DNA from: Pleionea litopenaei
GTDB taxonomy: Bacteria; Pseudomonadota; Gammaproteobacteria; Enterobacterales; Kangiellaceae
Direction: 5' to 3'
DNA length: 64,000 bases
Assembly: GCF_031198435.1 (NCBI RefSeq)
Contig: NZ_CP133548.1
Location: 2,142,001-2,206,000 of the forward strand
Under the pieces are notes generated by a model. The model ran no database searches and was not told the DNA's origin. It was given only the letters and a program-made list of their open reading frames with translations. The translations under genes were made by a program, and so were the position numbers. How positions within the stretch are numbered: the first letter of the stretch is position 1; every line of letters begins with the position of its first letter. This document shows positions 1-64,000 of the stretch, piece by piece.

Positions 1-340
1 TGTCAATTTTCAAACTGATTTTGCGAGCCGGATAAAAGCCATCAGAATAATTAAATCCTCGAATATAGATAATAAAATCACTACCATAGTGTTCGAACTG
101 TCCTGGCTCTAACGCTTTTATCGCGGTTCGATAATTCAATAATTTCAGTTCCATCAAGAGTTGCTTTTGGGTGATCGAAGAACCCTCAATCAAAGATAAG
201 GAGCGAGAAAATACTTTCGCAGGAACTAACCATCGATTATTATCGAATTTCTCTTTTATTTCTGCGTCGCTATAAATGACTAGGCCGATAAAAAATACCA
301 AGCCAACTAAGAATAGACGTAATATTATTTTCTTTATCAT
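1..340 (-). CDS. mrcB: Penicillin-binding protein 1B, N-terminal part (runs off the window)
   Basis: The minus-strand frame opens with ATG at 340 and stays open to the window edge, so only about 113 N-terminal residues are visible. They show a short basic cytoplasmic start (MIKKIILR), one membrane-spanning anchor of about 18 residues, then a segment with FDNNRW, PAKVFSR and ELKLLNYR. In my recollection this matches the region leading into the UB2H domain of class A PBP1B enzymes, the bifunctional murein transglycosylase/transpeptidases of the inner membrane. The glycosyltransferase and transpeptidase domains lie outside the window, so the call rests on the N-terminal signature only. The gene is divergent from thpR across about 215 bp of AT-rich DNA in which I could not fix a promoter. 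Confidence 0.72.
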   Translation of the reverse strand, partial: MIKKIILRLFLVGLVFFIGLVIYSDAEIKEKFDNNRWLVPAKVFSRSLSLIEGSSITQKQLLMELKLLNYRTAIKALEPGQFEHYGSDFIIYIRGFNYSDGFYPARKISLKID

Positions 341-555
341 TTATTATAAAAATCTCTTTTGTTAATTCTTAGTGTATCGAGAAATTAAGTTTAGATTCTC
401 AATAGTTAGAATTAGAGTCATTGCCATTTACAACTCTATTCGCTAATCTAAAAAATGTTTTTCATTAACGTGTTAGTTTTCTATAGACTAAAACCCGATT
501 AAATCGTTTCACTTAAATTAATAAAATTATAACGACTCAAAACGGAGCCTCCTCT

Positions 556-1131
556 ATGAAACTTGCCAATCGAGGGCATCACCGGTTATTTTTCGCACTC
601 GACTTCGAGGACGACTTTAAACAACAATTGCATAGCTGGAGCATTAATCAGCCCATCGATGGCCGTAGAGTTGAACTTAACAACTTGCATTTAACGTTAT
701 TATTTTTGGGTAGCATCAAAAACCATCAAGTCTATGACATCATTGACAACGTCGAACTTCCTGAAATACCCACCTTTGACATCAGTGTACAAAAAACTGG
801 TTATTTTCCAAAGCAAGAAATATTATTTTGTGAAATTTCTGAAGGAGAACAAGAAGTAATGCATATTTCTAGAGTTTTGAGCAACTCCATGCAACAGCTC
901 AAAAGCCATCGAGAGAAGAAGCGCTTTGTTCCTCATATAACCCTTGCTCGAGATGCAAAACCTCCGGTTGACTTTCCTATCACCCCTACCCTGAGCACTC
1001 GCATCGACCGTTTTTGTTTGATGGAGTCAATTCAAGTTAAAAGCGGCATGCATTACGAAACGGTAGAGTCATGGCCACTAAAAACCATGAGCGAAAAAGA
1101 GATTATTCTAGGACGCTCTCTCGACGGTTAA
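556..1131 (+). CDS. thpR: RNA 2',3'-cyclic phosphodiesterase (2H phosphoesterase, ThpR/LigT)
   Basis: This 191-residue protein has the two H-x-T-L motifs of the 2H phosphoesterase superfamily: HLTLLFLG near residue 45 and HITLAR near residue 127. Family members open 2',3'-cyclic phosphates at RNA ends and were first described as 2'-5' RNA ligases; they act in the cytoplasm. The N-terminal RLFFALDF also fits ThpR. Length is near the usual 175-190. The ATG at 556 follows a GGAG about 10 bases upstream, which supports the start. The gene stands alone between the divergent PBP1B gene and a convergent DUF945 gene, with a shared terminator hairpin just downstream. Confidence 0.88.
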   Translation: MKLANRGHHRLFFALDFEDDFKQQLHSWSINQPIDGRRVELNNLHLTLLFLGSIKNHQVYDIIDNVELPEIPTFDISVQKTGYFPKQEILFCEISEGEQEVMHISRVLSNSMQQLKSHREKKRFVPHITLARDAKPPVDFPITPTLSTRIDRFCLMESIQVKSGMHYETVESWPLKTMSEKEIILGRSLDG

Positions 1132-1151
1132 CGTCACCTTTTCAAGACAAA

Positions 1152-1180
1152 AAAAAGGAGAGCCTAAGCTCTCCTTTTTA
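1152..1180. terminator. Bidirectional intrinsic terminator between thpR and the DUF945 gene
   Basis: An 8-bp perfect stem (AGGAGAGC at 1156-1163, GCTCTCCT at 1168-1175) closes a CTAA loop. It is flanked by an A run on the left and a T run on the right, so it can serve both convergent genes. Confidence 0.85.
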
Positions 1181-1192
1181 ATCGCAATCGCG

Positions 1193-2488
1193 TTACATTC
1201 CTGGCATACCTTGCATTGGTTTACCATTTACGAGAGGCTGACCGTTTTGAAAGGTTGCTTCTACTCGTAAGGTTCCATTGTCTCGTACCACAAAGTTCAT
1301 TTGCTCATACTGTTGAACCATTGGGCTCAAACCACGATTGGCAAAAAATGCTTCCGGTGCTTCAGCATTTAATTTGGCATCAACGGCAGCAATCATCGCC
1401 ATAGGCATTTGAGGATCAACTTTGTCTTTATCTACATTCACTGCTAATTGTGCTTTGATTGGACCATCGGTAGTAACAACTTGCGTATCTTTTAGCTCAA
1501 TGCTCGGACCTTTTTGTACCAAAGTCATCATTAAAGCAGATAGCTCAGCGTTGTAGCCTGACGTGTCTAACCCTTCCATCACGGCTGCTTGCATTTTCTG
1601 AGTGACGGCTGAAATCTGTTGCAATGTATCTAGATCTAGATTTCTAAAATACAGATTCATAGTTGTATCGGTAAAGGTTTCATTCGCCACAGCGACTTTA
1701 CCTGTTTTCATTTCCATAGAGATATCCATGGCTTGCTTGTCACTTCCGGTAAGTGCTGTAGCTGCTTTCATGTACATATCTTCAAATAAGAAGGCTTCTG
1801 GTCCTTTATTCATTTCTACTTTACCAAGTTTGTAAACGCCGTATCCTTCATACAAACCTGTTCCCGCTAACAAATCACCTGAAATAAGGGTTTGTTTCGA
1901 GTCAAACTCCATATTGTCAATCATGAAATTACCACGGCCGTCATTGAAACTCATGCCAGGCCAGTTTCCACTCGCATCAAGTTGCTTGAATCCTAAGTCA
2001 GTATCAACATGCATTTCGGCTTTAGCAATGTTTATCGAGTTGCCTTCCATCGCAAGTTCAAACCCTTTGAAGTAAAAGTCACCTTCAACTGATCCAGAAA
2101 AACCTGACATAAAATAAATATCAAACAAATCATCAATATTGATTTCTGGAGGTAATTCGGTTTTTAACTTATCACTTGGTAGGATATCTGTAGAAAGGAA
2201 AAACCAGCCGAACTTGACTCCTTCTTCAGTGAACATAACCGGACCATAACTTAAGGTTTGCTGCAAATGAAATATCACCTCTGGTGACGACTGATCACGA
2301 ACATCGATAGTCGCAGACTTAGACAACAAGCCTGAGCTTTGCTCATTAACGACCGCAACAACAGGAAAAGTGCTATTAATTTTAGCCACTTCATCCTCAA
2401 AGACGGTTGCTGCATTGTTCTTAGCTACAAACAAAACACCAACGTATGCAACCAATAAAATTACAACCCCAATTAACAACTTTTTCAT
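1193..2488 (-). CDS. DUF945 (YdgA-like) family protein
   Basis: A 431-residue protein with an N-terminal hydrophobic segment (residues 4-22, KLLIGVVILLVAYVGVLFV) that acts as a signal or membrane anchor, followed by a long beta-rich extracytoplasmic region. The pattern LSYGPVMF...GVKFGWFFLSTDI, the repeated 'F.dm.mka' style strands and the overall length resemble the DUF945/YdgA family of gammaproteobacterial periplasmic or inner-membrane proteins, whose function is not established. The C-terminus carries a small G/M/P-rich tail (LVNGKPMQGMPGM). It is transcribed alone and ends at the shared terminator with thpR. The family assignment is by overall look and is moderately certain; no enzymatic motif is visible. 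Confidence 0.65.
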   Translation of the reverse strand: MKKLLIGVVILLVAYVGVLFVAKNNAATVFEDEVAKINSTFPVVAVVNEQSSGLLSKSATIDVRDQSSPEVIFHLQQTLSYGPVMFTEEGVKFGWFFLSTDILPSDKLKTELPPEINIDDLFDIYFMSGFSGSVEGDFYFKGFELAMEGNSINIAKAEMHVDTDLGFKQLDASGNWPGMSFNDGRGNFMIDNMEFDSKQTLISGDLLAGTGLYEGYGVYKLGKVEMNKGPEAFLFEDMYMKAATALTGSDKQAMDISMEMKTGKVAVANETFTDTTMNLYFRNLDLDTLQQISAVTQKMQAAVMEGLDTSGYNAELSALMMTLVQKGPSIELKDTQVVTTDGPIKAQLAVNVDKDKVDPQMPMAMIAAVDAKLNAEAPEAFFANRGLSPMVQQYEQMNFVVRDNGTLRVEATFQNGQPLVNGKPMQGMPGM

Positions 2489-2656
2489 TTTTCTTCCTTT
2501 CTATTTCTCGCAAAAAATAACGTTAATGTCTGCGCATTACTATCAATGCACTGATTAAATACAGAGACATACAACTTAAAAATGATGGCTTAACATCACA
2601 TTGCATCTTCTTCTCAGTCAATGACTGCTGAGAAAACTTACCCAAAATGACTCGAG

Positions 2657-3946
2657 TTACTCTTCTGTGATGACTTTCGCCAAAGTTCGAATACCTTTGC
2701 CAGTACCACCCGCCGATAAAAAGGCGGTCTCGGATCCATTCATACAGGCGGCCAAATCAAAGTGTACCCACCGGCGCCCTTTGCTAATAAACCGTGAAAG
2801 AAATCCGGCAGCATTACTTGCGCCACCAGGACCACCACCTTTCACCGCTTTACTATTAGCCGTATCTGCGTAACTTGATGGCGTTGCGGCCACATGAAAC
2901 GGCTCTAGTGGTAATCGCCAATGTTTCTCTTGCACCTGTTGCGACGCTTGCAATACTTTTTGCGCAAGACCATCATCGAAACTGAATACCGCAATATAAT
3001 GTTCACCAACCGCGGTTACCGCTGCGCCAGTCAGTGTGGCGGCATCTAAAATTAACTCAGCACCTGACTCACTCGCCAATATTAGCCCATCAGCGAGCAC
3101 CAGCCTTCCTTCTGCGTCGGTATTAACAACTTCAACAGACACACCATTTTTGTAGGTTAATATGTCGCCAAGTTTGTAAGCGTGACCTGAAACTAGGTTC
3201 TCTGCGCAACAAAGATAGAGTTTAACTCGCCGATCCAGTCCTTGAGTAATGGCTAAAGCTAATGCTCCCGCCACGGTCGCTGCACCACCCATATCGCACT
3301 TCATATGCAACATCGACTCACTGGCTTTGAGGCTATAACCACCGGAATCAAAAGTGATCCCTTTCCCCACTAAAGCCACGGCAGGCGCGGCATCACCCCA
3401 GCCATCGGGGATAAAGTCTAATTCCAGTAATGCCGCTTCTCGATCACTGCCACGCCCAACACCATGAATCCCAATAAGGCCTTCATCAACTAAAGCTTGG
3501 CCGCTCACAATTCTAAAGTGCACATTGTCTGGTGCCAATGCCGCGATATAATCAGCCGCATCTTGTGCCAACCTCAAAGGGCTTAGATCTTCAGGCGTTC
3601 GATTGACTAACTCTCGAGTCCAATAACTAATTTGGGTTAAGTAGTTCAATTGCTCCAGAGACGAGGCCTCTAGCTCAGCAAACTCGACTTCGGCTGTACT
3701 TTTTGGTGAATAAGCCGCTTGAGCGAAAGCAAACTGACGCTCAAATGTCCAATGTTCGCCTGACAGCTTAAAGCTCTTAAAACCTAACGCCTGCAGATGA
3801 CGACAACCCGATTGGATGGTTTCAAGCGGCAAATAGCTTGTCACGTGAATACAAGCCTGTTCTCCATCAAACGATAAAGGCGCTTTGGTGTTCCAAATAC
3901 CTTGTGCTGGTTGTTCTGATAGCGTCACCAATAGACTAGCGGTCAT
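2657..3946 (-). CDS. pepB: M17 leucyl aminopeptidase family protein, PepB-like
   Basis: The 429-residue sequence contains the M17 signature NTDAEGR with the following LVLADGL, and upstream metal/active-site segments (GKGITFDSGGYSLK and MKCDMGGAATV). These place two metal ions and a catalytic Lys/Arg pair in a cytosolic hexameric aminopeptidase that removes N-terminal residues from peptides. The length matches aminopeptidase B of E. coli (about 427) rather than the ~500-residue PepA, hence the symbol, which remains a subfamily guess. The N-terminal ~150 residues are more divergent, as usual in M17. The gene lies upstream of an unrelated DUF945 gene and downstream of ribA on the same strand, with a >100 bp gap on each side, so it is probably monocistronic. 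Confidence 0.82.
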   Translation of the reverse strand: MTASLLVTLSEQPAQGIWNTKAPLSFDGEQACIHVTSYLPLETIQSGCRHLQALGFKSFKLSGEHWTFERQFAFAQAAYSPKSTAEVEFAELEASSLEQLNYLTQISYWTRELVNRTPEDLSPLRLAQDAADYIAALAPDNVHFRIVSGQALVDEGLIGIHGVGRGSDREAALLELDFIPDGWGDAAPAVALVGKGITFDSGGYSLKASESMLHMKCDMGGAATVAGALALAITQGLDRRVKLYLCCAENLVSGHAYKLGDILTYKNGVSVEVVNTDAEGRLVLADGLILASESGAELILDAATLTGAAVTAVGEHYIAVFSFDDGLAQKVLQASQQVQEKHWRLPLEPFHVAATPSSYADTANSKAVKGGGPGGASNAAGFLSRFISKGRRWVHFDLAACMNGSETAFLSAGGTGKGIRTLAKVITEE

Positions 3947-4060
3947 TTCTACCCCTTGTTCGAAGTCAAAAAATTTGATGTATACACTAGCATGAATTGG
4001 TTTGCATTGCTGCTTTCTCGGCCAGCAAAAAAGTCCTTTTTATCAGTCGATTAGTGTCTT

Positions 4061-4645
4061 TTAAAATAGATGACCTAACTTTCCATGCTTGGTCGATAAA
4101 TACTTTTCATTGTGCGGGTTCTTGCCGTATTTCATCGGCACACGTTCAACCACGTCTATTCCGGCTTCTTCAAGTGCTGCCACTTTGCGAGGATTATTGG
4201 TCATCAGTTTGATTTTGCTCACTTGCAACGCCTGCAACGTTCGACCTGCCAGAGTGAAATCTCGGGCATCGGCAGCAAAGCCTAATGACTCATTGGCTTC
4301 TACCGTATCCATTCCTTGGTCTTGAAGCGCATAGGCGCGAATTTTATTGACTAATCCTATGCCGCGACCTTCTTGTCGCAAATAAAGCAATACGCCACGA
4401 CCAGCCTCAGAGATTTTTTGTAACGCTGCTTCTAACTGTGGACCGCAATCACAGCGCATACTAAACAGAGCGTCACCCGTTAGGCACTCCGAATGCACCC
4501 GTACCAACACAGGCTCATCACCCGACAGATCGCCCATGGTTAAGGCGACATGCTCTTTTTGGCTATCTTTGTCTTCTAATGCGTGAATTTCAAACTCACC
4601 CCATTGGGTGGGTAACTTCGCTTTTGCGGCATCGACTAACGACAT
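4061..4645 (-). CDS. ribA: GTP cyclohydrolase II
   Basis: This 194-residue stand-alone RibA opens the imidazole ring of GTP, the first step of riboflavin synthesis. The zinc-binding cysteines are visible in [17 protein letters not shown] (residues 55-71), and the catalytic segment [22 protein letters not shown] follows near residue 88. Length matches E. coli RibA (196). It is not fused to a RibB domain. I looked upstream (4646-4753) for the FMN-riboswitch core and saw only a long-loop inverted repeat (GCTTTACCTG/CAGGTAAAAGC), so no riboswitch is called. The neighbours are not riboflavin genes. Confidence 0.93.
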
Positions 4646-4753
4646 AATTTAGATCCAGCAAATGGTGCTTTACCTGACTATCAATCCGACTATTTTACAT
4701 CATTGCAGGTAAAAGCTGAATTTTGATCACGAAATAATAATAGATTCAGTTGA

Positions 4754-5572
4754 TCAAACGCTTAATTGACGATGAAAATGACAGGCCATTGACCAATATT
4801 CATCCCAATCTTGCGGCGTCGTATCATGATCGCCATTCTCTAATACTAGCTCTATTCGAGGATTGACTGCGGCCAAGTCACGAGCATGCTGTACCGGAAT
4901 GACATTGTCAGCGTAACCATGCACCAACAAGGTTGGCAACTGTAGCTGGCGCAACCGCTTGCGGTTGTCTAGAGGACTGTGCAATAAGAACCCTGGAATT
5001 CCGCGGCGAGCAAAAAATGGTCGAACACTGGTGAACGTAGATAGCAACCACAAACATTGTAGCGAGCGTTGGGTAGCCAACAATGAAATGACCCCACCGC
5101 CCATCGAACGCCCCAACCCAATCATTTGTGTTGCATCGACATCATCCCGCTGAACCAAGTAATCGTAGGCTGCGACAAATACTTCACTGAGTGTTCGCTC
5201 GTTCGCTTTGCCTTCACTGCGACCATAACCCGGAAACTCAACCAAACAATAATGGTATCCTTGCTCGAGCAATCCTTGCATTCGAGCGTGCCAGCTATCA
5301 ATCAGTCCCACTTGGCCGTGTGCAACCAAGACCGTTGGTGCGGGCTGATTTGAACAGCGTACAAAGTGAATTTCAGTGTGACCGAAGCTGTGCTCTAAAT
5401 GGATAACGTCGGTTTGTTTCGGCAACTCCAGTTGAGCAACGTCTACAGAGTAGTCTTGAACTTTATGGGTTGGAAAAAGAAATCGATTCTGAAACAACCA
5501 AAAAATTGACCAATAAATACCCACTGACATTAAAAGAATAACGAAAAGATAAAGCACAGGGCTGTTTCCCAC
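4754..5572 (-). CDS. Membrane-anchored alpha/beta hydrolase
   Basis: The 272-residue protein begins with a hydrophobic N-terminal helix (residues 5-27) and then shows an alpha/beta-hydrolase core. VLVAHG is the oxyanion strand, GLGRSMGGGV near residue 153 is the nucleophile elbow with serine in GRSMGG, VHGYADNVIPVQHA near residue 218 carries the acidic residue, and ENGDHD near residue 246 supplies the histidine. This layout resembles the BEM46/YfhR group of membrane-tethered serine hydrolases of unknown substrate. It is divergent from the Rieske gene with about 50 bp between the starts. The substrate cannot be told from sequence. Confidence 0.78.
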   Translation of the reverse strand: MGNSPVLYLFVILLMSVGIYWSIFWLFQNRFLFPTHKVQDYSVDVAQLELPKQTDVIHLEHSFGHTEIHFVRCSNQPAPTVLVAHGQVGLIDSWHARMQGLLEQGYHYCLVEFPGYGRSEGKANERTLSEVFVAAYDYLVQRDDVDATQMIGLGRSMGGGVISLLATQRSLQCLWLLSTFTSVRPFFARRGIPGFLLHSPLDNRKRLRQLQLPTLLVHGYADNVIPVQHARDLAAVNPRIELVLENGDHDTTPQDWDEYWSMACHFHRQLSV

Positions 5573-5625
5573 GACACCTATTTTTCAACTATGCTAACAC
5601 TGTTCGTTTCTAATGAGCATCAGTG

Positions 5626-5967
5626 ATGACAATAATTTGTTCCATTGCAGACCTTAGCGAAGGCCAGCCTAAGATTATCGAGGTCGCTGGCATGGGCAGT
5701 CTTATCGTACTGTTAAAACGTGGACAAACGCAGGTTTTTAAAAATCGTTGCCCGCACGCAAACGCACGCTTAAACGCGGACTCTGACAACATTCTCGCCT
5801 ACGATGAATACCATATCTACTGCCAGTTACACGGCGCTCAATTTGATCCCTACACAGGTCAATGCGTTCTGGGACCCTGCCGAGGTCAAGGGCTCACTCG
5901 ACTATCAAGCGCCGTTGAAAAGGGGCTGGTTGTATTGAAAGATTTTGATCAACCAGACATTGTTTAA
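5626..5967 (+). CDS. Small Rieske [2Fe-2S] ferredoxin-like protein
   Basis: A 113-residue protein with the two Rieske cluster motifs: C-P-H in NRCPHANARL near residue 44 and C-x2-H in YCQLHGAQFD near residue 68. This is the single-domain form, as in NirD or biphenyl-dioxygenase-type ferredoxins; an electron-transfer role is expected but no partner oxygenase or reductase lies nearby. GTG at 5623 and ATG at 5626 are adjacent in frame; I chose the ATG. The divergent hydrolase may share its promoter region, but a functional link is only guesswork. Confidence 0.82.
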   Translation: MTIICSIADLSEGQPKIIEVAGMGSLIVLLKRGQTQVFKNRCPHANARLNADSDNILAYDEYHIYCQLHGAQFDPYTGQCVLGPCRGQGLTRLSSAVEKGLVVLKDFDQPDIV

Positions 5968-6078
5968 AAGCTTAATTGGCGGCGGAACAAGCGAGCAGCT
6001 AATTGATTTTGCGATGATTTCACATGCCTCAGTGAAAAGGTTAACATGCCTGCTTTAGCCACTAGACGATCCAAGTGA

Positions 6079-6801
6079 ATGAAATTCGAACCACCCCTGC
6101 ACTCAGCCACGTTAATTAAACGATACAAACGATTTTTAGCCGACGTAAGACTACCTAACGGCCAAGAAATTACCGTTCATTGCCCCAATACCGGGTCAAT
6201 GAAAAACTGCTGGGCTGAGGGATGGACGGTATATTTGCAAGACTCGCAAAATCCCAAACGAAAATATCAATATACCTGGGTTATCTCTGAAACCCCAGCG
6301 GGCGATAGAATTGGAGTAAATACTCACTTTGCCAATAAGCTTGTTGAAGAAGCATTATTAGACGGGCGCTTAACAGAGTTCTCTGCACCCTTAAGCGTAC
6401 GCAGAGAAGTTCCTTATGGGCAAGAAAACAGTCGAATTGACTTGTTGCTGGAGCAATCGTCAGGCCTGACCTATATTGAAGTTAAGAGCGTTACGTTATT
6501 AGAGCAAGACGGGAGTGGTTACTTTCCTGACGCAGTGAGCCAACGAGGTCAAAAGCATCTCAGAGAGTTGATAGAATTAGCTGAGCAGGGTGAGCATTCT
6601 GCGGCCTTAATTTTTTGTGTTCAGCATACCGGCATTCACCAAGTCAGTGCCGCGGAACACATAGATCCTGAATATGCGCACTTGTTACAAAAGGCACATC
6701 AGGCAGGCGTCGTGATTTGCGCTTATGGCATTGAGATAACCGATGACGAAATGCTGCTCAAGCATCCCATCAAAGTTGTTATAAGTGAATCTGTCGAATA
6801 G
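6079..6801 (+). CDS. sfsA: SfsA family DNA-binding/sugar fermentation stimulation protein
   Basis: The 240-residue protein matches SfsA in length and in hallmark segments: CPNTGSMKNCW near residue 36, an RIDLLLE and YIEVKSVTL core near residues 120-140, and FPDAVSQRGQKHLREL near residue 150. The EVK and D residues resemble a PD-(D/E)xK-type nuclease core, which has been noted for the family. E. coli SfsA was linked to maltose metabolism, but the molecular function remains unsettled. It sits directly before dksA, the usual order in gammaproteobacteria, though dksA has its own promoter in the roughly 200 bp between them. Confidence 0.93.
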   Translation: MKFEPPLHSATLIKRYKRFLADVRLPNGQEITVHCPNTGSMKNCWAEGWTVYLQDSQNPKRKYQYTWVISETPAGDRIGVNTHFANKLVEEALLDGRLTEFSAPLSVRREVPYGQENSRIDLLLEQSSGLTYIEVKSVTLLEQDGSGYFPDAVSQRGQKHLRELIELAEQGEHSAALIFCVQHTGIHQVSAAEHIDPEYAHLLQKAHQAGVVICAYGIEITDDEMLLKHPIKVVISESVE

Positions 6802-6822
6802 CCTTTTGCTGAATGATAATAC

Positions 6823-6850
6823 TTGAACTTCTGGGATTAATCCCCATAAT
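6823..6850 (+). promoter_or_regulatory. Sigma-70-type promoter of dksA with a palindrome in the spacer
   Basis: TTGAAC (6823-6828) and CATAAT (6845-6850) are separated by 16 bp. The spacer contains the perfect 12-bp palindrome GGGATTAATCCC (6833-6844), a plausible operator. The distance to the dksA start implies a leader of about 145 nt. The call is by inspection only. Confidence 0.55.
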
Positions 6851-7004
6851 GCGTGTTTGCCTTAATGAATCTCCCTTAGCTTGGCGGCTCGGATAGGCGA
6901 TGGCGATGTGATGAGTCGTTGAATTTTCTGTGTTTTTATCTTCTGCTCACCAACCGTCGCATTTAAACAAGCAGTATTAACCATTACTTTAGTTGGAGCA
7001 GTCA

Positions 7005-7457
7005 ATGGCTCGAAAAACTCAAAAAGCAGCGACGTCGACTACCTTAGGTAACTTAGGTATAGCACCTTACAAAGAGAAGAAAGGTGAAGAATATATGAAT
7101 GCGGATCAAAAAGCGCATTTCAGAAATATTCTTGAAACTTGGAAGAAACAGTTGATGGAAGAAGTCGATCGCACTGTGAACCACATGCAAGATGAGGCAG
7201 CGAACTTTCCCGATCCTGTCGATCGCGCTAGCCAAGAAGAAGAATTCAGCTTGGAACTGCGTACTCGAGATCGAGAGCGCAAGTTATTAAAGAAAATCTC
7301 AGGATCAATTCAAGAGATTGATGATGACGAATACGGTTACTGCGAATCATGCGGCGTTGAAATCGGCATACGCCGTCTAGAAGCCCGACCAACAGCTAAC
7401 TTGTGCATCGATTGCAAAACCCTAGCTGAGATAAAAGAAAAACAGCTTGGTAAATAA
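7005..7457 (+). CDS. dksA: RNA polymerase-binding transcription factor DksA
   Basis: DksA binds the secondary channel of RNA polymerase and, with ppGpp, resets rRNA and amino-acid promoters. The protein has the coiled-coil region with the acidic tip (DPVDRASQEEEFSLELRTRDRER) and the four-cysteine zinc finger CESCGVEIG...CIDCK at the C-terminus. An upstream in-frame TTG at 6993 exists, but GGAG at 6995-6998 sits six bases before ATG 7005, so the ATG is preferred, giving 150 residues, the normal length. It precedes gluQ, with a strong hairpin between the two genes. Confidence 0.96.
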   Translation: MARKTQKAATSTTLGNLGIAPYKEKKGEEYMNADQKAHFRNILETWKKQLMEEVDRTVNHMQDEAANFPDPVDRASQEEEFSLELRTRDRERKLLKKISGSIQEIDDDEYGYCESCGVEIGIRRLEARPTANLCIDCKTLAEIKEKQLGK

Positions 7458-7463
7458 ACGCTA

Positions 7464-7489
7464 CCGCTCAAGATGCCAGTCTTGAGCGG
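7464..7489 (+). terminator. Hairpin between dksA and gluQ (terminator or attenuator)
   Basis: A perfect 10-bp stem (CCGCTCAAGA / TCTTGAGCGG) with a 6-nt loop lies 7 bases after the dksA stop. It is followed by a pyrimidine-rich stretch rather than a pure T run, so it may reduce rather than stop transcription into gluQ. Confidence 0.6.
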
Positions 7490-7509
7490 GTAACTTCTCT
7501 GCTCATCCT

Positions 7510-8388
7510 GTGATCTACCGCGGACGTTTTGCACCATCACCTACGGGCCAACTGCACTTTGGTTCTCTTGTCGCTGCGCTTGCTAGCTATTTAGATGCGA
7601 AGTCTCAGCAGGGTCAATGGTTAGTTAGAATAGAGGATCTCGACCCACCAAGAGAAATAGCAGGAGCCAGTGACGATATTCTTCGTGCCCTTGAAGTGTT
7701 TCAATTAGAGTGGGACGAATCGGTTCTCTATCAAAGTCGGCGTCATGGGCGTTACCAAGACATTTTAGATTCGTTAGAGCAGCGACAGCTTACCTACCAC
7801 TGCCAATGCACCCGAAAAACCTTGGCCGAGCATTCGGGACACTACCCCAATCTGTGTCGCGATAAAAACTTACAGTTATCTGAGCCTGCCATACGTTTAA
7901 AACACCTCTTTCCCGTGCATCATTTCGACGATCGACTTCAAGGTCGAATACACCTTCCGACCCAAGGCGAGGCGGAAGATTTTATTTTACGCCGGCGAGA
8001 TGGATTGTATGCTTATCAGCTTGCGGTGGTCGTTGATGATATTGATCAAGGCATTACTCATATCGTACGAGGAGCCGATTTAATTGATTCAACGTTTAAG
8101 CAAGCCCAGCTCTACCACTATTTAAACCATTTAGTCCCGCACTATTTGCATTTACCCTTGGCGGTTAATTCGGCTGGCCATAAGTTAAGTAAGCAAAATT
8201 ACGCACCAGCCGTCTTAGAGCAGTCCGCTCCCCAAGCCATGAGCAATGCCTTAATGTTTCTTGGCCAACCGCTTCCGAAAGAATTACACCTAGCACCCTG
8301 CCAAGAACAATTAGTCTGGGCCACCCAACACTGGAGCCTCGATAAACTGCCTAAAAAGCGAGCTATCCCTCTTCCCTCAGCTGAATAA
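7510..8388 (+). CDS. gluQ: Glutamyl-Q tRNA(Asp) synthetase
   Basis: GluQ is a truncated glutamyl-tRNA synthetase paralogue that attaches glutamate to the queuosine base in the anticodon of tRNA(Asp). The 292 residues include the class I start RGRFAPSPTGQLHFGSL with a HIGH-like HFGS, a zinc-knuckle region (CQCTRKTL and HYPNLCR near residues 97-117) and KLSKQN as the KMSKS equivalent near residue 228. The anticodon-binding domain of GluRS is absent, as expected. The start is GTG at 7510 because the residue before RGRF must be close to the N-terminus. The dksA-gluQ pairing is conserved in gammaproteobacteria. Confidence 0.94.
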   Translation: MIYRGRFAPSPTGQLHFGSLVAALASYLDAKSQQGQWLVRIEDLDPPREIAGASDDILRALEVFQLEWDESVLYQSRRHGRYQDILDSLEQRQLTYHCQCTRKTLAEHSGHYPNLCRDKNLQLSEPAIRLKHLFPVHHFDDRLQGRIHLPTQGEAEDFILRRRDGLYAYQLAVVVDDIDQGITHIVRGADLIDSTFKQAQLYHYLNHLVPHYLHLPLAVNSAGHKLSKQNYAPAVLEQSAPQAMSNALMFLGQPLPKELHLAPCQEQLVWATQHWSLDKLPKKRAIPLPSAE

Positions 8389-8475
8389 GCATGGTTAAAA
8401 AAGCGGCAAATACTTCCAATCTTTGGGTTTGCTGGTATGATCCGCACCTCATTTTAAGTATAGACTTAGTCATTG

Positions 8476-9822
8476 ATGATTAATCAGATAATAAAAAAGT
8501 GGTTTAAGCGCCCTCATAATGCTCCTTCTGCACACGCGGTTACTCTGCCTCGTGCTGAGCATAATGTGTCGCGCAAGCTGATTAGCGTCAATGCATTGAA
8601 AGTGCTCAACCGCTTGCACAGCGCCAACTATCAAGCCTATTTAGTCGGTGGAGGAGTGCGCGATATTCTGCTCGGACTACAGCCTAAAGATTTTGACATC
8701 GCGACCAATGCGACCCCAGAAGAAATCAAGCGGCTTTTTAGAAACTGTCGAATCATCGGACGCCGCTTTCGGCTCGCGCACATTATGTTTGGCCGTGAAA
8801 CCATTGAAGTTGCAACGTTTCGCGCCTCGCATAGTCAAGAGAATCCGCATGGACAACAGCACGAGTCCGGTATGCTGGTGCGCGACAATGTGTACGGCTC
8901 GCTTGAAGACGACGCATTGCGCCGCGACTTCACCATTAATGCGCTCTATTATTCCAGTGACGACTTCACCGTTCGAGATTTCACCGGTGGACTAGACGAC
9001 CTGAAATTGCGTCAATTAAGGCTGATTGGCGATCCCGAAACTCGCTACAGAGAAGATCCGGTGAGAATGCTTAGAGCCGTTCGACTCAGTGCTAAATTAG
9101 GGCTATCCATAGAGGCGAACACCGCTCGGCCAATCACGTCTCTCGCCAGTCTGCTAAATAATGTCTCGGCTGCCCGGCTTTGGGATGAAAGCCATAAGCT
9201 ATTACTCGCTGGATACGCCAAAGAAACCTTCACTCAGTTGCGAGCAATGAGTTTATTCGCGCCGTTATTTCCAGCCACAGCTAAATCGCTCGAAAATGAC
9301 GACGGAACCTTTTTGAATTTTATTCAGGCCGCATTAGACAGTACGGATTTGCGTGCTCGCCAAGAAAAACCCATCACACCGGCATTTTTATACGCGGTTT
9401 TCTTATGGCAACCAGTGCAACAGCGTCAAGCTCAATTGCTTGAGCAAGGTATGAGCCACAACGATGCCTACCACAAAGCCATGGGCCATGTGATTGCTGA
9501 ACAAAACCAGTTCATATCGATTCCTAAACGATTTAGTTTAGTGATGCGTGATATTTGGGCGATGCAACCACGTTTAGAGAACCGAACACATAAATCTTAC
9601 CGGCTGTTAGAACATCCAAAGTTTCGTGCCGCCTATGACTTTCTGGTCTTAAGGGCACAAGCCGATGAGGCCCTCGCTTCAACGGCCAGTTGGTGGACAC
9701 GCTACCAAGAGGCGTCGCCTGAAGGGCAAAGAAGTATGACGCAGGCCTTGGGCAAAAAACGTTCGGGCAAGCGTCGAAACTACAAGAAAAGGCGCTCGCA
9801 GTCTAAGCCTCAAAATTCATGA
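8476..9822 (+). CDS. pcnB: Poly(A) polymerase I
   Basis: PcnB adds 3' poly(A) tails that mark RNAs for decay. The nucleotidyltransferase core is plain: LVGGGVRDILLG, then DFDIATNATP with the catalytic aspartates, GRRFRLAHI and RRDFTINALYY, followed by an RNA-binding helical domain. The C-terminus ends in a strongly basic tail (GKKRSGKRRNYKKRRSQSK), typical of PcnB and absent from CCA-adding enzymes. TTG 8473 and ATG 8476 are consecutive; I take the ATG (448 residues). The stop overlaps the folK start in an ATGA, indicating translational coupling. Confidence 0.94.
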   Translation: MINQIIKKWFKRPHNAPSAHAVTLPRAEHNVSRKLISVNALKVLNRLHSANYQAYLVGGGVRDILLGLQPKDFDIATNATPEEIKRLFRNCRIIGRRFRLAHIMFGRETIEVATFRASHSQENPHGQQHESGMLVRDNVYGSLEDDALRRDFTINALYYSSDDFTVRDFTGGLDDLKLRQLRLIGDPETRYREDPVRMLRAVRLSAKLGLSIEANTARPITSLASLLNNVSAARLWDESHKLLLAGYAKETFTQLRAMSLFAPLFPATAKSLENDDGTFLNFIQAALDSTDLRARQEKPITPAFLYAVFLWQPVQQRQAQLLEQGMSHNDAYHKAMGHVIAEQNQFISIPKRFSLVMRDIWAMQPRLENRTHKSYRLLEHPKFRAAYDFLVLRAQADEALASTASWWTRYQEASPEGQRSMTQALGKKRSGKRRNYKKRRSQSKPQNS

Positions 9823-10307
9823 ACGATACGCTCGTTTATCTTGGCTTAGGCAGTAACCTAAGCAGCCCTAGACAGCAATTAGAGAGTGCTTTATCGGCAC
9901 TCAAGCCATTGTCGACAGACCAACAAATAGACTGCTCTTCGTTCTACTTAAGCCGCCCTCTTGGACCACAAGACCAAAATGATTTTGTGAATGCCGTCGC
10001 TGCTTTTCGAACATTCCTAGCGCCTCTAGACCTACTCGATCAGTTGCAAACCATTGAGTTACAACAAGGTCGAGTTCGAAAAGAACATCGTTGGGGTCCA
10101 AGAACCCTAGATTTGGATATCTTATTGTTTGGCGACAAAGCCATTGACCTGCCACGATTGAAAGTGCCACACTATCATATGATGCAACGGAACTTCGTCA
10201 TTTTGCCGTTGTTTGAATTAGCGCCAAATCTAGTCTTTCCCGATGGACAAAACATCGCGCAAGTCGTGGCCACGTTGCCCCAAGATGGGATTGAAAAATT
10301 GAACTAA
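9819..10307 (+). CDS. folK: 2-amino-4-hydroxy-6-hydroxymethyldihydropteridine diphosphokinase
   Basis: FolK transfers pyrophosphate from ATP to the pterin in folate synthesis. The 162-residue protein shows the LGLGSNLSSP start, the ELQQGRVRKEHRWGPRTLDLDILLFGD catalytic stretch (with RWGPRTLDLD binding Mg-ATP) and PHYHMMQRNFV near residue 120, all diagnostic. It overlaps pcnB by 4 bp and is followed after 17 bp by a deoxynucleoside kinase gene and then panBC, the common gammaproteobacterial order. Confidence 0.96.
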   Translation: MNDTLVYLGLGSNLSSPRQQLESALSALKPLSTDQQIDCSSFYLSRPLGPQDQNDFVNAVAAFRTFLAPLDLLDQLQTIELQQGRVRKEHRWGPRTLDLDILLFGDKAIDLPRLKVPHYHMMQRNFVILPLFELAPNLVFPDGQNIAQVVATLPQDGIEKLN

Positions 10308-10324
10308 ACTCTCAGGATCCTAGA

Positions 10325-10984
10325 GTGAGTCTTACAGAGCCTAGCCAAAAAAAATTTATTGCAATTGAAGGTCCGATTGGCGTCGGAAAAACTACCCTCG
10401 CGCGCAAACTTGCTGAGTATTATCAAGCAGAATTGTTGCTTGAAGGTGCCGACGAAAATCCATTTTTACCGCGCTTTTACCAAGATCCTAAAGCTGGCGC
10501 ATTGCCGACTCAGTTGTACTTTTTGTTCCAACGCGCCCGGCAGCTTAAAGAACTCCGTCAGGGAGACATGTTTATTCCGACGTATGTTTCCGACTTTTTA
10601 ATGGATAAAGATCGACTGTTTGCTCAAGTGACGCTAGATAGCGATGAATTAAGTTTGTATCAGCAGGTTTATGACAATTTAACCATTGATACGCCGCAAC
10701 CAGATTTGGTTATTTATTTGCAAGCGCCGGTTAATGTATTGCTCGATCGAATACGCAAACGTGCCACTCCTCATGAAGCGATTATTCAAAAAGAATACTT
10801 AGAAAAAATATCCGACGCTTACATGGAGTTTTTTCATTACTATCAAGGCAGCCCTTTATTAATTGTAAATGCTTCGGGCATTGATTTGGTTGAAAATCAA
10901 CACGACTATCAGCAATTGCTTGAGCGCATTCAAGAAACCAATAGTGGTCGTCATTATTTCAACCCTAAACCCATAAACATTTAA
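10325..10984 (+). CDS. Deoxynucleoside (deoxyadenosine/deoxyguanosine) kinase family protein
   Basis: This 219-residue protein has the P-loop GPIGVGKTT near residue 16, a DEN motif near residue 40 and a PDLVIYLQAP strand followed by a DRIRKR lid, as in the dNK/dGK family that phosphorylates deoxyribonucleosides for salvage. The start is GTG at 10325, 17 bp after folK. Its place between folK and panB is conserved in many gammaproteobacteria, although no biochemical link to folate or pantothenate is known to me. Which deoxynucleoside it prefers cannot be told from sequence. Confidence 0.85.
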   Translation: MSLTEPSQKKFIAIEGPIGVGKTTLARKLAEYYQAELLLEGADENPFLPRFYQDPKAGALPTQLYFLFQRARQLKELRQGDMFIPTYVSDFLMDKDRLFAQVTLDSDELSLYQQVYDNLTIDTPQPDLVIYLQAPVNVLLDRIRKRATPHEAIIQKEYLEKISDAYMEFFHYYQGSPLLIVNASGIDLVENQHDYQQLLERIQETNSGRHYFNPKPINI

Positions 10985-10989
10985 AAAAT

Positions 10990-11787
10990 ATGATGAAAAA
11001 AGTAACGCTATCTACCTTGCAACAGTTAAAGAAAAGCGGCGAACCGATTACCGTTCTAACCGCTTATGATGCTACCTTTGCTAAGCTACAAGAACGCGCA
11101 GGGGTTGAAGTCATTTTAATCGGCGACTCATTGGGGAATGTTATACAAGGACACCAAACAACGGTGCCTGTAACTATCGAAGACATGTGTTACCACATCG
11201 CAAATGTTGCTCGAGGCTGTAACGTCCCTCTGCTAATCGGTGACTACTCTTATATGAGTTATGCGACACCTGAACAGGCTTACTTTAATGCCACTAAGTT
11301 GATGCAAGCTGGCGCCAATATGGTCAAGCTTGAAGGTGGAGCCTGGTTAAGTGAAACTATTCAAGGCTTAACAGAGCGCGGAATTCCCGTCTGTGCCCAC
11401 CTTGGGTTAACACCTCAATCGGTCGATGCTTTAGGCGGTTTTAAAGTGCAAGGTAAAGAGCAAGCGAGTGCCGATAAGTTGCTCGCCGACGCTTTAGCGG
11501 TAGAACAAGCTGGAGCCAAGTTACTCGTGCTTGAGTGCGTGCCAGCGGCTCTTGCAAAATCAATCAGTGAGCAGTTATCCATTCCTACCATTGGTATTGG
11601 CGCTGGTGTCAACTGTGATGGTCAAGTATTAGTTATGCACGACATGCTTGGGCTAAATGAACAGTTCTCTCCCAAATTCGTAAAAAACTTTTTAACGGAT
11701 TCTGATGGCGATATTCGAGGCGCCTTTGAGGCTTTTGTGAAACAAGTAAAGGCTCGAGAATTTCCCACTGAGCAACACAGTTTTTAA
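10990..11787 (+). CDS. panB: 3-methyl-2-oxobutanoate hydroxymethyltransferase
   Basis: PanB transfers a hydroxymethyl group from methylene-tetrahydrofolate to alpha-ketoisovalerate, the first committed step to pantothenate. The 265 residues include TAYDATFAKL, IGDSLGNVIQGHQTTVPVT (metal-binding aspartate), KLEGG near residue 115, AHLGLTPQS and IGIGAGVNCDGQVLV, all conserved in PanB. ATG codons at 10990 and 10993 are consecutive, so the exact start is open by one codon. It lies 5 bp after the dNK gene and 30 bp before panC in the same run, and uses the folate cofactor to which folK contributes. Confidence 0.97.
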   Translation: MMKKVTLSTLQQLKKSGEPITVLTAYDATFAKLQERAGVEVILIGDSLGNVIQGHQTTVPVTIEDMCYHIANVARGCNVPLLIGDYSYMSYATPEQAYFNATKLMQAGANMVKLEGGAWLSETIQGLTERGIPVCAHLGLTPQSVDALGGFKVQGKEQASADKLLADALAVEQAGAKLLVLECVPAALAKSISEQLSIPTIGIGAGVNCDGQVLVMHDMLGLNEQFSPKFVKNFLTDSDGDIRGAFEAFVKQVKAREFPTEQHSF

Positions 11788-11817
11788 CTTAAACCGCTTC
11801 TAAAAAAGGAAGAGTCT

Positions 11818-12669
11818 GTGGAGTCGTTTAGTCAACAGTCTGAGCTGCAAGAAGCCCTCAAAGCAGCTCGTCGTGAAGGTAAAACCATTGCCTTTGTGCC
11901 TACGATGGGCAATTTGCACGAAGGTCATCTAAGCTTGATGCACCAAGCCAAACAACATGCTGATATTTGCGTTGCGAGTATTTTTGTTAACCCATTGCAG
12001 TTCGGCCCAAATGAAGACTTTGATGCCTACCCTAGAACACTGCAACAAGACCAAGAAAAACTGCAGTCAGAGCGCGTTGACTTTTTATACTTACCCACCA
12101 TTGACGATATTTATCCGCGTGGCATGGATAAGCATACTCAAGTAAAAGCTATCGACCAGTTAACCAATAAATTATGCGGCGCCAGTCGGCCCAATCATTT
12201 TCTTGGCGTGACGACCATCGTCAACATCCTCTTCAACATTGTGCAACCCGATATTGCAATTTTCGGCAAGAAAGATTTTCAACAGTTGCAAGTGATTAAA
12301 CGAATGGTTGACGACTTGTGCATGCCCATCGACATTATTGGCGGTAAGATTGTACGAGAAAAAAATGGCCTGGCCATGAGTTCAAGAAATGGCTATCTAA
12401 GTGATTTAGAGAAAGACCAAGCATCGCATCTACGCGCCACCATTATTGCTACTCAAAAACAAATTGAAGCTGGTGATCGAGACTATTCTTCTCTTATTCG
12501 AGATGCACAGAAGCATTTGAAGCAAGATGGCTTTAAGGTCGATTACTTTGAAATTGTGAACCGAGCAACGTTAGAGCCGGCAAAAGAACAAGATAGAGAG
12601 TTACTCATAGCAGCCGCGGCTTGGCTAGGTCAACCACGTCTTATTGATAATCAAGAAGTGGATATTTAA
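11818..12669 (+). CDS. panC: Pantothenate synthetase
   Basis: PanC joins pantoate and beta-alanine with ATP. Motifs include PTMGNLHEGHLSLM (HIGH-like HEGH), the nucleotide segment FGKKDFQQLQVIKRMV and MSSRNGYL (KMSKS-like), and the length of 283 is standard. The start is a GTG at 11818 preceded by a GGAAGAG ribosome-binding site. The stop codon falls inside an 18-bp perfect tandem duplication described separately. No panD is visible nearby. Confidence 0.96.
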   Translation: MESFSQQSELQEALKAARREGKTIAFVPTMGNLHEGHLSLMHQAKQHADICVASIFVNPLQFGPNEDFDAYPRTLQQDQEKLQSERVDFLYLPTIDDIYPRGMDKHTQVKAIDQLTNKLCGASRPNHFLGVTTIVNILFNIVQPDIAIFGKKDFQQLQVIKRMVDDLCMPIDIIGGKIVREKNGLAMSSRNGYLSDLEKDQASHLRATIIATQKQIEAGDRDYSSLIRDAQKHLKQDGFKVDYFEIVNRATLEPAKEQDRELLIAAAAWLGQPRLIDNQEVDI

Positions 12670-12702
12670 TTAAGACTTCACTAATAATTAAGACTTCACT
12701 AA
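12667..12702. repeat. Perfect 18-bp tandem duplication at the panC stop codon
   Basis: TAATTAAGACTTCACTAA occurs at 12667-12684 and again at 12685-12702 with no gap. The first copy begins with the panC TAA. It looks like a recent slippage or duplication event. Confidence 0.95.
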
Positions 12703-12745
12703 AAAGACTCAATTAAAAGTCCCCCTGAGTTTAGAACTTCAATCC

Positions 12746-12799
12746 TTGATGAGTAGTGTGCATTTAACGGAGTTGCACCATCAACCCACTACTCATCAA
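12746..12799. repeat. Long inverted repeat downstream of panC
   Basis: TTGATGAGTAGTG (12746-12758) and its exact complement CACTACTCATCAA (12787-12799) frame a 28-nt interior that itself contains GTGCA...TGCAC. It lies between the convergent panC and protease genes and could be a bidirectional terminator, but there is no long T run. Confidence 0.7.
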
Positions 12800-12840
12800 A
12801 ATCAACTCTAACAATCAAACCCAATAATCAAGTCTATAAA

Positions 12841-14232
12841 TCAATTACACGTCAGGTTAACTTTTTTCACGTAACCGTCACCCATCTGTTTTTTTCGAAA
12901 GCCAAGCGTTTTGTCAAAGACCTTGAAGAAACCATCATCACCGGTCCATTTACGACGTCGGTCATGACTAACGGCATAATAGTAGAAGTAGGGAGAACTC
13001 ACCGTTCGTCTAACACGACTTTGCTTATCAGTGTCGTAGAAACCATCGTTAATCCACTGATTTTTTGAGTTTTTGTAACGCAAAATAAACCACACTCGAT
13101 CATGACAGCCAACTGAAATTTCAACCTGCTTCAAGTTATTCGCTGACGATAACTTTTTATGATACGTCTGTTCGTCCACCTGATCGCGCTTCCAACGACT
13201 CACCATTTGTTTAACATTTGAGTTCAATGCAACAGCGACATTCGTGACCGACTCAACATCCCCAACAAAATTCCCGGAGCTTTTACCCGAGCTATCGCGT
13301 ACCATCGACTGGCGGTTACCACCTGTCCATGAAATAACGCCACGAACATAACGTCCTTTATCAAAATACGCGCTTCCACTGGCACCGCGCTGATAGTCAC
13401 AATAGGTTCCAACCTGTTGGTACTTTTCATTTGAAAAGCGATCAATTTCATAGGTCAAGCAAGAGTCACCCCAAACTTGATTTTTAGTGTCTCCAGAGTA
13501 ACCAAAATATTGCAGCGCATAATTAGGATATTGGCGTCCCAAATTCTCCATATAAAGTGTCGCTTCTTTCACGTAATTGTCATAATTTCCTAAGTTTTTT
13601 GACCACAAAGCTTGTCGTTGATCGGCAATCTCTTGTTTTAGATCGGCGGGTATCGGTTGGTAAACACCAAACCCCAAATAACCTAAACGCTCGCCCACGG
13701 GCTCGGTTAATTTTACAACAGCGATATCGGCATTGTTTCGTCGCATGGTCGAGTTAGGGTAGTCCTTAGGCATATAGATATCGGTTACGCCATAACGGCC
13801 ATAGGGAATGTAATCGCCATCTCGGCCAGGCGTAAAGTACATACGCTTATGAAACTTTTTAGCGTCCATATCGAAGACACAATGGGCAGCAGTAATAACA
13901 TGTTGCGGCGATATTAACGCTCCGCTACAACTGCTCCACTTGCCGTTGTATTTTTCAGACGTAAACTGCCCAATAGCACGGTAAGGGTACACGGTGGTTT
14001 TACCAGGACGAAAACGACTGTCTTTTCCAATGACGCCAAACTCAGATGAATTTTCATCGGGCAAAGGTTGTGCTGGAGGTAAAGGATCTAATCCTTCACT
14101 CATGCTCGGAATAAATGGCTCAGCGCTTTCATCGAGTTCTTCTTGTTGTGCTTGAGCGGTCATTGCGATCGAAAACAAACTCAATGCAACCGTTGCAGCA
14201 GTTAGAGTGAATGACGTTTTTTTATGTCCCAT
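12841..14232 (-). CDS. Secreted trypsin-like (S1 family) serine protease with extra C-terminal domain
   Basis: The 463-residue protein starts with a signal peptide (residues 1-29, ending AMTAQAQQ), then a Pro/Glu-rich pro-segment to about residue 75. A protease core follows with all three catalytic residues: His117 in VITAAHCVF, Asp169 in NADIAVVKL and Ser285 in GASGSAY. The GxSGS form resembles V8/glutamyl-endopeptidase-like members. Between Asp and Ser there is an unusually long insert. After the core, residues ~370-463 form a separate domain with paired cysteines (VGCHDRVWF ... NLTCN) and many Tyr/Lys/Arg; I do not recognise it firmly. It follows the gene for a 178-residue unknown protein by 42 bp on the same strand. 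Confidence 0.85.
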   Translation of the reverse strand: MGHKKTSFTLTAATVALSLFSIAMTAQAQQEELDESAEPFIPSMSEGLDPLPPAQPLPDENSSEFGVIGKDSRFRPGKTTVYPYRAIGQFTSEKYNGKWSSCSGALISPQHVITAAHCVFDMDAKKFHKRMYFTPGRDGDYIPYGRYGVTDIYMPKDYPNSTMRRNNADIAVVKLTEPVGERLGYLGFGVYQPIPADLKQEIADQRQALWSKNLGNYDNYVKEATLYMENLGRQYPNYALQYFGYSGDTKNQVWGDSCLTYEIDRFSNEKYQQVGTYCDYQRGASGSAYFDKGRYVRGVISWTGGNRQSMVRDSSGKSSGNFVGDVESVTNVAVALNSNVKQMVSRWKRDQVDEQTYHKKLSSANNLKQVEISVGCHDRVWFILRYKNSKNQWINDGFYDTDKQSRVRRTVSSPYFYYYAVSHDRRRKWTGDDGFFKVFDKTLGFRKKQMGDGYVKKVNLTCN

Positions 14233-14274
14233 ACCATCAACCTCTTATTATTATTGATAACTCTGGTTATAAAC

Positions 14275-14811
14275 CTATGACTCGTTAGCCGACTCGGCTT
14301 GATGCGCAATGTAGGCTTTGATCAACTCTACAAAGTTTAGCATGTTGGCATCGGCATCCAATTCCGCTAAGAAGAAGTGAGATTCGCCTTCCCAAGTACA
14401 AAACGCAAAACCACTGCCACCGTCTTCTCGCTCCATTAACTCAAGGGTGTAGTAACTTATTTTATGCTCTTTACCCTCCATGTTTTGCAATTCGGAGAAT
14501 TCATGTTGGCTGACGACGGCCAAGTACAAGCATTCAATGTACGCCTGCGGTAAAGGCAGCTGAATAATCACGGTTGGACGCTGCTCGACTTGGGTCAACT
14601 GAACCTTAAAGTCATTTAAATCGTAGTCTATGCCATCGTTAGCAATCGACTTTACGCGCTCTACCAGTTGCGCCACTGCGTTCGCTTGCTGTTCTGATCC
14701 CATCATATGAAAGAAAAACTCAGGATCTTGCTCCGCGGCTTGTCGAAAGGCTTCGTGGCCTAGTAAGTAATGGCTATGCCGTGGCTCTTCATTGATTGGC
14801 GCTTGTGTCAT
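14275..14811 (-). CDS. Conserved-looking hypothetical protein
   Basis: I do not recognise this 178-residue acidic, soluble protein. It has no signal peptide or membrane helix. Notable are an alternating hydrophobic stretch (QRPTVIIQLPLP and ECLYLAVVSQ) and an aromatic C-terminal region (YYTLELMERED, FAFCTWEGESHFFLAEL), which suggest a mixed alpha/beta fold like small chaperone or YbjN-type domains, but that is speculation. The gene precedes the secreted protease by 42 bp on the same strand, so the two are probably co-transcribed. Upstream lies a 17-bp repeat array. Confidence 0.6.
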   Translation of the reverse strand: MTQAPINEEPRHSHYLLGHEAFRQAAEQDPEFFFHMMGSEQQANAVAQLVERVKSIANDGIDYDLNDFKVQLTQVEQRPTVIIQLPLPQAYIECLYLAVVSQHEFSELQNMEGKEHKISYYTLELMEREDGGSGFAFCTWEGESHFFLAELDADANMLNFVELIKAYIAHQAESANES

Positions 14812-14871
14812 TTTGATTTACCTATTTAACATTTCGTATTTCGAGCATTGCTCGACATTATTCAATGGATA

Positions 14872-14974
14872 CTTATTGCGATCAGTACTGCTATTTCGAT
14901 CGGTACGACTATTCGATCGGTACAACTATTCGAGCAGTACGACTACTCGATCGATACCACAATTCGATTGAGGC
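14872..14974. repeat. Degenerate ~17-bp tandem repeat array (about six units)
   Basis: Successive units end at 14888, 14906, 14923, 14940, 14957 and about 14974, and follow the pattern xxCTATTCGATCGGTAC. Adjacent units differ at one to five positions; one has 18 bp. The units contain the palindromes CGATCG and GTAC. The array fills much of the ~295 bp gap between the racemase and the 178-residue protein, upstream of the latter. The rest of the gap shows nothing I can name. Confidence 0.85.
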
Positions 14975-15106
14975 GGTTAATTTATCCCTTCCTCGGTGTC
15001 GAATAGCGAATCAGCGTTATAGCACAAACTGACTCTATCGAATCGCCAGGAAAACTATTGACGATGGTCAATTCGTTATGGGGTTAAGCCTACCACGAAA
15101 ATTTCT

Positions 15107-15832
15107 CTAGTGATCCAAAGAATATTCGACAATGTACTCGACGTGGGCTGAAAGTGAGTCAATCAATGGTGTCGAGGTAAGTGATTGATTCAAAAGCATG
15201 CCTATTTCCGTACACCCAAGAACGACGGCTTCTGCCCCGGCCTGCTCGAGCCAATCGACTTGTGCCAAGTAATAGTCGCGCGAACTTTTCAATACCTGCC
15301 CAGTCACTAACTCTTCAAAAATAATTCGATTCACTTCTTTACGAGCGATAGGTTCGGGAACCAGCATTTCAATATGTCGTTGCAGTAAAGCATCGCGATA
15401 AAACGGCATTTCCATGGTAAATTCGGTGCCTAGCACACCCAGTTTAGTGGCTGAGCGCTCGACCATTGTATTCTGCTTACCCGCTGCTGGCGTCGGTAAC
15501 TTTCGAGCTAACGCATCGGCGATGTGTAACACCGGAAGCTGAACGCCTTGTTCAACGTCGGCGGCGACTTGATGCATGGTGTTAGCGCAAATAACCAAGG
15601 CCTCTACGCCAGCAGATTTCATCGCTAATGCATCGGCAATAAATTGTTCGGCAATTTTGTCCCATTGGTGGGTTACTTGAAATTCATGAAAGGGCGCAAA
15701 ATTAACGCTACGAATCATCAAGTCGGCTGAGGTTAATCCACCCTCTTGATCTTGAACGGCCTGGTTGATCAAGCGGTAATAATCTAAAGTAGAATGCCAA
15801 CTGGTGCCGCCGAGTAGCCCGAGTTTTTTCAC
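15107..15832 (-). CDS. Aspartate/glutamate racemase family protein
   Basis: The 241-residue protein has both catalytic cysteines of the PLP-independent Asp/Glu racemase family: CANTMH near residue 83 and LGCTEIG near residue 207, plus the LGLLGGTSWHST start typical of YgeA-like amino-acid racemases. It should interconvert L- and D-amino acids, probably Asp or Glu, in the cytoplasm. A Gly/Asn/Thr loop (AAGKQNTMVERSATKLG) around residue 120 separates the two symmetric halves. It lies downstream of bioD by about 36 bp on the same strand and could be read from the biotin operon, though a role in biotin synthesis is not expected. Confidence 0.87.
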   Translation of the reverse strand: MKKLGLLGGTSWHSTLDYYRLINQAVQDQEGGLTSADLMIRSVNFAPFHEFQVTHQWDKIAEQFIADALAMKSAGVEALVICANTMHQVAADVEQGVQLPVLHIADALARKLPTPAAGKQNTMVERSATKLGVLGTEFTMEMPFYRDALLQRHIEMLVPEPIARKEVNRIIFEELVTGQVLKSSRDYYLAQVDWLEQAGAEAVVLGCTEIGMLLNQSLTSTPLIDSLSAHVEYIVEYSLDH

Positions 15833-15868
15833 TTTAAAATCCTATTTTTATATGACCATGCGCCTAAC

Positions 15869-16525
15869 TTATAGGCTTTGCGTTAATTGTTCAAAAGTTT
15901 CTGCGTTGTGCTTGAGTTCTCCGAGTAAAGGCGCAGCTAATAATCGCTCTAACGTTGCCAAGTTCTCGGCGTAACAAGACATCATCGGGTCGATTTGATT
16001 CGCTACCCAACCAACAACGTCTAAGCCCCTACTCTGAATCGCTTCGAAGGTTAATAAAGCGTGACTAATGCACCCTAAACGCATTCCGACAACCAGAATA
16101 ACTTTCGCGTTCAAAGGCTTGATTAAATCTGCGAAACTTTCGCTTTCATTGAGAGGAACTAAAAACCCGCCGGCGCCTTCGATTAACGCCACTTGAATAT
16201 CTTGTTGCTGCGCTAATGAGCGATTTACCGTCTCAACAACCTCAATAACGCTCGGTGGTCGCTCCGCCGCTAGGTGTGGCGCGATTGGCTGTTCAAAACA
16301 AAATGGATTGATAGAGGCATATTCTTGTTGAACTGGATTGACGGCCATAATTGCTCGAGCATCATCATTCTGCCATTGTTGATCAATCCATTCTGCACCG
16401 GCCGCAATGGGTTTAAAGCCCATCGCCACGGTTCCATGTTGATTCAAATACTTTATTAATCGAGTAGTTACAAAAGTTTTACCGACTTCTGTATCGGTAC
16501 CAGTAATAAAATAACGACGTAACAT
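15869..16525 (-). CDS. bioD: Dethiobiotin synthetase
   Basis: BioD closes the ureido ring of dethiobiotin from DAPA, CO2 and ATP. The N-terminal P-loop FITGTDTEVGKTFVT is diagnostic, followed by KPIAAG and the EGAGGFLVPLNES stretch near residue 115. The length of 218 is typical. It is the last biotin gene of the minus-strand operon, 51 bp after bioC. Confidence 0.96.
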   Translation of the reverse strand: MLRRYFITGTDTEVGKTFVTTRLIKYLNQHGTVAMGFKPIAAGAEWIDQQWQNDDARAIMAVNPVQQEYASINPFCFEQPIAPHLAAERPPSVIEVVETVNRSLAQQQDIQVALIEGAGGFLVPLNESESFADLIKPLNAKVILVVGMRLGCISHALLTFEAIQSRGLDVVGWVANQIDPMMSCYAENLATLERLLAAPLLGELKHNAETFEQLTQSL

Positions 16526-16576
16526 GTGGCTAGACTCTTTTTATTTTGCTTTTCCGAATGTTTTGCTTTACCGAAA

Positions 16577-17413
16577 CTAAGACAGAGAAATGGGATAAGT
16601 ATCACTCGCTACCGTCGCCGAGGCTTGTGCCCCCCAGGCGTGCCCAAACAAAGCTTCATAAGTTACCGGATAACTCGATTGCGAAGCTTTTATCGCGTCA
16701 TAAGCTTTGACTAATGATTGCCATTGCCCCTTGCTCATCAATCCCGTAGAGCGTCCACCGTTTAGGCTATTAGCACCAATACCTTTCAAGTCTTTGAGAA
16801 TGCCTTTGACCGTTTCATACTCGAACGTCAACGCTTCTCGATCCATGACCGGCTGGTAGAGACCACTCGATAACATAGCATCGCCGACATGGTGCATATC
16901 AAGAAAGTCATTCACATGTTGCCGTTGATCAACCCTAGAAAACGCGAGCTTTAACTCTTGCAAAGTGTCTGGACCTAGCGTCGAAAATAATAAGAGCCCG
17001 CTCGGTTTTAACACGCGAGAAAATTCCGTCATGGTCTTTTTTAGATCGAAACTCCATTGAAGCGACAAATTCGAAAAAAGTAAATCAACCGACTGATCAG
17101 AAAAAGGCAGCCTATCCATATCAGCTAATTCATACTGACACTTGCCAAACCAGCCATTATGATTTTTTGCCTGTGTTAACATGCCTGGAGCAATATCAAC
17201 ACCGCATACTCGCGCCCGTGAAAATCGTTTTTTCAACTTACGAGTAAACCAACCTGTGCCACATCCGATATCAACAATACACTCAGGTTTGATCTTCATC
17301 AGATCCAATCGCTCAAAAAGACGATCACCTATCTCTCGTTGCACAAAAGCGTACTCATCGTAAGTGCTCGCTGCCTTTGAAAAATTAGCTGCAATTTGAT
17401 GCTTATCGATCAT
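16577..17413 (-). CDS. bioC: Malonyl-[acyl-carrier protein] O-methyltransferase (intact copy)
   Basis: BioC methylates malonyl-ACP so that the fatty-acid machinery can build the pimeloyl chain. This full copy (278 residues) has the SAM-binding motif I VDIGCGTGWFTRKL (residues 47-60), a VCGVDIAPGM acidic loop, and the LFSNLSLQW and LLLFSTLGPDTLQEL segments typical of BioC. It follows a truncated bioH fragment whose reading frame overlaps its start by 11 bp; the intact bioH lies one repeat unit further upstream. The first ~47 codons belong to the tandem duplication, so an N-terminal remnant exists upstream. Confidence 0.95.
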   Translation of the reverse strand: MIDKHQIAANFSKAASTYDEYAFVQREIGDRLFERLDLMKIKPECIVDIGCGTGWFTRKLKKRFSRARVCGVDIAPGMLTQAKNHNGWFGKCQYELADMDRLPFSDQSVDLLFSNLSLQWSFDLKKTMTEFSRVLKPSGLLLFSTLGPDTLQELKLAFSRVDQRQHVNDFLDMHHVGDAMLSSGLYQPVMDREALTFEYETVKGILKDLKGIGANSLNGGRSTGLMSKGQWQSLVKAYDAIKASQSSYPVTYEALFGHAWGAQASATVASDTYPISLS

Positions 17414-17774
17414 TCATCTGCTCACCGTGTTGCAAAAACACTTTCAGTTCGTGACAAAAATCTGTCGGGTGCGATAGAAATGGCGCGTGACTCGCTTTTC
17501 GGAAAACGGATTCTTCGCTACTCGGACTTAATTGCCCAATCTGTTGTGCCGCTTTGACGGGAACAAGTCCGTCTAAACGCCCATAAACTCTCAACCAAGG
17601 ATGCGATATATCAGCGGCTTTATCACGCAAATCCGTTTGGTTAAGAATATTCAAACCGCCTCGCAACGCTTTAAGAGACGGCTGGCCATGAATAAACACG
17701 GACTCTTTCAAGCGCTGAATATCTTCTTTTTGTGTTGGACTGCCCATCGTTTGAATGGCCAAAAAACAATACAC
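17403..17774 (-). pseudogene. bioH: Truncated bioH 3' remnant
   Basis: This frame (GTG at 17774, 123 residues) reproduces residues ~143 to the end of the intact BioH almost exactly, preceded by three codons from the joint. It keeps the Asp and His of the catalytic triad (GRLDG and ASHAPF) but has lost the nucleophile Ser81, so it cannot be a working esterase. A 1-bp difference near its end changes the tail to EQMNDR instead of EADE, so it overlaps the intact bioC start by 11 bp rather than 4. It may matter only for translating the downstream bioC. Confidence 0.92.
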
Positions 17775-17905
17775 TCAGGTTTGATCTTCATCAGATCCAA
17801 TCGCTCAAAAAGACGATCACCTATCTCTCGTTGCACAAAAGCGTACTCATCGTAAGTGCTCGCTGCCTTTGAAAAATTAGCTGCAATTTGATGCTTATCG
17901 ATCAT
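17708..17905 (-). pseudogene. bioC: Truncated bioC 5' remnant
   Basis: The frame starts with an ATGA overlap at the intact bioH stop and repeats the first 47 residues of BioC, through PECIV. It then crosses the duplication joint into another reading frame of bioH and stops after 18 unrelated residues. The break is immediately before the SAM-binding DIGCGTG motif, so no methyltransferase function can remain. It is the ancestral-style bioH/bioC junction, now leading into a remnant. Confidence 0.92.
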
Positions 17906-18684
17906 TCATCAGCCTCGCCGTGTTGCAAAAACACTTTCAGTTGGTGACAAAAATCTGTCGGGTGCGATAGAAATGGCGCGTGACTCGCTTTTCGGAAAAC
18001 GGATTCTTCGCTACTCGGACTTAATTGCCCAATCTGTTGTGCCGCTTTGACGGGAACAAGTCCGTCTAAACGCCCATAAACTCTCAACCAAGGATGCGAT
18101 ATATCAGCGGCTTTATCACGCAAATCCGTTTGGTTAAGAATATTCAAACCGCCTCGCAGCGCTTTAAGAGACGGCTGGCCATGAATAAACACGGACTCTT
18201 TCAAGCGCTGAATATCTTCTTTTTGTGTTGGACTGCCCATCGTTTGAATGGCCAAAAATCGGATTAGCGTACTCTCATAATCTTCATCTAACATTGTCAT
18301 AAAATTATTCATGACCTCAGATTTCATGGCAAAAGGCCAATCATCGGCTTGCGTAAAGCGCAAGTTGCTGGCGACCGTCACTAGTTTATCGACTCGATGC
18401 GGAGCATGCAGAGAAATTGCCGACGCAATTAGACCTCCTAGAGACCATCCTAAGTAATGGGCATTATCTGGGGCGACAGACAGCACTTGTTCGATAACTC
18501 GCTCTAAAGAATATTCACCATTGGGTAATGGGCTGCGGCCAAAACCAGGTAAATCAATATTCGTGATTCGAAAGTGCTCACTCAGCTCTGGATATAACGA
18601 CTCAAAAATTCCACCGTGAATCCCCCAACCATGAAGTAACACAAGATTAGGGCCTTGACCCAGCTGTTCAAAAAACGGTTGCAT
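17902..18684 (-). CDS. bioH: Pimeloyl-[acyl-carrier protein] methyl ester esterase (intact copy)
   Basis: BioH removes the methyl group that BioC added, ending chain growth at pimeloyl-ACP. The 260 residues form an alpha/beta hydrolase with LLHGWGIHGG (oxyanion region), Ser81 in GWSLGG, Asp207 in GRLDG and His235 in SHAPF. Length matches E. coli BioH (256). It lies 19 bp after bioF and overlaps the bioC remnant by 4 bp. Its last third is duplicated downstream. Confidence 0.94.
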   Translation of the reverse strand: MQPFFEQLGQGPNLVLLHGWGIHGGIFESLYPELSEHFRITNIDLPGFGRSPLPNGEYSLERVIEQVLSVAPDNAHYLGWSLGGLIASAISLHAPHRVDKLVTVASNLRFTQADDWPFAMKSEVMNNFMTMLDEDYESTLIRFLAIQTMGSPTQKEDIQRLKESVFIHGQPSLKALRGGLNILNQTDLRDKAADISHPWLRVYGRLDGLVPVKAAQQIGQLSPSSEESVFRKASHAPFLSHPTDFCHQLKVFLQHGEADE

Positions 18685-18703
18685 TGGTAAGAAGGTTACC
18701 TCT

Positions 18704-19879
18704 CTAGTCTTTGTTCTTTGCGATCAGTTTTGCCAGCGTCGTCACTAGCTGCTTGATTTGCGGCTCTGTGTGCTCGCGCGTAATGGTGATACGTAGCCGA
18801 CATTGATTTTGAGGTACGGTTGGAGGACGAATAACGCCGACCCAAAAGCCTTGTTGTCGCAACTTTTCACCCAAGGTCAAGCAACTGGATTCATCGCCTA
18901 CCAACAGGGGTTGTATCGCAGAGGTTGATGGCATCAACGGCAACCCTTCACTCTCGGCAGCATAACGAAAGTAAGCTATATTTTGCTGCAACTGCGTCAA
19001 CCATTGCGGATGATCACTCAAGCTCTCGATCGCAACGAGCGTCGTCAGTGCAGCCACAGGTGACAGCGCGGTGGTATAGACATAAGGCCGTGCGAACTGC
19101 TGTAACGCATCGATAACCACAGCGGAACCCGCTACAAATGCCCCAGCGCTACCAAGCGCTTTGCCAAACGTCCCCATTAATATCAATTGCTCAGAATGGT
19201 CTTGCCACAATCCTTCGGTTACCCCAACACCACGATGACCGACAACACCAAAGCCATGAGCATCGTCAACAATTAACGTTTTATTGTTCATTTCCGGCAT
19301 TGCTAAATATTGAGCAACATTTGCACTGTCGCCATCCATACTGAAAACACCATCGGTTACCACGCCGGTAAGCCGAAACTCGCCGCGTAATTGTTGTCGT
19401 AATGACTCATTGTCAAGGTGTCGAAAGCGACGATGCGTGGCGTCAGAAAATCGCCCAGCATCGATCAATGACGCATGGTTTAATTTGTCTTGTACGATGA
19501 GGTCAGCGCGTTCGAACAGCGTCGTCAACAAAGCTAGATTGGCCATGTATCCACAAGAAAAAAGCATGACTCTGGGAGCACCAATAAAGTTCTGTAATCT
19601 TTCGCACAGTGCTTCATGCTCTTCACTGTGGCCACAGATTAAATGCGAAGCCCCCGATCCCAACCCAGTGTACGAAAGTTGTTGCTGCACTTTCGCAATC
19701 AAAGACGGGTTACCGGCTAAATTTAAGTAGTCGTTGCTACTAAAATTTAGTAATGCTTGCCCGGCAACGGTAACTTGAGTTCCTTGCAAGCCACTGCGCG
19801 TTGCTACTTGCCGATATTGTTGCTGTGCGTGCCTTTGTTGTAAGCGCTGCTGTAATACCTGAGATAATGAATGACTCAC
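18704..19879 (-). CDS. bioF: 8-amino-7-oxononanoate synthase
   Basis: BioF condenses pimeloyl-ACP with alanine using PLP. The 391 residues show NYLNLAGNP, GSGASHLICGHSEEHEALE-like segments, DDAHGFGVVGHRG (PLP-binding aspartate/histidine) and MGTFGKALGSAGAF with the Schiff-base lysine, all standard for the family. The N-terminus is Gln-rich (QQRLQQRHAQQQY). It sits between bioB and bioH in the biotin operon, with about 55 bp after bioB. Confidence 0.96.
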   Translation of the reverse strand: MSHSLSQVLQQRLQQRHAQQQYRQVATRSGLQGTQVTVAGQALLNFSSNDYLNLAGNPSLIAKVQQQLSYTGLGSGASHLICGHSEEHEALCERLQNFIGAPRVMLFSCGYMANLALLTTLFERADLIVQDKLNHASLIDAGRFSDATHRRFRHLDNESLRQQLRGEFRLTGVVTDGVFSMDGDSANVAQYLAMPEMNNKTLIVDDAHGFGVVGHRGVGVTEGLWQDHSEQLILMGTFGKALGSAGAFVAGSAVVIDALQQFARPYVYTTALSPVAALTTLVAIESLSDHPQWLTQLQQNIAYFRYAAESEGLPLMPSTSAIQPLLVGDESSCLTLGEKLRQQGFWVGVIRPPTVPQNQCRLRITITREHTEPQIKQLVTTLAKLIAKNKD

Positions 19880-19934
19880 TCAATGCTCTCTTTAACACGG
19901 TTTAATGACCGATCTGACATCACACCGAAGCATG

Positions 19935-20993
19935 CTATACAGCAGCGTTGGTGAAGCGAACACCACCGATCTGATCGCTCTCTGGTAATACGGATGGAAC
20001 CGGCTCTTGCTCAACCTCACTACGCTGCTCAGGACGAATGCCCAAACGCTCAAACAAGGCGACATCGTCATTTTGTTGAGGATTGGCGGTTGTCAGTAAT
20101 TTTTCGCCATAAAAAATAGAGTTTGCACCAGCCATAAAACACAAGGCTTGCGTTTCATCACTCATGTCTTCACGACCCGCCGATAATCGAACATAAGAAT
20201 GCGGGAGCATGATTCTAGCGGTAGCGATCATTCGCACAAACTCAATTTCATCGAGCTTCTCCACATCCGCTAGCGGCGTTCCAGCAACCGCAACAAGCAT
20301 ATTAATCGGCACACTTTGCGGGTGCTCTGGCATATTCGCCAACTCCATGAGTAGCCCATATCGATCAGAAGCTTGTTCACCCATACCGATAATGCCGCCA
20401 CTGCATACATTGATACCAGCGTCTCTTACATTTTGTAGGGTATCTAGACGATCTCGATAGCTTCGCGTCGTAATGATTTTATCGTAGTATTCCTGCGACG
20501 TATCGAGGTTGTGATTGTAATAATCTAAGCCGGCATCTTTTAATTGCTGAGCTTGATCCTCATCGAGCATGCCAAGCGTAACGCAGGTTTCGAGACCAAG
20601 CGCTTTCACGCCTTTGATCATTTCAAGCACCACAGGAAAGTCTTTACCACGTGGCGAACGCCAAGCCGCGCCCATGCAAAAACGTGTTGCGCCGGTTTCT
20701 TTCGCCTTCTTGGCATTACTCAAAACTTCTTCAAGAGCCATTAACTGCTCTTTACTGAGACCCGTATTGTAATGACCACTTTGCGGACAATAGGCGCAGT
20801 CTTCAGGACAAGCACCGGTTTTAATACTGAGCAGTGTTGACGTTTGCACTTCGTTCGGATTAAAGAAACGGCGATGAACCGATTGAGCATAAAAAATTAA
20901 GTCATTGAAAGGTAAGTTAAATATCTCTTTAACCTCAGCGAGGCTCCAATCGTGACGAATCACAGGTTGTTGTACATACTGTTCGATGTTCAT
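19935..20993 (-). CDS. bioB: Biotin synthase
   Basis: BioB is a radical-SAM enzyme that inserts sulfur into dethiobiotin. The [4Fe-4S] motif [10 protein letters not shown] is near residue 53, followed by SGHYNTG, and the [2Fe-2S]-binding region (SAGREDM) near residue 258. An upstream in-frame TTG at 21008 exists, but ATG 20993 gives the usual MNIEQYVQ start with GGGA about nine bases before it, so I chose 352 residues. It is the first gene of the bioBFHCD operon. No bioA is next to it, although bioA is often divergent from bioB in this group. Confidence 0.96.
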
Positions 20994-21054
20994 CGGTAAA
21001 TTTCCCAATCTAGATATCCCTCGAAGTTTAAAACCTCAATCGCTTGAGTCAATC

Positions 21055-21098
21055 GTGATAACCGTCAATGCATTATAATCGAGAAGAAAGGTTAACAA
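21055..21098 (-). promoter_or_regulatory. Candidate bioB promoter with BirA-like half-sites
   Basis: On the minus strand TTGTTA (21098-21093) and TATAAT (21077-21072) are spaced by 15 bp. The -35 lies in TTGTTAACC, close to a BirA operator half-site, and an imperfect partner GGTTATCAC lies at 21063-21055. The half-site spacing (26 bp) is longer than the usual ~15-16 bp of BirA operators, so the operator reading is weak while the promoter is plausible. Confidence 0.4.
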
Positions 21099-21156
21099 GT
21101 GAGCATTTATTGACCATCTTAAACTTTTCAGAACAAGCTATTCAGAAATTAACGCG

Positions 21157-21540
21157 TTAAAACAGCCATTGCGCGAGAAAGAAAATACCCAACGAGAAAA
21201 AGGACACAATGGTCAGCTTAACTCCATTTTTGAGCTGCCGCTGTTGCCAAAAAATACACATCAGAGCAGCAAAAAAGAATGACAGGCTGGTTAAGCATAG
21301 CAACACCAATACCCACCAAAGTTCCAAAAGTCCGCTCGCGACCCAATTATTTAGCCAAACTGGCGGTTTCCCAATGATCACTATGATCAGTCGATAAGCA
21401 ACCGCGAGAAGAGTAAAGAGCAACAAGGTGATTCCCACCAAGTTGCCCAGCTGTTTTATTCGATACTCCACACTCGATCCTTTCCCATTACTCGACTCAA
21501 TCGGTGGCGTTAGCTGACACCGAGATCGTCTATTAGCCAT
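21157..21540 (-). CDS. Small integral membrane protein, unknown
   Basis: The protein has about three hydrophobic segments (LVGITLLLFTLLAVAYRLIIVII; LLELWWVLVLLCLTSLSFFFAALMCIFW; LTIVSFFSLGIFFLAQWLF) after a hydrophilic N-terminus. I do not recognise the family. The frame could open at 21591 (144 residues), but that leaves only 9 bp to the divergent comF, so the ATG at 21540 (127 residues) seems more likely; neither start has a strong ribosome site. It lies upstream of bioB on the same strand with a ~150 bp gap that carries the bioB promoter. Confidence 0.55.
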   Translation of the reverse strand: MANRRSRCQLTPPIESSNGKGSSVEYRIKQLGNLVGITLLLFTLLAVAYRLIIVIIGKPPVWLNNWVASGLLELWWVLVLLCLTSLSFFFAALMCIFWQQRQLKNGVKLTIVSFFSLGIFFLAQWLF

Positions 21541-21600
21541 TGTTAGACGTTGGCCAATTTTTAACACTAAGACACCTAACCACTTTACCATAGACTTTGT

Positions 21601-22320
21601 ATGTCGCTGAGAAGTTATCCATTTATGCAGGCGCTGCTGCCGCCAAGCAGTTGTGCGCTATGTCATCAAGCAATAACCAGCCGACGTTGGCTCTGCACGG
21701 CTTGCCATTCGTCACTTCCACAAGATAGGAGACACTGCTTATCTTGCTCGGCTCCAATAATAAACCGACATCAACAAACGCAGGAGTCACGGTGTGGGCA
21801 ATGCCTGATCAGCCCACCTTCGATTGACCGGTTGATAAGCGTGTTTGAATACGACTACCCTATTGATTGGTGGATAACTCAGTTTAAATTTCAACAAAAT
21901 ACTCGACTGGCCTCTTGGTTCGGTTTTCAAATTTTTCAAAAAATCATCTGCGACTCAGGGGTTAATGTCGACTGCTTGATTCCTATTCCCTTGCATTCAA
22001 AACGCTTAAAAATGCGCGGATTCAATCAATCTCAATTACTTGCCCGAAATTTGGCGAAACGTTTAAACCTGCCGTATCGCTTAACTTCAGTAAAACGAAT
22101 TAAACCTACTCAAGCTCAATCAGGTTTATCTGAAAATGCTCGCCGACGTAATCTAAATCAAGCCTTCTCGATCGTCGAGGCGGTCGCCCCGCGCATTGCA
22201 CTAATCGACGACGTTTATACCACAGGAAGTACCGTCAACTCCTTGGCCAAAGCATTTAAAGCAGCAGGATGCCGCTATGTTGAAGCCTGGGTAATTGCTC
22301 AAGCTCCGCGCAAGCGCTAG
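21601..22320 (+). CDS. comF: ComF family phosphoribosyltransferase-like protein
   Basis: This 239-residue ComF/GntX-like protein has an N-terminal zinc-ribbon with four Cys (CALCHQ..., CTAC, CLSC, CGQC) and a C-terminal PRTase fold with the PRPP loop IALIDDVYTTGSTV near residue 200. ComF proteins are linked to DNA uptake in naturally competent bacteria, but the molecular role is unclear, and the E. coli homologue GntX also acts without known competence. The divergent pairing with the bioB side is common in gammaproteobacteria (bioB/comF). Confidence 0.9.
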   Translation: MSLRSYPFMQALLPPSSCALCHQAITSRRWLCTACHSSLPQDRRHCLSCSAPIINRHQQTQESRCGQCLISPPSIDRLISVFEYDYPIDWWITQFKFQQNTRLASWFGFQIFQKIICDSGVNVDCLIPIPLHSKRLKMRGFNQSQLLARNLAKRLNLPYRLTSVKRIKPTQAQSGLSENARRRNLNQAFSIVEAVAPRIALIDDVYTTGSTVNSLAKAFKAAGCRYVEAWVIAQAPRKR

Positions 22321-22388
22321 CAGCAAAGACTTAGGGATCGACGGGTTATCTGTTACCATAGCGCCAGATTTTTCTGTTGAGAATTCAC

Positions 22389-23714
22389 GTGACCCAAAGC
22401 GAACGCTACCGACATATTTGGTCCATTGCCCTACCCATCATCGGTGGCATGATGTCGCAGAACATTTTAAATTTAGTTGATGCTGCAATGGTTGGCCACT
22501 TGGGGACCGCGCAGCTTGCAGCCGTGGGCCTTGCGAGTTTTATTAATTTTGTCGCTGCGGCTGCATTTATGGGTCTCTCTGCGGGAGTCCAAGCAATGGT
22601 TTCGCGCCGCATGGGAGAAGGACGAAAACAGGAGGCCGCCAATCCGCTCAATGGTGCACTAATTACCATCTTAGTGATTGCAACGCCGGTATCGATTGCA
22701 TTGATACTGAGTGCCGAAACGCTTCTGCAATGGCTAAACTCAGACCCAGAAGTTGTAGCCTATGGCAGTGAATATCTGCAAGTCCGTTTAGCAGCAATCA
22801 TGTTCGTTGGCATGAACTTCTGTTTTCGCGGTTACTGGAGCGCCATAAAACGCACGGGCTTCTATTTGCGCACGCTACTTATCGTACACACGCTAAACAT
22901 CCTCTTGAATTATGTGTTGATCTTCGGACGTTGGGGAATGCCTGAGCTGGGAGTGCAAGGCGCAGGGTTAGGGACTGCGATTGCGATGATGACTGGCACG
23001 CTCATTTATACGTACCTCGCGCTCAAACATACCCGAGACTTTGGCTTTGGATTGCATTTACCAAAACGTGAAACCTTAGCCACCGTCATTCGAATCTCGA
23101 TACCGTCTTCAATACAACAGCTGTTCTTTGCACTCGGATTTACCACGTTATTTTGGATCGTCGGTCAGGTCGGAACTCAAGAACTGGCAGCAGCCAACGT
23201 CTTAACGAACCTCACCCTCGTTGCCATTCTCCCCTGCATTGCATTTGGAATTTCTTCTGCGACACTTGTTGGCCATGCATTGGGTGAAGAAAAACCACAA
23301 GACGCTTATCGTTGGGCTTGGGATACCGTTAAGATTGCCATGTTGGTGGTGTTTGTTATCGGCTTGCCAATGATATTTGTTCCTCACGCCATCCTAAGCT
23401 TATTTTTACACCAACCAGAGGCATTAAATGTGGCCGTCTTGCCTCTAAGATTGGTGGGACTCGGCATTATGATTGATGCTATTGGCTTGGTTTTAATGAA
23501 CTCATTACAAGGTGCCGGCGCCACTAAAACGACCTTGTCTGTGTCACTGATTATGCAATGGCTTATATTTTTGCCCCTCGCTTATCTTGCGGGCCCCGTC
23601 GCTGGTTGGGGCCTTACTGCCATTTGGGTGATACAGTTTGTATACCGCGCTATTCAAGCCGCCATATACGCTTGGATTTGGAATAAACGCCAGTGGACGC
23701 TTATAAAACTATGA
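22389..23714 (+). CDS. MATE family multidrug efflux transporter
   Basis: The ~441-residue protein has twelve hydrophobic segments in two pseudo-symmetric halves and the MATE features IALPIIGGMMSQNILNLVDAAMVGHLG near the start and IPSSIQQLFFALGF opening the second half. Such transporters export cationic drugs and other compounds with Na+ or H+. GTG 22389, with GAGA just upstream, seems better than TTG 22377. The end overlaps the srkA start by an ATGA, so the two genes are translationally coupled, though no functional link is known. Confidence 0.9.
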   Translation: MTQSERYRHIWSIALPIIGGMMSQNILNLVDAAMVGHLGTAQLAAVGLASFINFVAAAAFMGLSAGVQAMVSRRMGEGRKQEAANPLNGALITILVIATPVSIALILSAETLLQWLNSDPEVVAYGSEYLQVRLAAIMFVGMNFCFRGYWSAIKRTGFYLRTLLIVHTLNILLNYVLIFGRWGMPELGVQGAGLGTAIAMMTGTLIYTYLALKHTRDFGFGLHLPKRETLATVIRISIPSSIQQLFFALGFTTLFWIVGQVGTQELAAANVLTNLTLVAILPCIAFGISSATLVGHALGEEKPQDAYRWAWDTVKIAMLVVFVIGLPMIFVPHAILSLFLHQPEALNVAVLPLRLVGLGIMIDAIGLVLMNSLQGAGATKTTLSVSLIMQWLIFLPLAYLAGPVAGWGLTAIWVIQFVYRAIQAAIYAWIWNKRQWTLIKL

Positions 23715-24721
23715 CGCAATCAGCTAATGACTCGGCAACCAATGCCGCATTTTATCAACTGGATCCCGATACTCTGCTGGATGCTTTAGAGAGTATTGGC
23801 GTCATGGCAGAAGCAGCGCTATTACCGTTAAACAGCTATGAAAACCGGGTCTATCAATGCCGTACGGAAGATGGTGAAAAATTTGTGGTAAAGTTCTATC
23901 GTCCACAGCGCTGGAGTGAGCAACAGATCCTTGAAGAACATCAGTTTAGTCTCGAGCTGGCTGACGACGATATCCCTGTGGTGGCTCCCTCTCTCATCAA
24001 TGGAACAACGCTACATCGTTATCACGGCTTTCGGTTTGCTATTTTCGCTAATCGGGGTGGTCGAACACCAAATTTAGACGACTTCGATACCTTAACTTGG
24101 CTTGGTCGATTTATCGCGCGTATTCACACCCGTGGCAGTGCACAGCCTTACCAACATCGACTGAGCATTTCAGTGGACAGTTACTGCCGCGAGCCCTATC
24201 AATTTTTGGTCGATCAACAATTCATTCCTGACAGTCTTAAGGTTTCAATGGACAGTGTATGTCAGCCCTTGATCGATCTTTGCGAGCAACGTATGAGCTG
24301 CTGGTCAGATATCGAGTGGTTACGTATTCATGGTGATTGCCATCCTTCGAATGTCATGTGGACACCTGATGGTCCACATTTTGTCGATTTAGATGACTCG
24401 AGAATGGGGCCTGCGGTACAAGACCTATGGATGCTCATTACCGGCGATGAAGAAACTCGAACTCAACAGCGCAATGCCTTGCTCGACGGCTATGAAGAGT
24501 TTCGAGAGTTCGACGACCGTGAACTCCATTTAATTGAACCCCTGCGCGCCTTACGCATGATTCATTACATGGGATGGTTGGCCAATCGCTGGGATGATCC
24601 AAGTTTTAAACACAACTTTCCTTGGTTCAACACTCAGCGCTACTGGGAAGATCAGCTGCTTAACCTAAAAGAGCAACTAGGAACTCTACAAAATGAGCCA
24701 ACGCCACAACCTTGGAATTAA
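23711..24721 (+). CDS. srkA: Stress response serine/threonine protein kinase (YihE/SrkA family)
   Basis: A 336-residue kinase of the APH-like fold. NSYENRVYQCRTEDG resembles the SrkA start, FVVKFYRP carries the ATP-binding lysine, HGDCHPSNVMW the catalytic aspartate and FVDLDDSRMGPAVQDLWML the metal-binding aspartate. E. coli SrkA counteracts the MazF-linked death response after stress. A GTG at 23693 is also in frame, but ATG 23711 overlaps the MATE stop as ATGA and gives the normal length. Confidence 0.92.
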   Translation: MTQSANDSATNAAFYQLDPDTLLDALESIGVMAEAALLPLNSYENRVYQCRTEDGEKFVVKFYRPQRWSEQQILEEHQFSLELADDDIPVVAPSLINGTTLHRYHGFRFAIFANRGGRTPNLDDFDTLTWLGRFIARIHTRGSAQPYQHRLSISVDSYCREPYQFLVDQQFIPDSLKVSMDSVCQPLIDLCEQRMSCWSDIEWLRIHGDCHPSNVMWTPDGPHFVDLDDSRMGPAVQDLWMLITGDEETRTQQRNALLDGYEEFREFDDRELHLIEPLRALRMIHYMGWLANRWDDPSFKHNFPWFNTQRYWEDQLLNLKEQLGTLQNEPTPQPWN

Positions 24722-24744
24722 ATTTTTTGAGTCACCCATGTTCG

Positions 24745-24984
24745 TTAAGATTGATTATGAGAACCATCACACATGGGCTGCTTTTTTGACGACTTACAAC
24801 CACAAAAAAAGACTTTGCGGCTGGCTTCAGCAACAAACTTCACCGGGGTAATTCCGGTGTCTTTATGTGAGCCATCACAAAATGGTTGTCGGCTGCTTTT
24901 TCCGCAAGCACACCAAAAATAACTTTTTCCCTCTTCAACTTCTACTGCAAACGGGCCATCACTTGCTCTGACTGGATCCACCAT
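24745..24984 (-). CDS. CDGSH iron-sulfur domain protein with two CDGSH motifs
   Basis: The 79-residue protein has two complete CDGSH motifs in tandem: CACGKSSRQPFCDGSH and CGCKSSKKQPMCDGSH. Each binds one [2Fe-2S] with three Cys and one His, as in mitochondrial CISD3/Miner2 and its bacterial relatives. It is likely a small cytosolic cluster-transfer or redox protein. It is alone between the convergent srkA and the upstream amtB operon, which ends with its own terminator. Confidence 0.92.
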   Translation of the reverse strand: MVDPVRASDGPFAVEVEEGKSYFWCACGKSSRQPFCDGSHKDTGITPVKFVAEASRKVFFCGCKSSKKQPMCDGSHNQS

Positions 24985-25071
24985 AGCTTTTTCTGCCTCT
25001 TGATATTTTGAACGATATTTTATCGACGTAAAAGGTGTATCTGCAGTATGGCAGTCGCCATGAATAAACTC

Positions 25072-25095
25072 AAAAAAAAGCCCCTCGAAAGGGGC
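25072..25095 (-). terminator. Intrinsic terminator of glnK-amtB
   Basis: GCCCC (25080-25084) and GGGGC (25091-25095) enclose a 6-base loop, and an eight-base A run lies on the plus strand to the left, giving a T run on the minus strand after the stem. It is about 90 bp after the amtB stop. Confidence 0.85.
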
Positions 25096-25185
25096 AACAC
25101 AGTCAGACTCGTTATATTATTATCGTTATAAAATTAGCGTTATAAAGACCACTGTTAAGCGTTTTAAAATCTCTTACTAAACTAT

Positions 25186-26436
25186 TTACTGTCCACTAGA
25201 AGCATTACTGGGAGCAAACTCAGGGTAGGCTTCTAATCCACAGTCCACCACATCTAAACCAACATACTCTTCTTCTTCAGTCACTCGAATGCCCATGGTG
25301 ATCTTAAGTAGGAACCAAACGATAAATGACGTGATAAACACCCAAGCGAAAATCACCGCCAAACCAATTAACTGAGTCCAAAAACTGACTCCTTCACCGT
25401 CATTGGTTAAAGGCACCGCCAGTACACCAAAGATCCCAACGGTTCCGTGAACCGATATGGCTCCAACCGGGTCATCGATTTTTACTTTATCAAGCAACGA
25501 GACAGATACGCTTGCAATCACACCACCAGCTGCACCAATCAAAGTCGCGATTTCTGGCGTTGGCGTTAGAGGCTCTGCCGTAATCGCCACTAATCCTGCA
25601 AGTGCACCATTTAATATCAGCGTTAGATCGGCCTTTTTGTATAAGATTTTTGTGTAAATAAATACCGCAATAACTCCACCGGTGGCAGCGGCATTGGTAT
25701 TAACAAATATTCGAGCAACCGCATTTGCATTTTCAACGTCCGATAAAAGAAGTTGCGATCCACCATTGAAGCCAAACCATCCGAGCCAAAGAATAAAGGT
25801 ACCTAAGGTCGCCATTGGCAAGTTCGCTCCTGGAATACCTTTCGCATTTCCTTTAGCGTCGTATTTTCCGCGACGCGGGCCAAGTAAAATGACACCCGCC
25901 AACGCCGCTGCTGCGCCAGCCATATGCACCACCGCAGAGCCGGCAAAATCTTGGAAGCCCATTTTATGTAGAAAACCGCTTCCCCATTTCCAGTAACCTT
26001 CAACCGGATAAATAAAACCCGTCAGAACAATACAAAACACCAGAAAAGCCGTTAATTTCATGCGCTCAGCAACGGCACCAGAAACAATGGACATTGCCGT
26101 CGCGACAAACACAACTTGGAAGAAAAAGTCAGAGTATAACGAGTGGTTCGCTTTACCCGCCGCGACATCGTCAGCACTGTTTTCTAACCCAAGCAAAGCG
26201 CCGAAATTCGGCATGATTCCACCTTCAGGACTTGAGTACATAATCGCGTATCCGAATAACAAATACATCGTACAAGCGATAGCAAACAGCGCCACATTCT
26301 TCGCTAAAATTTCAGTGGTATTCTTTGATCGAACCAACCCAGCCTCGAGCATTGCAAAGCCAGCAGCCATCCACATAACTAAGGCACCTGATACCAGAAA
26401 ATAAAAGGTGTCTAACGCATACTTTAATTCATTCAT
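25186..26436 (-). CDS. amtB: Ammonium transporter
   Basis: The 416-residue protein has eleven membrane segments and the Amt signatures: LYSDFFFQVVFVATAMSIVSGAVAERM, the ammonium-site segment FAGSAVVHMAGAAAALAG with the first conserved His, and GAISVHGTVGIFGVLAVPL with the second. AmtB passes ammonium into the cell and is blocked by the unmodified GlnK trimer. It has no obvious cleavable signal peptide. It lies 17 bp after glnK and shares the sigma-54-type promoter upstream of that gene. Confidence 0.97.
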   Translation of the reverse strand: MNELKYALDTFYFLVSGALVMWMAAGFAMLEAGLVRSKNTTEILAKNVALFAIACTMYLLFGYAIMYSSPEGGIMPNFGALLGLENSADDVAAGKANHSLYSDFFFQVVFVATAMSIVSGAVAERMKLTAFLVFCIVLTGFIYPVEGYWKWGSGFLHKMGFQDFAGSAVVHMAGAAAALAGVILLGPRRGKYDAKGNAKGIPGANLPMATLGTFILWLGWFGFNGGSQLLLSDVENANAVARIFVNTNAAATGGVIAVFIYTKILYKKADLTLILNGALAGLVAITAEPLTPTPEIATLIGAAGGVIASVSVSLLDKVKIDDPVGAISVHGTVGIFGVLAVPLTNDGEGVSFWTQLIGLAVIFAWVFITSFIVWFLLKITMGIRVTEEEEYVGLDVVDCGLEAYPEFAPSNASSGQ

Positions 26437-26453
26437 TATTATTATCCCCTATG

Positions 26454-26828
<375 letters not shown>

Positions 26829-26841
26829 CTATCGGGGTCTT

Positions 26842-26857
26842 TGCAGGCATTGTGCCA
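26842..26857 (-). promoter_or_regulatory. Sigma-54 (-24/-12) promoter of glnK
   Basis: The minus strand reads TGGCACAATGCCTGCA, with GG and GC ten bases apart and one mismatch to TGGCAC-N5-TTGCA. It lies about 50 bp before the glnK ATG. Confidence 0.88.
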
Positions 26858-26908
26858 ACTTCACTTTCCGCTAACTTTCGCCGAAGATTGTTAATTTTCG
26901 AGCATAAA

Positions 26909-26925
26909 TGCACCCTATTTGTGCA
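26909..26925. promoter_or_regulatory. NtrC-type enhancer site upstream of glnK
   Basis: TGCACCCTATTTGTGCA is a 17-bp dyad matching the NtrC consensus TGCACC-N5-GGTGCA in all but one position, located about 50-70 bp upstream of the -24 element, a normal enhancer distance. Confidence 0.85.
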
Positions 26926-27035
26926 AAAGTAACCGTTGGTTGGTAGGGTAAGATTCAAAAAAGTGCAGGATTTAGGTTTCGACATTCTATGGCATAATGC
27001 GCGCCTTTCTTTTTCAATCATGACGGCGAATTTCA

Positions 27036-27884
27036 ATGGCGAAAGTTCTACTAGCAGGATTTGGTAAATTAGCGCGTGCACTGGCGCCGGTGTTAATTGA
27101 GCAAGGCCATCATGTTATTGGATTAGCACGCAGCAACATTACCGTCTCTGGTGTCGCTAGCATTCAATGGGATTTAGCAGAGCCACCACAAAGCTTCCTA
27201 GACTCAGAAAGGGCAACCGAACTCTCTCATTTAGATTATGTTGTGGTCACCCTATCACCGGATGAAATATCTGATGATGCATATCGACGTGCCTATGTCG
27301 ATGCGACAAGCAATCTGTTAGCTATTTTACAAGCGCAAGAATTATCCCCGAAAATTATTTATGTCTCTTCGACCCGCGTCTATGCTCATAATGACGGTGA
27401 ATGGGTTGATGAGTCATCACCTACCTTACCGACGACAAGCAAAGGTCAAAGTTTGTTAGAGGCTGAGCAACTGATACGTCAACAAAGCAGCGACAATATT
27501 GTGGTTCGTTTTTCCGGTATTTACGGTAGCGAGCGTAACTACTTTAAAAAACGCGTCGAAGCAGGCATTAAAATTCAAAAACGACCCGCTCAATTCAGCA
27601 ATCGCATTCACCAAGAAGACTGTATTGGTGTACTCAATTTTCTAATCGCTCAATTTGAGAAAGGTGCTAGGTTGGATCCTTTGTTACTGGCCAGTGACGA
27701 TGATCCGGCGCCCTTATTGGAGGTTGCTAATCATATTGCGCAAAACTTCAATTACCCAAAGCCAACAATCATCATTAACGATGGCGACTTGGCTCCGGTG
27801 GGAAAACGTTGTCGCAACGATAAACTGAAGTCTCTCGGATATCGCTTTCGATACCCGAGTTTTCGCGATGGCTACCAGGCGTAA
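27036..27884 (+). CDS. NAD(P)-dependent extended SDR/epimerase (YeeZ-like)
   Basis: A 282-residue Rossmann protein with VLLAGFGKLARALAPVL as nucleotide-binding start, IYVSSTRVYAHNDGEWVDE near residue 108 and RFSGIYGSERN near residue 160, then RIHQEDCIGVLNFL. The active-site Tyr/Lys pair of classical SDRs is weak, as in YeeZ and related small NAD-dependent epimerase/dehydratase proteins of unknown substrate. The gene is divergent from glnK-amtB and would use a promoter in the same ~240 bp gap. No partner pathway is evident. Confidence 0.78.
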   Translation: MAKVLLAGFGKLARALAPVLIEQGHHVIGLARSNITVSGVASIQWDLAEPPQSFLDSERATELSHLDYVVVTLSPDEISDDAYRRAYVDATSNLLAILQAQELSPKIIYVSSTRVYAHNDGEWVDESSPTLPTTSKGQSLLEAEQLIRQQSSDNIVVRFSGIYGSERNYFKKRVEAGIKIQKRPAQFSNRIHQEDCIGVLNFLIAQFEKGARLDPLLLASDDDPAPLLEVANHIAQNFNYPKPTIIINDGDLAPVGKRCRNDKLKSLGYRFRYPSFRDGYQA

Positions 27885-27897
27885 TCTAATTACGCCT
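27877..27897. terminator. Hairpin between the SDR and the SUKH gene
   Basis: An 8-bp perfect inverted repeat (AGGCGTAA / TTACGCCT) with a 5-nt loop overlaps the SDR stop codon. There is no long T run, so it is a weak or structural terminator between convergent genes. Confidence 0.5.
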
Positions 27898-27904
27898 CGA
27901 GTTT

Positions 27905-28318
27905 CTAATCCGGCCTATCTCCATTGAGCCACACTTGCTCGATCCATTGCCAAAGAGATTCCCACTCTTGTTCAGCAATTTCGCCATCGAGCCAATACTG
28001 AACTTCTCCTTCTTGAGTCACGGCAAAGTAGCCGCCTCGATATTCACAGACGGGTATTAAATAGCGAGGTAAACCTAGATCCCAAGCGGTTGCAGCAACC
28101 TCAGGCAGATAAGTATGAAGCTGCGGATCACTCACTGTCACCGGTTCAAGGCTTCCATAAACCACATCACTCAGCGACAGTAAATACTCTTTGAATTCGA
28201 CTGGAAGCGGAATCAGAATTTGCTCTTCAATCTCAACCAATAGATCTAGATCGGGCAAACTGACTGAGCCAAATCGATCTTCATTGCGACTGCGCAAATC
28301 ATCGACAATATCATTCAT
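27905..28318 (-). CDS. SMI1/KNR4 (SUKH) family protein
   Basis: The 137-residue protein has the pattern of SUKH domains: IEEQILIPLPVEFKEYLLSLSDVVYGSLEP, then PRYLIPVCEYRGGYFAVTQEGEVQYWLDG and a C-terminal helix with a W-rich SLWQWIEQVW. Members are known as immunity proteins to bacterial toxins but also occur without toxins. I chose ATG 28318, which overlaps the end of tmcA (AATGAATGA) and follows GGAG by ten bases; a GTG at 28327 is in frame. Tight coupling to tmcA suggests co-expression, with no toxin gene seen near it. Confidence 0.78.
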   Translation of the reverse strand: MNDIVDDLRSRNEDRFGSVSLPDLDLLVEIEEQILIPLPVEFKEYLLSLSDVVYGSLEPVTVSDPQLHTYLPEVAATAWDLGLPRYLIPVCEYRGGYFAVTQEGEVQYWLDGEIAEQEWESLWQWIEQVWLNGDRPD

Positions 28319-30710
28319 TACTAGCACACTCCTGCGTCAGTTCACTGACGGCTTTCTGTAATTGTTCAGTTAACGACTTTTGACCATTTACGCCAAATTC
28401 TACTGCTAGTTCTTCCAAAGACTTCACTTGCCAATAATAAGCGATCAATAGCGATAGCGCGTGACGTTGAGGACCACTTAATTGCTTTTTTAGAAGTGTT
28501 CGAGTGAGTAACCCTTCAATATCGCTGACCACTTCAGCACTCCCTAACACTCCTTGGCTAAACTGCTCTAAACGTTGCCAATCAACGAGCTTTTGCAGTG
28601 TTTGGTTATGCCCTACTTCAGGTTTTACAGCACTCGTATCGAGGCACTCTGTAGAAATCACTGAGTCATCGTTCCCTCGTCGATGTAATAGAAAAACACA
28701 CTCCATCGCAGATAAACCTCGCAGCTGTCGCCGCAATAATAGCTGCGTATGTGAATAAAACTCAGATACGACTTGATCGATCGCACTAACCCTTTGCACT
28801 GAGCGCAGCATAATTAAGCTGTGACACCCACTGACTTTATCTTTTTTCAGGCCGACACGAGCGGCAGTAAATTGGGCTCGGCTCCAGAACTTAAACACAT
28901 CGATAGACATTGCAAAACTGGTGCTGACAAACGCTTGATGCAATTGCGAGGCGTGATCACAAATGGATTCAATAAGCTGTGAACCTAAGCCTTGTCGTCG
29001 ACGCTCTTCTAATACTGCGATGCGTTGAATTCGCCAGCTCGCCGCTTCCGCTAGCGCTCTCTGCTGGCAATGAAAGGCCAAAGACTGAGCGACCAAATGT
29101 CCGCGCACTCTCCGTTGTCCATTAATGATTCCTTGAATCAATGAAGGCTCCAAAGCGCCTTCTTGTAAAACCACCGCAACCGCTTGTACCTGATTGTTGG
29201 CTCCAAGAATACAAAAGCAGTGCCGCGATGGATGATCCATTAATTGACGTAAATCATCGGGCGTTGTTTGGTAATGTGAGTCGACCAATAATGCAAAAGC
29301 CGAATGGAGTAAGTTGTCTGGAAGCGTTTCGCCTGGCTTAAACCAGCATAGTTCTTGCGACTCTCGTTGCGAAGTATGGTTAATTTCTTCTGCTGCCGCG
29401 GAGCTATCATTAGCCTCGAGACATGCTGCCTCAACTTTAGCCAAAGATTCAGAACCCAAAACATCACCACTGGTCGAGGTTATGGCATGGCTTCGCAGCA
29501 TTAATAATTCATCGATCCAAGACTCTAAAATATCTCCTGCGTGCCAGCGTATCGGTTGCTCTAGATGAAGTAACCGGCTTTGCGGTGCTGCTTGTTTGAG
29601 GTGAGGTAAAAAACGCAGTTTAAATCCTCGGCCATTGCCCTCATAACCATGAATGGTGGTTGCAAATACCAGTCGATTGCTCCGCTCGAGCAACTGCGCA
29701 AGCATTGAGGTCGGTATCGCCGCCGCTTCATCAATTAAGATTCCGTCGGCCGGCTTTCCAGCAACGGTTAAACTTCCTGACCGCAAACGCTTCACAACCT
29801 CATCGACGGGATAGAAACACAGATGCGAATGCCATTGCGATGTCGCCGTTTTCTGAAACCAAGACTCTACTTGTGCAACACTAGCACGACTCGGCCCTGT
29901 TACGACCAGTCGTTTTCCGGTATCCGAAATTAGCTCGGCAGCCGCCAACCCCATTGCCGAGCTTTTTCCTCGTCCTCGATCAGCGGTTAATACCAGATGA
30001 CGCTTCGCATGTCCGCGAAAAACCTGAGCGACCGCCGCTACGGCATCTGCTTGAGATGGCTGATTAATGACGTTTCGCGAGGTCGGGCTATGAGACTGTC
30101 CTTTCGCCTTAAAAGCATCGGTCAATTGTTGCAGTAATAACTGTGAGCGCTTAATTTCCGTTAACGCGGCACTCTCTTGTATCCCACTCTTTGCCAGCAT
30201 CAACTTTAACACCTCAGGCCGACCACAAAAGGATTCGACACGTCGCATGAAATGACTGCCTGTCTGCAAAGATTGGCCAAAAAGACGATGTTCTTCTCGT
30301 TGAGTCAACTGACTCCACATGCCAGAGGGTGGCGCTATCAACATCAAAAAGCCGCCGGCAGTGACCATTCCGGCAACGGCTGCAAGTAGATTCGCTCGGA
30401 GCGACTCTCGCCCATCGAGAATCACAAAGTCGTACTCTTTACCCAATAACGAAAAAGCCTCTTTGGGCGACTCAAGAGTTAACTTTGATTCAAAATATTG
30501 ATCAGCATTGTCAATAACATTGGGTGTCACCAACAAGCCTCTAGCATTCGCATCAAAAATCGATAATACGGGTTCTAGTTCAGTAAGCAGCTGGCTAAGG
30601 TCTAAAGGCTGCCCCTCAGCACACCGTTCATCAATGACCAAGATCGGTAAACGAAAACCTAGCTCGGTCAGCTGTTCTCGTAATAATGTGAGTGATTCGA
30701 ACAATGCCAT
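28311..30710 (-). CDS. tmcA: tRNA(Met) cytidine acetyltransferase
   Basis: TmcA makes N4-acetylcytidine at the wobble base of elongator tRNA(Met), using ATP and acetyl-CoA. The 799 residues contain an N-terminal DUF1726-like part, an RNA-helicase-like ATPase with Walker A TADRGRGKSSAMG near residue 243 and Walker B ILIDEAAAIP near residue 324, then a GNAT acetyltransferase with RIAVLEERRRQGLGSQLIE near residue 567 and a C-terminal tRNA-binding tail. Length and order match E. coli TmcA (671) with extra length in linkers (an acidic/Ser-rich stretch around residue 430). It is followed by an overlapping SUKH gene. Confidence 0.93.
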   Translation of the reverse strand: MALFESLTLLREQLTELGFRLPILVIDERCAEGQPLDLSQLLTELEPVLSIFDANARGLLVTPNVIDNADQYFESKLTLESPKEAFSLLGKEYDFVILDGRESLRANLLAAVAGMVTAGGFLMLIAPPSGMWSQLTQREEHRLFGQSLQTGSHFMRRVESFCGRPEVLKLMLAKSGIQESAALTEIKRSQLLLQQLTDAFKAKGQSHSPTSRNVINQPSQADAVAAVAQVFRGHAKRHLVLTADRGRGKSSAMGLAAAELISDTGKRLVVTGPSRASVAQVESWFQKTATSQWHSHLCFYPVDEVVKRLRSGSLTVAGKPADGILIDEAAAIPTSMLAQLLERSNRLVFATTIHGYEGNGRGFKLRFLPHLKQAAPQSRLLHLEQPIRWHAGDILESWIDELLMLRSHAITSTSGDVLGSESLAKVEAACLEANDSSAAAEEINHTSQRESQELCWFKPGETLPDNLLHSAFALLVDSHYQTTPDDLRQLMDHPSRHCFCILGANNQVQAVAVVLQEGALEPSLIQGIINGQRRVRGHLVAQSLAFHCQQRALAEAASWRIQRIAVLEERRRQGLGSQLIESICDHASQLHQAFVSTSFAMSIDVFKFWSRAQFTAARVGLKKDKVSGCHSLIMLRSVQRVSAIDQVVSEFYSHTQLLLRRQLRGLSAMECVFLLHRRGNDDSVISTECLDTSAVKPEVGHNQTLQKLVDWQRLEQFSQGVLGSAEVVSDIEGLLTRTLLKKQLSGPQRHALSLLIAYYWQVKSLEELAVEFGVNGQKSLTEQLQKAVSELTQECASNE

Positions 30711-30867
30711 TTAAAAATCATACGGATGTAGGTCAGCGCTTTATAGCATATTTTTATCAGGTCGTATTGGCTAGAAAGGCGGTAGTTCGTTTAAAATAGT
30801 GACTATCATCGCCCGTGTCGCTTGCCAACAGTGCTTAGCTAGGCCTAAACCAAGGATAATTTAATTT

Positions 30868-31332
30868 ATGAATGACGCCGTTGAGGTGCATCGCGCTACC
30901 TTAAATGATATTGAGATCTTAGCTCCCATGTTCAGCGAATATCGTCAGTTTTACCGTCAGCCGGCTGATATTGATGCCTGCGCACAGTTTTTAAGCGAAC
31001 GCTTTAAACACGAAGAGTCTTTAGCTTTTATCGCGACAATAAACCATCAAGCGGTTGGGTTCATTCACTTATACCCTGGCTTTTCATCGGTTTACCTAAA
31101 GCCGATATGGACGATGAATGATTTATTTGTACGATCAATTGCGCGCCGTAAAGGTGTCGGTTTCGCATTGCTCGATGCAGCCAAAAAAATGGCATTAGAC
31201 TCTGGTGCCATCTTGCTTAAGTTGTCCACCGAGCAGCGTAACATGGCCGCGCAAAAAGTGTATGAATCGAAAGGCTACCGGCGCGACAATACATTCCATC
31301 ACTACATTTTGCCGTTGAAAGAAAATTTGTGA
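30868..31332 (+). CDS. GNAT family N-acetyltransferase
   Basis: The 154-residue protein has the GNAT acetyl-CoA motif ARRKGVGFALLDAAKKMA near residue 90 and the C-terminal KLSTEQRNMAAQKVYESKGYRRD pattern of small-molecule or protein acetyltransferases. The acceptor is not predictable. The ATG at 30868 has an AAGGA about 9 bases upstream (CAAGGATAATTTAATTT). It is convergent with alaC and shares a terminator hairpin at its stop codon. Confidence 0.85.
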   Translation: MNDAVEVHRATLNDIEILAPMFSEYRQFYRQPADIDACAQFLSERFKHEESLAFIATINHQAVGFIHLYPGFSSVYLKPIWTMNDLFVRSIARRKGVGFALLDAAKKMALDSGAILLKLSTEQRNMAAQKVYESKGYRRDNTFHHYILPLKENL

Positions 31333-31361
31333 CAGAAGCCTCTTATCTTCGAGGCTTCTGT
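31332..31361. terminator. Bidirectional hairpin between GNAT and alaC genes
   Basis: A perfect 11-bp stem ACAGAAGCCTC / GAGGCTTCTGT with an 8-nt loop starts at the last base of the GNAT stop and sits 24 bp from the alaC stop. The flank lacks a strict T run. Confidence 0.65.
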
Positions 31362-31384
31362 ATCCTGTTGAACGAACAGCCTTG

Positions 31385-32572
31385 CTAAGCAGGTGGTCCT
31401 TTTTGCAAAGCTCGCTTAATGCCTTTGATCGCCTGACGGGTTCTATGTTCGTTCTCAATCAAAGCGATGCGCACATGTTCATCGCCATACTCACCAAATC
31501 CGACACCCGGAGATACCGCCACTTTAGCTTCTTGCAACAACCACTTAGAAAACTCAAGTGACCCCATATGGCGAAAGGCTTCAGGAATTTTAGCCCAAAC
31601 AAACATGGTGGCCTTGGGCTTTTCAACAGGCCAACCAATGCGCGTTAACCCGTCACACAGAACGTCTCGGCGACCTTGGTAGCGTAGTCGAATCTCTTCA
31701 ACACAATCTTGCGGGCCTTCAAGCGCGTGTATTGCGGCCACCTGCATCGGTGTAAATATTCCATAATCTAAATAGGATTTTAGCCTCGCAAGTGCATGAA
31801 TAAGTGTTGGATTGCCGCAACAGAACCCAAGTCGCCATCCTGGCATATTGTAAGCTTTCGACAAGGAATAGAACTCCACCGCCACATCTTTTGCGCCAGG
31901 AACTTGAAATATTGATGGAGCCTTGTAGCCATCGAAAACGATGTCGGCATACGCTAAGTCTTGCACCACCCAAATATTGTGTTCTTTGGCCAGAGCAACG
32001 ACTCGTTCAAAAAAGGACAAGTCGACCGTATCGGTTGTAGGATTCGCAGGAAAATTCAGCAATAACATCTTGGGTTTTGGCCAGGTCATCCGCAACGTTT
32101 GTTCCACCGCGGCAAAGAACTCTTCGCGATTCGTCGCGGGTACATGCAAAATATCGGCACCTGCGATCACAAAACCGTAGGGATGAATCGGATAAGCGGG
32201 GTTAGGCACAATCACCGAATCGCCTCGCTCCATCGTTGCGAGTGCTAAATGCGCGAGGCCTTCTTTTGAGCCAATGGTAACAATGGCTTCTGTTTCTGGG
32301 TCTAACTCAACCTGATAGTTGCGCTGATACCAATGACAAATAGCTTGACGCAGCCGAGGGATGCCTTTTGACTGTGAATAACGATGCGTTCTTGGATCTT
32401 GGGCTGCTTCGACCATTTTATCAACAATATGCTGCGGTGTAGGTTGATCAGGATTGCCCATACTCAGGTCAATAATATCCTCTCCGCGGGCTCGTGCAGC
32501 CTGCTTAAGCTCCCCAATAACATTAAATACATAGGGTGGTAAGCGCTTGATTCGGCTGAATTCTTCCGTCAT
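31385..32572 (-). CDS. alaC: PLP-dependent alanine/aspartate-type aminotransferase (AlaC-like)
   Basis: The 395 residues belong to fold-type I class I aminotransferases. The start matches AlaC ([19 protein letters not shown]), [12 protein letters not shown] is the substrate-binding loop, [13 protein letters not shown] the cofactor segment, [13 protein letters not shown] the aspartate/tyrosine pair, and [16 protein letters not shown] holds the Schiff-base lysine. AlaC converts pyruvate and glutamate to alanine and 2-oxoglutarate. The gene is monocistronic. The alaC name is by similarity of the N-terminus and length. Confidence 0.88.
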
Positions 32573-32714
32573 GAGTCGTTTCCATTAAGTTAAATTGAAT
32601 AGGATTTGGCATGGTCACCAAGAATTAACCATTATCTCGGCTTCAGGCCGTTTAATTAAATAGCTTTTGGTTACAAGTAAACCTTTTTACCCCTCAATCG
32701 TTGTATTTTTTATG

Positions 32715-32733
32715 GGTTCAGTCAAGGTTCAGT
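32715..32733 (+). promoter_or_regulatory. Tandem direct repeat, candidate response-regulator operator
   Basis: GGTTCAGT occurs at 32715-32722 and 32726-32733, 11 bp apart, about 50-65 bp before the start of the basic exported protein. The head-to-tail spacing of one DNA turn is typical of OmpR/PhoB-type regulators. Which regulator binds cannot be told. Confidence 0.45.
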
Positions 32734-32781
32734 TTACTTTTCTTAAACTGTGCTCAACACTGAAAAAACGAGGACAAGCCG

Positions 32782-33558
32782 ATGAAATATTCAGCACTGA
32801 TACTCACCAGCTTATTGAGCATAATAATGCTGCAGCCAGCAGCGGAAGCTCGTGACAATGACCGAAGAGACAGCAATGCTCGCTCATCTCACAGCTCATC
32901 AAAGGCAGACCGATCGTCGCAGCGCCGCGAAGCGACTCATCAACGTGGAGGCCGAGAAGCCCGCCACAGTAACAACCGAGCTAACACGACTCCGAGAAAT
33001 CATCGTGACAGTCGCTCTAATGTAACTCGAGACAATCGACGTTCGAACCATGTCGACTCGAATAATCGAAGTGGTCCAAAAAACCAGATTCATACGACTG
33101 CGCGCGATAACCGCAACACCAGCCATGGTCGCGACAGCTCGGTTAAAAACCGTCATAACCGAGACAACCAAGTGCGTGATAGCCACTCTCGTAATCGCCA
33201 CGCAACCAATCAACACCGACGCGAATGGCGCAGAGATCACCAAACTAATTTGCGTGATAAATACCGACATTACGATAACCGACGCCACAGCTGGCATCGT
33301 CAACACTTAACCGACTGGCGTAAAAAGTATCGACATGCGAGTCATTATCGAAACTACCATCGACATGGCTATTACTATCGCCCATATCGCAACCACTATG
33401 TGCGAATTTACAATCAATATCCAGTGTGGGTGTATGACTATTACTACGATTATTTAGATGTTCATTACCATGACCACTACTGTCCACATTGGCATTATCG
33501 TGCAGACTGGGAAGACATCGCATTTGGAATTATCGTCGGTGCACTGTTATTTGATTAA
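32782..33558 (+). CDS. Exported, very basic Arg/His/Asn-rich protein
   Basis: The 258-residue protein has a signal peptide (MKYSALILTSLLSIIMLQPAAEA) and then about 140 residues of low-complexity Arg/His/Asn/Asp/Ser sequence without hydrophobic core. The C-terminal third is rich in Tyr and His (HYRNYHRHGYYYRP, HYHDHYCPHWHY), with a short hydrophobic end IAFGIIVGALLFD. The HWHY/HRH density suggests metal or polyanion binding in the periplasm; the layout recalls RcnB-like exported proteins, but this is inference. An upstream GAGGACAAG is the likely ribosome site. No sequence family is firmly recognised. Confidence 0.8.
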   Translation: MKYSALILTSLLSIIMLQPAAEARDNDRRDSNARSSHSSSKADRSSQRREATHQRGGREARHSNNRANTTPRNHRDSRSNVTRDNRRSNHVDSNNRSGPKNQIHTTARDNRNTSHGRDSSVKNRHNRDNQVRDSHSRNRHATNQHRREWRRDHQTNLRDKYRHYDNRRHSWHRQHLTDWRKKYRHASHYRNYHRHGYYYRPYRNHYVRIYNQYPVWVYDYYYDYLDVHYHDHYCPHWHYRADWEDIAFGIIVGALLFD

Positions 33559-33927
33559 CAAAAGTTAACGGGTACCATACCAGCTCTTCGAACGGTCAAG
33601 TCCTAGAAGAGCGGTTGGTCGTCGACAAACCCACTTGCAAAGGATGATCACTAACATCGTCAAAGTTACATCCAGTACAACCGAAGTTGTTAGATTGAGA
33701 CATTTTTTAAAAGAGTATTGGTAGCCCCAGCCCCTTGGCCGTTCTCGTTGGTTTTCCAGCTTGACGGCCCTTTTATTTCTTTGTCGCTTTTACGGTTGTG
33801 GCTACTCTCTGTTTCACGTTCACCCGTGAAAAAAGTAACAACCAAGACCAGAGAGTAGCCCACTTTCAAGAGCGGTCAATACGCTTCCAAGCTATCGATT
33901 CAAAGTTACCGCTTCTAAGTCAGTCCT
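33559..33927. repeat. Intergenic region with a large nested hairpin element
   Basis: No gene is supported here. At 33800-33860 GGCTACTCTCTG is complemented by CAGAGAGTAGCC (33849-33860), and inside lies TTCACG...CGTGAA. The neighbouring AAAAAGTAACAACC sequence recalls the 'AAAGTAAC' hairpin elements dispersed in many proteobacterial genomes. A shorter GCTCTTC/GAAGAGC inverted repeat lies near 33580-33610 after the basic protein gene. The nature of the element is uncertain. Confidence 0.55.
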
Positions 33928-35532
33928 TTAGCGCCAAACAAACTGAGTATTACACACGCGTTGATAAAGCTCTGCTAGTAGTTCATCTGCCTGTTGTTGG
34001 TCTAAAAATCGAATAGACACCGTATGACGTGAGAGATCCAACCCCGCCACATCCACTTGAATCTTCGCCATACGATTTCGGCGATCAAAGAAAGTTTCAA
34101 TCCTTTGAATATTCTGAATTTTATTCAACGGGATAAATGAGTGATAACGCGTAAGCCAACCACTTTTATAGACCAGAGTATCCTTAGTAAAACCGTAACG
34201 CATTGCCGCTACCGTTTTTCGCGAGTATAAGATGATGAACGGTAGCAAAGCGAAACCTAATAAAGACCAATATTGGAATTTAAACCAAGACAGACCGATT
34301 AAAATAATCAAGATACCGCTGTACAGACGCAATAAACGTAACCATCCCCGCTGGGCCACACCATGCCATTGATCCGTCGTTTGTGAGATGTGCGGTTGAA
34401 CATCGGCGATGAAAGATTCGGTGTCTTCTGTTGCCAAAATAGGTGCGAGCCAACGAGCTGAATTTTCTTGTTGCTGTTGATGATTAACGTTACCTCCCGC
34501 GGTTGCAATTCTAATAGCTACGCGATTAAACCAGCGGTGCAACACGCCTTCTACAATGGATAACATTTGAATACGTTGTAAAGGAATGGTTGCATGACGT
34601 TGTGTTAATAAGCCAAATTTTAATTTCAATTGACCCGTTTGACGTTGTAAATCAAAACCAAAATAAGTCACGATCATAAAGATGATTGAAAGCACTCGAA
34701 TCGCCACAAAAAAGGCGATGGCACCAAAGAATATCATTAACGTAACCATCACCGGATGATCAAGTCCCCAACTGATTTGCTCCATCCAAGGATTAAGCCA
34801 GTCTTCGACTTTGTTAAAAAACTTCTCCAGTGTACGAGTTTGCCCAAGAATACCAAACGCGAAAGCGACCACCACCATTCCTTTGTTTGAAATAATGCCC
34901 GCCTTGACTAGCTCTAAAATATCCAACTGCAATATGCTATGTCCCAGTGACTCGTCATGATTTGTCTGAGGCTCTTCTTTTTTACTCGCGGCGGATGAAA
35001 GCGATGTCTCCTTTTGCTTCGCGGCTCGGATATATTCATTCATTTCCTCCACCGCGCTCATCGCTACAACTCGCATGGTTGCTTCAGGCTTTCCACCGCT
35101 CGCAGACTCCAGCTCCAATTCAGCGACCCCTAACAAACGATGTAAAGGATTTCGAGACAAGTTAACATTTTGGATGCGGTCGTACTTAACGTGCCTAATA
35201 TTTTTAAATAAAACACCTTCACGTATAACAATTTCGTTCGGTTGCAAGTGGTAGCGATAAACAACATATTGAACGATGGCAAATAAAATGGCAGGAACAA
35301 CAACGATGCCACCGATGAGTTCGTAGGAATCACTTCCACCAGCAACTAAAGCAATCAACACGGGTACGAAAAAGCTCTTCACCATCGCAATGACAATGAA
35401 CAGCCACGACATTGGATGCAACTTTCTCTCAGCAGTCGGTAAATCACTGCTGGTTTTCTCAGACTCATGCGTAGGGCCCTCAAATGAATCAGGGCGCTGA
35501 TCGGTAGAATTATTCGGAGTTGGTTGATTCAT
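33928..35532 (-). CDS. Bacterial-PH-domain membrane protein (YdbT-like)
   Basis: The 534-residue protein has several hydrophobic pairs (residues ~45-90, ~205-260, ~405-440), each followed by a bPH2-type beta domain: IRHVKYDRIQNVNLSRNPLHRLLGVAELELESASG, then HATIPLQRIQMLSIVEGVLHRWFNRVAIRIATAGG, and HSFIPLNKIQNIQRIETFFDRRNRMAKIQVDVAG. The three repeats with 'R.Q.v...' strands match YdbT, a widespread membrane protein of unknown function usually next to YdbS. The acidic/Gln-rich N-terminus precedes the first helices. It is 8 bp after a ydbS-like gene in the same direction. Confidence 0.85.
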   Translation of the reverse strand: MNQPTPNNSTDQRPDSFEGPTHESEKTSSDLPTAERKLHPMSWLFIVIAMVKSFFVPVLIALVAGGSDSYELIGGIVVVPAILFAIVQYVVYRYHLQPNEIVIREGVLFKNIRHVKYDRIQNVNLSRNPLHRLLGVAELELESASGGKPEATMRVVAMSAVEEMNEYIRAAKQKETSLSSAASKKEEPQTNHDESLGHSILQLDILELVKAGIISNKGMVVVAFAFGILGQTRTLEKFFNKVEDWLNPWMEQISWGLDHPVMVTLMIFFGAIAFFVAIRVLSIIFMIVTYFGFDLQRQTGQLKLKFGLLTQRHATIPLQRIQMLSIVEGVLHRWFNRVAIRIATAGGNVNHQQQQENSARWLAPILATEDTESFIADVQPHISQTTDQWHGVAQRGWLRLLRLYSGILIILIGLSWFKFQYWSLLGFALLPFIILYSRKTVAAMRYGFTKDTLVYKSGWLTRYHSFIPLNKIQNIQRIETFFDRRNRMAKIQVDVAGLDLSRHTVSIRFLDQQQADELLAELYQRVCNTQFVWR

Positions 35533-35540
35533 ATCGACAC

Positions 35541-36065
35541 CTAGACCGCGTCTGATTCATCTTGATTGAGCAGTTGGTCGCGAATAAATTCTGCTGTTTT
35601 CGGAGGAAGACCAATAAGATGGACAGAAGCATTGATCGTCCCTGCCGTATGAACAATTAATTCTGATATATTAAAGTTTCGCTGCAATGGGCCTTGCGCT
35701 ACATCAATATGTTGAACTCGACTGCGCGGTACTGCGTATTGTTTTCGAATAAAAATACCTCGGTAAATAAACAAACCTTGTTCTTCAAATCGCCACCATG
35801 AGTGTTGATATGCGCGCTTTGGTAAATAAAATACAAACCAAAACACAACAATCGCCACGCCAAGAATAAATACAAGAAACATCCACCAACTTGGCCAAGT
35901 CTTGTTTGCAATCAAAGCGATACTTGTCCCTATCAACGCTAAAATAACAAGAAACACACTACGGATAATCCCAACAACCTTAAAATAAGATAACGTCTTT
36001 TCCGCTAGAGGCTGGTCATCACGAAACATCGCCTCAGTTAAAATGGTTTCATTTGTCTCATTCAT
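35541..36065 (-). CDS. Bacterial-PH-domain membrane protein (YdbS-like)
   Basis: A 174-residue protein with two membrane helices (SVFLVILALIGTSIALIA and WWMFLVFILGVAIVVFWFVFY) and one bPH2 domain (GIFIRKQYAVPRSRVQHIDVAQGPLQRNFNISELIVHTAG). It is the small partner of the YdbT-like gene downstream, an arrangement conserved in many bacteria. No function is proven; association with membranes or lipids is suspected. It probably starts this two-gene transcript, upstream of which lies the terminator of the peptidase operon. Confidence 0.85.
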   Translation of the reverse strand: MNETNETILTEAMFRDDQPLAEKTLSYFKVVGIIRSVFLVILALIGTSIALIANKTWPSWWMFLVFILGVAIVVFWFVFYLPKRAYQHSWWRFEEQGLFIYRGIFIRKQYAVPRSRVQHIDVAQGPLQRNFNISELIVHTAGTINASVHLIGLPPKTAEFIRDQLLNQDESDAV

Positions 36066-36168
36066 CAGTGTGCTATCCTAAAAAAATCTCTGGTTTTCCG
36101 TTGCTTACCCTCGATTTGCGATCATCCAAACTAAATCTAGAAAACGGCGCAATATTCAAGTGTAAATC

Positions 36169-36189
36169 AAAAAAGGGGCATACAGCCCC
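36169..36189 (-). terminator. Intrinsic terminator of the metallopeptidase operon
   Basis: GGGGC (36175-36179) and GCCCC (36185-36189) with a 5-nt loop; on the minus strand the stem is followed by six T residues. It lies 35 bp after the stop of the 793-residue peptidase. Confidence 0.85.
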
Positions 36190-36223
36190 AGTCTTATCTT
36201 TAGTGCAATTATTACAACGATTT

Positions 36224-38605
36224 TTACATTCCAATCGGTGAACCTGGCGGTAACTGCGGTTCATGCCATGAATCAACTTGCGTTGTATCCTTCATTAGCT
36301 CAACCAATGCAACTAAGAATCCATATTGCTCATCGCTCTGCCGCGTACGGCCAATCGTATGGTCAAGCCAACGACTAATGGTCGCTCGCTCGGCCGTGAT
36401 CGCTGCCTTGGTTTCCATGGGTAATTGCGGATCGGCGACCAAGCCATTCAGTCGCATTAAGTAGCTTTGTGCAACTCGCATTTGAATCATTTGCTCCATT
36501 GACTCATCATAAGTTGACTCAAGCACCTGTTTAGAAATTTCTCTCAACACAGTTTTAGCCGTTAAGTTCTCGGTCATGCTTTGTTGAGCTAAACGTGTCA
36601 GTCGAGCGTCATTCAGCAAATAATTCAAAGTGTGAGCCGCACTCGCTTGAGCCGCAGACAAGGGATCGAACGCTGGGCCAGTCTTCCCCTGAAAGCTTTC
36701 TCTAGTTCGATAATAGCCATAGGCTTTTGGAGGGATTAAAGCGAGAATATGCGGCTCTAGCTTTAATTGGTGCGGGCTTAACGTTTGCAGTAGCTGCGTC
36801 AGCGCAGCCTTTTGTTCACCCGCTGGAACACTGGTATACACCAAACTTTGCTCACCTTTGACCGCATAATTGTAGTATCGACCACCCAGTAACTTAGCGG
36901 TGGCTTCAACTTGATAACGATGCAAGTTATAGATAGGAACAAGTACCTCTTCAATCTGAGAAAATGGTGTACCGTCAGGAATGACGTTCTGATTAAAGTT
37001 AGCTAACGCAATGCTTCGAACTTCGAGAATTCTCTTTAACTCTTCTGCGGCATTGTTTCCGTTATCCCAAAGATGGGCGGTTGCATGCAGTCCCGACACC
37101 GGGCGCGCATCTTGATCACTAATAAAATCTAATTTCAACTCGCGAGACGTTTGCAAAATTTTTGATAGCTCAGTTGCTTCGTCTTGCAAAAATTCCGAGT
37201 AACCATAGCGCACAACCTGCTTGTCCCATACACCAATACCCTCGGCATAGGCGTCTTTCAGCGACAAGGATTTTTGCTCAACCGAAATCATCGGATGCGG
37301 GTAATCCATCACCGATGCTCGCTCATTAGCGCTTGCAGCAAAGTTATGAGCAATGCCTAACGTATGGCCAATCTCATGAGCCGACAGCTGACGAATTCTC
37401 GCCAATGCCATGGCTTGCTGCTCAACTTGATCTTGGTCTTTTCCAAAAGGCGCCGTGAGCCCCTGAGCAATCATCAAATCTTGACGAACTCGTAGCGACC
37501 CTAGAGTAACATGACCTTTTAAAATCTCTTGCGTTCGCGGATCAGTTATCGCAGCGCCATAAGACCAACCACGCGTCGCTCGATGCACCCAAAGAATAAC
37601 ATTGTAACGAATATCCATTGGGTCTATGTCGGCTGGCAATTCCTTTACTTGAAAAGCATTTTTATACCCCGCCGCAGTAAAGGCATCATTCCACCAGATT
37701 GCACCATCAATCAACGCTTGTTTAATCGGCTGCGGCGCACCTGAATCGACGTAATAAATAATCGGTTCAACCGGCTCACTTAGAGCTTGCTCCGGATGCT
37801 TTTTCTGGAGCCGATGGCGAGGGATATAACGCTGCTCTATGCTCTCCGTGATCGGAACAGAATAATCACTAAACTGACGAGACCAAAAACCAGAATAAGG
37901 ATGGAATTTTCTCGGCTGATATCCTTGTTCAGGTAAGGCAATCCAAGACGTTCTTTGGCGAAGAGTAAATGCTCGTTCATCAGGAACAACACTTTGTAAA
38001 TGAGATCCGGCTTCGCCTCCTTGAAAGGTGATTATGGCTTGCAACTCTGTGTTGCGAGGAAACGCTTTTTGCACGTTGGGATCAATACTCGATAGCTCTT
38101 TCGATAATTGATAACGTCCCTGCTTTCGTTCTGCCAAACGTTCAGCAACGCCCATATGATCTTGCAATAAAAATGGAGTTGCATCGATTAGAAAGGCTTT
38201 AGAGTTTGTCGCAACAATATCAAAACCAGCTAAGGTTGACTCAGCAAAGGCTTCTTGCATGGCTTGCTGCTCAGCCGGATTGTCTGAGCTTGCACGGTAA
38301 GCTAAGTTCTTCTCAACTAGAAAAACTCGAGTGCCGACCTTGCGAAAAAAAACCAGTTTTGATCCACCTTGCAAGCCCCGGTCGAGACCTATATCGTTTG
38401 ATCCCAACCCAAACGGCAAACTGGTTGCGAAAATAAAATCACCGAGTTGCTTGGGTACCGCTAAAAAGCTCTTGCCTTGCTCTTTGTCGATATAAACATC
38501 AATAAAGCCAGGTTGATGTTGCATTTTTTGTGTGAACGACGAAATGTCTTGTGCCGTTGTCCAACAAGAAAACAGCAGCAAGCTCCAACAAACCAGTTGT
38601 TTCAT
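36224..38605 (-). CDS. Secreted zinc metallopeptidase (DUF5117-type, gluzincin-like HExxH)
   Basis: A 793-residue exported protein (signal peptide MKQLVCWSLLLFSCWTTAQ) with the extended zinc site AHEIGHTLGIAHNFAAS near residue 410 (H-E-x-x-H-x-x-G-x-x-H), typical of metzincin-style peptidases. The region before it (DVYIDKEQGKSFLAVPKQLGDF and GLGSNDIGLDRGLQGG) matches the DUF5117/DUF4953 group of large outer-surface or periplasmic peptidases. The C-terminal half is helical and Gln-rich with no recognised domain. It is 17 bp after the M14 peptidase gene, so the two form an operon, likely for extracellular protein breakdown. Confidence 0.88.
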   Translation of the reverse strand: MKQLVCWSLLLFSCWTTAQDISSFTQKMQHQPGFIDVYIDKEQGKSFLAVPKQLGDFIFATSLPFGLGSNDIGLDRGLQGGSKLVFFRKVGTRVFLVEKNLAYRASSDNPAEQQAMQEAFAESTLAGFDIVATNSKAFLIDATPFLLQDHMGVAERLAERKQGRYQLSKELSSIDPNVQKAFPRNTELQAIITFQGGEAGSHLQSVVPDERAFTLRQRTSWIALPEQGYQPRKFHPYSGFWSRQFSDYSVPITESIEQRYIPRHRLQKKHPEQALSEPVEPIIYYVDSGAPQPIKQALIDGAIWWNDAFTAAGYKNAFQVKELPADIDPMDIRYNVILWVHRATRGWSYGAAITDPRTQEILKGHVTLGSLRVRQDLMIAQGLTAPFGKDQDQVEQQAMALARIRQLSAHEIGHTLGIAHNFAASANERASVMDYPHPMISVEQKSLSLKDAYAEGIGVWDKQVVRYGYSEFLQDEATELSKILQTSRELKLDFISDQDARPVSGLHATAHLWDNGNNAAEELKRILEVRSIALANFNQNVIPDGTPFSQIEEVLVPIYNLHRYQVEATAKLLGGRYYNYAVKGEQSLVYTSVPAGEQKAALTQLLQTLSPHQLKLEPHILALIPPKAYGYYRTRESFQGKTGPAFDPLSAAQASAAHTLNYLLNDARLTRLAQQSMTENLTAKTVLREISKQVLESTYDESMEQMIQMRVAQSYLMRLNGLVADPQLPMETKAAITAERATISRWLDHTIGRTRQSDEQYGFLVALVELMKDTTQVDSWHEPQLPPGSPIGM

Positions 38606-38622
38606 TCTTTAACCCTAATCAA

Positions 38623-41208
38623 TTAGTTGGCTGACGACCAGTAAGCGTACGAAAAATACAGACTATTGATAAACACCTTGCTGGTGCCCCACCAAAACGC
38701 TCGAAAGTTCATATTGTCAGCGTAATAAGTAATTCCACCTTTACCTTTTCGAACGGCGACAATAGCAGGTGCTTTAGCCAAAGCTTTTTGATTATCAGAC
38801 GATGCATAACCTGACAATAAAGGCGATTCTAAAAAGTGTGCGACCGTCGCAAAAGGTTCTTCTTGATCGACTTCATAAACATCCGTTCCGCGACGGAACA
38901 TTGGTAACATCGATCGTTCGATACCGTAGGCCAGTGGATGGGAGAGGTCAAGACGAGTTTGGAATATCGCGCCACCAATCACTTTTTCTGCGTGGAACTG
39001 CTCTCGCTCAGAATAATTCATCATGGCCTCCGGTTCATCTGAAGCAACCTTCAAATGAATCGGTCCCCACAATTGTTTTGCCAACCAGCGACCGGCTGTA
39101 CGACTAGCAATTAACTGCCCACCTTGGTCAATCCAAGCAGAAAGTTTTTCACTGTCTTCTTCGGTCAAAGAATAGCGGCCCGATACCATAATAATATGCG
39201 TATAAGCGTGCAGAGGAATTTTTTGCAGTTGTTGCTGAGTAATTTTTACTAAAGGTATTTCTAAACGTTGGTCCAGTAGATGCCAAACTTCCCCCGCTTC
39301 GTAACTACTGACGCCATCTCCAACAATCAAAAGCGGCTTTGGTGTCACGAGTGACATAACAGTTGGGCTACCAATATCCACTCCCGATTTTGCTAAACCC
39401 GAGGTTATTTGTTGAGTTGCAACAGGAAGCGCTTTTAATTCATCGCCTAACAAATAAGCTAGCCGTTCGCGTGATATAACCTGTTCGCCAAGCGGCAAGA
39501 TAATGCTTCCAGCAGCAACCTTTAAGTTGCCATTGACGCCTTCGAAAACACTGTCTTTGGTCATTACTTTTAACGTCACATTTTGCTTTTGCAAACGAGT
39601 TACTAAAGGTGCTGTATTAAAGTCTCGCCAGTCAAAGGCCACCGCAATGGTGTTTTCACGTAATGTAAATAGTTGGTCAGCTAACTCTCTTCTGCCTTCT
39701 TTACCACGTAATCGAGAGGAATAATCTGAGCTGTTTAAACTGGAAAAATCTAAATTAAACGACAAGGCTAACGTCCAAGAAGATACGTCATAGAAAGTGT
39801 TATCTTTGAACTGTGTTTCTGTTTCAAATAAATTACGTATCAAACGAAACTGAGGCTGTTCTAAGGGTACAATATAGGCTTCCGATTTTTCATAGTTTCT
39901 TTCAGAGACTTTGATGTCTCTCGCTAATTGAAAGTAATCGACTTGATGAGTATCAAGAATATCTAAAAATTCATTGAGTCTTCGCTTATCACCGTCGGCA
40001 TCGAAAACATAAGCTTTGACCTTATGGTCATCGGCGAGTTTATTCACTTGTTGATAAAACGACTTTTGATAACGCTTCAAGGCCGACGCTTCATCTAAAA
40101 CTGCTTTTAAGGTCGAGAATGACGTCGCTAATTGGTTGCGTATCGCAAACGGAAAAGAAACCGGTCCATTCACTGAATTTTGAATATGACCTCTCGCCGA
40201 TGCTTGTTCAAATAAAATACCGACAGCACCGTTAATATCTGGATAAGTCGAGCCCTTTCCATAATAAAAGTCATCGAATCCCTCTTTGCTGTAATAACGG
40301 GACCCAATGGAATCTAAAGCGCGAGCATGGTATTCAGCGATTCTTGCCGTCAAATCAAAATTCTGCTGTGGGGTTTTCGGATTTTGTCGACTCGGTACGC
40401 CAGGTTGAAAAAAATAACTACTGTTAGTGCCCATCTCATGAAAATCGGTCACGACCAAGGGTTTCCATTGATGAAAAGACTTTAACCGCGCCTGTGACTC
40501 TGGATGCTGAACCAACAGCCAGTCTCGATTGAGATCAAACCAATAATGGTTTGTTCGGCCTTGCGGCCAAGCTTCATCATGTTCTACATCATTGGGGTCG
40601 GCTATCCACTGCTGACTTTTCCGAGAGTTAACCCAGTGGGCAAAACGAGCAATGCCGTCTGGATTAATCATCGGTTCCATCAAGATAACGGTGTTGTTCA
40701 ATAACTTCTCGACTTGCTCTCCTTGAGCTGCCGCTAGGTAATAGGCTAACAACAATGCAGCATTAGCCCCCGAAGCTTCATTGCCATGAACAGAGTAACC
40801 CATCCATACAATGGAAGGTGCTGACTCTTTGCTTGTTAAGAAGGCCTTACGTTGCGCTTTGATTGCATCGATCTTCTTTATGTTGTTCGAGCTTGAGAAA
40901 GACACCAATAGTAATGGACGTTGCTCATAACTCCGGCCCATTTCTTCGACCCATACGCGATCACTGGTTTGTGCCAGAGCATACATGTACTCCGCTATTT
41001 GCTCAGGGCGAACATGCCAATCTCCTACCGAATATCCCAATACCGATTGTGGCGTTGGTATATCGGGATTAAACGAAGCCTGTGGATCTAAAGTTAAACT
41101 GGGTTGGAAGTAATATTCAAACGAGGTATCTGGCTTGGAGAGTGCTCCAAGAGAGAAAAAGGCAACAATTAATAGCGATAGATATTTCATATTGGATTTT
41201 TTCTGCAT
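38623..41208 (-). CDS. Secreted M14 family zinc carboxypeptidase
   Basis: The 861-residue protein has a signal peptide (from MKYLSLLIVAFFSLGALS) and an M14 carboxypeptidase domain. The zinc ligands lie in SVHGNEASGANAA (H-x-x-E, near residue 143) and in the third-ligand segment TDFHEMG near residue 265. The C-terminal half (~450 residues) has a glutamine-amidotransferase-like or jelly-roll look (VSGRYSLTEEDSEKLSAWIDQGGQLIASR), a common extra domain in large bacterial M14 enzymes. ATG codons at 41208 and 41190 are both possible; neither has a clear ribosome site. It heads the operon with the DUF5117 peptidase. Confidence 0.88.
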   Translation of the reverse strand: MQKKSNMKYLSLLIVAFFSLGALSKPDTSFEYYFQPSLTLDPQASFNPDIPTPQSVLGYSVGDWHVRPEQIAEYMYALAQTSDRVWVEEMGRSYEQRPLLLVSFSSSNNIKKIDAIKAQRKAFLTSKESAPSIVWMGYSVHGNEASGANAALLLAYYLAAAQGEQVEKLLNNTVILMEPMINPDGIARFAHWVNSRKSQQWIADPNDVEHDEAWPQGRTNHYWFDLNRDWLLVQHPESQARLKSFHQWKPLVVTDFHEMGTNSSYFFQPGVPSRQNPKTPQQNFDLTARIAEYHARALDSIGSRYYSKEGFDDFYYGKGSTYPDINGAVGILFEQASARGHIQNSVNGPVSFPFAIRNQLATSFSTLKAVLDEASALKRYQKSFYQQVNKLADDHKVKAYVFDADGDKRRLNEFLDILDTHQVDYFQLARDIKVSERNYEKSEAYIVPLEQPQFRLIRNLFETETQFKDNTFYDVSSWTLALSFNLDFSSLNSSDYSSRLRGKEGRRELADQLFTLRENTIAVAFDWRDFNTAPLVTRLQKQNVTLKVMTKDSVFEGVNGNLKVAAGSIILPLGEQVISRERLAYLLGDELKALPVATQQITSGLAKSGVDIGSPTVMSLVTPKPLLIVGDGVSSYEAGEVWHLLDQRLEIPLVKITQQQLQKIPLHAYTHIIMVSGRYSLTEEDSEKLSAWIDQGGQLIASRTAGRWLAKQLWGPIHLKVASDEPEAMMNYSEREQFHAEKVIGGAIFQTRLDLSHPLAYGIERSMLPMFRRGTDVYEVDQEEPFATVAHFLESPLLSGYASSDNQKALAKAPAIVAVRKGKGGITYYADNMNFRAFWWGTSKVFINSLYFSYAYWSSAN

Positions 41209-41443
41209 GATTATGTGATGTTTTATACATTGGTTATAACAAAATTATGCTTTACACGCACCTTTAAACAAGTCTAGCTCGACCCGAGCAACGATCAATA
41301 AATAGAAAAACTCTTTACCGAATCTTTATTCACTTACCCTGGGTATGGTTATTGATTCTTTCTCATCGAATCATGCGAAAGCTTCGCGTTTAAGCTCAAT
41401 TCTTGATAAAATCGCCGTCAAGTTTTTCAACAATGGTTGACAC

Positions 41444-42022
41444 ATGATACAAATCACCGAATCAGCGCAAGAGCATTTTCGCAAACTTCTTGCGCAACAA
41501 GACGACGAAGGTACCAACATCCGAGTATTTGTGGTTAATCCCGGAACACCTCACGCAGAATGTGGCGTTTCTTACTGTCCGGCAGATGCCGTTGAAGCAT
41601 CCGATATTGAGTACCCATTTGAAGGCTTTTCCGCCTACGTTGATGAAGAGTCGAGCCCCTACTTAGATGACGCTCTAATCGACTATCAAACCGATAAGAT
41701 GGGTGGGCAACTTACCTTAAAGGCGCCCAACGCCAAAGTTCGCAAAGTAGCGGACGATGCCCCGGTAGAAGAACGTTTAACCTATGTCATCGAAGCCGAG
41801 ATCAACCCTCAACTGGCCAATCATGGCGGCAAGGTTAATCTCGTAGAGTTCACAAAAGATGGCTACGCGGTGCTTCAGTTTGGAGGCGGTTGTCAAGGTT
41901 GTGGAATGGTCGACGTGACTTTAAAAGAAGGTATCGAGAAGACTCTACTCGAGAAAATTCCTGAGTGTAAAGGGGTAAAAGACGTTACCGAACATGCCGA
42001 AGGCGACAATCCTTACTACTAA
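41444..42022 (+). CDS. nfuA: Fe-S biogenesis protein NfuA
   Basis: The 192-residue protein combines a degenerate A-type N-terminal domain ([19 protein letters not shown]) with a C-terminal NifU-like domain containing [11 protein letters not shown] near residue 148, whose CxxC carries a [4Fe-4S] cluster across a dimer. NfuA delivers clusters to client enzymes, radical-SAM proteins among them, which makes the radical-SAM enzyme BioB elsewhere in the window a plausible client, although it is not linked genetically. It ends at a strong hairpin. Confidence 0.96.
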
Positions 42023-42082
42023 AATCGTCTTTTCGACTGAAACCTCCTCCAACGAAATCCCCTTCGTCGAAGATATAGCAGG

Positions 42083-42107
42083 AGAGAAGGCAAAATCATC
42101 CTTCTCT
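42083..42107. terminator. Bidirectional hairpin between nfuA and the YfcH-like gene
   Basis: AGAGAAGG (42083-42090) pairs with CCTTCTCT (42100-42107) over a 9-nt loop; with one G-T the stem extends to 12 pairs (CAGGAGAGAAGG/CCTTCTCTTCTG). It lies between convergent stops. Confidence 0.6.
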
Positions 42108-42121
42108 TCTGCTGCTTAACT

Positions 42122-43012
42122 TTACTCGACGGCCTGAGCTAAAGCTTCGGGTAATTCGGGGTAAATAAATTCAAAACCGCTCGCAAGAAGCTTCTCTGGG
42201 TAGGCAGCTTGGCCCGTCAATAGCAAGTCAGCCATTTCTCCAAACATAAGCCTTAGTACCCAAGCGGGCATCGGTAATCGCGCAGGCCGATTCAGAGCTT
42301 GTCCCAAACTATCACTGAACACACCATTGCTAACGGCACCGGGTGCGGTCAAATTAAACGGACCGGATAATTGCGGGTCTGCCATCAAAAATTCGATGGC
42401 TGCAACCACATCGGCAATGTGTACCCAGCTCATCATTTGCTGGCCATCACCAAGACGACCGCCTAGGCCAAGTCGAAATGGCGGTAACATTTTGGCCAAA
42501 AAGCCGCCTTGAGACGCGACGACCAATCCCGTACGAATAACACACACTCGCGTACAATCACTGGCTTGATTGGCACTAGACTCCCAAGCCTGACAAAGTT
42601 GATAAGTAAACTCATCGTGAATTGGGCCATCTTCAGTTAGGCGCTCATCTAAATGTCGGCCGTAATAACCCACGGCTGAACCTGATATAAAACAATCGGG
42701 GGCATGCTTAAGCTGCTTGATCCACTCTACCAGGCGATCCGTTAAAGCCACTCGAGAATCAAACAACTCTGCTTTTCGTCGCTGACTCCAACGTTTATCC
42801 GCAATCGGAGCGCCAGCTAAATTGACCACAACATCGGGTAGAAAATCATTCGCACTCGACAAGTCGTCAACTAACGAAACGGCACTGGGTAATTTCTTTG
42901 CCGCTGCATCGCAGTCTCTTGTTAAACCGAGTACCGTCACTTTACGGTCGACCAAAGATTTCGCCAAGGCTTGTCCGATTAATCCGCTGATTCCTGTAAT
43001 AAAGACTTTCAT
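42122..43012 (-). CDS. yfcH: TIGR01777 family epimerase (YfcH-like)
   Basis: A 296-residue extended SDR with FITGISGLIGQALAKSL at the N-terminus, DVVVNLAGAPIADKRWSQRRKAELFDSR near residue 60 and GSAVGYYG near residue 110, followed by the DUF1731-type C-terminus (PARLPMPAWVLRLMFGEMADLLLTGQ). The family acts on unknown nucleotide sugars or related substrates. The gene starts 1 bp after the stop of a small membrane protein gene, in an HDOD-membrane-YfcH transcript. Confidence 0.9.
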   Translation of the reverse strand: MKVFITGISGLIGQALAKSLVDRKVTVLGLTRDCDAAAKKLPSAVSLVDDLSSANDFLPDVVVNLAGAPIADKRWSQRRKAELFDSRVALTDRLVEWIKQLKHAPDCFISGSAVGYYGRHLDERLTEDGPIHDEFTYQLCQAWESSANQASDCTRVCVIRTGLVVASQGGFLAKMLPPFRLGLGGRLGDGQQMMSWVHIADVVAAIEFLMADPQLSGPFNLTAPGAVSNGVFSDSLGQALNRPARLPMPAWVLRLMFGEMADLLLTGQAAYPEKLLASGFEFIYPELPEALAQAVE

Positions 43013-43013
43013 T

Positions 43014-43256
43014 TCAGCTCCGTCGATTGTTCCTTGATGAATAAATACGCCAGATTATTAAGGCTAGATACGCTGGCAACGCATAAAGCACTGCGAGCCC
43101 CATAACGCCCGCGCCGATATAAAACAACCATTGCCACTCAAACGTGGCCGCTAGATAAACGATCAAAACCCCAATAAAAAACGCACCAATGGCCCATTGT
43201 AATTGCCGCCATCGTTGTTTTGGTTGCTGTGTAAAGTACTGAATAAGAGAGACCAT
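43014..43256 (-). CDS. Small membrane protein in the HDOD/YfcH cluster
   Basis: With ATG at 43256 the protein has about 80 residues. It has a short basic N-terminus (MVSLIQYFTQQPKQRWRQ), two membrane segments (IGAFFIGVLIVYLAATF and LFYIGAGVMGLAVLYALPAYLALIIW) and a basic C-terminus. Its ATG overlaps the HDOD stop by one base (TAATG). A longer frame from 43292 exists but overlaps HDOD more. I do not recognise the family. Confidence 0.7.
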   Translation of the reverse strand: MVSLIQYFTQQPKQRWRQLQWAIGAFFIGVLIVYLAATFEWQWLFYIGAGVMGLAVLYALPAYLALIIWRIYSSRNNRRS

Positions 43257-44857
43257 TATCCGACTCTTAGGCGCTCCGCTAGGCTGGTGCATAACAGCTT
43301 AAAATCCTTAATGAATTCAGGTGGCAATATTGCTTTCGAGTACGGCATGTCACCATAAATCAGTGCGCGAACTTTATTACGATAAAACAGTGAGTTTAAA
43401 ATAAAGTGCGTTATGTGTTCATTTTGAATCGAATCTGGCAACTGCGACCAATAAGCTTGATGCTTCATTTGATCGAATTGTAAGAACGCTTGATGCGCAA
43501 GAAACTTTTGCCAAACTTTATTTTTCGCAAAATCGACAGAGATGACCAAATTTTCGTGCTCAGTTTGCTTAGCTTTCGTTAACAACGACTTAGCTTTTGT
43601 GCCCGCCTGATTTATCACAATAAAGACGACTCTCTCTAGAGGAGAGTGTTCGATTAACGTCTCTGCAAACTGCGTTATTGCACTTTTAGCGTCTGAGATT
43701 CCATCAACTCCGCTCATTAACTTACGGTATAAACCTTTTAAATAAGTTCTTTGTGTAGCGGTATAAGCTAAGGTTTTTTCTCGTTGCTTTTTCTCTAACA
43801 GGTGGTTTGAATTAACCTGTTTGTCACGCTTTGACGCATTAGCATTGATCGCGACAGGGGAATTCGTCGTCGCCGTTGTAGTGATGGATAAATACTGAGC
43901 GTAAGGCGAAGGCGACGGCGGATCAATTAAAGCCGAGGCCAGTTGAAACTGTGGAAACTGAACATGCAAAGTGTCCACTTCTCGACAAGACTGAATAACC
44001 GCCTGTGTTACTTGGCTGTCTTTTTGATGACAATGAATCGCTGCGATGTCTTTCCAACGAGACCAAGCATTTCTTAGCCAAGGAGAGCACACAATTTGCG
44101 CTAAGCGATTGGCAATTATCGGCGTCATTTCTGGCGCTCCTAAATGTAACCTTAATGCTCGGCTGCATTCCTCTAAACGCAGATCATTTTGACGATGAAG
44201 GGTCACTGCCTGCAATAGCTCTCGGCTAACCGGCACCAAACTAAAATTTGCAAGACGCTGATTTAAGTGCGGTAGAAAGAAGGATTCACTGACCAATTTT
44301 TGCAGCTCACCAAATTGGAATCCGAACAAGACTTCGCTGGCCTGTTCATATGACATTGGTTTGCGGTAAAACATTCTTCTCAGTTGCCAACTACGTTTTG
44401 GATGCATCCAATACATCAACCATTCAGTTGCTCTTGCAAATAAGGCCGCGGCTTCAATATCTTTGGTGTATCCCGTTTTCATTTTTGCCAAATGCTTTGC
44501 AATATGACTGGCCAATACACTTTCGGCCAACACTTGTCGCATTTCGGGCTGATGCTCTTTTTCAAAGTTCTTTAGCTGACCTGCTATCGCGCGAATACCT
44601 TCAATACCGATCATACTGAGCGCATGCTCAAGTCCATTGACTTCACCATTACGCTGAGCTTGGATCTCTCCGGCTAACTTTTGCATATACAAGCAAAAAA
44701 TTGGGTCTGTCGCTGTTAATCTGGCAATATCGGCTGCCGCACAATCATGATTGGCCAAACACGTCTGTAAGGCTTCCAAAGGTGTCAGAATAGGTATTTC
44801 AAATTGACAGAATTTCTCAATCAACTGCGGTGCAGTGTAAGAAAGCGCTTGTGCCAT
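43256..44857 (-). CDS. HDOD domain protein with C-terminal GAF-like region
   Basis: The 533-residue protein has an N-terminal HDOD domain (residues ~1-230): LEHALSMIGIEGIRAIAG, a degenerate HD region, and helical segments without catalytic His-Asp pairs, as in HDOD proteins used for signalling. After a Ser/Thr/Ala-rich linker (residues ~310-340) a C-terminal region (~370-533) with ERVVFIVINQAGTK and LIYGDMPYSKAILPPEFIKDFKLLCTSLAERL looks like a GAF/regulatory fold. It opens a three-gene transcript with a small membrane protein and a YfcH epimerase, coupled by 1-bp or overlapping spacings. Its target is unknown. Confidence 0.78.
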   Translation of the reverse strand: MAQALSYTAPQLIEKFCQFEIPILTPLEALQTCLANHDCAAADIARLTATDPIFCLYMQKLAGEIQAQRNGEVNGLEHALSMIGIEGIRAIAGQLKNFEKEHQPEMRQVLAESVLASHIAKHLAKMKTGYTKDIEAAALFARATEWLMYWMHPKRSWQLRRMFYRKPMSYEQASEVLFGFQFGELQKLVSESFFLPHLNQRLANFSLVPVSRELLQAVTLHRQNDLRLEECSRALRLHLGAPEMTPIIANRLAQIVCSPWLRNAWSRWKDIAAIHCHQKDSQVTQAVIQSCREVDTLHVQFPQFQLASALIDPPSPSPYAQYLSITTTATTNSPVAINANASKRDKQVNSNHLLEKKQREKTLAYTATQRTYLKGLYRKLMSGVDGISDAKSAITQFAETLIEHSPLERVVFIVINQAGTKAKSLLTKAKQTEHENLVISVDFAKNKVWQKFLAHQAFLQFDQMKHQAYWSQLPDSIQNEHITHFILNSLFYRNKVRALIYGDMPYSKAILPPEFIKDFKLLCTSLAERLRVG

Positions 44858-45032
44858 GAATTTAGGTCCACTAAAACGGTTACATTCCCAATACCGTTGG
44901 TCAACAGCTCACCAAGGTTCTCGGTTGAAAACAAATACGTCCGTAACGATTCCAATCTTATTCATTATCATTGTTCAACCCAATCCATTATCGTTAAACT
45001 ATAGCTAATTTTGGTCCAGTTTTCCGCTAGTT

Positions 45033-45683
45033 ATGCTTTGTCCTCTTTGTTCGTCAACATCCATCAACCAATATGCTAAAGACCAACGTCGTCTTTACTA
45101 TCAATGTGCACGCTGCAAACTGGTCATTGCCGACTCAACTAGCCATTTATCTTTAGCCGCAGAAAAAGCCGAATATGACAAACATGAAAACACACTAGAT
45201 GACTCAGGGTACCTTAATTTTCTATCTCGCGCCTATGAGCCTTTAATGGCTCAAGTACCGGCTCCAGCTGACGGACTGGACTTCGGGTGCGGTCCGGCAC
45301 CAGCACTGGCCCATTACTTAAAAAGTCAAAACTACCAAATGGCGTGCTACGATAAGTTTTATTTTTCTGACCCATCCCCCCTGAAACAGCGATATGACTT
45401 TGTTACCTGTACTGAGGTCATCGAGCATATTGCCGATCCAGCGGTAGAACTCACTAAAATCGTCAGCCTTCTGAAGCCTGGCGGCTGGCTAGTCATCATG
45501 ACCAAGCGAGTCATTGATCAATCTCGATTTAGCCAATGGCACTATAAAAATGATCCCACCCATATTTGCTTCTATAGTGATGCCACTTTCGAGTGGATGG
45601 CGAAGTTTTTTGATATGACACTCAATATCGTTGGGCCCGACGTTGTCATGCTACAGAAATTACGCGCAACAGACGCTCGTTGA
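45033..45683 (+). CDS. Class I SAM-dependent methyltransferase with N-terminal zinc ribbon
   Basis: The 216-residue protein begins with CPLCSS...CARCKL, a four-Cys zinc ribbon, followed by a methyltransferase domain with LDFGCGPAPALAHYL (motif I), VTCTEVIEHIADP (motif IV/II) and LLKPGGWLVIMTKRV. This looks like the zinc-ribbon methyltransferases close to UbiG-type folds, often annotated 'class I SAM-dependent methyltransferase'. No substrate is evident. A lipoprotein gene follows by 55 bp. The region before it (44858-45032) holds the divergent starts with no clear promoter. Confidence 0.85.
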   Translation: MLCPLCSSTSINQYAKDQRRLYYQCARCKLVIADSTSHLSLAAEKAEYDKHENTLDDSGYLNFLSRAYEPLMAQVPAPADGLDFGCGPAPALAHYLKSQNYQMACYDKFYFSDPSPLKQRYDFVTCTEVIEHIADPAVELTKIVSLLKPGGWLVIMTKRVIDQSRFSQWHYKNDPTHICFYSDATFEWMAKFFDMTLNIVGPDVVMLQKLRATDAR

Positions 45684-45738
45684 AAGATTGGCCACAAAAT
45701 CGCCTTTTGCTATACTTCTCAGCGATAGGAGGCGTTTT

Positions 45739-46362
45739 ATGATCCAGATTTTTCAGTTTTCTAACTTCACTATTCGTATCCCCGCTCTGCTACTTGCTAT
45801 GGCATCTACTCTCGTGCTGGCAGGTTGCTCAAGTGAGTTTTTACGAGCCCTTGATGATGCGAATGCCAGCATGGGTGGCCAACGGACTTGCCAATATTCT
45901 CGCAATAAACAAACCGATCAATTCGACGACTTTTCAATTACTTGGGGTGGTTACTGCAATCAATGGGAAGTACAGGTGAGCAGCAGAACCGTTTACACCT
46001 TGAAATGTCGCTTTGACAATGGTCAGGGCCGTCTATACCGAAACCTCTATGTTCAGCCGCGTCAACGCACAGAAGAAATCTCGGTTGCCCATATGAGCCA
46101 AGGTTTTTATTATGACTGCCAACGTTGGTCGCGGGCAGCATTCGATAAGAAGCGCTCAAAAGGATTGGTACTGCAAGAAAAAATGGAACGCGGTGTCTAC
46201 TACAATCGCGTGCAAAACTCTGCGGGTGCGAAAAGAAGCTGTTACATCAGAGCAAAACAATCAAGCTACGATATCGTTCGTCAAACCTTGCCGGCCTATG
46301 GCTGGACTGACTGGGTAAGGACTGGCGACAAAGGATTTAAGTATGGATGTAAGAGGGTATAA
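45739..46362 (+). CDS. Cysteine-rich lipoprotein, unknown
   Basis: I chose ATG 45739 because an AGGAGG lies 7-8 bases upstream; upstream in-frame codons reach back into the methyltransferase gene. The 207-residue product has a lipoprotein signal with lipobox LAGC (Cys about 30 residues in) and a mature part with several Cys and many Tyr/Arg (CQYSRNK, YCNQWEVQ, CRFDNGQG, YDCQRWSR, CYIRAKQ, YGCKRV). Six or more cysteines could form disulfides in the periplasm. I do not recognise a family. A terminator hairpin overlaps its stop. Confidence 0.72.
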   Translation: MIQIFQFSNFTIRIPALLLAMASTLVLAGCSSEFLRALDDANASMGGQRTCQYSRNKQTDQFDDFSITWGGYCNQWEVQVSSRTVYTLKCRFDNGQGRLYRNLYVQPRQRTEEISVAHMSQGFYYDCQRWSRAAFDKKRSKGLVLQEKMERGVYYNRVQNSAGAKRSCYIRAKQSSYDIVRQTLPAYGWTDWVRTGDKGFKYGCKRV

Positions 46363-46376
46363 ACAAGATACCCTCT
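46352..46376. terminator. Bidirectional hairpin at the lipoprotein/transaldolase gene ends
   Basis: AGAGGGTAT (46352-46360) pairs with ATACCCTCT (46368-46376), 9 bp, 7-nt loop, followed by TATTTT on the plus strand. It overlaps the lipoprotein stop. Confidence 0.75.
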
Positions 46377-46383
46377 CAGTATT

Positions 46384-47343
46384 TTAGCTCTTGATTAACT
46401 GTTCACGAATGATTGTTTCTAGCCTGATTTGATCCTCGGCAAACTTTCGAATGCCTTCAGCGGTCTTCTCTGTTGCCATGGCGTCTTGATTCATCTGCCA
46501 GCGAAACTCTGCTTCCGACAATGGCTCAGGCTGTGCTTTAAAGGCCCCGGTAAACTCTAACTTTCGTTGAACGGTCGATGTTTGTTCTGTTAACTGAGCG
46601 AGCAACGCCGGACTTATGGTTAAACGGTCGCATCCGGCAAGCGCCAGCACTTGCTCAACTTTTCGAAAGCTGGCACCCATCACAATGGTGTGGTGTTGAT
46701 GCTGTTTGTAATAGTGATAAATTCGGCTAACTGACTCGACGCCGGGATCATTTTCGATAGCGATATCTTCAAGATTTTGGTCATTCTTATACCAATCATA
46801 AATGCGCCCAACGAAGGGTGAAATCAAAAAAGCGCCGGCTTCAGCACAAGCTCGGGCTTGCACAAAATGGAATAATAAGGTGAGGTTGCATCGAATGCCT
46901 TGTTTCTCGAGTTCTCGCGCAGCTTGAATACCTTCCCAAGTCGATGCAATCTTAATCAGCACTCGCGAGGGATCAACTTCTAATTTTTTGTATAATTGAA
47001 TAATGCGGTGTGCTTTATCGATGGTTGCTTGCTTTGAAAACGAGAGTCGAGCATCGACTTCGGTTGAATTAAAACCAGGGATTTGATTCAACAAACGTTT
47101 ACCGATTTTTACGGCAAACATATCACACGCGTCTTGTACTTGCTGTTGTTCATCGCTCGATTGCTCTCGAGCGAACTCAATCGCCTCCGCGATATCAATT
47201 TGATAATCAGCCTGTGCAGCTGCTTTTAACAATAACGACGGATTCGTGGTTGTGTCTTCGGGTTGATAAGCTTCAATTGCAGTAAAGTCACCTGTATCGG
47301 CTACCACCTTGGTATATTGCTTCAATTGGTTTAATTGATTCAT
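46384..47343 (-). CDS. tal: Transaldolase
   Basis: Transaldolase moves a dihydroxyacetone unit between sugar phosphates in the pentose phosphate pathway. The 319 residues show [29 protein letters not shown] near the start, the Schiff-base lysine in [16 protein letters not shown] near residue 130, and [24 protein letters not shown], all diagnostic of the TalB class. Length is close to E. coli TalB (317). The gene is alone, convergent with the lipoprotein and divergent from an SDR gene. Confidence 0.95.
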
Positions 47344-47514
47344 ACTTCATCCATTCCTTGAGTCTTCAAGTTTAATAATTTATAGCGACAACCAAGCAAG
47401 GTCAATTGCTCCTCTATACGAAATGGCTATGACCAAGCAAAGGTTGCAAGCCATACATAACCGCGTATTATCCTTTGCATACTTTAAAGTTTAACGACAA
47501 TCAGCGAGAATTTT

Positions 47515-48288
47515 ATGTCTAACTTCAATAAGAAGATCGTCCTTATTTCCGGAGGAACTCGAGGTATCGGTCGTTGTGCAGCGATTAAATTTGCGCAACA
47601 AGGCGCTACGGTTATCGCTTTGTATCGAAGCAATCAAGAGGCTGCCGAAGCATGTTTAGATGAGCTAATAAAAATCAACTCGACGACATCCCACAAAGTA
47701 CTTCAATGCGATATCACTGATGCCGTCCAATTAGAAACACTGGTCAATCAAATTGCGAGCGACTATCGATGCATCGATGTACTCGTTAATAATGCTGGCA
47801 TTGGTCCTTATCATCCTTTCGAATCGACTGACTTTGCAACTTGGCAGCACATGTGGAGAGATACCTTAGCCACCAATCTTTTCGCAGCGGCAAACTTAAC
47901 CTTTTTAGTTGCAAAAATTATGCAGCAGCAAGGTGCAGGCCATATTGTTAATGTTAGCTCTCGAGGAGCATTTCGCGGCGAGCCCGATAAGCCCGCATAC
48001 GGAGCCAGTAAAGCTGCCATTAACGCGCTAACGCAGTCTTTAGCGGTAAAGTTAGGTGAGTACGGTATCAGCGTCACAGCGGTTGCCCCTGGGTTTGTTG
48101 AAACTGAATTGACGGAAAAAAAGTTATCAGGAAAAGAAGGTGAGTCCATTCGTTCGCAAAGTCCTTTTAATCGAGTCGCTCGCACTGAAGATGTTGCAAA
48201 TGCTATTCTTTACTTCGCTTCAGCGGAAGCCACGTTTTCTTCAGGCGCTATATTAGATGTAAATGGCGCATCTTACTTACGAAGTTAA
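47515..48288 (+). CDS. Classical short-chain dehydrogenase/reductase
   Basis: The 257 residues have TGxxxGxG in SGGTRGIGRCA near residue 13, NNAGIG at residue 92, the Ser in NVSSRGA and the Tyr-x3-Lys in YGASKAA near residue 161, then PGFVETELT. This is a FabG-type classical SDR with an NADP(H) preference likely from the Arg in the first turn. With no fatty-acid genes nearby, the substrate is open. It is monocistronic, divergent from transaldolase. Confidence 0.88.
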   Translation: MSNFNKKIVLISGGTRGIGRCAAIKFAQQGATVIALYRSNQEAAEACLDELIKINSTTSHKVLQCDITDAVQLETLVNQIASDYRCIDVLVNNAGIGPYHPFESTDFATWQHMWRDTLATNLFAAANLTFLVAKIMQQQGAGHIVNVSSRGAFRGEPDKPAYGASKAAINALTQSLAVKLGEYGISVTAVAPGFVETELTEKKLSGKEGESIRSQSPFNRVARTEDVANAILYFASAEATFSSGAILDVNGASYLRS

Positions 48289-48549
48289 CTGACTCTTACA
48301 AAGGTGACTTACAATGCTGAGTGGGCAGTCTAATCACTTGGCGACAAACTGGTTGTTTTCCCCAATGGTTTTTATGCCAATGGTTTTTTTACCCCAAAAG
48401 TAAGAAAGCAACCTACCTCTGCGTTAATAAACCAACATGCTTGCTAAAGCCCGATGGCTCGGCCTTTCGAGCGCTTCACAGTCTTCTATGCTGGAGGTTG
48501 GCACACTCTTCGCTTCACCAAAAGTGAACTTTAACTTCACGGAGGTAAT
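48289..48549. other. Intergenic region before dps with short repeats and a sigma-54-like element
   Basis: No gene is supported. CCAATGGTTTTT occurs at 48362-48373 and 48377-48388, 15 bp apart. An AAAAGTAAGAAAGCAACC stretch resembles the one inside the hairpin near 33840. TGGCACACTCTTCGCT lies at 48499-48514. Confidence 0.6.
48499..48514 (+). promoter_or_regulatory. Sigma-54-like element upstream of dps
   Basis: TGGCACACTCTTCGCT has GG and GC ten bases apart and one mismatch to TGGCAC-N5-TTGCT. It is 35 bp before the dps start, a suitable distance, but it lies in a repeat-like segment, so chance similarity is possible. Confidence 0.45.
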
Positions 48550-49068
48550 ATGAGTAGTGTGGCAAAAGCAAAATTAACATCGGTTCATAGCGATTCAAAC
48601 TTAAATAATGGGATCAACAAAGGTGACCGAAAAAGTTTAGCTTTACGTCTTTCAGAAGCGCTGTCTGACAGCTATATGCTGTACTTAAAAACTCAAAATG
48701 TGCACTGGAATATTGTCGGGCCTATGTTCTACTCTGTTCATGAATTAACCGAGAAACAATATCTAGACATGGCAGAAGCGATTGACGATATCGCTGAACG
48801 AATACGAGCCATCGGTTTCACGGCTCCTGGATCATTCCAAGAATTCAGTCAATACACCATCATTAAGGAGAGCTCTGGAAAAGCCGAATCAGAGTCGATG
48901 ATTGCGTCGCTCGTTGAAGGCAACGAAATGTGTGCAAGACGGTTGCGTGAAGCCGTTGCTGAAGCAGAAAAGGTCGATGACGTCAAAACCGCTGACTTAC
49001 TGACTGACCGAATTGGGCAGCATGAGCAAAATGCTTGGATGCTTCGCTCATTAATTTCAAAATCGTAG
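48550..49068 (+). CDS. dps: DNA protection during starvation protein (Dps/ferritin-like)
   Basis: Dps dodecamers oxidise and store iron and coat DNA in stressed cells. The ferroxidase site is visible in KTQNVHWNIVGPMFYSVHELTEKQYLDMAEAIDDIAERIRAIG (His, Asp, Glu in their usual places). The length of 172 is normal. ATG 48550 follows a strong GGAGGT. The stop falls inside a 17-bp tandem duplication. It is followed by a strong terminator and then a sigma-54 activator gene. Confidence 0.95.
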   Translation: MSSVAKAKLTSVHSDSNLNNGINKGDRKSLALRLSEALSDSYMLYLKTQNVHWNIVGPMFYSVHELTEKQYLDMAEAIDDIAERIRAIGFTAPGSFQEFSQYTIIKESSGKAESESMIASLVEGNEMCARRLREAVAEAEKVDDVKTADLLTDRIGQHEQNAWMLRSLISKS

Positions 49069-49100
49069 CAGTCTGTTTGTAACAGCAATCTGTTTGCAAT
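49067..49100. repeat. Imperfect 17-bp tandem duplication at the dps stop codon
   Basis: AGCAGTCTGTTTGTAAC (49067-49083) is followed directly by AGCAATCTGTTTGCAAT (49084-49100), 14 of 17 bases identical. The first copy starts within the dps TAG. Confidence 0.8.
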
Positions 49101-49133
49101 CGTTGTCTATTTTAAGGCTAACCATTGAACTCA

Positions 49134-49168
49134 AATCAGAAACGGTCTCCGACCGTTTCTGATTTTTT
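49134..49168 (+). terminator. Strong intrinsic terminator after dps
   Basis: AATCAGAAACGGTC (49134-49147) pairs perfectly with GACCGTTTCTGATT (49151-49164) over a 3-nt loop, followed by a run of T. This is the strongest terminator in the window. Confidence 0.95.
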
Positions 49169-49327
49169 CTATTTAAACTTGAAAAAATCCTATACGCAAT
49201 TCTAATACCAGAGAAAAGTCATTCTCCTGGCTTAAATTTTTTCTATAACATCACTGACCCATTGTTTAGTTTGCTTTACTGATTAATTGCTCCATAATAT
49301 GCCCATTAATTCTAACCAGAGCTGCTT

Positions 49328-50710
49328 ATGGCCAATCGCTTGTTACTGATAGAACAGTCGTCTTCGAAAGATGACTCTCTCAAAACGTTTTTCACCCAGA
49401 AAAACTGGCAAGTCACTACAGCAGACTCCATTAAGCAAGCGGCCTCGCTATTAATTGAAGATTCGTTTAATCCGCACGTAATCATTGCTGATATTGGCTC
49501 GCCCAAAACATCCTTGCTGGATGATTTATCGGAATTGCAAGAGCATGCCGAACACAGCGAGTGGATATTTCTTCACCAACCCACATCCGATGATCACCAA
49601 GAGTTCTTAACGGATCTTGCCTTTGATCTTCTAGAAAAGCCATTTGATTTAAATCGTTTAAACACCATCGCTAAACGAGCTCTAAGAACCAGTCTTCTCA
49701 CAAAAGTTGCCGATAGCTACTCGCTAAAAGAAAAGCAAAGATATCAACCCGAAAGTTTTTTTGGGAGCAGCAGCAAAGCCGATGAACTAAGAGAGTTATT
49801 GGTACAACTGAAAGATGTTCCCATCAGCGCTCTAACGATTACCGGTGAAACAGGTACAGGAAAAGGATTAGTTGCAAAAATCATTCACTATTCCGGTTTG
49901 CGAAAAGATGGTCCGTTGATTGAGCTTAATTGCGCCGCACTGCCAAAGGATCTATTAGAATCACAGTTGTTTGGTCATGAAGCAGGTGCGTTTACCGGAG
50001 CCACTAAGCGTTTAAAAGGTTTATTTGAGCAAGCGGACGGCGGAACTCTTTTTCTTGATGAAATTGGCGATATGGATATCGAGCTACAGTCAAAGTTACT
50101 AAAAGCCATAGAAGATCAAAAGATCCGTCGCTTAGGCGGAGAAAAAGAAATTGATATTGATGTACAATTTATTACGGCGACGAGTGTCGATATTGAAGAA
50201 GCTATCCAGCAAGGCAATTTTCGCGAAGATCTTTATCATCGTATCAGTGTCTTTACCTTGAAGTTACCAAGTCTTAACGAGCGCAAAGACGATTTAATTG
50301 AACTGGTTCCTCGGATCATCGCTGAGTTCAACCAAAAAGCGAACAAATCCGTCTCTGAAATTACCGACGCTTCCTGGGAAAAGCTTCTTTCTTATCAGTG
50401 GCCCGGTAACGTTAGGGAATTGCGTAATGTACTAGAACGCTGTGTCCTGCTTTCTAACAACCATCAACTCCCTGACCAATGGTTGCAGCTAAGCGATAAC
50501 GTAGAGCCTCTGTCTAACCAAGTACTCGATGACAACCAACTGGTGATTCCAATTGATGGAACCCTAGCTTTAGAACAAGTCGAAAAGCTGATGCTTGAGA
50601 AAGCACTAGAGATTGAAGAAGGTAATGTTACTGCTGCGGCAAAACGATTACAAATCAGTCGAGAAACGATGCGTTATCGCATGAAAAAATTTGAGCTATC
50701 CAACGGTTGA
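49328..50710 (+). CDS. Sigma-54 dependent transcriptional regulator with atypical receiver domain
   Basis: The 460-residue NtrC-family protein has a receiver (1-115), an AAA+ domain with Walker A GETGTGKG (173-180), GAFTGA (220-225) and Walker B LFLDEIGD (241-248), and a C-terminal Fis-type helix-turn-helix ([25 protein letters not shown]). The receiver keeps the phospho-acceptor position Asp55 and Lys104, but the usual acidic pair is replaced by Glu9-Gln10, and the Thr/Ser position has His83. No histidine kinase lies nearby. It should remodel sigma-54 RNA polymerase. It lies between dps and a Usp gene, each with a candidate -24/-12 element. Confidence 0.92.
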
Positions 50711-50810
50711 AATCAACCATTGGTCTTAGTTTTGCACCACTATACCGCTATTTAACGCCGAGAACTCCAGCCTCCTCTCGCTAATCTAAGCAAATCAGGC
50801 AAGTTTGCGC

Positions 50811-50826
50811 TGGCATAATTTCTGCT
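50811..50826 (+). promoter_or_regulatory. Sigma-54-like element upstream of the Usp gene
   Basis: TGGCATAATTTCTGCT has GG and GC ten bases apart with two mismatches to the consensus. It is 47 bp before the ATG of the Usp gene and directly downstream of the sigma-54 activator gene. Confidence 0.6.
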
Positions 50827-50873
50827 TGTTACTATCTACTTATTAGTAGTCCAATATTTTTGCGGAGGTGATT

Positions 50874-51734
50874 ATGTCTTACAAACGAATACTAGTACAT
50901 CTAGATAACCACCCTTCTTGCGACGATCGTCTAAAGAGCGGGCTACTATTGGCGAATACCTTCAGTGCTGAGATCAATGGAATTTATATCGAACCTGACC
51001 ATTCCGCAGAACTGATCTTACAAAGTCAAATGATGCAACAAAATGCGCCTTTGGTTAATGCAAATACTCAAGCCGCACAACAACGCTTAGAGCAGGAAAA
51101 AGCCGAACTTCAAAAGCGCATCAGTCAATTTGAAGATGCCGCTTTACAACCCCTCCCTTGGCGCACAGAACGAGGCAACATTCGCGATGTGCTATCGCGC
51201 TTTGGGCAGTTTAATGACATAGTGATCATGACCAATATGTTAGATGAAGATCCTCTTCTCAGCATCAAGCCACCGGCAAGTGAAGTTGCAGTGAACACCA
51301 AAAGCCCGGTACTGGTGATTCCTGAAGGTCTACCAATGAGCGCACCGCTTAATAACATACTCGTGCTATGGAATGGGCAGCCAGAAGCCTCACGCGCAAT
51401 TCACAACGCTCTACCGCTGTTTAAAGTCACTCGCCAAGTAACTTTGTTCTGCTTTACTGTTGAGCAGCAAGAAATATCTCACTATCTTGAGGCTAGAAAT
51501 CAAATTTGCGAGTACCTCCATGCGCATAATATCGAAACAACCATGATCGATCGCGCTCACCATGGTCGTCATGGCCGTATCGAGCAATCGATTTTAGAAA
51601 CATGGAATCAGGGTGATTATCAGTTGGTTGTCACAGGCACTTACGATCATTCAAAAATAAAAGAACTTCTCTTCAGTAGCATGACCAAACAACTTTTAAA
51701 TCACGAGAACATGCCATTGATGCTATCTCATTAG
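50874..51734 (+). CDS. Tandem universal stress protein (two UspA domains)
   Basis: The ~286-residue protein contains two Usp folds: residues 1-150 (KRILVHLDNHPSCDDRL..., ending VLVIPEGLP) and 155-286 (NNILVLWNGQPEASRAIHNALPLF..., ending MPLMLSH). The ATP-binding glycine motif is degenerate in the second half (VVTGTYDHSKIKELLFSSM). ATG 50874 follows GGAGG; a GTG at 50868 is too close to it. The upstream sigma-54-like element suggests control by the adjacent activator. Confidence 0.9.
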   Translation: MSYKRILVHLDNHPSCDDRLKSGLLLANTFSAEINGIYIEPDHSAELILQSQMMQQNAPLVNANTQAAQQRLEQEKAELQKRISQFEDAALQPLPWRTERGNIRDVLSRFGQFNDIVIMTNMLDEDPLLSIKPPASEVAVNTKSPVLVIPEGLPMSAPLNNILVLWNGQPEASRAIHNALPLFKVTRQVTLFCFTVEQQEISHYLEARNQICEYLHAHNIETTMIDRAHHGRHGRIEQSILETWNQGDYQLVVTGTYDHSKIKELLFSSMTKQLLNHENMPLMLSH

Positions 51735-51832
51735 CATTGAGCTGTTTAAAAGCAAAAAGCATTTATAGGTAACGAATACCAACACTCATTACCTTTCTAA
51801 AATACAAAACCATGGAGCGGTCAGATTTGAAT

Positions 51833-52168
51833 TCAAAGGGTACTATTGCGTAGTTCACTGCAAGCACTAGCTTTGCCAATATAAGGTTTCGCTTTTTTTA
51901 AAATCGTATTTGAAAATGAGGTTCTTTCCCAAAAGATACTGTCTAAATTATTTTCATAAACCGCACTGTTACAGTCAATATGAACAATGAGCTTCTTCTT
52001 TAGCTCGTCGATTTTACCTTCCTCAATTAGTTCAATAAACCTGACATCATTTGAAATTTGATTTTCTACAGCCATCTGGCTAACGGTTGAAAACGACTTT
52101 CCAAGATAAATATACATGGAAACCAAGCCAAAACTGAACGCTGTCAATGTCGTCACTAGCAATTTCAT
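51833..52168 (-). CDS. Small membrane-anchored or exported hypothetical protein
   Basis: An unrecognised 111-residue protein with an N-terminal hydrophobic segment (LLVTTLTAFSFGLVSMYIYL) that could be a signal or anchor, then a charged helical region (IELIEEGKIDELKKKLIV) and a mature part with two Cys (HIDCNS, SACSEL). The gene is AT-rich and alone, between the Usp and MOSC genes. No family is recognised and the coding call rests on the open frame, the signal-like start and the placement. Confidence 0.5.
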   Translation of the reverse strand: MKLLVTTLTAFSFGLVSMYIYLGKSFSTVSQMAVENQISNDVRFIELIEEGKIDELKKKLIVHIDCNSAVYENNLDSIFWERTSFSNTILKKAKPYIGKASACSELRNSTL

Positions 52169-52259
52169 GAACGGTACCTTTTATTTGCTAATACTTAAAT
52201 AGAGCTGTCCTAAATGGAAGTATTCCGACTTAAACATCTTAAGATATGAGAGAATTATC

Positions 52260-53099
52260 TTACTCGGTAAAATAAACACTATCACCGACGGCAAGGATTT
52301 CACCAACGCCTTGCGACAAACTCGCATTTTGTCCAAAAGCGGCGGCGGCTTTATTCGGCATTGGATTAATTTCCGTCAAAACTTTGAGCGGCTGCATCGA
52401 CGGATCTTTGAATGCCGTTTCTTGCTCAATGGTGGTCACCACGCAGCGCTCACAAGGGTACTGCAGATGAATTTTAATCTTGTCTGACTCAAGCCAAGTT
52501 AGGCGATGCTCAGAAAATGCCGGAATACCCGATACCACAATATTAGGTCGAAATCGGTTCATTCTTAGGGATTTTCCGAGCTGTTGATTTAAAGCATCTA
52601 AAGACGCTTGATTAGCAACGAGAAAAGGAAAACCATCGGCAAATGCCGTTGAGACTTGCGCCCCTGGTTTCATCAGTTTATCGCTTTGATCGACCCACCG
52701 GGTAAATTCCGGATGCATTCTCACCAACCGAACCGGCCAGGGCGTTTTTAAATGCTGAGTAAGCCACTCACTCACAGCATTGCCTTCATCGAGGACCTTA
52801 CATTGGTTTTTCCAAACGACCGCTTCTTGAATATGCGATGAGTCTCCTTGATAAAGCATAGGTATTTCAAATTGGTCGCCGTTCCAACTTAAAATCAAAC
52901 GGTCATCTTCTAATTGAGTTTCCATTAGCGCCATTTGTGGAAACTGTCTTTGCGTCACAAATTGATACTTTGGGTTAACGATCATCCACTGACGATCGTT
53001 CTTTATCCCAAGATGCGTCAACTCCGCTTGCTCAATAGCAATTCCTTTAAATCCTTTCACTGGATAAATCGCCAGCCCCTCAACTGTGGCTTTAAACAT
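52260..53099 (-). CDS. MOSC domain protein (YcbX-like)
   Basis: The 279-residue protein has the N-terminal beta-barrel domain (IYPVKGFKGIAIEQAELTHLGIKNDRQWMIVN) and the C-terminal MOSC domain with RFRPNIVVSG near residue 186 and CERCVVTTI near residue 215, where the conserved Cys could bind molybdenum. YcbX-type proteins use molybdenum cofactor to reduce N-hydroxylated bases. An internal N-terminal ferredoxin domain, as in long YcbX, is absent. It is monocistronic, downstream of a convergent-facing terminator region. Confidence 0.88.
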   Translation of the reverse strand: MFKATVEGLAIYPVKGFKGIAIEQAELTHLGIKNDRQWMIVNPKYQFVTQRQFPQMALMETQLEDDRLILSWNGDQFEIPMLYQGDSSHIQEAVVWKNQCKVLDEGNAVSEWLTQHLKTPWPVRLVRMHPEFTRWVDQSDKLMKPGAQVSTAFADGFPFLVANQASLDALNQQLGKSLRMNRFRPNIVVSGIPAFSEHRLTWLESDKIKIHLQYPCERCVVTTIEQETAFKDPSMQPLKVLTEINPMPNKAAAAFGQNASLSQGVGEILAVGDSVYFTE

Positions 53100-53157
53100 G
53101 GAGTATCCTTGACCCTTAACTCTTGACCGTTATTAAAGCGAGAAAGTTACCATAACC

Positions 53158-53200
53158 ACAAAAAAAAAGCATGCCAACCTTAATGGTTCGACATGCTTTT
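53158..53200 (-). terminator. Terminator of the RND efflux operon
   Basis: On the minus strand AAAAGCATG pairs with CATGCTTTT around a nested GAACC/GGTT stem, followed by a long T run (A run 53158-53168 on the plus strand). It lies 14 bp past the RND stop. Confidence 0.85.
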
Positions 53201-53213
53201 TAAATGACATCAA

Positions 53214-56200
53214 CTATCGTTGAATGGGAGAGTCGTTCTTCACCTGTGGATACGGTTGAGAAACGAAGAGTCGTCGCATTGCGCCCTTAAAATCTTCTAA
53301 AATGGTGTAAAGCGCAGGAATTAAAACCAAAGTAATGACGGTAGCAAACATGATTCCAAAGGCCAATGATATAGCCATAGGAATAATTATTTGCGCCTGC
53401 ATACTGGTCTCGAACATGATTGGGAAGAGTCCAAAAAAGGTGGTTAGCGAGGTCAACATAATCGCCCGGAATCGCTTAACTCCAGCTGATAGAATGGCCT
53501 CTCTCAATGACATGCCCTCTTTACGCGCCCGGTTCACAAACTCAACCATAATCAAGCTGTCGTTTACCACGACCCCCGACAAAGCAATAATTCCAAACGC
53601 CGACATCATACTGAAACTTTTTCCAAAAATTAAATGTCCTGCAATCGCTCCGATCAGACCAAATGGAATAACGGACATCACCATTAACGGCTGAGAATAA
53701 GATTTCAGTGGAATAGCGATCAATATATAAATAAGAACTAATGCTACCAGCATCGATAATCCGAGCTCTTTCATCATATCGCCAACTTCTTTGCTCTGTC
53801 CGCTTAATTCTGAATTGACACCTGGATACTTTGCGAGTAACTCTGGAATAAACTCTTTGTTAATTTCTTCGGTCACTAAACCCGACTGAACTTTATTCGG
53901 ATCAAAGTCGGCCATAACCGATATCGCTCGCTTACGATCTTCACGTTGTATTGCCGAATAACCTTCTCCCATCTTGATTTTCGCCACAGATGAAAAAGGA
54001 ACCCAGTCACCGGTTGACGTACGGACACGCATCGATTCTAAATTGGCAATCGAACGCCGCTCCGACAAGGGGTAACGTACCATCACCTTAATTTCGTCTT
54101 TGCCGCGTTGAATTCGCTGAGCTTCTTCACCGTAAAAAGCTTGACGAACTTGACGTCCCAAATTGGCTAAGGAAATGCCTAAGGTTTCAGCGCCGGGCAA
54201 CAACTCTAGTTCAATTTCTTTATTACCCGAGCTGTAAGATGTACGAATATCAAACACGCCATCATATTCTTCGAGTTTCTTTTGCAATGCTTCAGAGGCT
54301 TTTTCTAAATTGTGGTAATTGCTACCAACCAAGCGGAAGCTGATGCTAGCATCGCCACCAGCGCCCATATCAGACATAATGCGTAATTCTTTCACGCCTG
54401 CTACGCTACCAATTTGTCGGCGCAACTCTTTCTCAAAGTCAGGAGCAGTGACCAATCGCGATTCATCTTTCACCAGCTCGATAAACATACCTCCGCCGAC
54501 TTCGCCATTCGTCCACGAGAGCACATGTTCAAGAACTGGATTACCAAAGTTTTTCTCTTCGATTAACACTTTGTTCGCTTCTTGAACGGCTTTTTCCATG
54601 CGCTCAACCATGGCATCTCGTTGGCTGATCGGGCTGCCTTCGTTTAAGGAAAAATTCGCTTGAACAAAATCACCGGAAACTTTTGGAAAAGCCTCTACCT
54701 TTAGCCAACCAGTGGCTAACAGCGCGATTGAAAAGATTAAAATCGAAAAGAAGCTAACCAAGGTTAAGTATCTGTGTTTAACCACTCCATGTAAAAATGG
54801 TTGGTACACATTGTTCGCAAAATTTTCCATCGATTGACGAACCGCGTGCTGCACCTTGGCAAAACCTGAGGCCTTTTTCTCATCATAAGTGTCGTATCGC
54901 ATATGGGCTAGATGAGCAGGCAGTATCCACTTTGACTCAATCAATGAGAAAATCAAACATAAAATAACCACCACGGCAATGGCTTCAAAAAACGGCGCAA
55001 ACATAAAGTCTAACGTTAATAGAGGTAAGAATGCCGCTATTGTCGTTAGAACACCAAAGGTCGCCGGCACGGCAACTTTCTTAGCACCCCGTATAACATT
55101 TTCTTTTGAATGACCGTGCTCTTTAATTTCGCTATAAACACTTTCACCGATAATAATGGCGTCATCGACCACAATACCGAGCACCAAAATCAATCCAAAT
55201 AAACTTAAAAAGTTTATATTGGTCGATAAAGGACCCACCTTGTCCATGAGTAAAAATGCGCCACAAAAACAGATGGGAATTCCAACCAATACCCACAGTG
55301 CAACTTTAACCCTTAAGAAAAGCGCCAACAGAACGAAAACCAAAATGACACCCATGATCATGTTCCAAAACATCATGTCGAGTCGTTGTTGCAGATAGAT
55401 AGAGCCGTCGCCCCAAATTTCGATCTTAGCGCCATCAGGAAGAGACTCTTGTTTGCTCTTCATATATTCACGCACAGCTTTCGATATTTCTAAATCATTT
55501 TGCTCACCTAATGATTTAACTCGAATAACCGTTGCAGGCTCTCCATTAAATCGAGCAAAACCGTCGGATTCAACGAAACCATCATTAATGTTTGCAATAT
55601 CACTTAACAGCAGTCGCGTGCCATCAGGATTAGTGCGCAATACAATTTGCGCAAACTCTAAGCCAGTGTAAGCCTGACCTTTAGTACGCAAACGAATATC
55701 GCCACCATGCGTTTTAATGGTACCTCCGGGTAAATCTAAAGAGTAATTACGTACTGCCTGAGCAATTTCGCTCATAGTTAAGTCGTATTTTCTAAGCTGA
55801 CTATCAGAGATTTCAATCGCAATTTCATAAGGACGATTGCCCATTACTTCGGCTTTGTTGACCTCAGATAATGTCATGACCTCATCGCGGACTTCTTGGG
55901 CAATGGTTTGTCGAGTACGACGGTCCATATTGCCATAAATACTTAACCAGAGAACGTCAGCAGAAAATTCAACTTTGGAGACTAATGGCTTTTCCGTTTC
56001 TCCTGGAAAGGTCACTATCGAATCGACTTGAATCTTTATTTCGTTCAAGGCTTCATCTAAATCTGTATCATTATATAAAGTCGCGGTTACCACCCCAACG
56101 CCTTCTCGAGCAGTCGAATTAATGCGCTTGATGCCTTTTACATCTTGTATGGCTTCTTCGATTTTAATAATAACGCCATTCTCAACTTCTTGAGGCGCAG

Positions 56201-56393
56201 CACCCAAATACGCAACGGATACTTGAACCATGTTTGGTTGAATATCCGGTTGCATACGTTTGGTCATCATAAAGTAAGACGCGATTCCGCCTATGAACAA
56301 GAAGATCATCAACAAGTTGGCAGCGACAGAGTTGTGTACAAACCAAGCGATTAAACCTGTTTCTCGCGGATGTGATGTTTGATTAGAAGTCAT
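53214..56393 (-). CDS. RND efflux transporter, HAE1-like inner-membrane subunit
   Basis: The 1059-residue protein has the RND layout: a transmembrane start (WFVHNSVAANLLMIFLFIGGIASYFMM), a large periplasmic loop, TM2-6 with GIVVDDAIIIGESVYSEI (proton-relay Asp pair in TM4), a second loop and TM7-12. QPNMVQVSVAYLGAAPQEVE is the family's first-loop signature. It should form a trimer and export drugs or other compounds with a membrane fusion protein and a TolC-type channel; no tolC is present here. It ends at a strong terminator and follows the MFP gene by 15 bp. Confidence 0.94.
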   Translation of the reverse strand: MTSNQTSHPRETGLIAWFVHNSVAANLLMIFLFIGGIASYFMMTKRMQPDIQPNMVQVSVAYLGAAPQEVENGVIIKIEEAIQDVKGIKRINSTAREGVGVVTATLYNDTDLDEALNEIKIQVDSIVTFPGETEKPLVSKVEFSADVLWLSIYGNMDRRTRQTIAQEVRDEVMTLSEVNKAEVMGNRPYEIAIEISDSQLRKYDLTMSEIAQAVRNYSLDLPGGTIKTHGGDIRLRTKGQAYTGLEFAQIVLRTNPDGTRLLLSDIANINDGFVESDGFARFNGEPATVIRVKSLGEQNDLEISKAVREYMKSKQESLPDGAKIEIWGDGSIYLQQRLDMMFWNMIMGVILVFVLLALFLRVKVALWVLVGIPICFCGAFLLMDKVGPLSTNINFLSLFGLILVLGIVVDDAIIIGESVYSEIKEHGHSKENVIRGAKKVAVPATFGVLTTIAAFLPLLTLDFMFAPFFEAIAVVVILCLIFSLIESKWILPAHLAHMRYDTYDEKKASGFAKVQHAVRQSMENFANNVYQPFLHGVVKHRYLTLVSFFSILIFSIALLATGWLKVEAFPKVSGDFVQANFSLNEGSPISQRDAMVERMEKAVQEANKVLIEEKNFGNPVLEHVLSWTNGEVGGGMFIELVKDESRLVTAPDFEKELRRQIGSVAGVKELRIMSDMGAGGDASISFRLVGSNYHNLEKASEALQKKLEEYDGVFDIRTSYSSGNKEIELELLPGAETLGISLANLGRQVRQAFYGEEAQRIQRGKDEIKVMVRYPLSERRSIANLESMRVRTSTGDWVPFSSVAKIKMGEGYSAIQREDRKRAISVMADFDPNKVQSGLVTEEINKEFIPELLAKYPGVNSELSGQSKEVGDMMKELGLSMLVALVLIYILIAIPLKSYSQPLMVMSVIPFGLIGAIAGHLIFGKSFSMMSAFGIIALSGVVVNDSLIMVEFVNRARKEGMSLREAILSAGVKRFRAIMLTSLTTFFGLFPIMFETSMQAQIIIPMAISLAFGIMFATVITLVLIPALYTILEDFKGAMRRLFVSQPYPQVKNDSPIQR

Positions 56394-56408
56394 GAACTAT
56401 CCTCGACA

Positions 56409-57659
56409 TTAAGGTTGCGGCTGCTCAGAGGCTTCAGACTTAGCCACTTCAGTTTTCTCGGGTGTGACTGGCTCTGGTGACTTATTGTCGACCTCTTGCC
56501 CCTCAATACGCAGTTTCATGCCTTCAATTGGTGACTCAATAGACGTCAATACGATTTGATCGCCATCTTGCAAACCTTCTTTTACATAAACAAAGTCATT
56601 CTCTGCACGAACGATCGATAACGATCGAATATGTAATTCATTTTTAGTATCACTCACTAACACCTTTTCTAAGTCGCGAAATGCCTCTCGAGGAATCTTA
56701 ACGACATTGTCGTACTCGATGCCATTAATGTGCGCTGTCACAAAAGTACCCACTTTTAACGGCACTGGGTGCTGTGTTTGTTGCTGCATGGCATAGGGAT
56801 CATCCACTCTTACGACGGCATAATGCACACGCGATGTTTGATCTACAACTCCTTCCATACGGACTAAACGTCCTTGCCAATGCCGCTCTTGACCGGCATA
56901 GGTTGTACTCAAGTCAACCAAAGGATACTGAGAGCTATTATTATGACTCCAACTCGGAAGGTTAACGAATGCTAAGTCTTCATCGGTTAGGGGTAAACGA
57001 ACTTCAGCGTAATCGGTTGCAAAAGTCACTCCGAGTGAGGTACCGACCGAAACATACTGACCAACATCGGCACGTTTCTCTTTAACCATTCCTGCATAAG
57101 GTGCGCGAATGGTCGTTCGCGCCAGTTTTTGCTGAGCCTTCTTCAAATCGGCTTCGGCCGATTGAACGTTCGCTTCGGCTTCAAGCAAAAAAGGCTCTCT
57201 TAAAGCGAGAGCAGGTGCTTTGCTACGACTACGACCAGAGAGATCCCATTCTTTTTGAGCTTGCTCGGCCCGCGCTTTCTCTTGCGCATACTGAGCTTGG
57301 GCACTAATCAGTCGCGCCTTTGCTTGTTCTACGCCCACCTGGTAGTCGGTGGGATCAATTTGCAACAAGACTTCCCCTTTCTCGAAATAACCTCCTGCGA
57401 AGAACTTATCAGAGACGCTTTCTACTTGACCAGACACTTCAGAAACTAGTGAGGTTTCAGTACGCGGCATAACGACACCATGGCTTTCGACCATAAATTG
57501 ATGGGCTTCGGCTTGAGGTGCTAGCACTTCCACTAATGGCATTTTTACCTGCACCGGCTTTTTTGGCGGTTGAGGCTTGCTCGCGAACATTAAAATAATG
57601 CCAACAATCATAACCACGACTATGACGATTCCCGTGAGCGTTGAACTTGCTTTGGTCAT
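56409..57659 (-). CDS. RND efflux membrane fusion protein
   Basis: The 416-residue periplasmic adaptor has an N-terminal anchor (GIVIVVVMIVGIILMFAS), a lipoyl/hairpin region (VSEVSGQVESVSDKFFAGGYFEKGEVLLQIDPTDY), a long coiled coil (QAKARLISAQAQYAQEKARAEQAQKEW) and the return strand RTTIRAPYAGMVKEKRADVGQYVSVG, then a beta-barrel. The C-terminal tail is acidic/Pro-rich. It is the first gene of the two-gene efflux operon. Confidence 0.93.
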   Translation of the reverse strand: MTKASSTLTGIVIVVVMIVGIILMFASKPQPPKKPVQVKMPLVEVLAPQAEAHQFMVESHGVVMPRTETSLVSEVSGQVESVSDKFFAGGYFEKGEVLLQIDPTDYQVGVEQAKARLISAQAQYAQEKARAEQAQKEWDLSGRSRSKAPALALREPFLLEAEANVQSAEADLKKAQQKLARTTIRAPYAGMVKEKRADVGQYVSVGTSLGVTFATDYAEVRLPLTDEDLAFVNLPSWSHNNSSQYPLVDLSTTYAGQERHWQGRLVRMEGVVDQTSRVHYAVVRVDDPYAMQQQTQHPVPLKVGTFVTAHINGIEYDNVVKIPREAFRDLEKVLVSDTKNELHIRSLSIVRAENDFVYVKEGLQDGDQIVLTSIESPIEGMKLRIEGQEVDNKSPEPVTPEKTEVAKSEASEQPQP

Positions 57660-57794
57660 AAGATCCCCGATATATCAAAACAATAAGTAATTCGATGGCA
57701 ACAGACAGATTGCTCCTTCCCAGCCGTCTATTATGCGTCAGACAGATTTAAATGGATGTGAGCAAATGTATCTGATTGTAAACTGATAGGTATT

Positions 57795-58481
57795 TTAGCT
57801 AACACTCGAGACGAATGCTCGAAAGTCTTGATCGCGACCCACTAATACCAAGACATCTTCAGATTGAATGCGGTAATCCAAATGCCCCGCAGCAAACATA
57901 AATTGATGAGAATGCGACGACATAAGAATCCCTAGCAACACTAATTTATGCGCATTAAAACTTTCCACCTCGCCCAACCGCTCAGTGACCAGCGCGGAGT
58001 CGGCTGGCACAAGAAATTCAACCAGCTCTATATCTTGTTGCGATAAAAAGGCCTGTTCAATAATCTCTACAACTTGCGGTCTTGTGATCATTTGAAAAAT
58101 ACGGCGAGCCGAAAGTTCATAGGGGTCAACAACCTCACTCGCGCCTGCCGCGTACAACCGGTGGTAAGAGTCTGAGTACTCAGCAATCGTCAAAATCCGC
58201 AAACCTTGATCAATGGCACGAGCCGATAGAATTAAAAAAACATTCTCGGAATCTTTATCGAGTAGCGTGAATAGCAACGAAATCTTACCTCCGATGCCTG
58301 CCTCGCGCAAAGCTTCATCGCTTTGAAAGTCAGCAACGAAAGCGGTAAACCCAAGCGTACGAGCTCGCTCGACTCTACTTTGAACATGATCCAACAAAAC
58401 AACTTTTTGCCCGTCACCGAGCGTTCGGGCCAGCTCATAGCCCATATCATGACATCCAAAAATGGCAATCCAATGGCTCAT
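57795..58481 (-). CDS. RCK/TrkA-type protein with degenerate nucleotide-binding motif
   Basis: The 228-residue protein has a TrkA-N Rossmann fold (MSHWIAIFGCHDMGYELA..., residues 1-130) and a TrkA-C-like C-terminal part. The glycine motif reads G9-C-H11-D-M-G14, the middle glycine being His, so classical NAD binding is doubtful. It lacks membrane segments. It overlaps the potassium channel gene by ATGA, so it is a coupled subunit, likely a second RCK module of the channel. Confidence 0.88.
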   Translation of the reverse strand: MSHWIAIFGCHDMGYELARTLGDGQKVVLLDHVQSRVERARTLGFTAFVADFQSDEALREAGIGGKISLLFTLLDKDSENVFLILSARAIDQGLRILTIAEYSDSYHRLYAAGASEVVDPYELSARRIFQMITRPQVVEIIEQAFLSQQDIELVEFLVPADSALVTERLGEVESFNAHKLVLLGILMSSHSHQFMFAAGHLDYRIQSEDVLVLVGRDQDFRAFVSSVS

Positions 58482-60043
58482 AGTGCCCTCTTCGCAAACT
58501 GGCGCGCGTTTTGATAATCACCGACAACGATAATGGAATCTTTATCTTGCAGAACATAGTCTCTTTCAAGATTAAAATAGAAGAACTCTTTACCAACGGC
58601 ATACGCTTGTTCATCGGCTAGTGGTGCTGCTCGCAAAACGCCTAAAAAAATGAGACGAGCTGTCGTAAAATCAAGTTCACTGAGAGAATGGCCAAGCCAG
58701 CTGTGCTCTTTGCTGACTCTTATGGCTTCAATTCCGAGATTATTTTGACTGGTTAGAATATCCATTACCGCTTTAAACGCCACCGGTTGCTGAACGTATT
58801 CTCGACCAACTTCCGCTACAATGGCATAGGGGTTAATCGCATAGGTTGCACCGGCCATTTTCATTTTATGAGCGTTCGCAGGACTATTCACTCGGCAGTA
58901 AATCGGAACCTCGGCATTACTTTGTCGAATACTTAAAGTGACGAATAAGTTAGTCACGTCGTTGCTGGTTAGGCAGAGTACAAAGGTCGCTTTTTTACCC
59001 ATGCCTATGGCATCGAGCATGGCTTCGTCAGAAGCATCACCGTGTAATGCGATAGTCCCATTTCTTCGGGCCAGTTCTACCCGCTCAAGATCTTGTTCGA
59101 TAACCACCACTCGTTGATCTTTGGTAAATTGCGAAGCAAGGGCTTGACCAATCCGCCCATACCCACAGATTAATACGAACTCGGTGGTCCGCTCTACTTC
59201 ACTGAGTAAACGACTGTGGGTAAATTCATGACGCCGAGCATTAAACCCTGATACTAACATCGAGGTGAAAAACGAAACCAAAGCTATACCAAAGACAATA
59301 AGCACCATAGTAACGGCTTTTCCTTCAACCGAAGACGGTGTTATATCACCATATCCCACCGTACTAATGGTTACTAAGGACCAATAAATGGCATCAAAAA
59401 AACTGTTAACATTTGATTCTGGATGCCCCGATTCAAATTCATATAAAATCGTGGCAGAAATAAAAATGACGGATAAGAAAACAAACAACAACATCCGTAA
59501 TTCAACTTTTTTCTCCTGAAAAATTGTTGAGAAATAGGTCAGTACTCTGGAGTAGCGAAACAACTTAAAAATTCGAAAAAGAAGTAATAGGCGAAACAAT
59601 CGTAAGGGACGATAAACCGGTAAAATGGCGAGCAGATCAATGATCGACAAAGGGGACGTAAGAAATTGCCACTTCTGTTGAAAGATACCATTCCAAATTT
59701 GCGACCAGCGCATTGGAAGATTGTGATAATTTGCGTACTCTCTTTCTTGCGCAACGATATTATGAACATCACTGCAAGTCCAAAAGCGCATAAGGTATTC
59801 AACAATAAAAATGCTCAGTACCGTCCATTCAAATGGCTCTACCCACGCGCCTAAAGAAATGCGGGTATTCAGCACCAGTACGCCAACACTGGAGAGAACC
59901 AGAAGTATCATAAAACTATCGAACCACAAGCGACCTAAAGCATGTTGATCAGTCAAAATTCTCTTGAGTGCTCTTTTTAATGCCTGATACGTCTGATTAT
60001 CGCAGGCCCAATCACTCCATAAATTTAAAGCCGTATTAAGCAT
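58478..60043 (-). CDS. Voltage-gated-type potassium channel with one RCK module
   Basis: The 521-residue protein has six membrane segments with a positively charged S4 (RPLRLFRLLLLFRIFKLFR, residues 145-163), the selectivity filter TVGYGD (228-233) and, after S6, a RCK domain with GYGRIG at 294-299 and a TrkA-C tail (IEAIRVSKEHSWLG). The ATG at 60043 overlaps the upstream zf-CHCC stop by one base. With the downstream RCK-like gene it recalls the S1-S6 + RCK1 + RCK2 layout of BK channels, here in two genes. Confidence 0.92.
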   Translation of the reverse strand: MLNTALNLWSDWACDNQTYQALKRALKRILTDQHALGRLWFDSFMILLVLSSVGVLVLNTRISLGAWVEPFEWTVLSIFIVEYLMRFWTCSDVHNIVAQEREYANYHNLPMRWSQIWNGIFQQKWQFLTSPLSIIDLLAILPVYRPLRLFRLLLLFRIFKLFRYSRVLTYFSTIFQEKKVELRMLLFVFLSVIFISATILYEFESGHPESNVNSFFDAIYWSLVTISTVGYGDITPSSVEGKAVTMVLIVFGIALVSFFTSMLVSGFNARRHEFTHSRLLSEVERTTEFVLICGYGRIGQALASQFTKDQRVVVIEQDLERVELARRNGTIALHGDASDEAMLDAIGMGKKATFVLCLTSNDVTNLFVTLSIRQSNAEVPIYCRVNSPANAHKMKMAGATYAINPYAIVAEVGREYVQQPVAFKAVMDILTSQNNLGIEAIRVSKEHSWLGHSLSELDFTTARLIFLGVLRAAPLADEQAYAVGKEFFYFNLERDYVLQDKDSIIVVGDYQNARQFAKRAL

Positions 60044-60240
60044 TAATTGCCTTCACCAGTATCGAGGCGATATTGTGCTCCACAATAGGGACAATGAGCT
60101 TCATTATTTTGGTCAAGCTGCAAGTACACTCTCGGATGCTTGTTCCATACTTCATCCTTTGGTCTCGGACACGAAAGAGGTAGGTCGGATGAAGTAATTA
60201 TCATTGGCTCGCCAAGGGTCGTTTTCGTAGTAGTACTCAT
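60043..60240 (-). CDS. zf-CHCC family zinc-finger protein
   Basis: The 65-residue protein has C-x(5)...-H and C-P-Y-C groups: LSCPRPKDEVWNKHPRVYLQL and HCPYCGAQYRLD. This is the zf-CHCC pattern of small bacterial homologues of the mitochondrial NDUFS6/NDUFS-like zinc subunit. Function in bacteria is unknown. Its stop overlaps the start of the potassium channel gene by one base (TAATG), so the three genes read as one unit. Confidence 0.85.
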   Translation of the reverse strand: MSTTTKTTLGEPMIITSSDLPLSCPRPKDEVWNKHPRVYLQLDQNNEAHCPYCGAQYRLDTGEGN

Positions 60241-60327
60241 TGATTACTCCATTAAAAATGCTTTTCGCTTTAAGCATCATTCGACAGACTCGCTAACAGA
60301 ATGATTACTCCAAAGTCTTATATGGTG

Positions 60328-63171
60328 CTAGATTTTAAAAAGTATAGACCAAGCATTACAGACTTGATCGATGTGATCTTTTAATTGCACTTCTGGTAAA
60401 CATTTATCTTGTCCAGTTAGCACCAAGTAATTACTGCATTCTCGATAATAACGATAAGCTTCGATTAATAATGCTGCCGTTTTTGCACTGATTAAGTCAA
60501 GTTTGGCGGCTTGCTCAAGTTGATGTGTCGTACGCGTTGACCAACTTTGTAACTCCGTCAAATGAGCCGATGATAAAACTAAATATTGAGCAATAAACTC
60601 AATATCTACCATTGTACCCACGCCTTGCTTGATATCGATCAATGAATCTTTTGATTTATCTAGATTCCGTCGCATTTTGTCACGCATGTCTACCACATCA
60701 CGCATAAGTTGTTGCGACTCTCTTTGACGCCCAATAATGTCATTTCGAAACTGTGAAAACCATTTGCCTATGTTCGGATCGCCACAAATCACTCGTGCAC
60801 GAGTCAGCGCTTGATGCTCCCACGTCCAAGCTTCGTTTTCTTGGTAGTCTTTGAATGCGTTTATATGACTCACTAATAACCCTGAGTTACCTGATGGACG
60901 AAGACGCGTATCTACCTCATAAAGCACACCAGATATTGTGCGCATATTTAACGAAGAAATAATCCGTTGTGCCAAACGCGTAAAAAATTGAGCATTGGAG
61001 ATAGGATGAGAGCCGAGTGTTTTCGACTCAGGATCGGCATCGTATAAAAAGACAATATCAAGATCAGAACCAAAACCAAGTTCTTCGCCACCAAACTTAC
61101 CATACCCAATGATTGCGAACTGCTCTGGTGTTAACTCAGCTGAATGAGAGGACTGAGGCGCACCAAATTTTGCCACAAGCTTGTGCCAAGATAAGTAAAG
61201 TACCGTGTCAACAACCGCCTCAGCAATGTGACTTAAATAGCGACTCGCTTTTCGCACATTGATCGTTTGATTTAACACTGCGGCAGCCACTCTTAGCTCA
61301 TGGGTTTGCTTAAATATACGCAGATGTTCTTGCTGCTGTTCTTCGTCATCAGGTTCGACACGCAACATGTGCACACGCAATTCATCTTTTAATTCATGGC
61401 TAGTCAAGGGCGTATACAGAGCATTTGGATAGAGAAGTTCATCTAACAAAATTGGATACTCCGTTAAACGCTCACTTATCCACGCACTTTGCGAACACAG
61501 TCGAACTAAATGCTCCAACACCGGAGGGTTCTCTTCGAGCAAAACCAAATAGGCGGTTCTTCGGTTTATTGATTTTAATAATTGAAGTATACGCTCCAAA
61601 GATACCTGTGCATTGTTAACTTTCGAAATACTAGACAGTAGCCCAGGAAAAAATGAACTCAAGCGATTACGCCCTGTTTCGGTCAGTTGTTGATAGGCAT
61701 TTGATGCGACAAACAGTCGAATCGACTTAGCAATTTGCTGCACTTGTTCTGAAGACTGCTCCGCAAACACCTCGCTTAACTCTGAGTCATCAAAACTGGC
61801 CACTTTAAAGTTGCTCTTCGACGGCCCCTCGCTATCATCGTTCTCGAGTCGAAAAGCCTCCGAAAATTCTTGATGTACAATTGAAAGAGCCTGTTGTAAA
61901 CGTTGATAAAATGCCGTGTAGTTATCAAAGTCTAAAACGGCAATGAGTCGCGCTTGGTCACACTCATTTTCGGGCAATTGCTGTGTTTGTTCGTCATATT
62001 GCATCTGCAGAATGTGCTCAACCTTTCTCAAAAAAGAATACTCTTGTTTTAAAGTATTGGCTTTATCTTGAGGAATAACCTCGTGTTCTTGCAATGCTTC
62101 TAACGCCCGGTAAAAACTTTTAGCTCGGAGCTGCGGTATTCTTCCACCCCGAATCAGCTGCAAAGACTGCACAATAAACTCAGCCTCGCGAATACCGCCT
62201 GAGCCTAACTTTATATTGTCTTGTAGTTTTCTACGACGAACTTCATTGGCTATCATCGATTTCATTGATCGTATCGACTCGAGTACACCAAAATCGATAT
62301 ACCTACGAAAAACAAACGGCGTGATCATTTTGTAGAAAACCTGATGAACTAAGCTTTCTTCGCCAATGACTCTCGCTTTAATCATTGCGAAGCGCTCCCA
62401 CTCTCGCCCTTGCTCTTGATAATAATCTTCAGCAGCATCTAGACTCATTGCTAAAGGACCACTTTCACCGTAAGGCCTCAAGCGCATATCTACTCGAAAT
62501 ACCCTACCGTCACGGGTGGTATCATTTAATAAATTGATTAACTGCTGGCCGAGTCGAATAAAAAAAGTATGATGCTCTAGACTTCGGTTTGCACCCTGAG
62601 TTTCTCCTTCTTCTGCATAGAAAAATATCAGGTCGACGTCCGATGAAAAGTTAAGCTCTAATCCCCCATACTTCCCCATCGCCAAAATCATCAAGTCCAT
62701 GGAATTTCCGGAAGAGTCGAGTGGCGTTCCCCATTGTTCAGTCATCTGCTTGAAACACCATTGGTAAGCCGTGGTAATAAGATGATCGGCAAAGCAAGAA
62801 AGGGTTGCCATTTCTTGCTCAATGGTCTGAGTATTCAGAAGTCGCTGTAGCGCTATTTGCGCCATGATTCGATTACGCCAGACTCTCAAAGAACGCTTAG
62901 CGCCATCGAGGCTGGCCTGCTGACTCACTTCTGCACGCATTTCAAGAGCCACTGATTCCAGATTAAGAGGATGTTGATAAGCTCCTGAGGATAAAAAAGC
63001 ATCAAATAGAGGCGGTTCTTTCGACATCACTTGTCCGACAAATGGACTCGCCTGTGCCAAACTGGTCATACTCGAGCAACTTGCACAGTCACTAAAGCTT
63101 GGCTGATAATCAAAGTGATCATTACTTGTCGAGATGACTTGAGTAAGATTTTGATATTTTTCGAGACTCAT
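60328..63171 (-). CDS. glnE: Glutamine synthetase adenylyltransferase/deadenylase
   Basis: GlnE adenylylates and deadenylylates glutamine synthetase under PII control. The 947-residue protein has two nucleotidyltransferase modules: first LAMGKYGGLELNFSSDVDLIFF at residues 163-184, second FGGEELGFGSDLDIVFLYD near residue 695, with the R region between. The length equals the usual ~945. It is divergent from the small coiled-coil gene. With glnK-amtB in the same window it gives two arms of nitrogen control. Confidence 0.95.
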   Translation of the reverse strand: MSLEKYQNLTQVISTSNDHFDYQPSFSDCASCSSMTSLAQASPFVGQVMSKEPPLFDAFLSSGAYQHPLNLESVALEMRAEVSQQASLDGAKRSLRVWRNRIMAQIALQRLLNTQTIEQEMATLSCFADHLITTAYQWCFKQMTEQWGTPLDSSGNSMDLMILAMGKYGGLELNFSSDVDLIFFYAEEGETQGANRSLEHHTFFIRLGQQLINLLNDTTRDGRVFRVDMRLRPYGESGPLAMSLDAAEDYYQEQGREWERFAMIKARVIGEESLVHQVFYKMITPFVFRRYIDFGVLESIRSMKSMIANEVRRRKLQDNIKLGSGGIREAEFIVQSLQLIRGGRIPQLRAKSFYRALEALQEHEVIPQDKANTLKQEYSFLRKVEHILQMQYDEQTQQLPENECDQARLIAVLDFDNYTAFYQRLQQALSIVHQEFSEAFRLENDDSEGPSKSNFKVASFDDSELSEVFAEQSSEQVQQIAKSIRLFVASNAYQQLTETGRNRLSSFFPGLLSSISKVNNAQVSLERILQLLKSINRRTAYLVLLEENPPVLEHLVRLCSQSAWISERLTEYPILLDELLYPNALYTPLTSHELKDELRVHMLRVEPDDEEQQQEHLRIFKQTHELRVAAAVLNQTINVRKASRYLSHIAEAVVDTVLYLSWHKLVAKFGAPQSSHSAELTPEQFAIIGYGKFGGEELGFGSDLDIVFLYDADPESKTLGSHPISNAQFFTRLAQRIISSLNMRTISGVLYEVDTRLRPSGNSGLLVSHINAFKDYQENEAWTWEHQALTRARVICGDPNIGKWFSQFRNDIIGRQRESQQLMRDVVDMRDKMRRNLDKSKDSLIDIKQGVGTMVDIEFIAQYLVLSSAHLTELQSWSTRTTHQLEQAAKLDLISAKTAALLIEAYRYYRECSNYLVLTGQDKCLPEVQLKDHIDQVCNAWSILFKI

Positions 63172-63294
63172 TCAATTATCCTGGGGTGGACTCGCGGCAT
63201 TACACGGTTTCCAGCCGCAATATCTAGACATGACCGCTATACTATAACGTCATCATAGTGAGAGCTCCAGTAATACACTATGTTGGAGGCGAAT

Positions 63295-63519
63295 ATGGAA
63301 GTATTTAAGTGGATTTCGGTGATTGTATTAATAGTTGTTGGTGCCGAAGTCATCAAGATGTATATTAAGTCGAAAGCAACGACTAAGTCAGACGAAGAAT
63401 TGCTAAACAAACAGCAAGCACAAATTGATGAGCTCAATCGACGTGTTGCCGTGTTAGAGAAAATTGTCACTGACCCCAGCGAGTCGTTAAAACGAGAAAT
63501 AAACCAACTGAATGATTAG
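63295..63519 (+). CDS. Small membrane coiled-coil protein, PspB-like
   Basis: The 74-residue protein (ATG 63295 with GGAGGC just upstream; a frame from 63280 also exists) has an N-terminal membrane segment (WISVIVLIVVGAEVIKMYI) and a coiled coil (EELLNKQQAQIDELNRRVAVLEKIV). The layout resembles PspB, the small phage-shock membrane protein, but the residue-level match is weak. A lemA gene follows 72 bp later. Confidence 0.65.
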   Translation: MEVFKWISVIVLIVVGAEVIKMYIKSKATTKSDEELLNKQQAQIDELNRRVAVLEKIVTDPSESLKREINQLND

Positions 63520-63591
63520 TCATTCAAATGCTCTTAATCGAGACGTTTGAATGGCTTTAAATAGTTTAGAAAAAGTTAAAGAGGGTTTGAA

Positions 63592-64000
63592 ATGGAATGG
63601 ATCATTCTTGCCGTTGTAGCGGTTATTATTTTTTATGTCATTGGCATTTATAACAAATTAGTTTCCCTTCGTAATCGATTCAAGAATGCGTTTTCTCAAA
63701 TCGACGTGCAACTTACACGCCGCTATGACTTAATTCCAAATCTTGTCGAAACAGCTAAAGCTTACATGTCACATGAGCGAGAGACTCTCGAAGCGGTCAT
63801 TGCGGCGCGTTCTCAAGCCGTTAGCGCAAATCAAAAGGCCGCTGACGATCCGAGCGATGCAGGTTCTATACAGGCGCTTATGGGTGCAGAATCCGTATTA
63901 ACCGGTGCCATGGGGCGATTATTTGCGGTCATGGAGAGCTACCCTGATTTAAAAGCCAATGAAACCATGTCGAATGTCATGGAAGAGTTAACGACGACCG
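63592..64000 (+). CDS. lemA: LemA family protein (5' part, runs off the window)
   Basis: ATG 63592 follows GAGGG. The frame stays open to the window end: 136 residues. They show one N-terminal membrane helix (WIILAVVAVIIFYVIGIYNKLV), then RNRFKNAFSQIDVQLTRRYDLIPNLVETAKAYMSHERETLEAV, typical of LemA, a membrane protein of uncertain role with a cytoplasmic or periplasmic helical bundle. The YDLIPNLVE motif is diagnostic. The C-terminus lies outside the window. Confidence 0.92.
   Translation, partial: MEWIILAVVAVIIFYVIGIYNKLVSLRNRFKNAFSQIDVQLTRRYDLIPNLVETAKAYMSHERETLEAVIAARSQAVSANQKAADDPSDAGSIQALMGAESVLTGAMGRLFAVMESYPDLKANETMSNVMEELTTT

Follow-up and report, generated by a model that had tools for sequence, protein, structure and literature searches.

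A small tandem duplication across the bioH–bioC boundary of Pleionea litopenaei that leaves both genes whole

The biotin gene series of the marine bacterium Pleionea litopenaei carries a short head-to-tail repeat across the boundary between bioH and bioC, with one whole copy of each gene retained and two gene fragments lying between them. We regard it as highly probable that, in the lineage of this species, illegitimate and short-homology-independent recombination produced the repeat as a single ~492-bp tandem duplication. The repeat lies in a stretch of 64,000 nucleotides (the window; RefSeq assembly GCF_031198435.1, contig NZ_CP133548.1, positions 2,142,001 to 2,206,000), and coordinates below are those of the window unless otherwise given. 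The contig is 4,380,405 bp long, and the genome comprises 3 contigs totalling 4,422,012 bp, with a rated completeness of 100% and a contamination of 0.06%.

Tandem Repeats Finder gave a single array at this place (17273-18258, period 493, 2.0 copies, 98% matches, score 1935), and a repeat search returned two ungapped blocks of 149 nt (spacing 492) and 300 nt (spacing 493), each at 99% identity. Aligned against one another, the copies differ by four substitutions, at copy-1 positions 17419, 17424, 17450 and 17666, and by one internal 1-bp indel adjoining 17420/17421; an additional end gap in the alignment corresponds to the A-run at the copy edge. The description in an earlier note on this DNA, of a head-to-tail unit of about 492 bp holding the end of bioH and the start of bioC, with a few substitutions and one 1-bp indel between the copies, is thus borne out by the two repeat programs and the alignment. 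When the whole array was used as a query against its own 4.42-Mb genome, a single match was found. Judged from its sequence, an adjacent and near-identical repeat of ~490 bp cannot be attributed to chance. Elsewhere in the window, a 17-bp tandem repeat of 5.5 copies lies between two ORFs at 14874-14968.

In the upstream copy (17765..18257, minus strand, 493 bp) lie the 3′ portion of bioH and the 5′ portion of a truncated bioC′; the downstream copy (17273..17764, minus strand, 492 bp) contains a ′bioH relic together with the beginning of the working bioC. The two meet at an unstranded joint, 17764..17765, within a run of A. With the edge marked by a slash, the left end of the unit reads TC/AACAATAC and the right end GGCCAAAAA/TCGG, while the joint reads GGCCAAAAAACAATAC. 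Six A are present at the joint versus the 5+2 expected without overlap, so the microhomology is 1 bp (A), in keeping with the single base that had been proposed. In a search of 16000-20000 for repeats of at least 20 nt, no inverted repeat was found and no longer direct repeat occurred at the unit ends; the sole other direct repeat was a 26-nt pair at 77% identity (16188 and 19803), away from those ends. Reasoning from the joint, we infer a process such as template switching or unequal sister-strand joining at the 1-bp match.

In the direction of the genes, all on the minus strand, the order is whole bioH, bioC′, the joint, ′bioH and whole bioC. Whole bioH (17902..18684, 260 aa) scores 274.8 bits against the NCBIfam model TIGR01738 (cut-off 206.95) and has its 3′ part inside the upstream copy; whole bioC (16577..17413, 278 aa) scores 243.9 bits against TIGR02072 (cut-off 184.95) and has its 5′ part inside the downstream copy. 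The fragments fall below the same cut-offs, with a BioC N-terminal match of 28.3 bits for the 65-aa bioC′ ORF (17708..17905) and 116.6 bits for the ′bioH relic ORF (17403..17774, 123 codons). These scores agree with the earlier reading that one whole bioH and one whole bioC remain, separated by a dead bioC′ and a dead ′bioH. The bioC′ product consists of 47 residues of the BioC N-terminus, identical to BioC, followed by 18 out-of-frame residues across the joint to the stop at 17708. The relic corresponds to BioH from about residue 133 and is without the N-terminal half, and its 3′ end is frameshifted relative to whole bioH by the 1-bp indel. A GWSLGG motif, which we take to be that of the nucleophile serine, is present in whole BioH and absent from the relic (17403-17774). 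The flanking genes complete the series: bioB (19935-21008) and bioD (15869-16525) score above their NCBIfam cut-offs, and bioF (18704-19879) has the bioF model as its best match at 408.3 bits, slightly below the cut-off of 426.45. That both genes are intact follows from the geometry, since a tandem duplication with its ends inside two adjacent genes normally has this outcome. Here the ends lie in bioH and bioC, both originals survive, and the truncated bioC′ and ′bioH are found between them.

An assembly artefact, in which the haplotypes of two strains, or a chimaeric read, had been placed head to tail, seems to us very unlikely. The copies do differ at few and clustered sites, as strain variants might, but an overlap-based misjoin needs shared sequence and the joint offers 1 bp, so that a read probably spanned it. 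The contiguity of the genome and its contamination of 0.06% also speak against an artefact, as does the tendency of short-read assembly to collapse such repeats more often than to invent them. The joint is known here from the assembly, and we take it to be read-supported because an assembler would have little reason to misjoin at one shared base.

Comparison with relatives points to a duplication in the lineage of P. litopenaei. Each of 22 other loci, representing at most 20 distinct genomes, has a single bioH match and a single bioC match (E of 1e-5 or better), and a second match to either gene was found in none of them. The lower genome count reflects two pairs of loci with identical 500-bp cores (L006/L022 and L009/L023); L006, from a genome of the same genus (G001), and L022, from Pleionea sediminis S1-5-21, share an identical core of 1.3 kb. 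A wider search gave a BioH-type match in 57 of 60 other genomes, with a best identity of 69% (G004) among the matches listed, and among the matches listed for these 60 genomes (to about E 1e-4) no second BioH fragment lay beside the main one. In single genomes, bioH was split by a frameshift (G014, where it is the only bioH) or had an internal stop (G052), and one genome had two strong BioH matches on different contigs (G023). Compared with the array itself, three of the four other same-genus genomes gave one partial match each, at 65-74%, and the fourth gave none; we therefore reject a duplication shared by the relatives compared. None of the compared loci is known to come from the same species and no second conspecific genome was found, so ‘lineage-specific’ here means absent from the searched loci of other species. 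A duplication of bioH/bioC is likewise not described in the titles and abstract openings listed from literature searches on biotin operon duplication and on Pleionea. An interval of 176 nt between the bioH and bioC matches of one same-genus locus (L003, genome G002) was considered as a possible relic and rejected; an in-frame bioC ATG there overlaps bioH by 8 nt, and the interval reads as a BioC N-terminal extension of more than 50 residues.

To place the repeat against its genomic background, we took the window together with 20 stretches of 20 kb, 464 kb in all and roughly one tenth of the genome, and compared this sample with itself by blastn at E 1e-10, keeping matches of at least 80 bp. 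Adjacent head-to-tail repeats were found in three places (bioH/bioC, L026 and L044), of which bioH/bioC alone has just two copies. The other two are arrays of another kind, since sequences related to them occur at further sites in the genome. A 495-bp unit is repeated 5.6 times at L044:14607-17394 (G000:C1:4014607-4017394), two of its units being 100% identical, and another array of this family is found about 225 kb from it (G000:C1:4239403-4241107). No Rfam family matched the unit at the gathering threshold, and a 164-aa ORF of one unit gave no Pfam match above cut-off. At L026:17589-18638 (G000:C1:217589-218638) a 169-bp unit is repeated 6.2 times, and 205 bp of this array has 68 chromosomal matches, many of them short and clustered, marking a dispersed repeat family. 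Spaced direct repeats were seen at L025 and L027. In the first of these (L025:1-10263, G000:C1:1-10263), genes that by eye resemble non-ribosomal peptide synthetases contain repeated stretches, 1.6-3.4 kb long and about 98.6% identical, a sequence pattern that suggests recent module duplication or conversion.

The differences between the two bioH/bioC copies are unevenly placed. A tract of 32 bp directly upstream of the working bioC start (17419..17450, minus strand) contains four of the five, a clustering with P of about 0.005 in a uniform simulation in which the 32-bp width was picked after inspection of the data. With differences clustered in this way a molecular clock is not applicable and the copies may be recent; slow drift would account for the pattern no better than a single complex mutation, conversion of the remaining repeat, or alleles from two strains. 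The earlier statement that the copies have had time to diverge is therefore not secured, a single complex event or a converted tract being equally compatible with four of five differences in 32 bp. Attempts to polarise the differences among 19 relatives were uninformative, as the variable leucine codon appears there as TTG, TTA, CTG, CTT or CTA, and several different residues occur at the Q/E site; BioH C-terminal tails were too variable among relatives to serve. A variant of the preferred duplication concerns the source of the second copy. If incoming DNA had put a slightly different allele in tandem, the differences would be older than the duplication, and in its favour they are clustered rather than spread. 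No conspecific genome that could reveal a donor allele was found, however, the four other same-genus genomes matching the array partially at 65-74% (three) or not at all (one), and we think a two-strain origin unlikely.

The earlier note had also counted two bioH/bioC-type translational junctions of different overlap. Both overlaps stand, at 4 nt for bioH/bioC′ (17902-17905) and 11 nt for ′bioH/bioC (17403-17413), but the junctions are not equivalent, as the 4-nt one feeds a bioC′ that stops after 65 codons. The junction at the end of bioH leads only to this dead frame, and consequently bioC, whose start lies 488 nt past the end of whole bioH, needs its own ribosome site or access via the ′bioH relic. 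For 16 of the 22 loci the spacing between bioH and bioC could be read, using the nearest in-frame ATG and counting both L006 and L022. The genes overlapped by 4 nt in five, by 8 nt in six and by 1 nt in one, and four loci had 2-11 nt between them; an 11-nt overlap occurred in none of the 16. The 4-nt type is thus common in relatives, and the 11-nt junction, which was made by the indel, may be derived. This reading is weakened by the four other same-genus genomes, which are without the 4-nt type (8 nt in L003, gaps in L004, L005 and L006), and by differences that could not be polarised.

Predicted pairing with the 16S rRNA tail was compared between the two bioC-type starts, using a tail that is assumed to hold for this organism; a 16S rRNA family search gave no match in this genome, rated 100% complete, and matched 9 of 14 control genomes. 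Pairing was weaker before bioC than before bioC′ with either tail, at -7.8 versus -9.3 kcal/mol for a 13-nt tail and -3.0 versus -6.5 for a 9-nt tail, while in the predicted local fold the working bioC start was somewhat more open (0.62 versus 0.43 unpaired). On these predictions bioC can probably be translated independently from its own possible ribosome site. Ribosomes leaving bioH would enter the dead bioC′ frame, and bioC would depend on its own Shine-Dalgarno sequence and/or on translation of the relic. The duplicated segment would then act, if at all, solely as a longer spacer in the bioBFHCD series, with BioC output little or mildly altered and fitness near-neutral; a changed BioH:BioC ratio is possible. 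Promoter-like sites in 15800-21300 were at chance level (8 found, 7.4 expected) with none of the eight inside 17273-18257, so creation of a promoter by the duplication was rejected; terminator-like sites in the same interval were also no more than chance would give (four found, 5.6 expected).

Two readings give the duplicated segment a larger part. In the first, translation is relayed through the relic, which thereby sets bioC output and the BioH:BioC ratio, with the clustered changes before bioC as tuning, and we hold this to be extremely improbable. Its route would run from bioH to bioC′ by the 4-nt overlap, from a TTG at the bioC′ stop into ′bioH, and on to bioC by the 11-nt overlap. Between 17774 and 17403 the ′bioH frame is open and runs into bioC, and one of its TTG codons has a 4-nt overlap (17708-17711) with the bioC′ stop; predicted rRNA-tail pairing at that TTG is poor, at -2.0. 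The second reading, compatible with the preferred explanation as to origin, is that selection retains the duplication, because it uncouples the overlapping bioH end and bioC start, leaving each free to change and the upstream tract to be re-tuned. Duplications of such size are generally unstable, and recombination between 493-bp copies should give back the single-copy state; taken with the 1% divergence between the copies, this instability means that something could be retaining the duplication. The position of the 32-bp tract directly before the bioC start (P 0.005, width post hoc), the different rRNA-tail pairing at the bioC and bioC′ starts and the more open predicted start of working bioC are all consistent with re-tuning. 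However, the predicted pairing at working bioC is weaker rather than stronger, the 16S tail is an assumed one, not read from this genome, the changes cannot be polarised, and five of them are too few for a selection test, and we judge retention by selection highly unlikely.

The preferred explanation, a single illegitimate tandem duplication, is in line with three findings: the copies are adjacent and direct, the joint falls within 0-5 bp, and relatives have a single copy. Work on cat amplification in Acinetobacter baylyi describes a class of tandem duplications whose joints share 0-5 bp (PMC9997567), and the head-to-tail copy described here resembles them. The amplicons of that study, 12-290 kb in size, were selected for gene dosage, whereas ours is 0.49 kb, in two copies and holding no whole gene. 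Spontaneous duplications in Salmonella LT2 are also chromosomal and recognised by their joints; in the cited part of that study, verified joints from cultures have at least 11 bp of microhomology, with joints of 7 and 9 bp unverified (PMC3411829), so a 1-bp joint is not of the sort best documented there. As in promoter capture by spontaneous tandem duplication, a gene is placed in a new upstream context without long homology, but unlike the gene activation in the cited account (PMC11111574), no promoter-like site was found in the duplicated unit. With respect to coupled overlapping gene pairs, the 4-nt overlap of bioH/bioC′ is one of the two commonest spacings, and reinitiation coupling is almost abolished at ~20 nt, as far as the cited portion of that work extends (PMC10666635). 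The pair here differs in that its downstream ORF, bioC′, is dead and the working bioC, at 488 nt from the bioH end, is far beyond that distance.

The bioH/bioC duplication is real as far as the assembly goes and of an ordinary kind of mutation, and sequence comparison did not reveal it in the other species that were searched. It offers a natural example of how a small, nearly homology-free duplication can add dead gene pieces to a gene series while breaking no gene. The overlapping pair of bioH stop and bioC start has been split, so that each side can change alone. The case would carry greater weight if the relic alters BioC output or is kept by selection.
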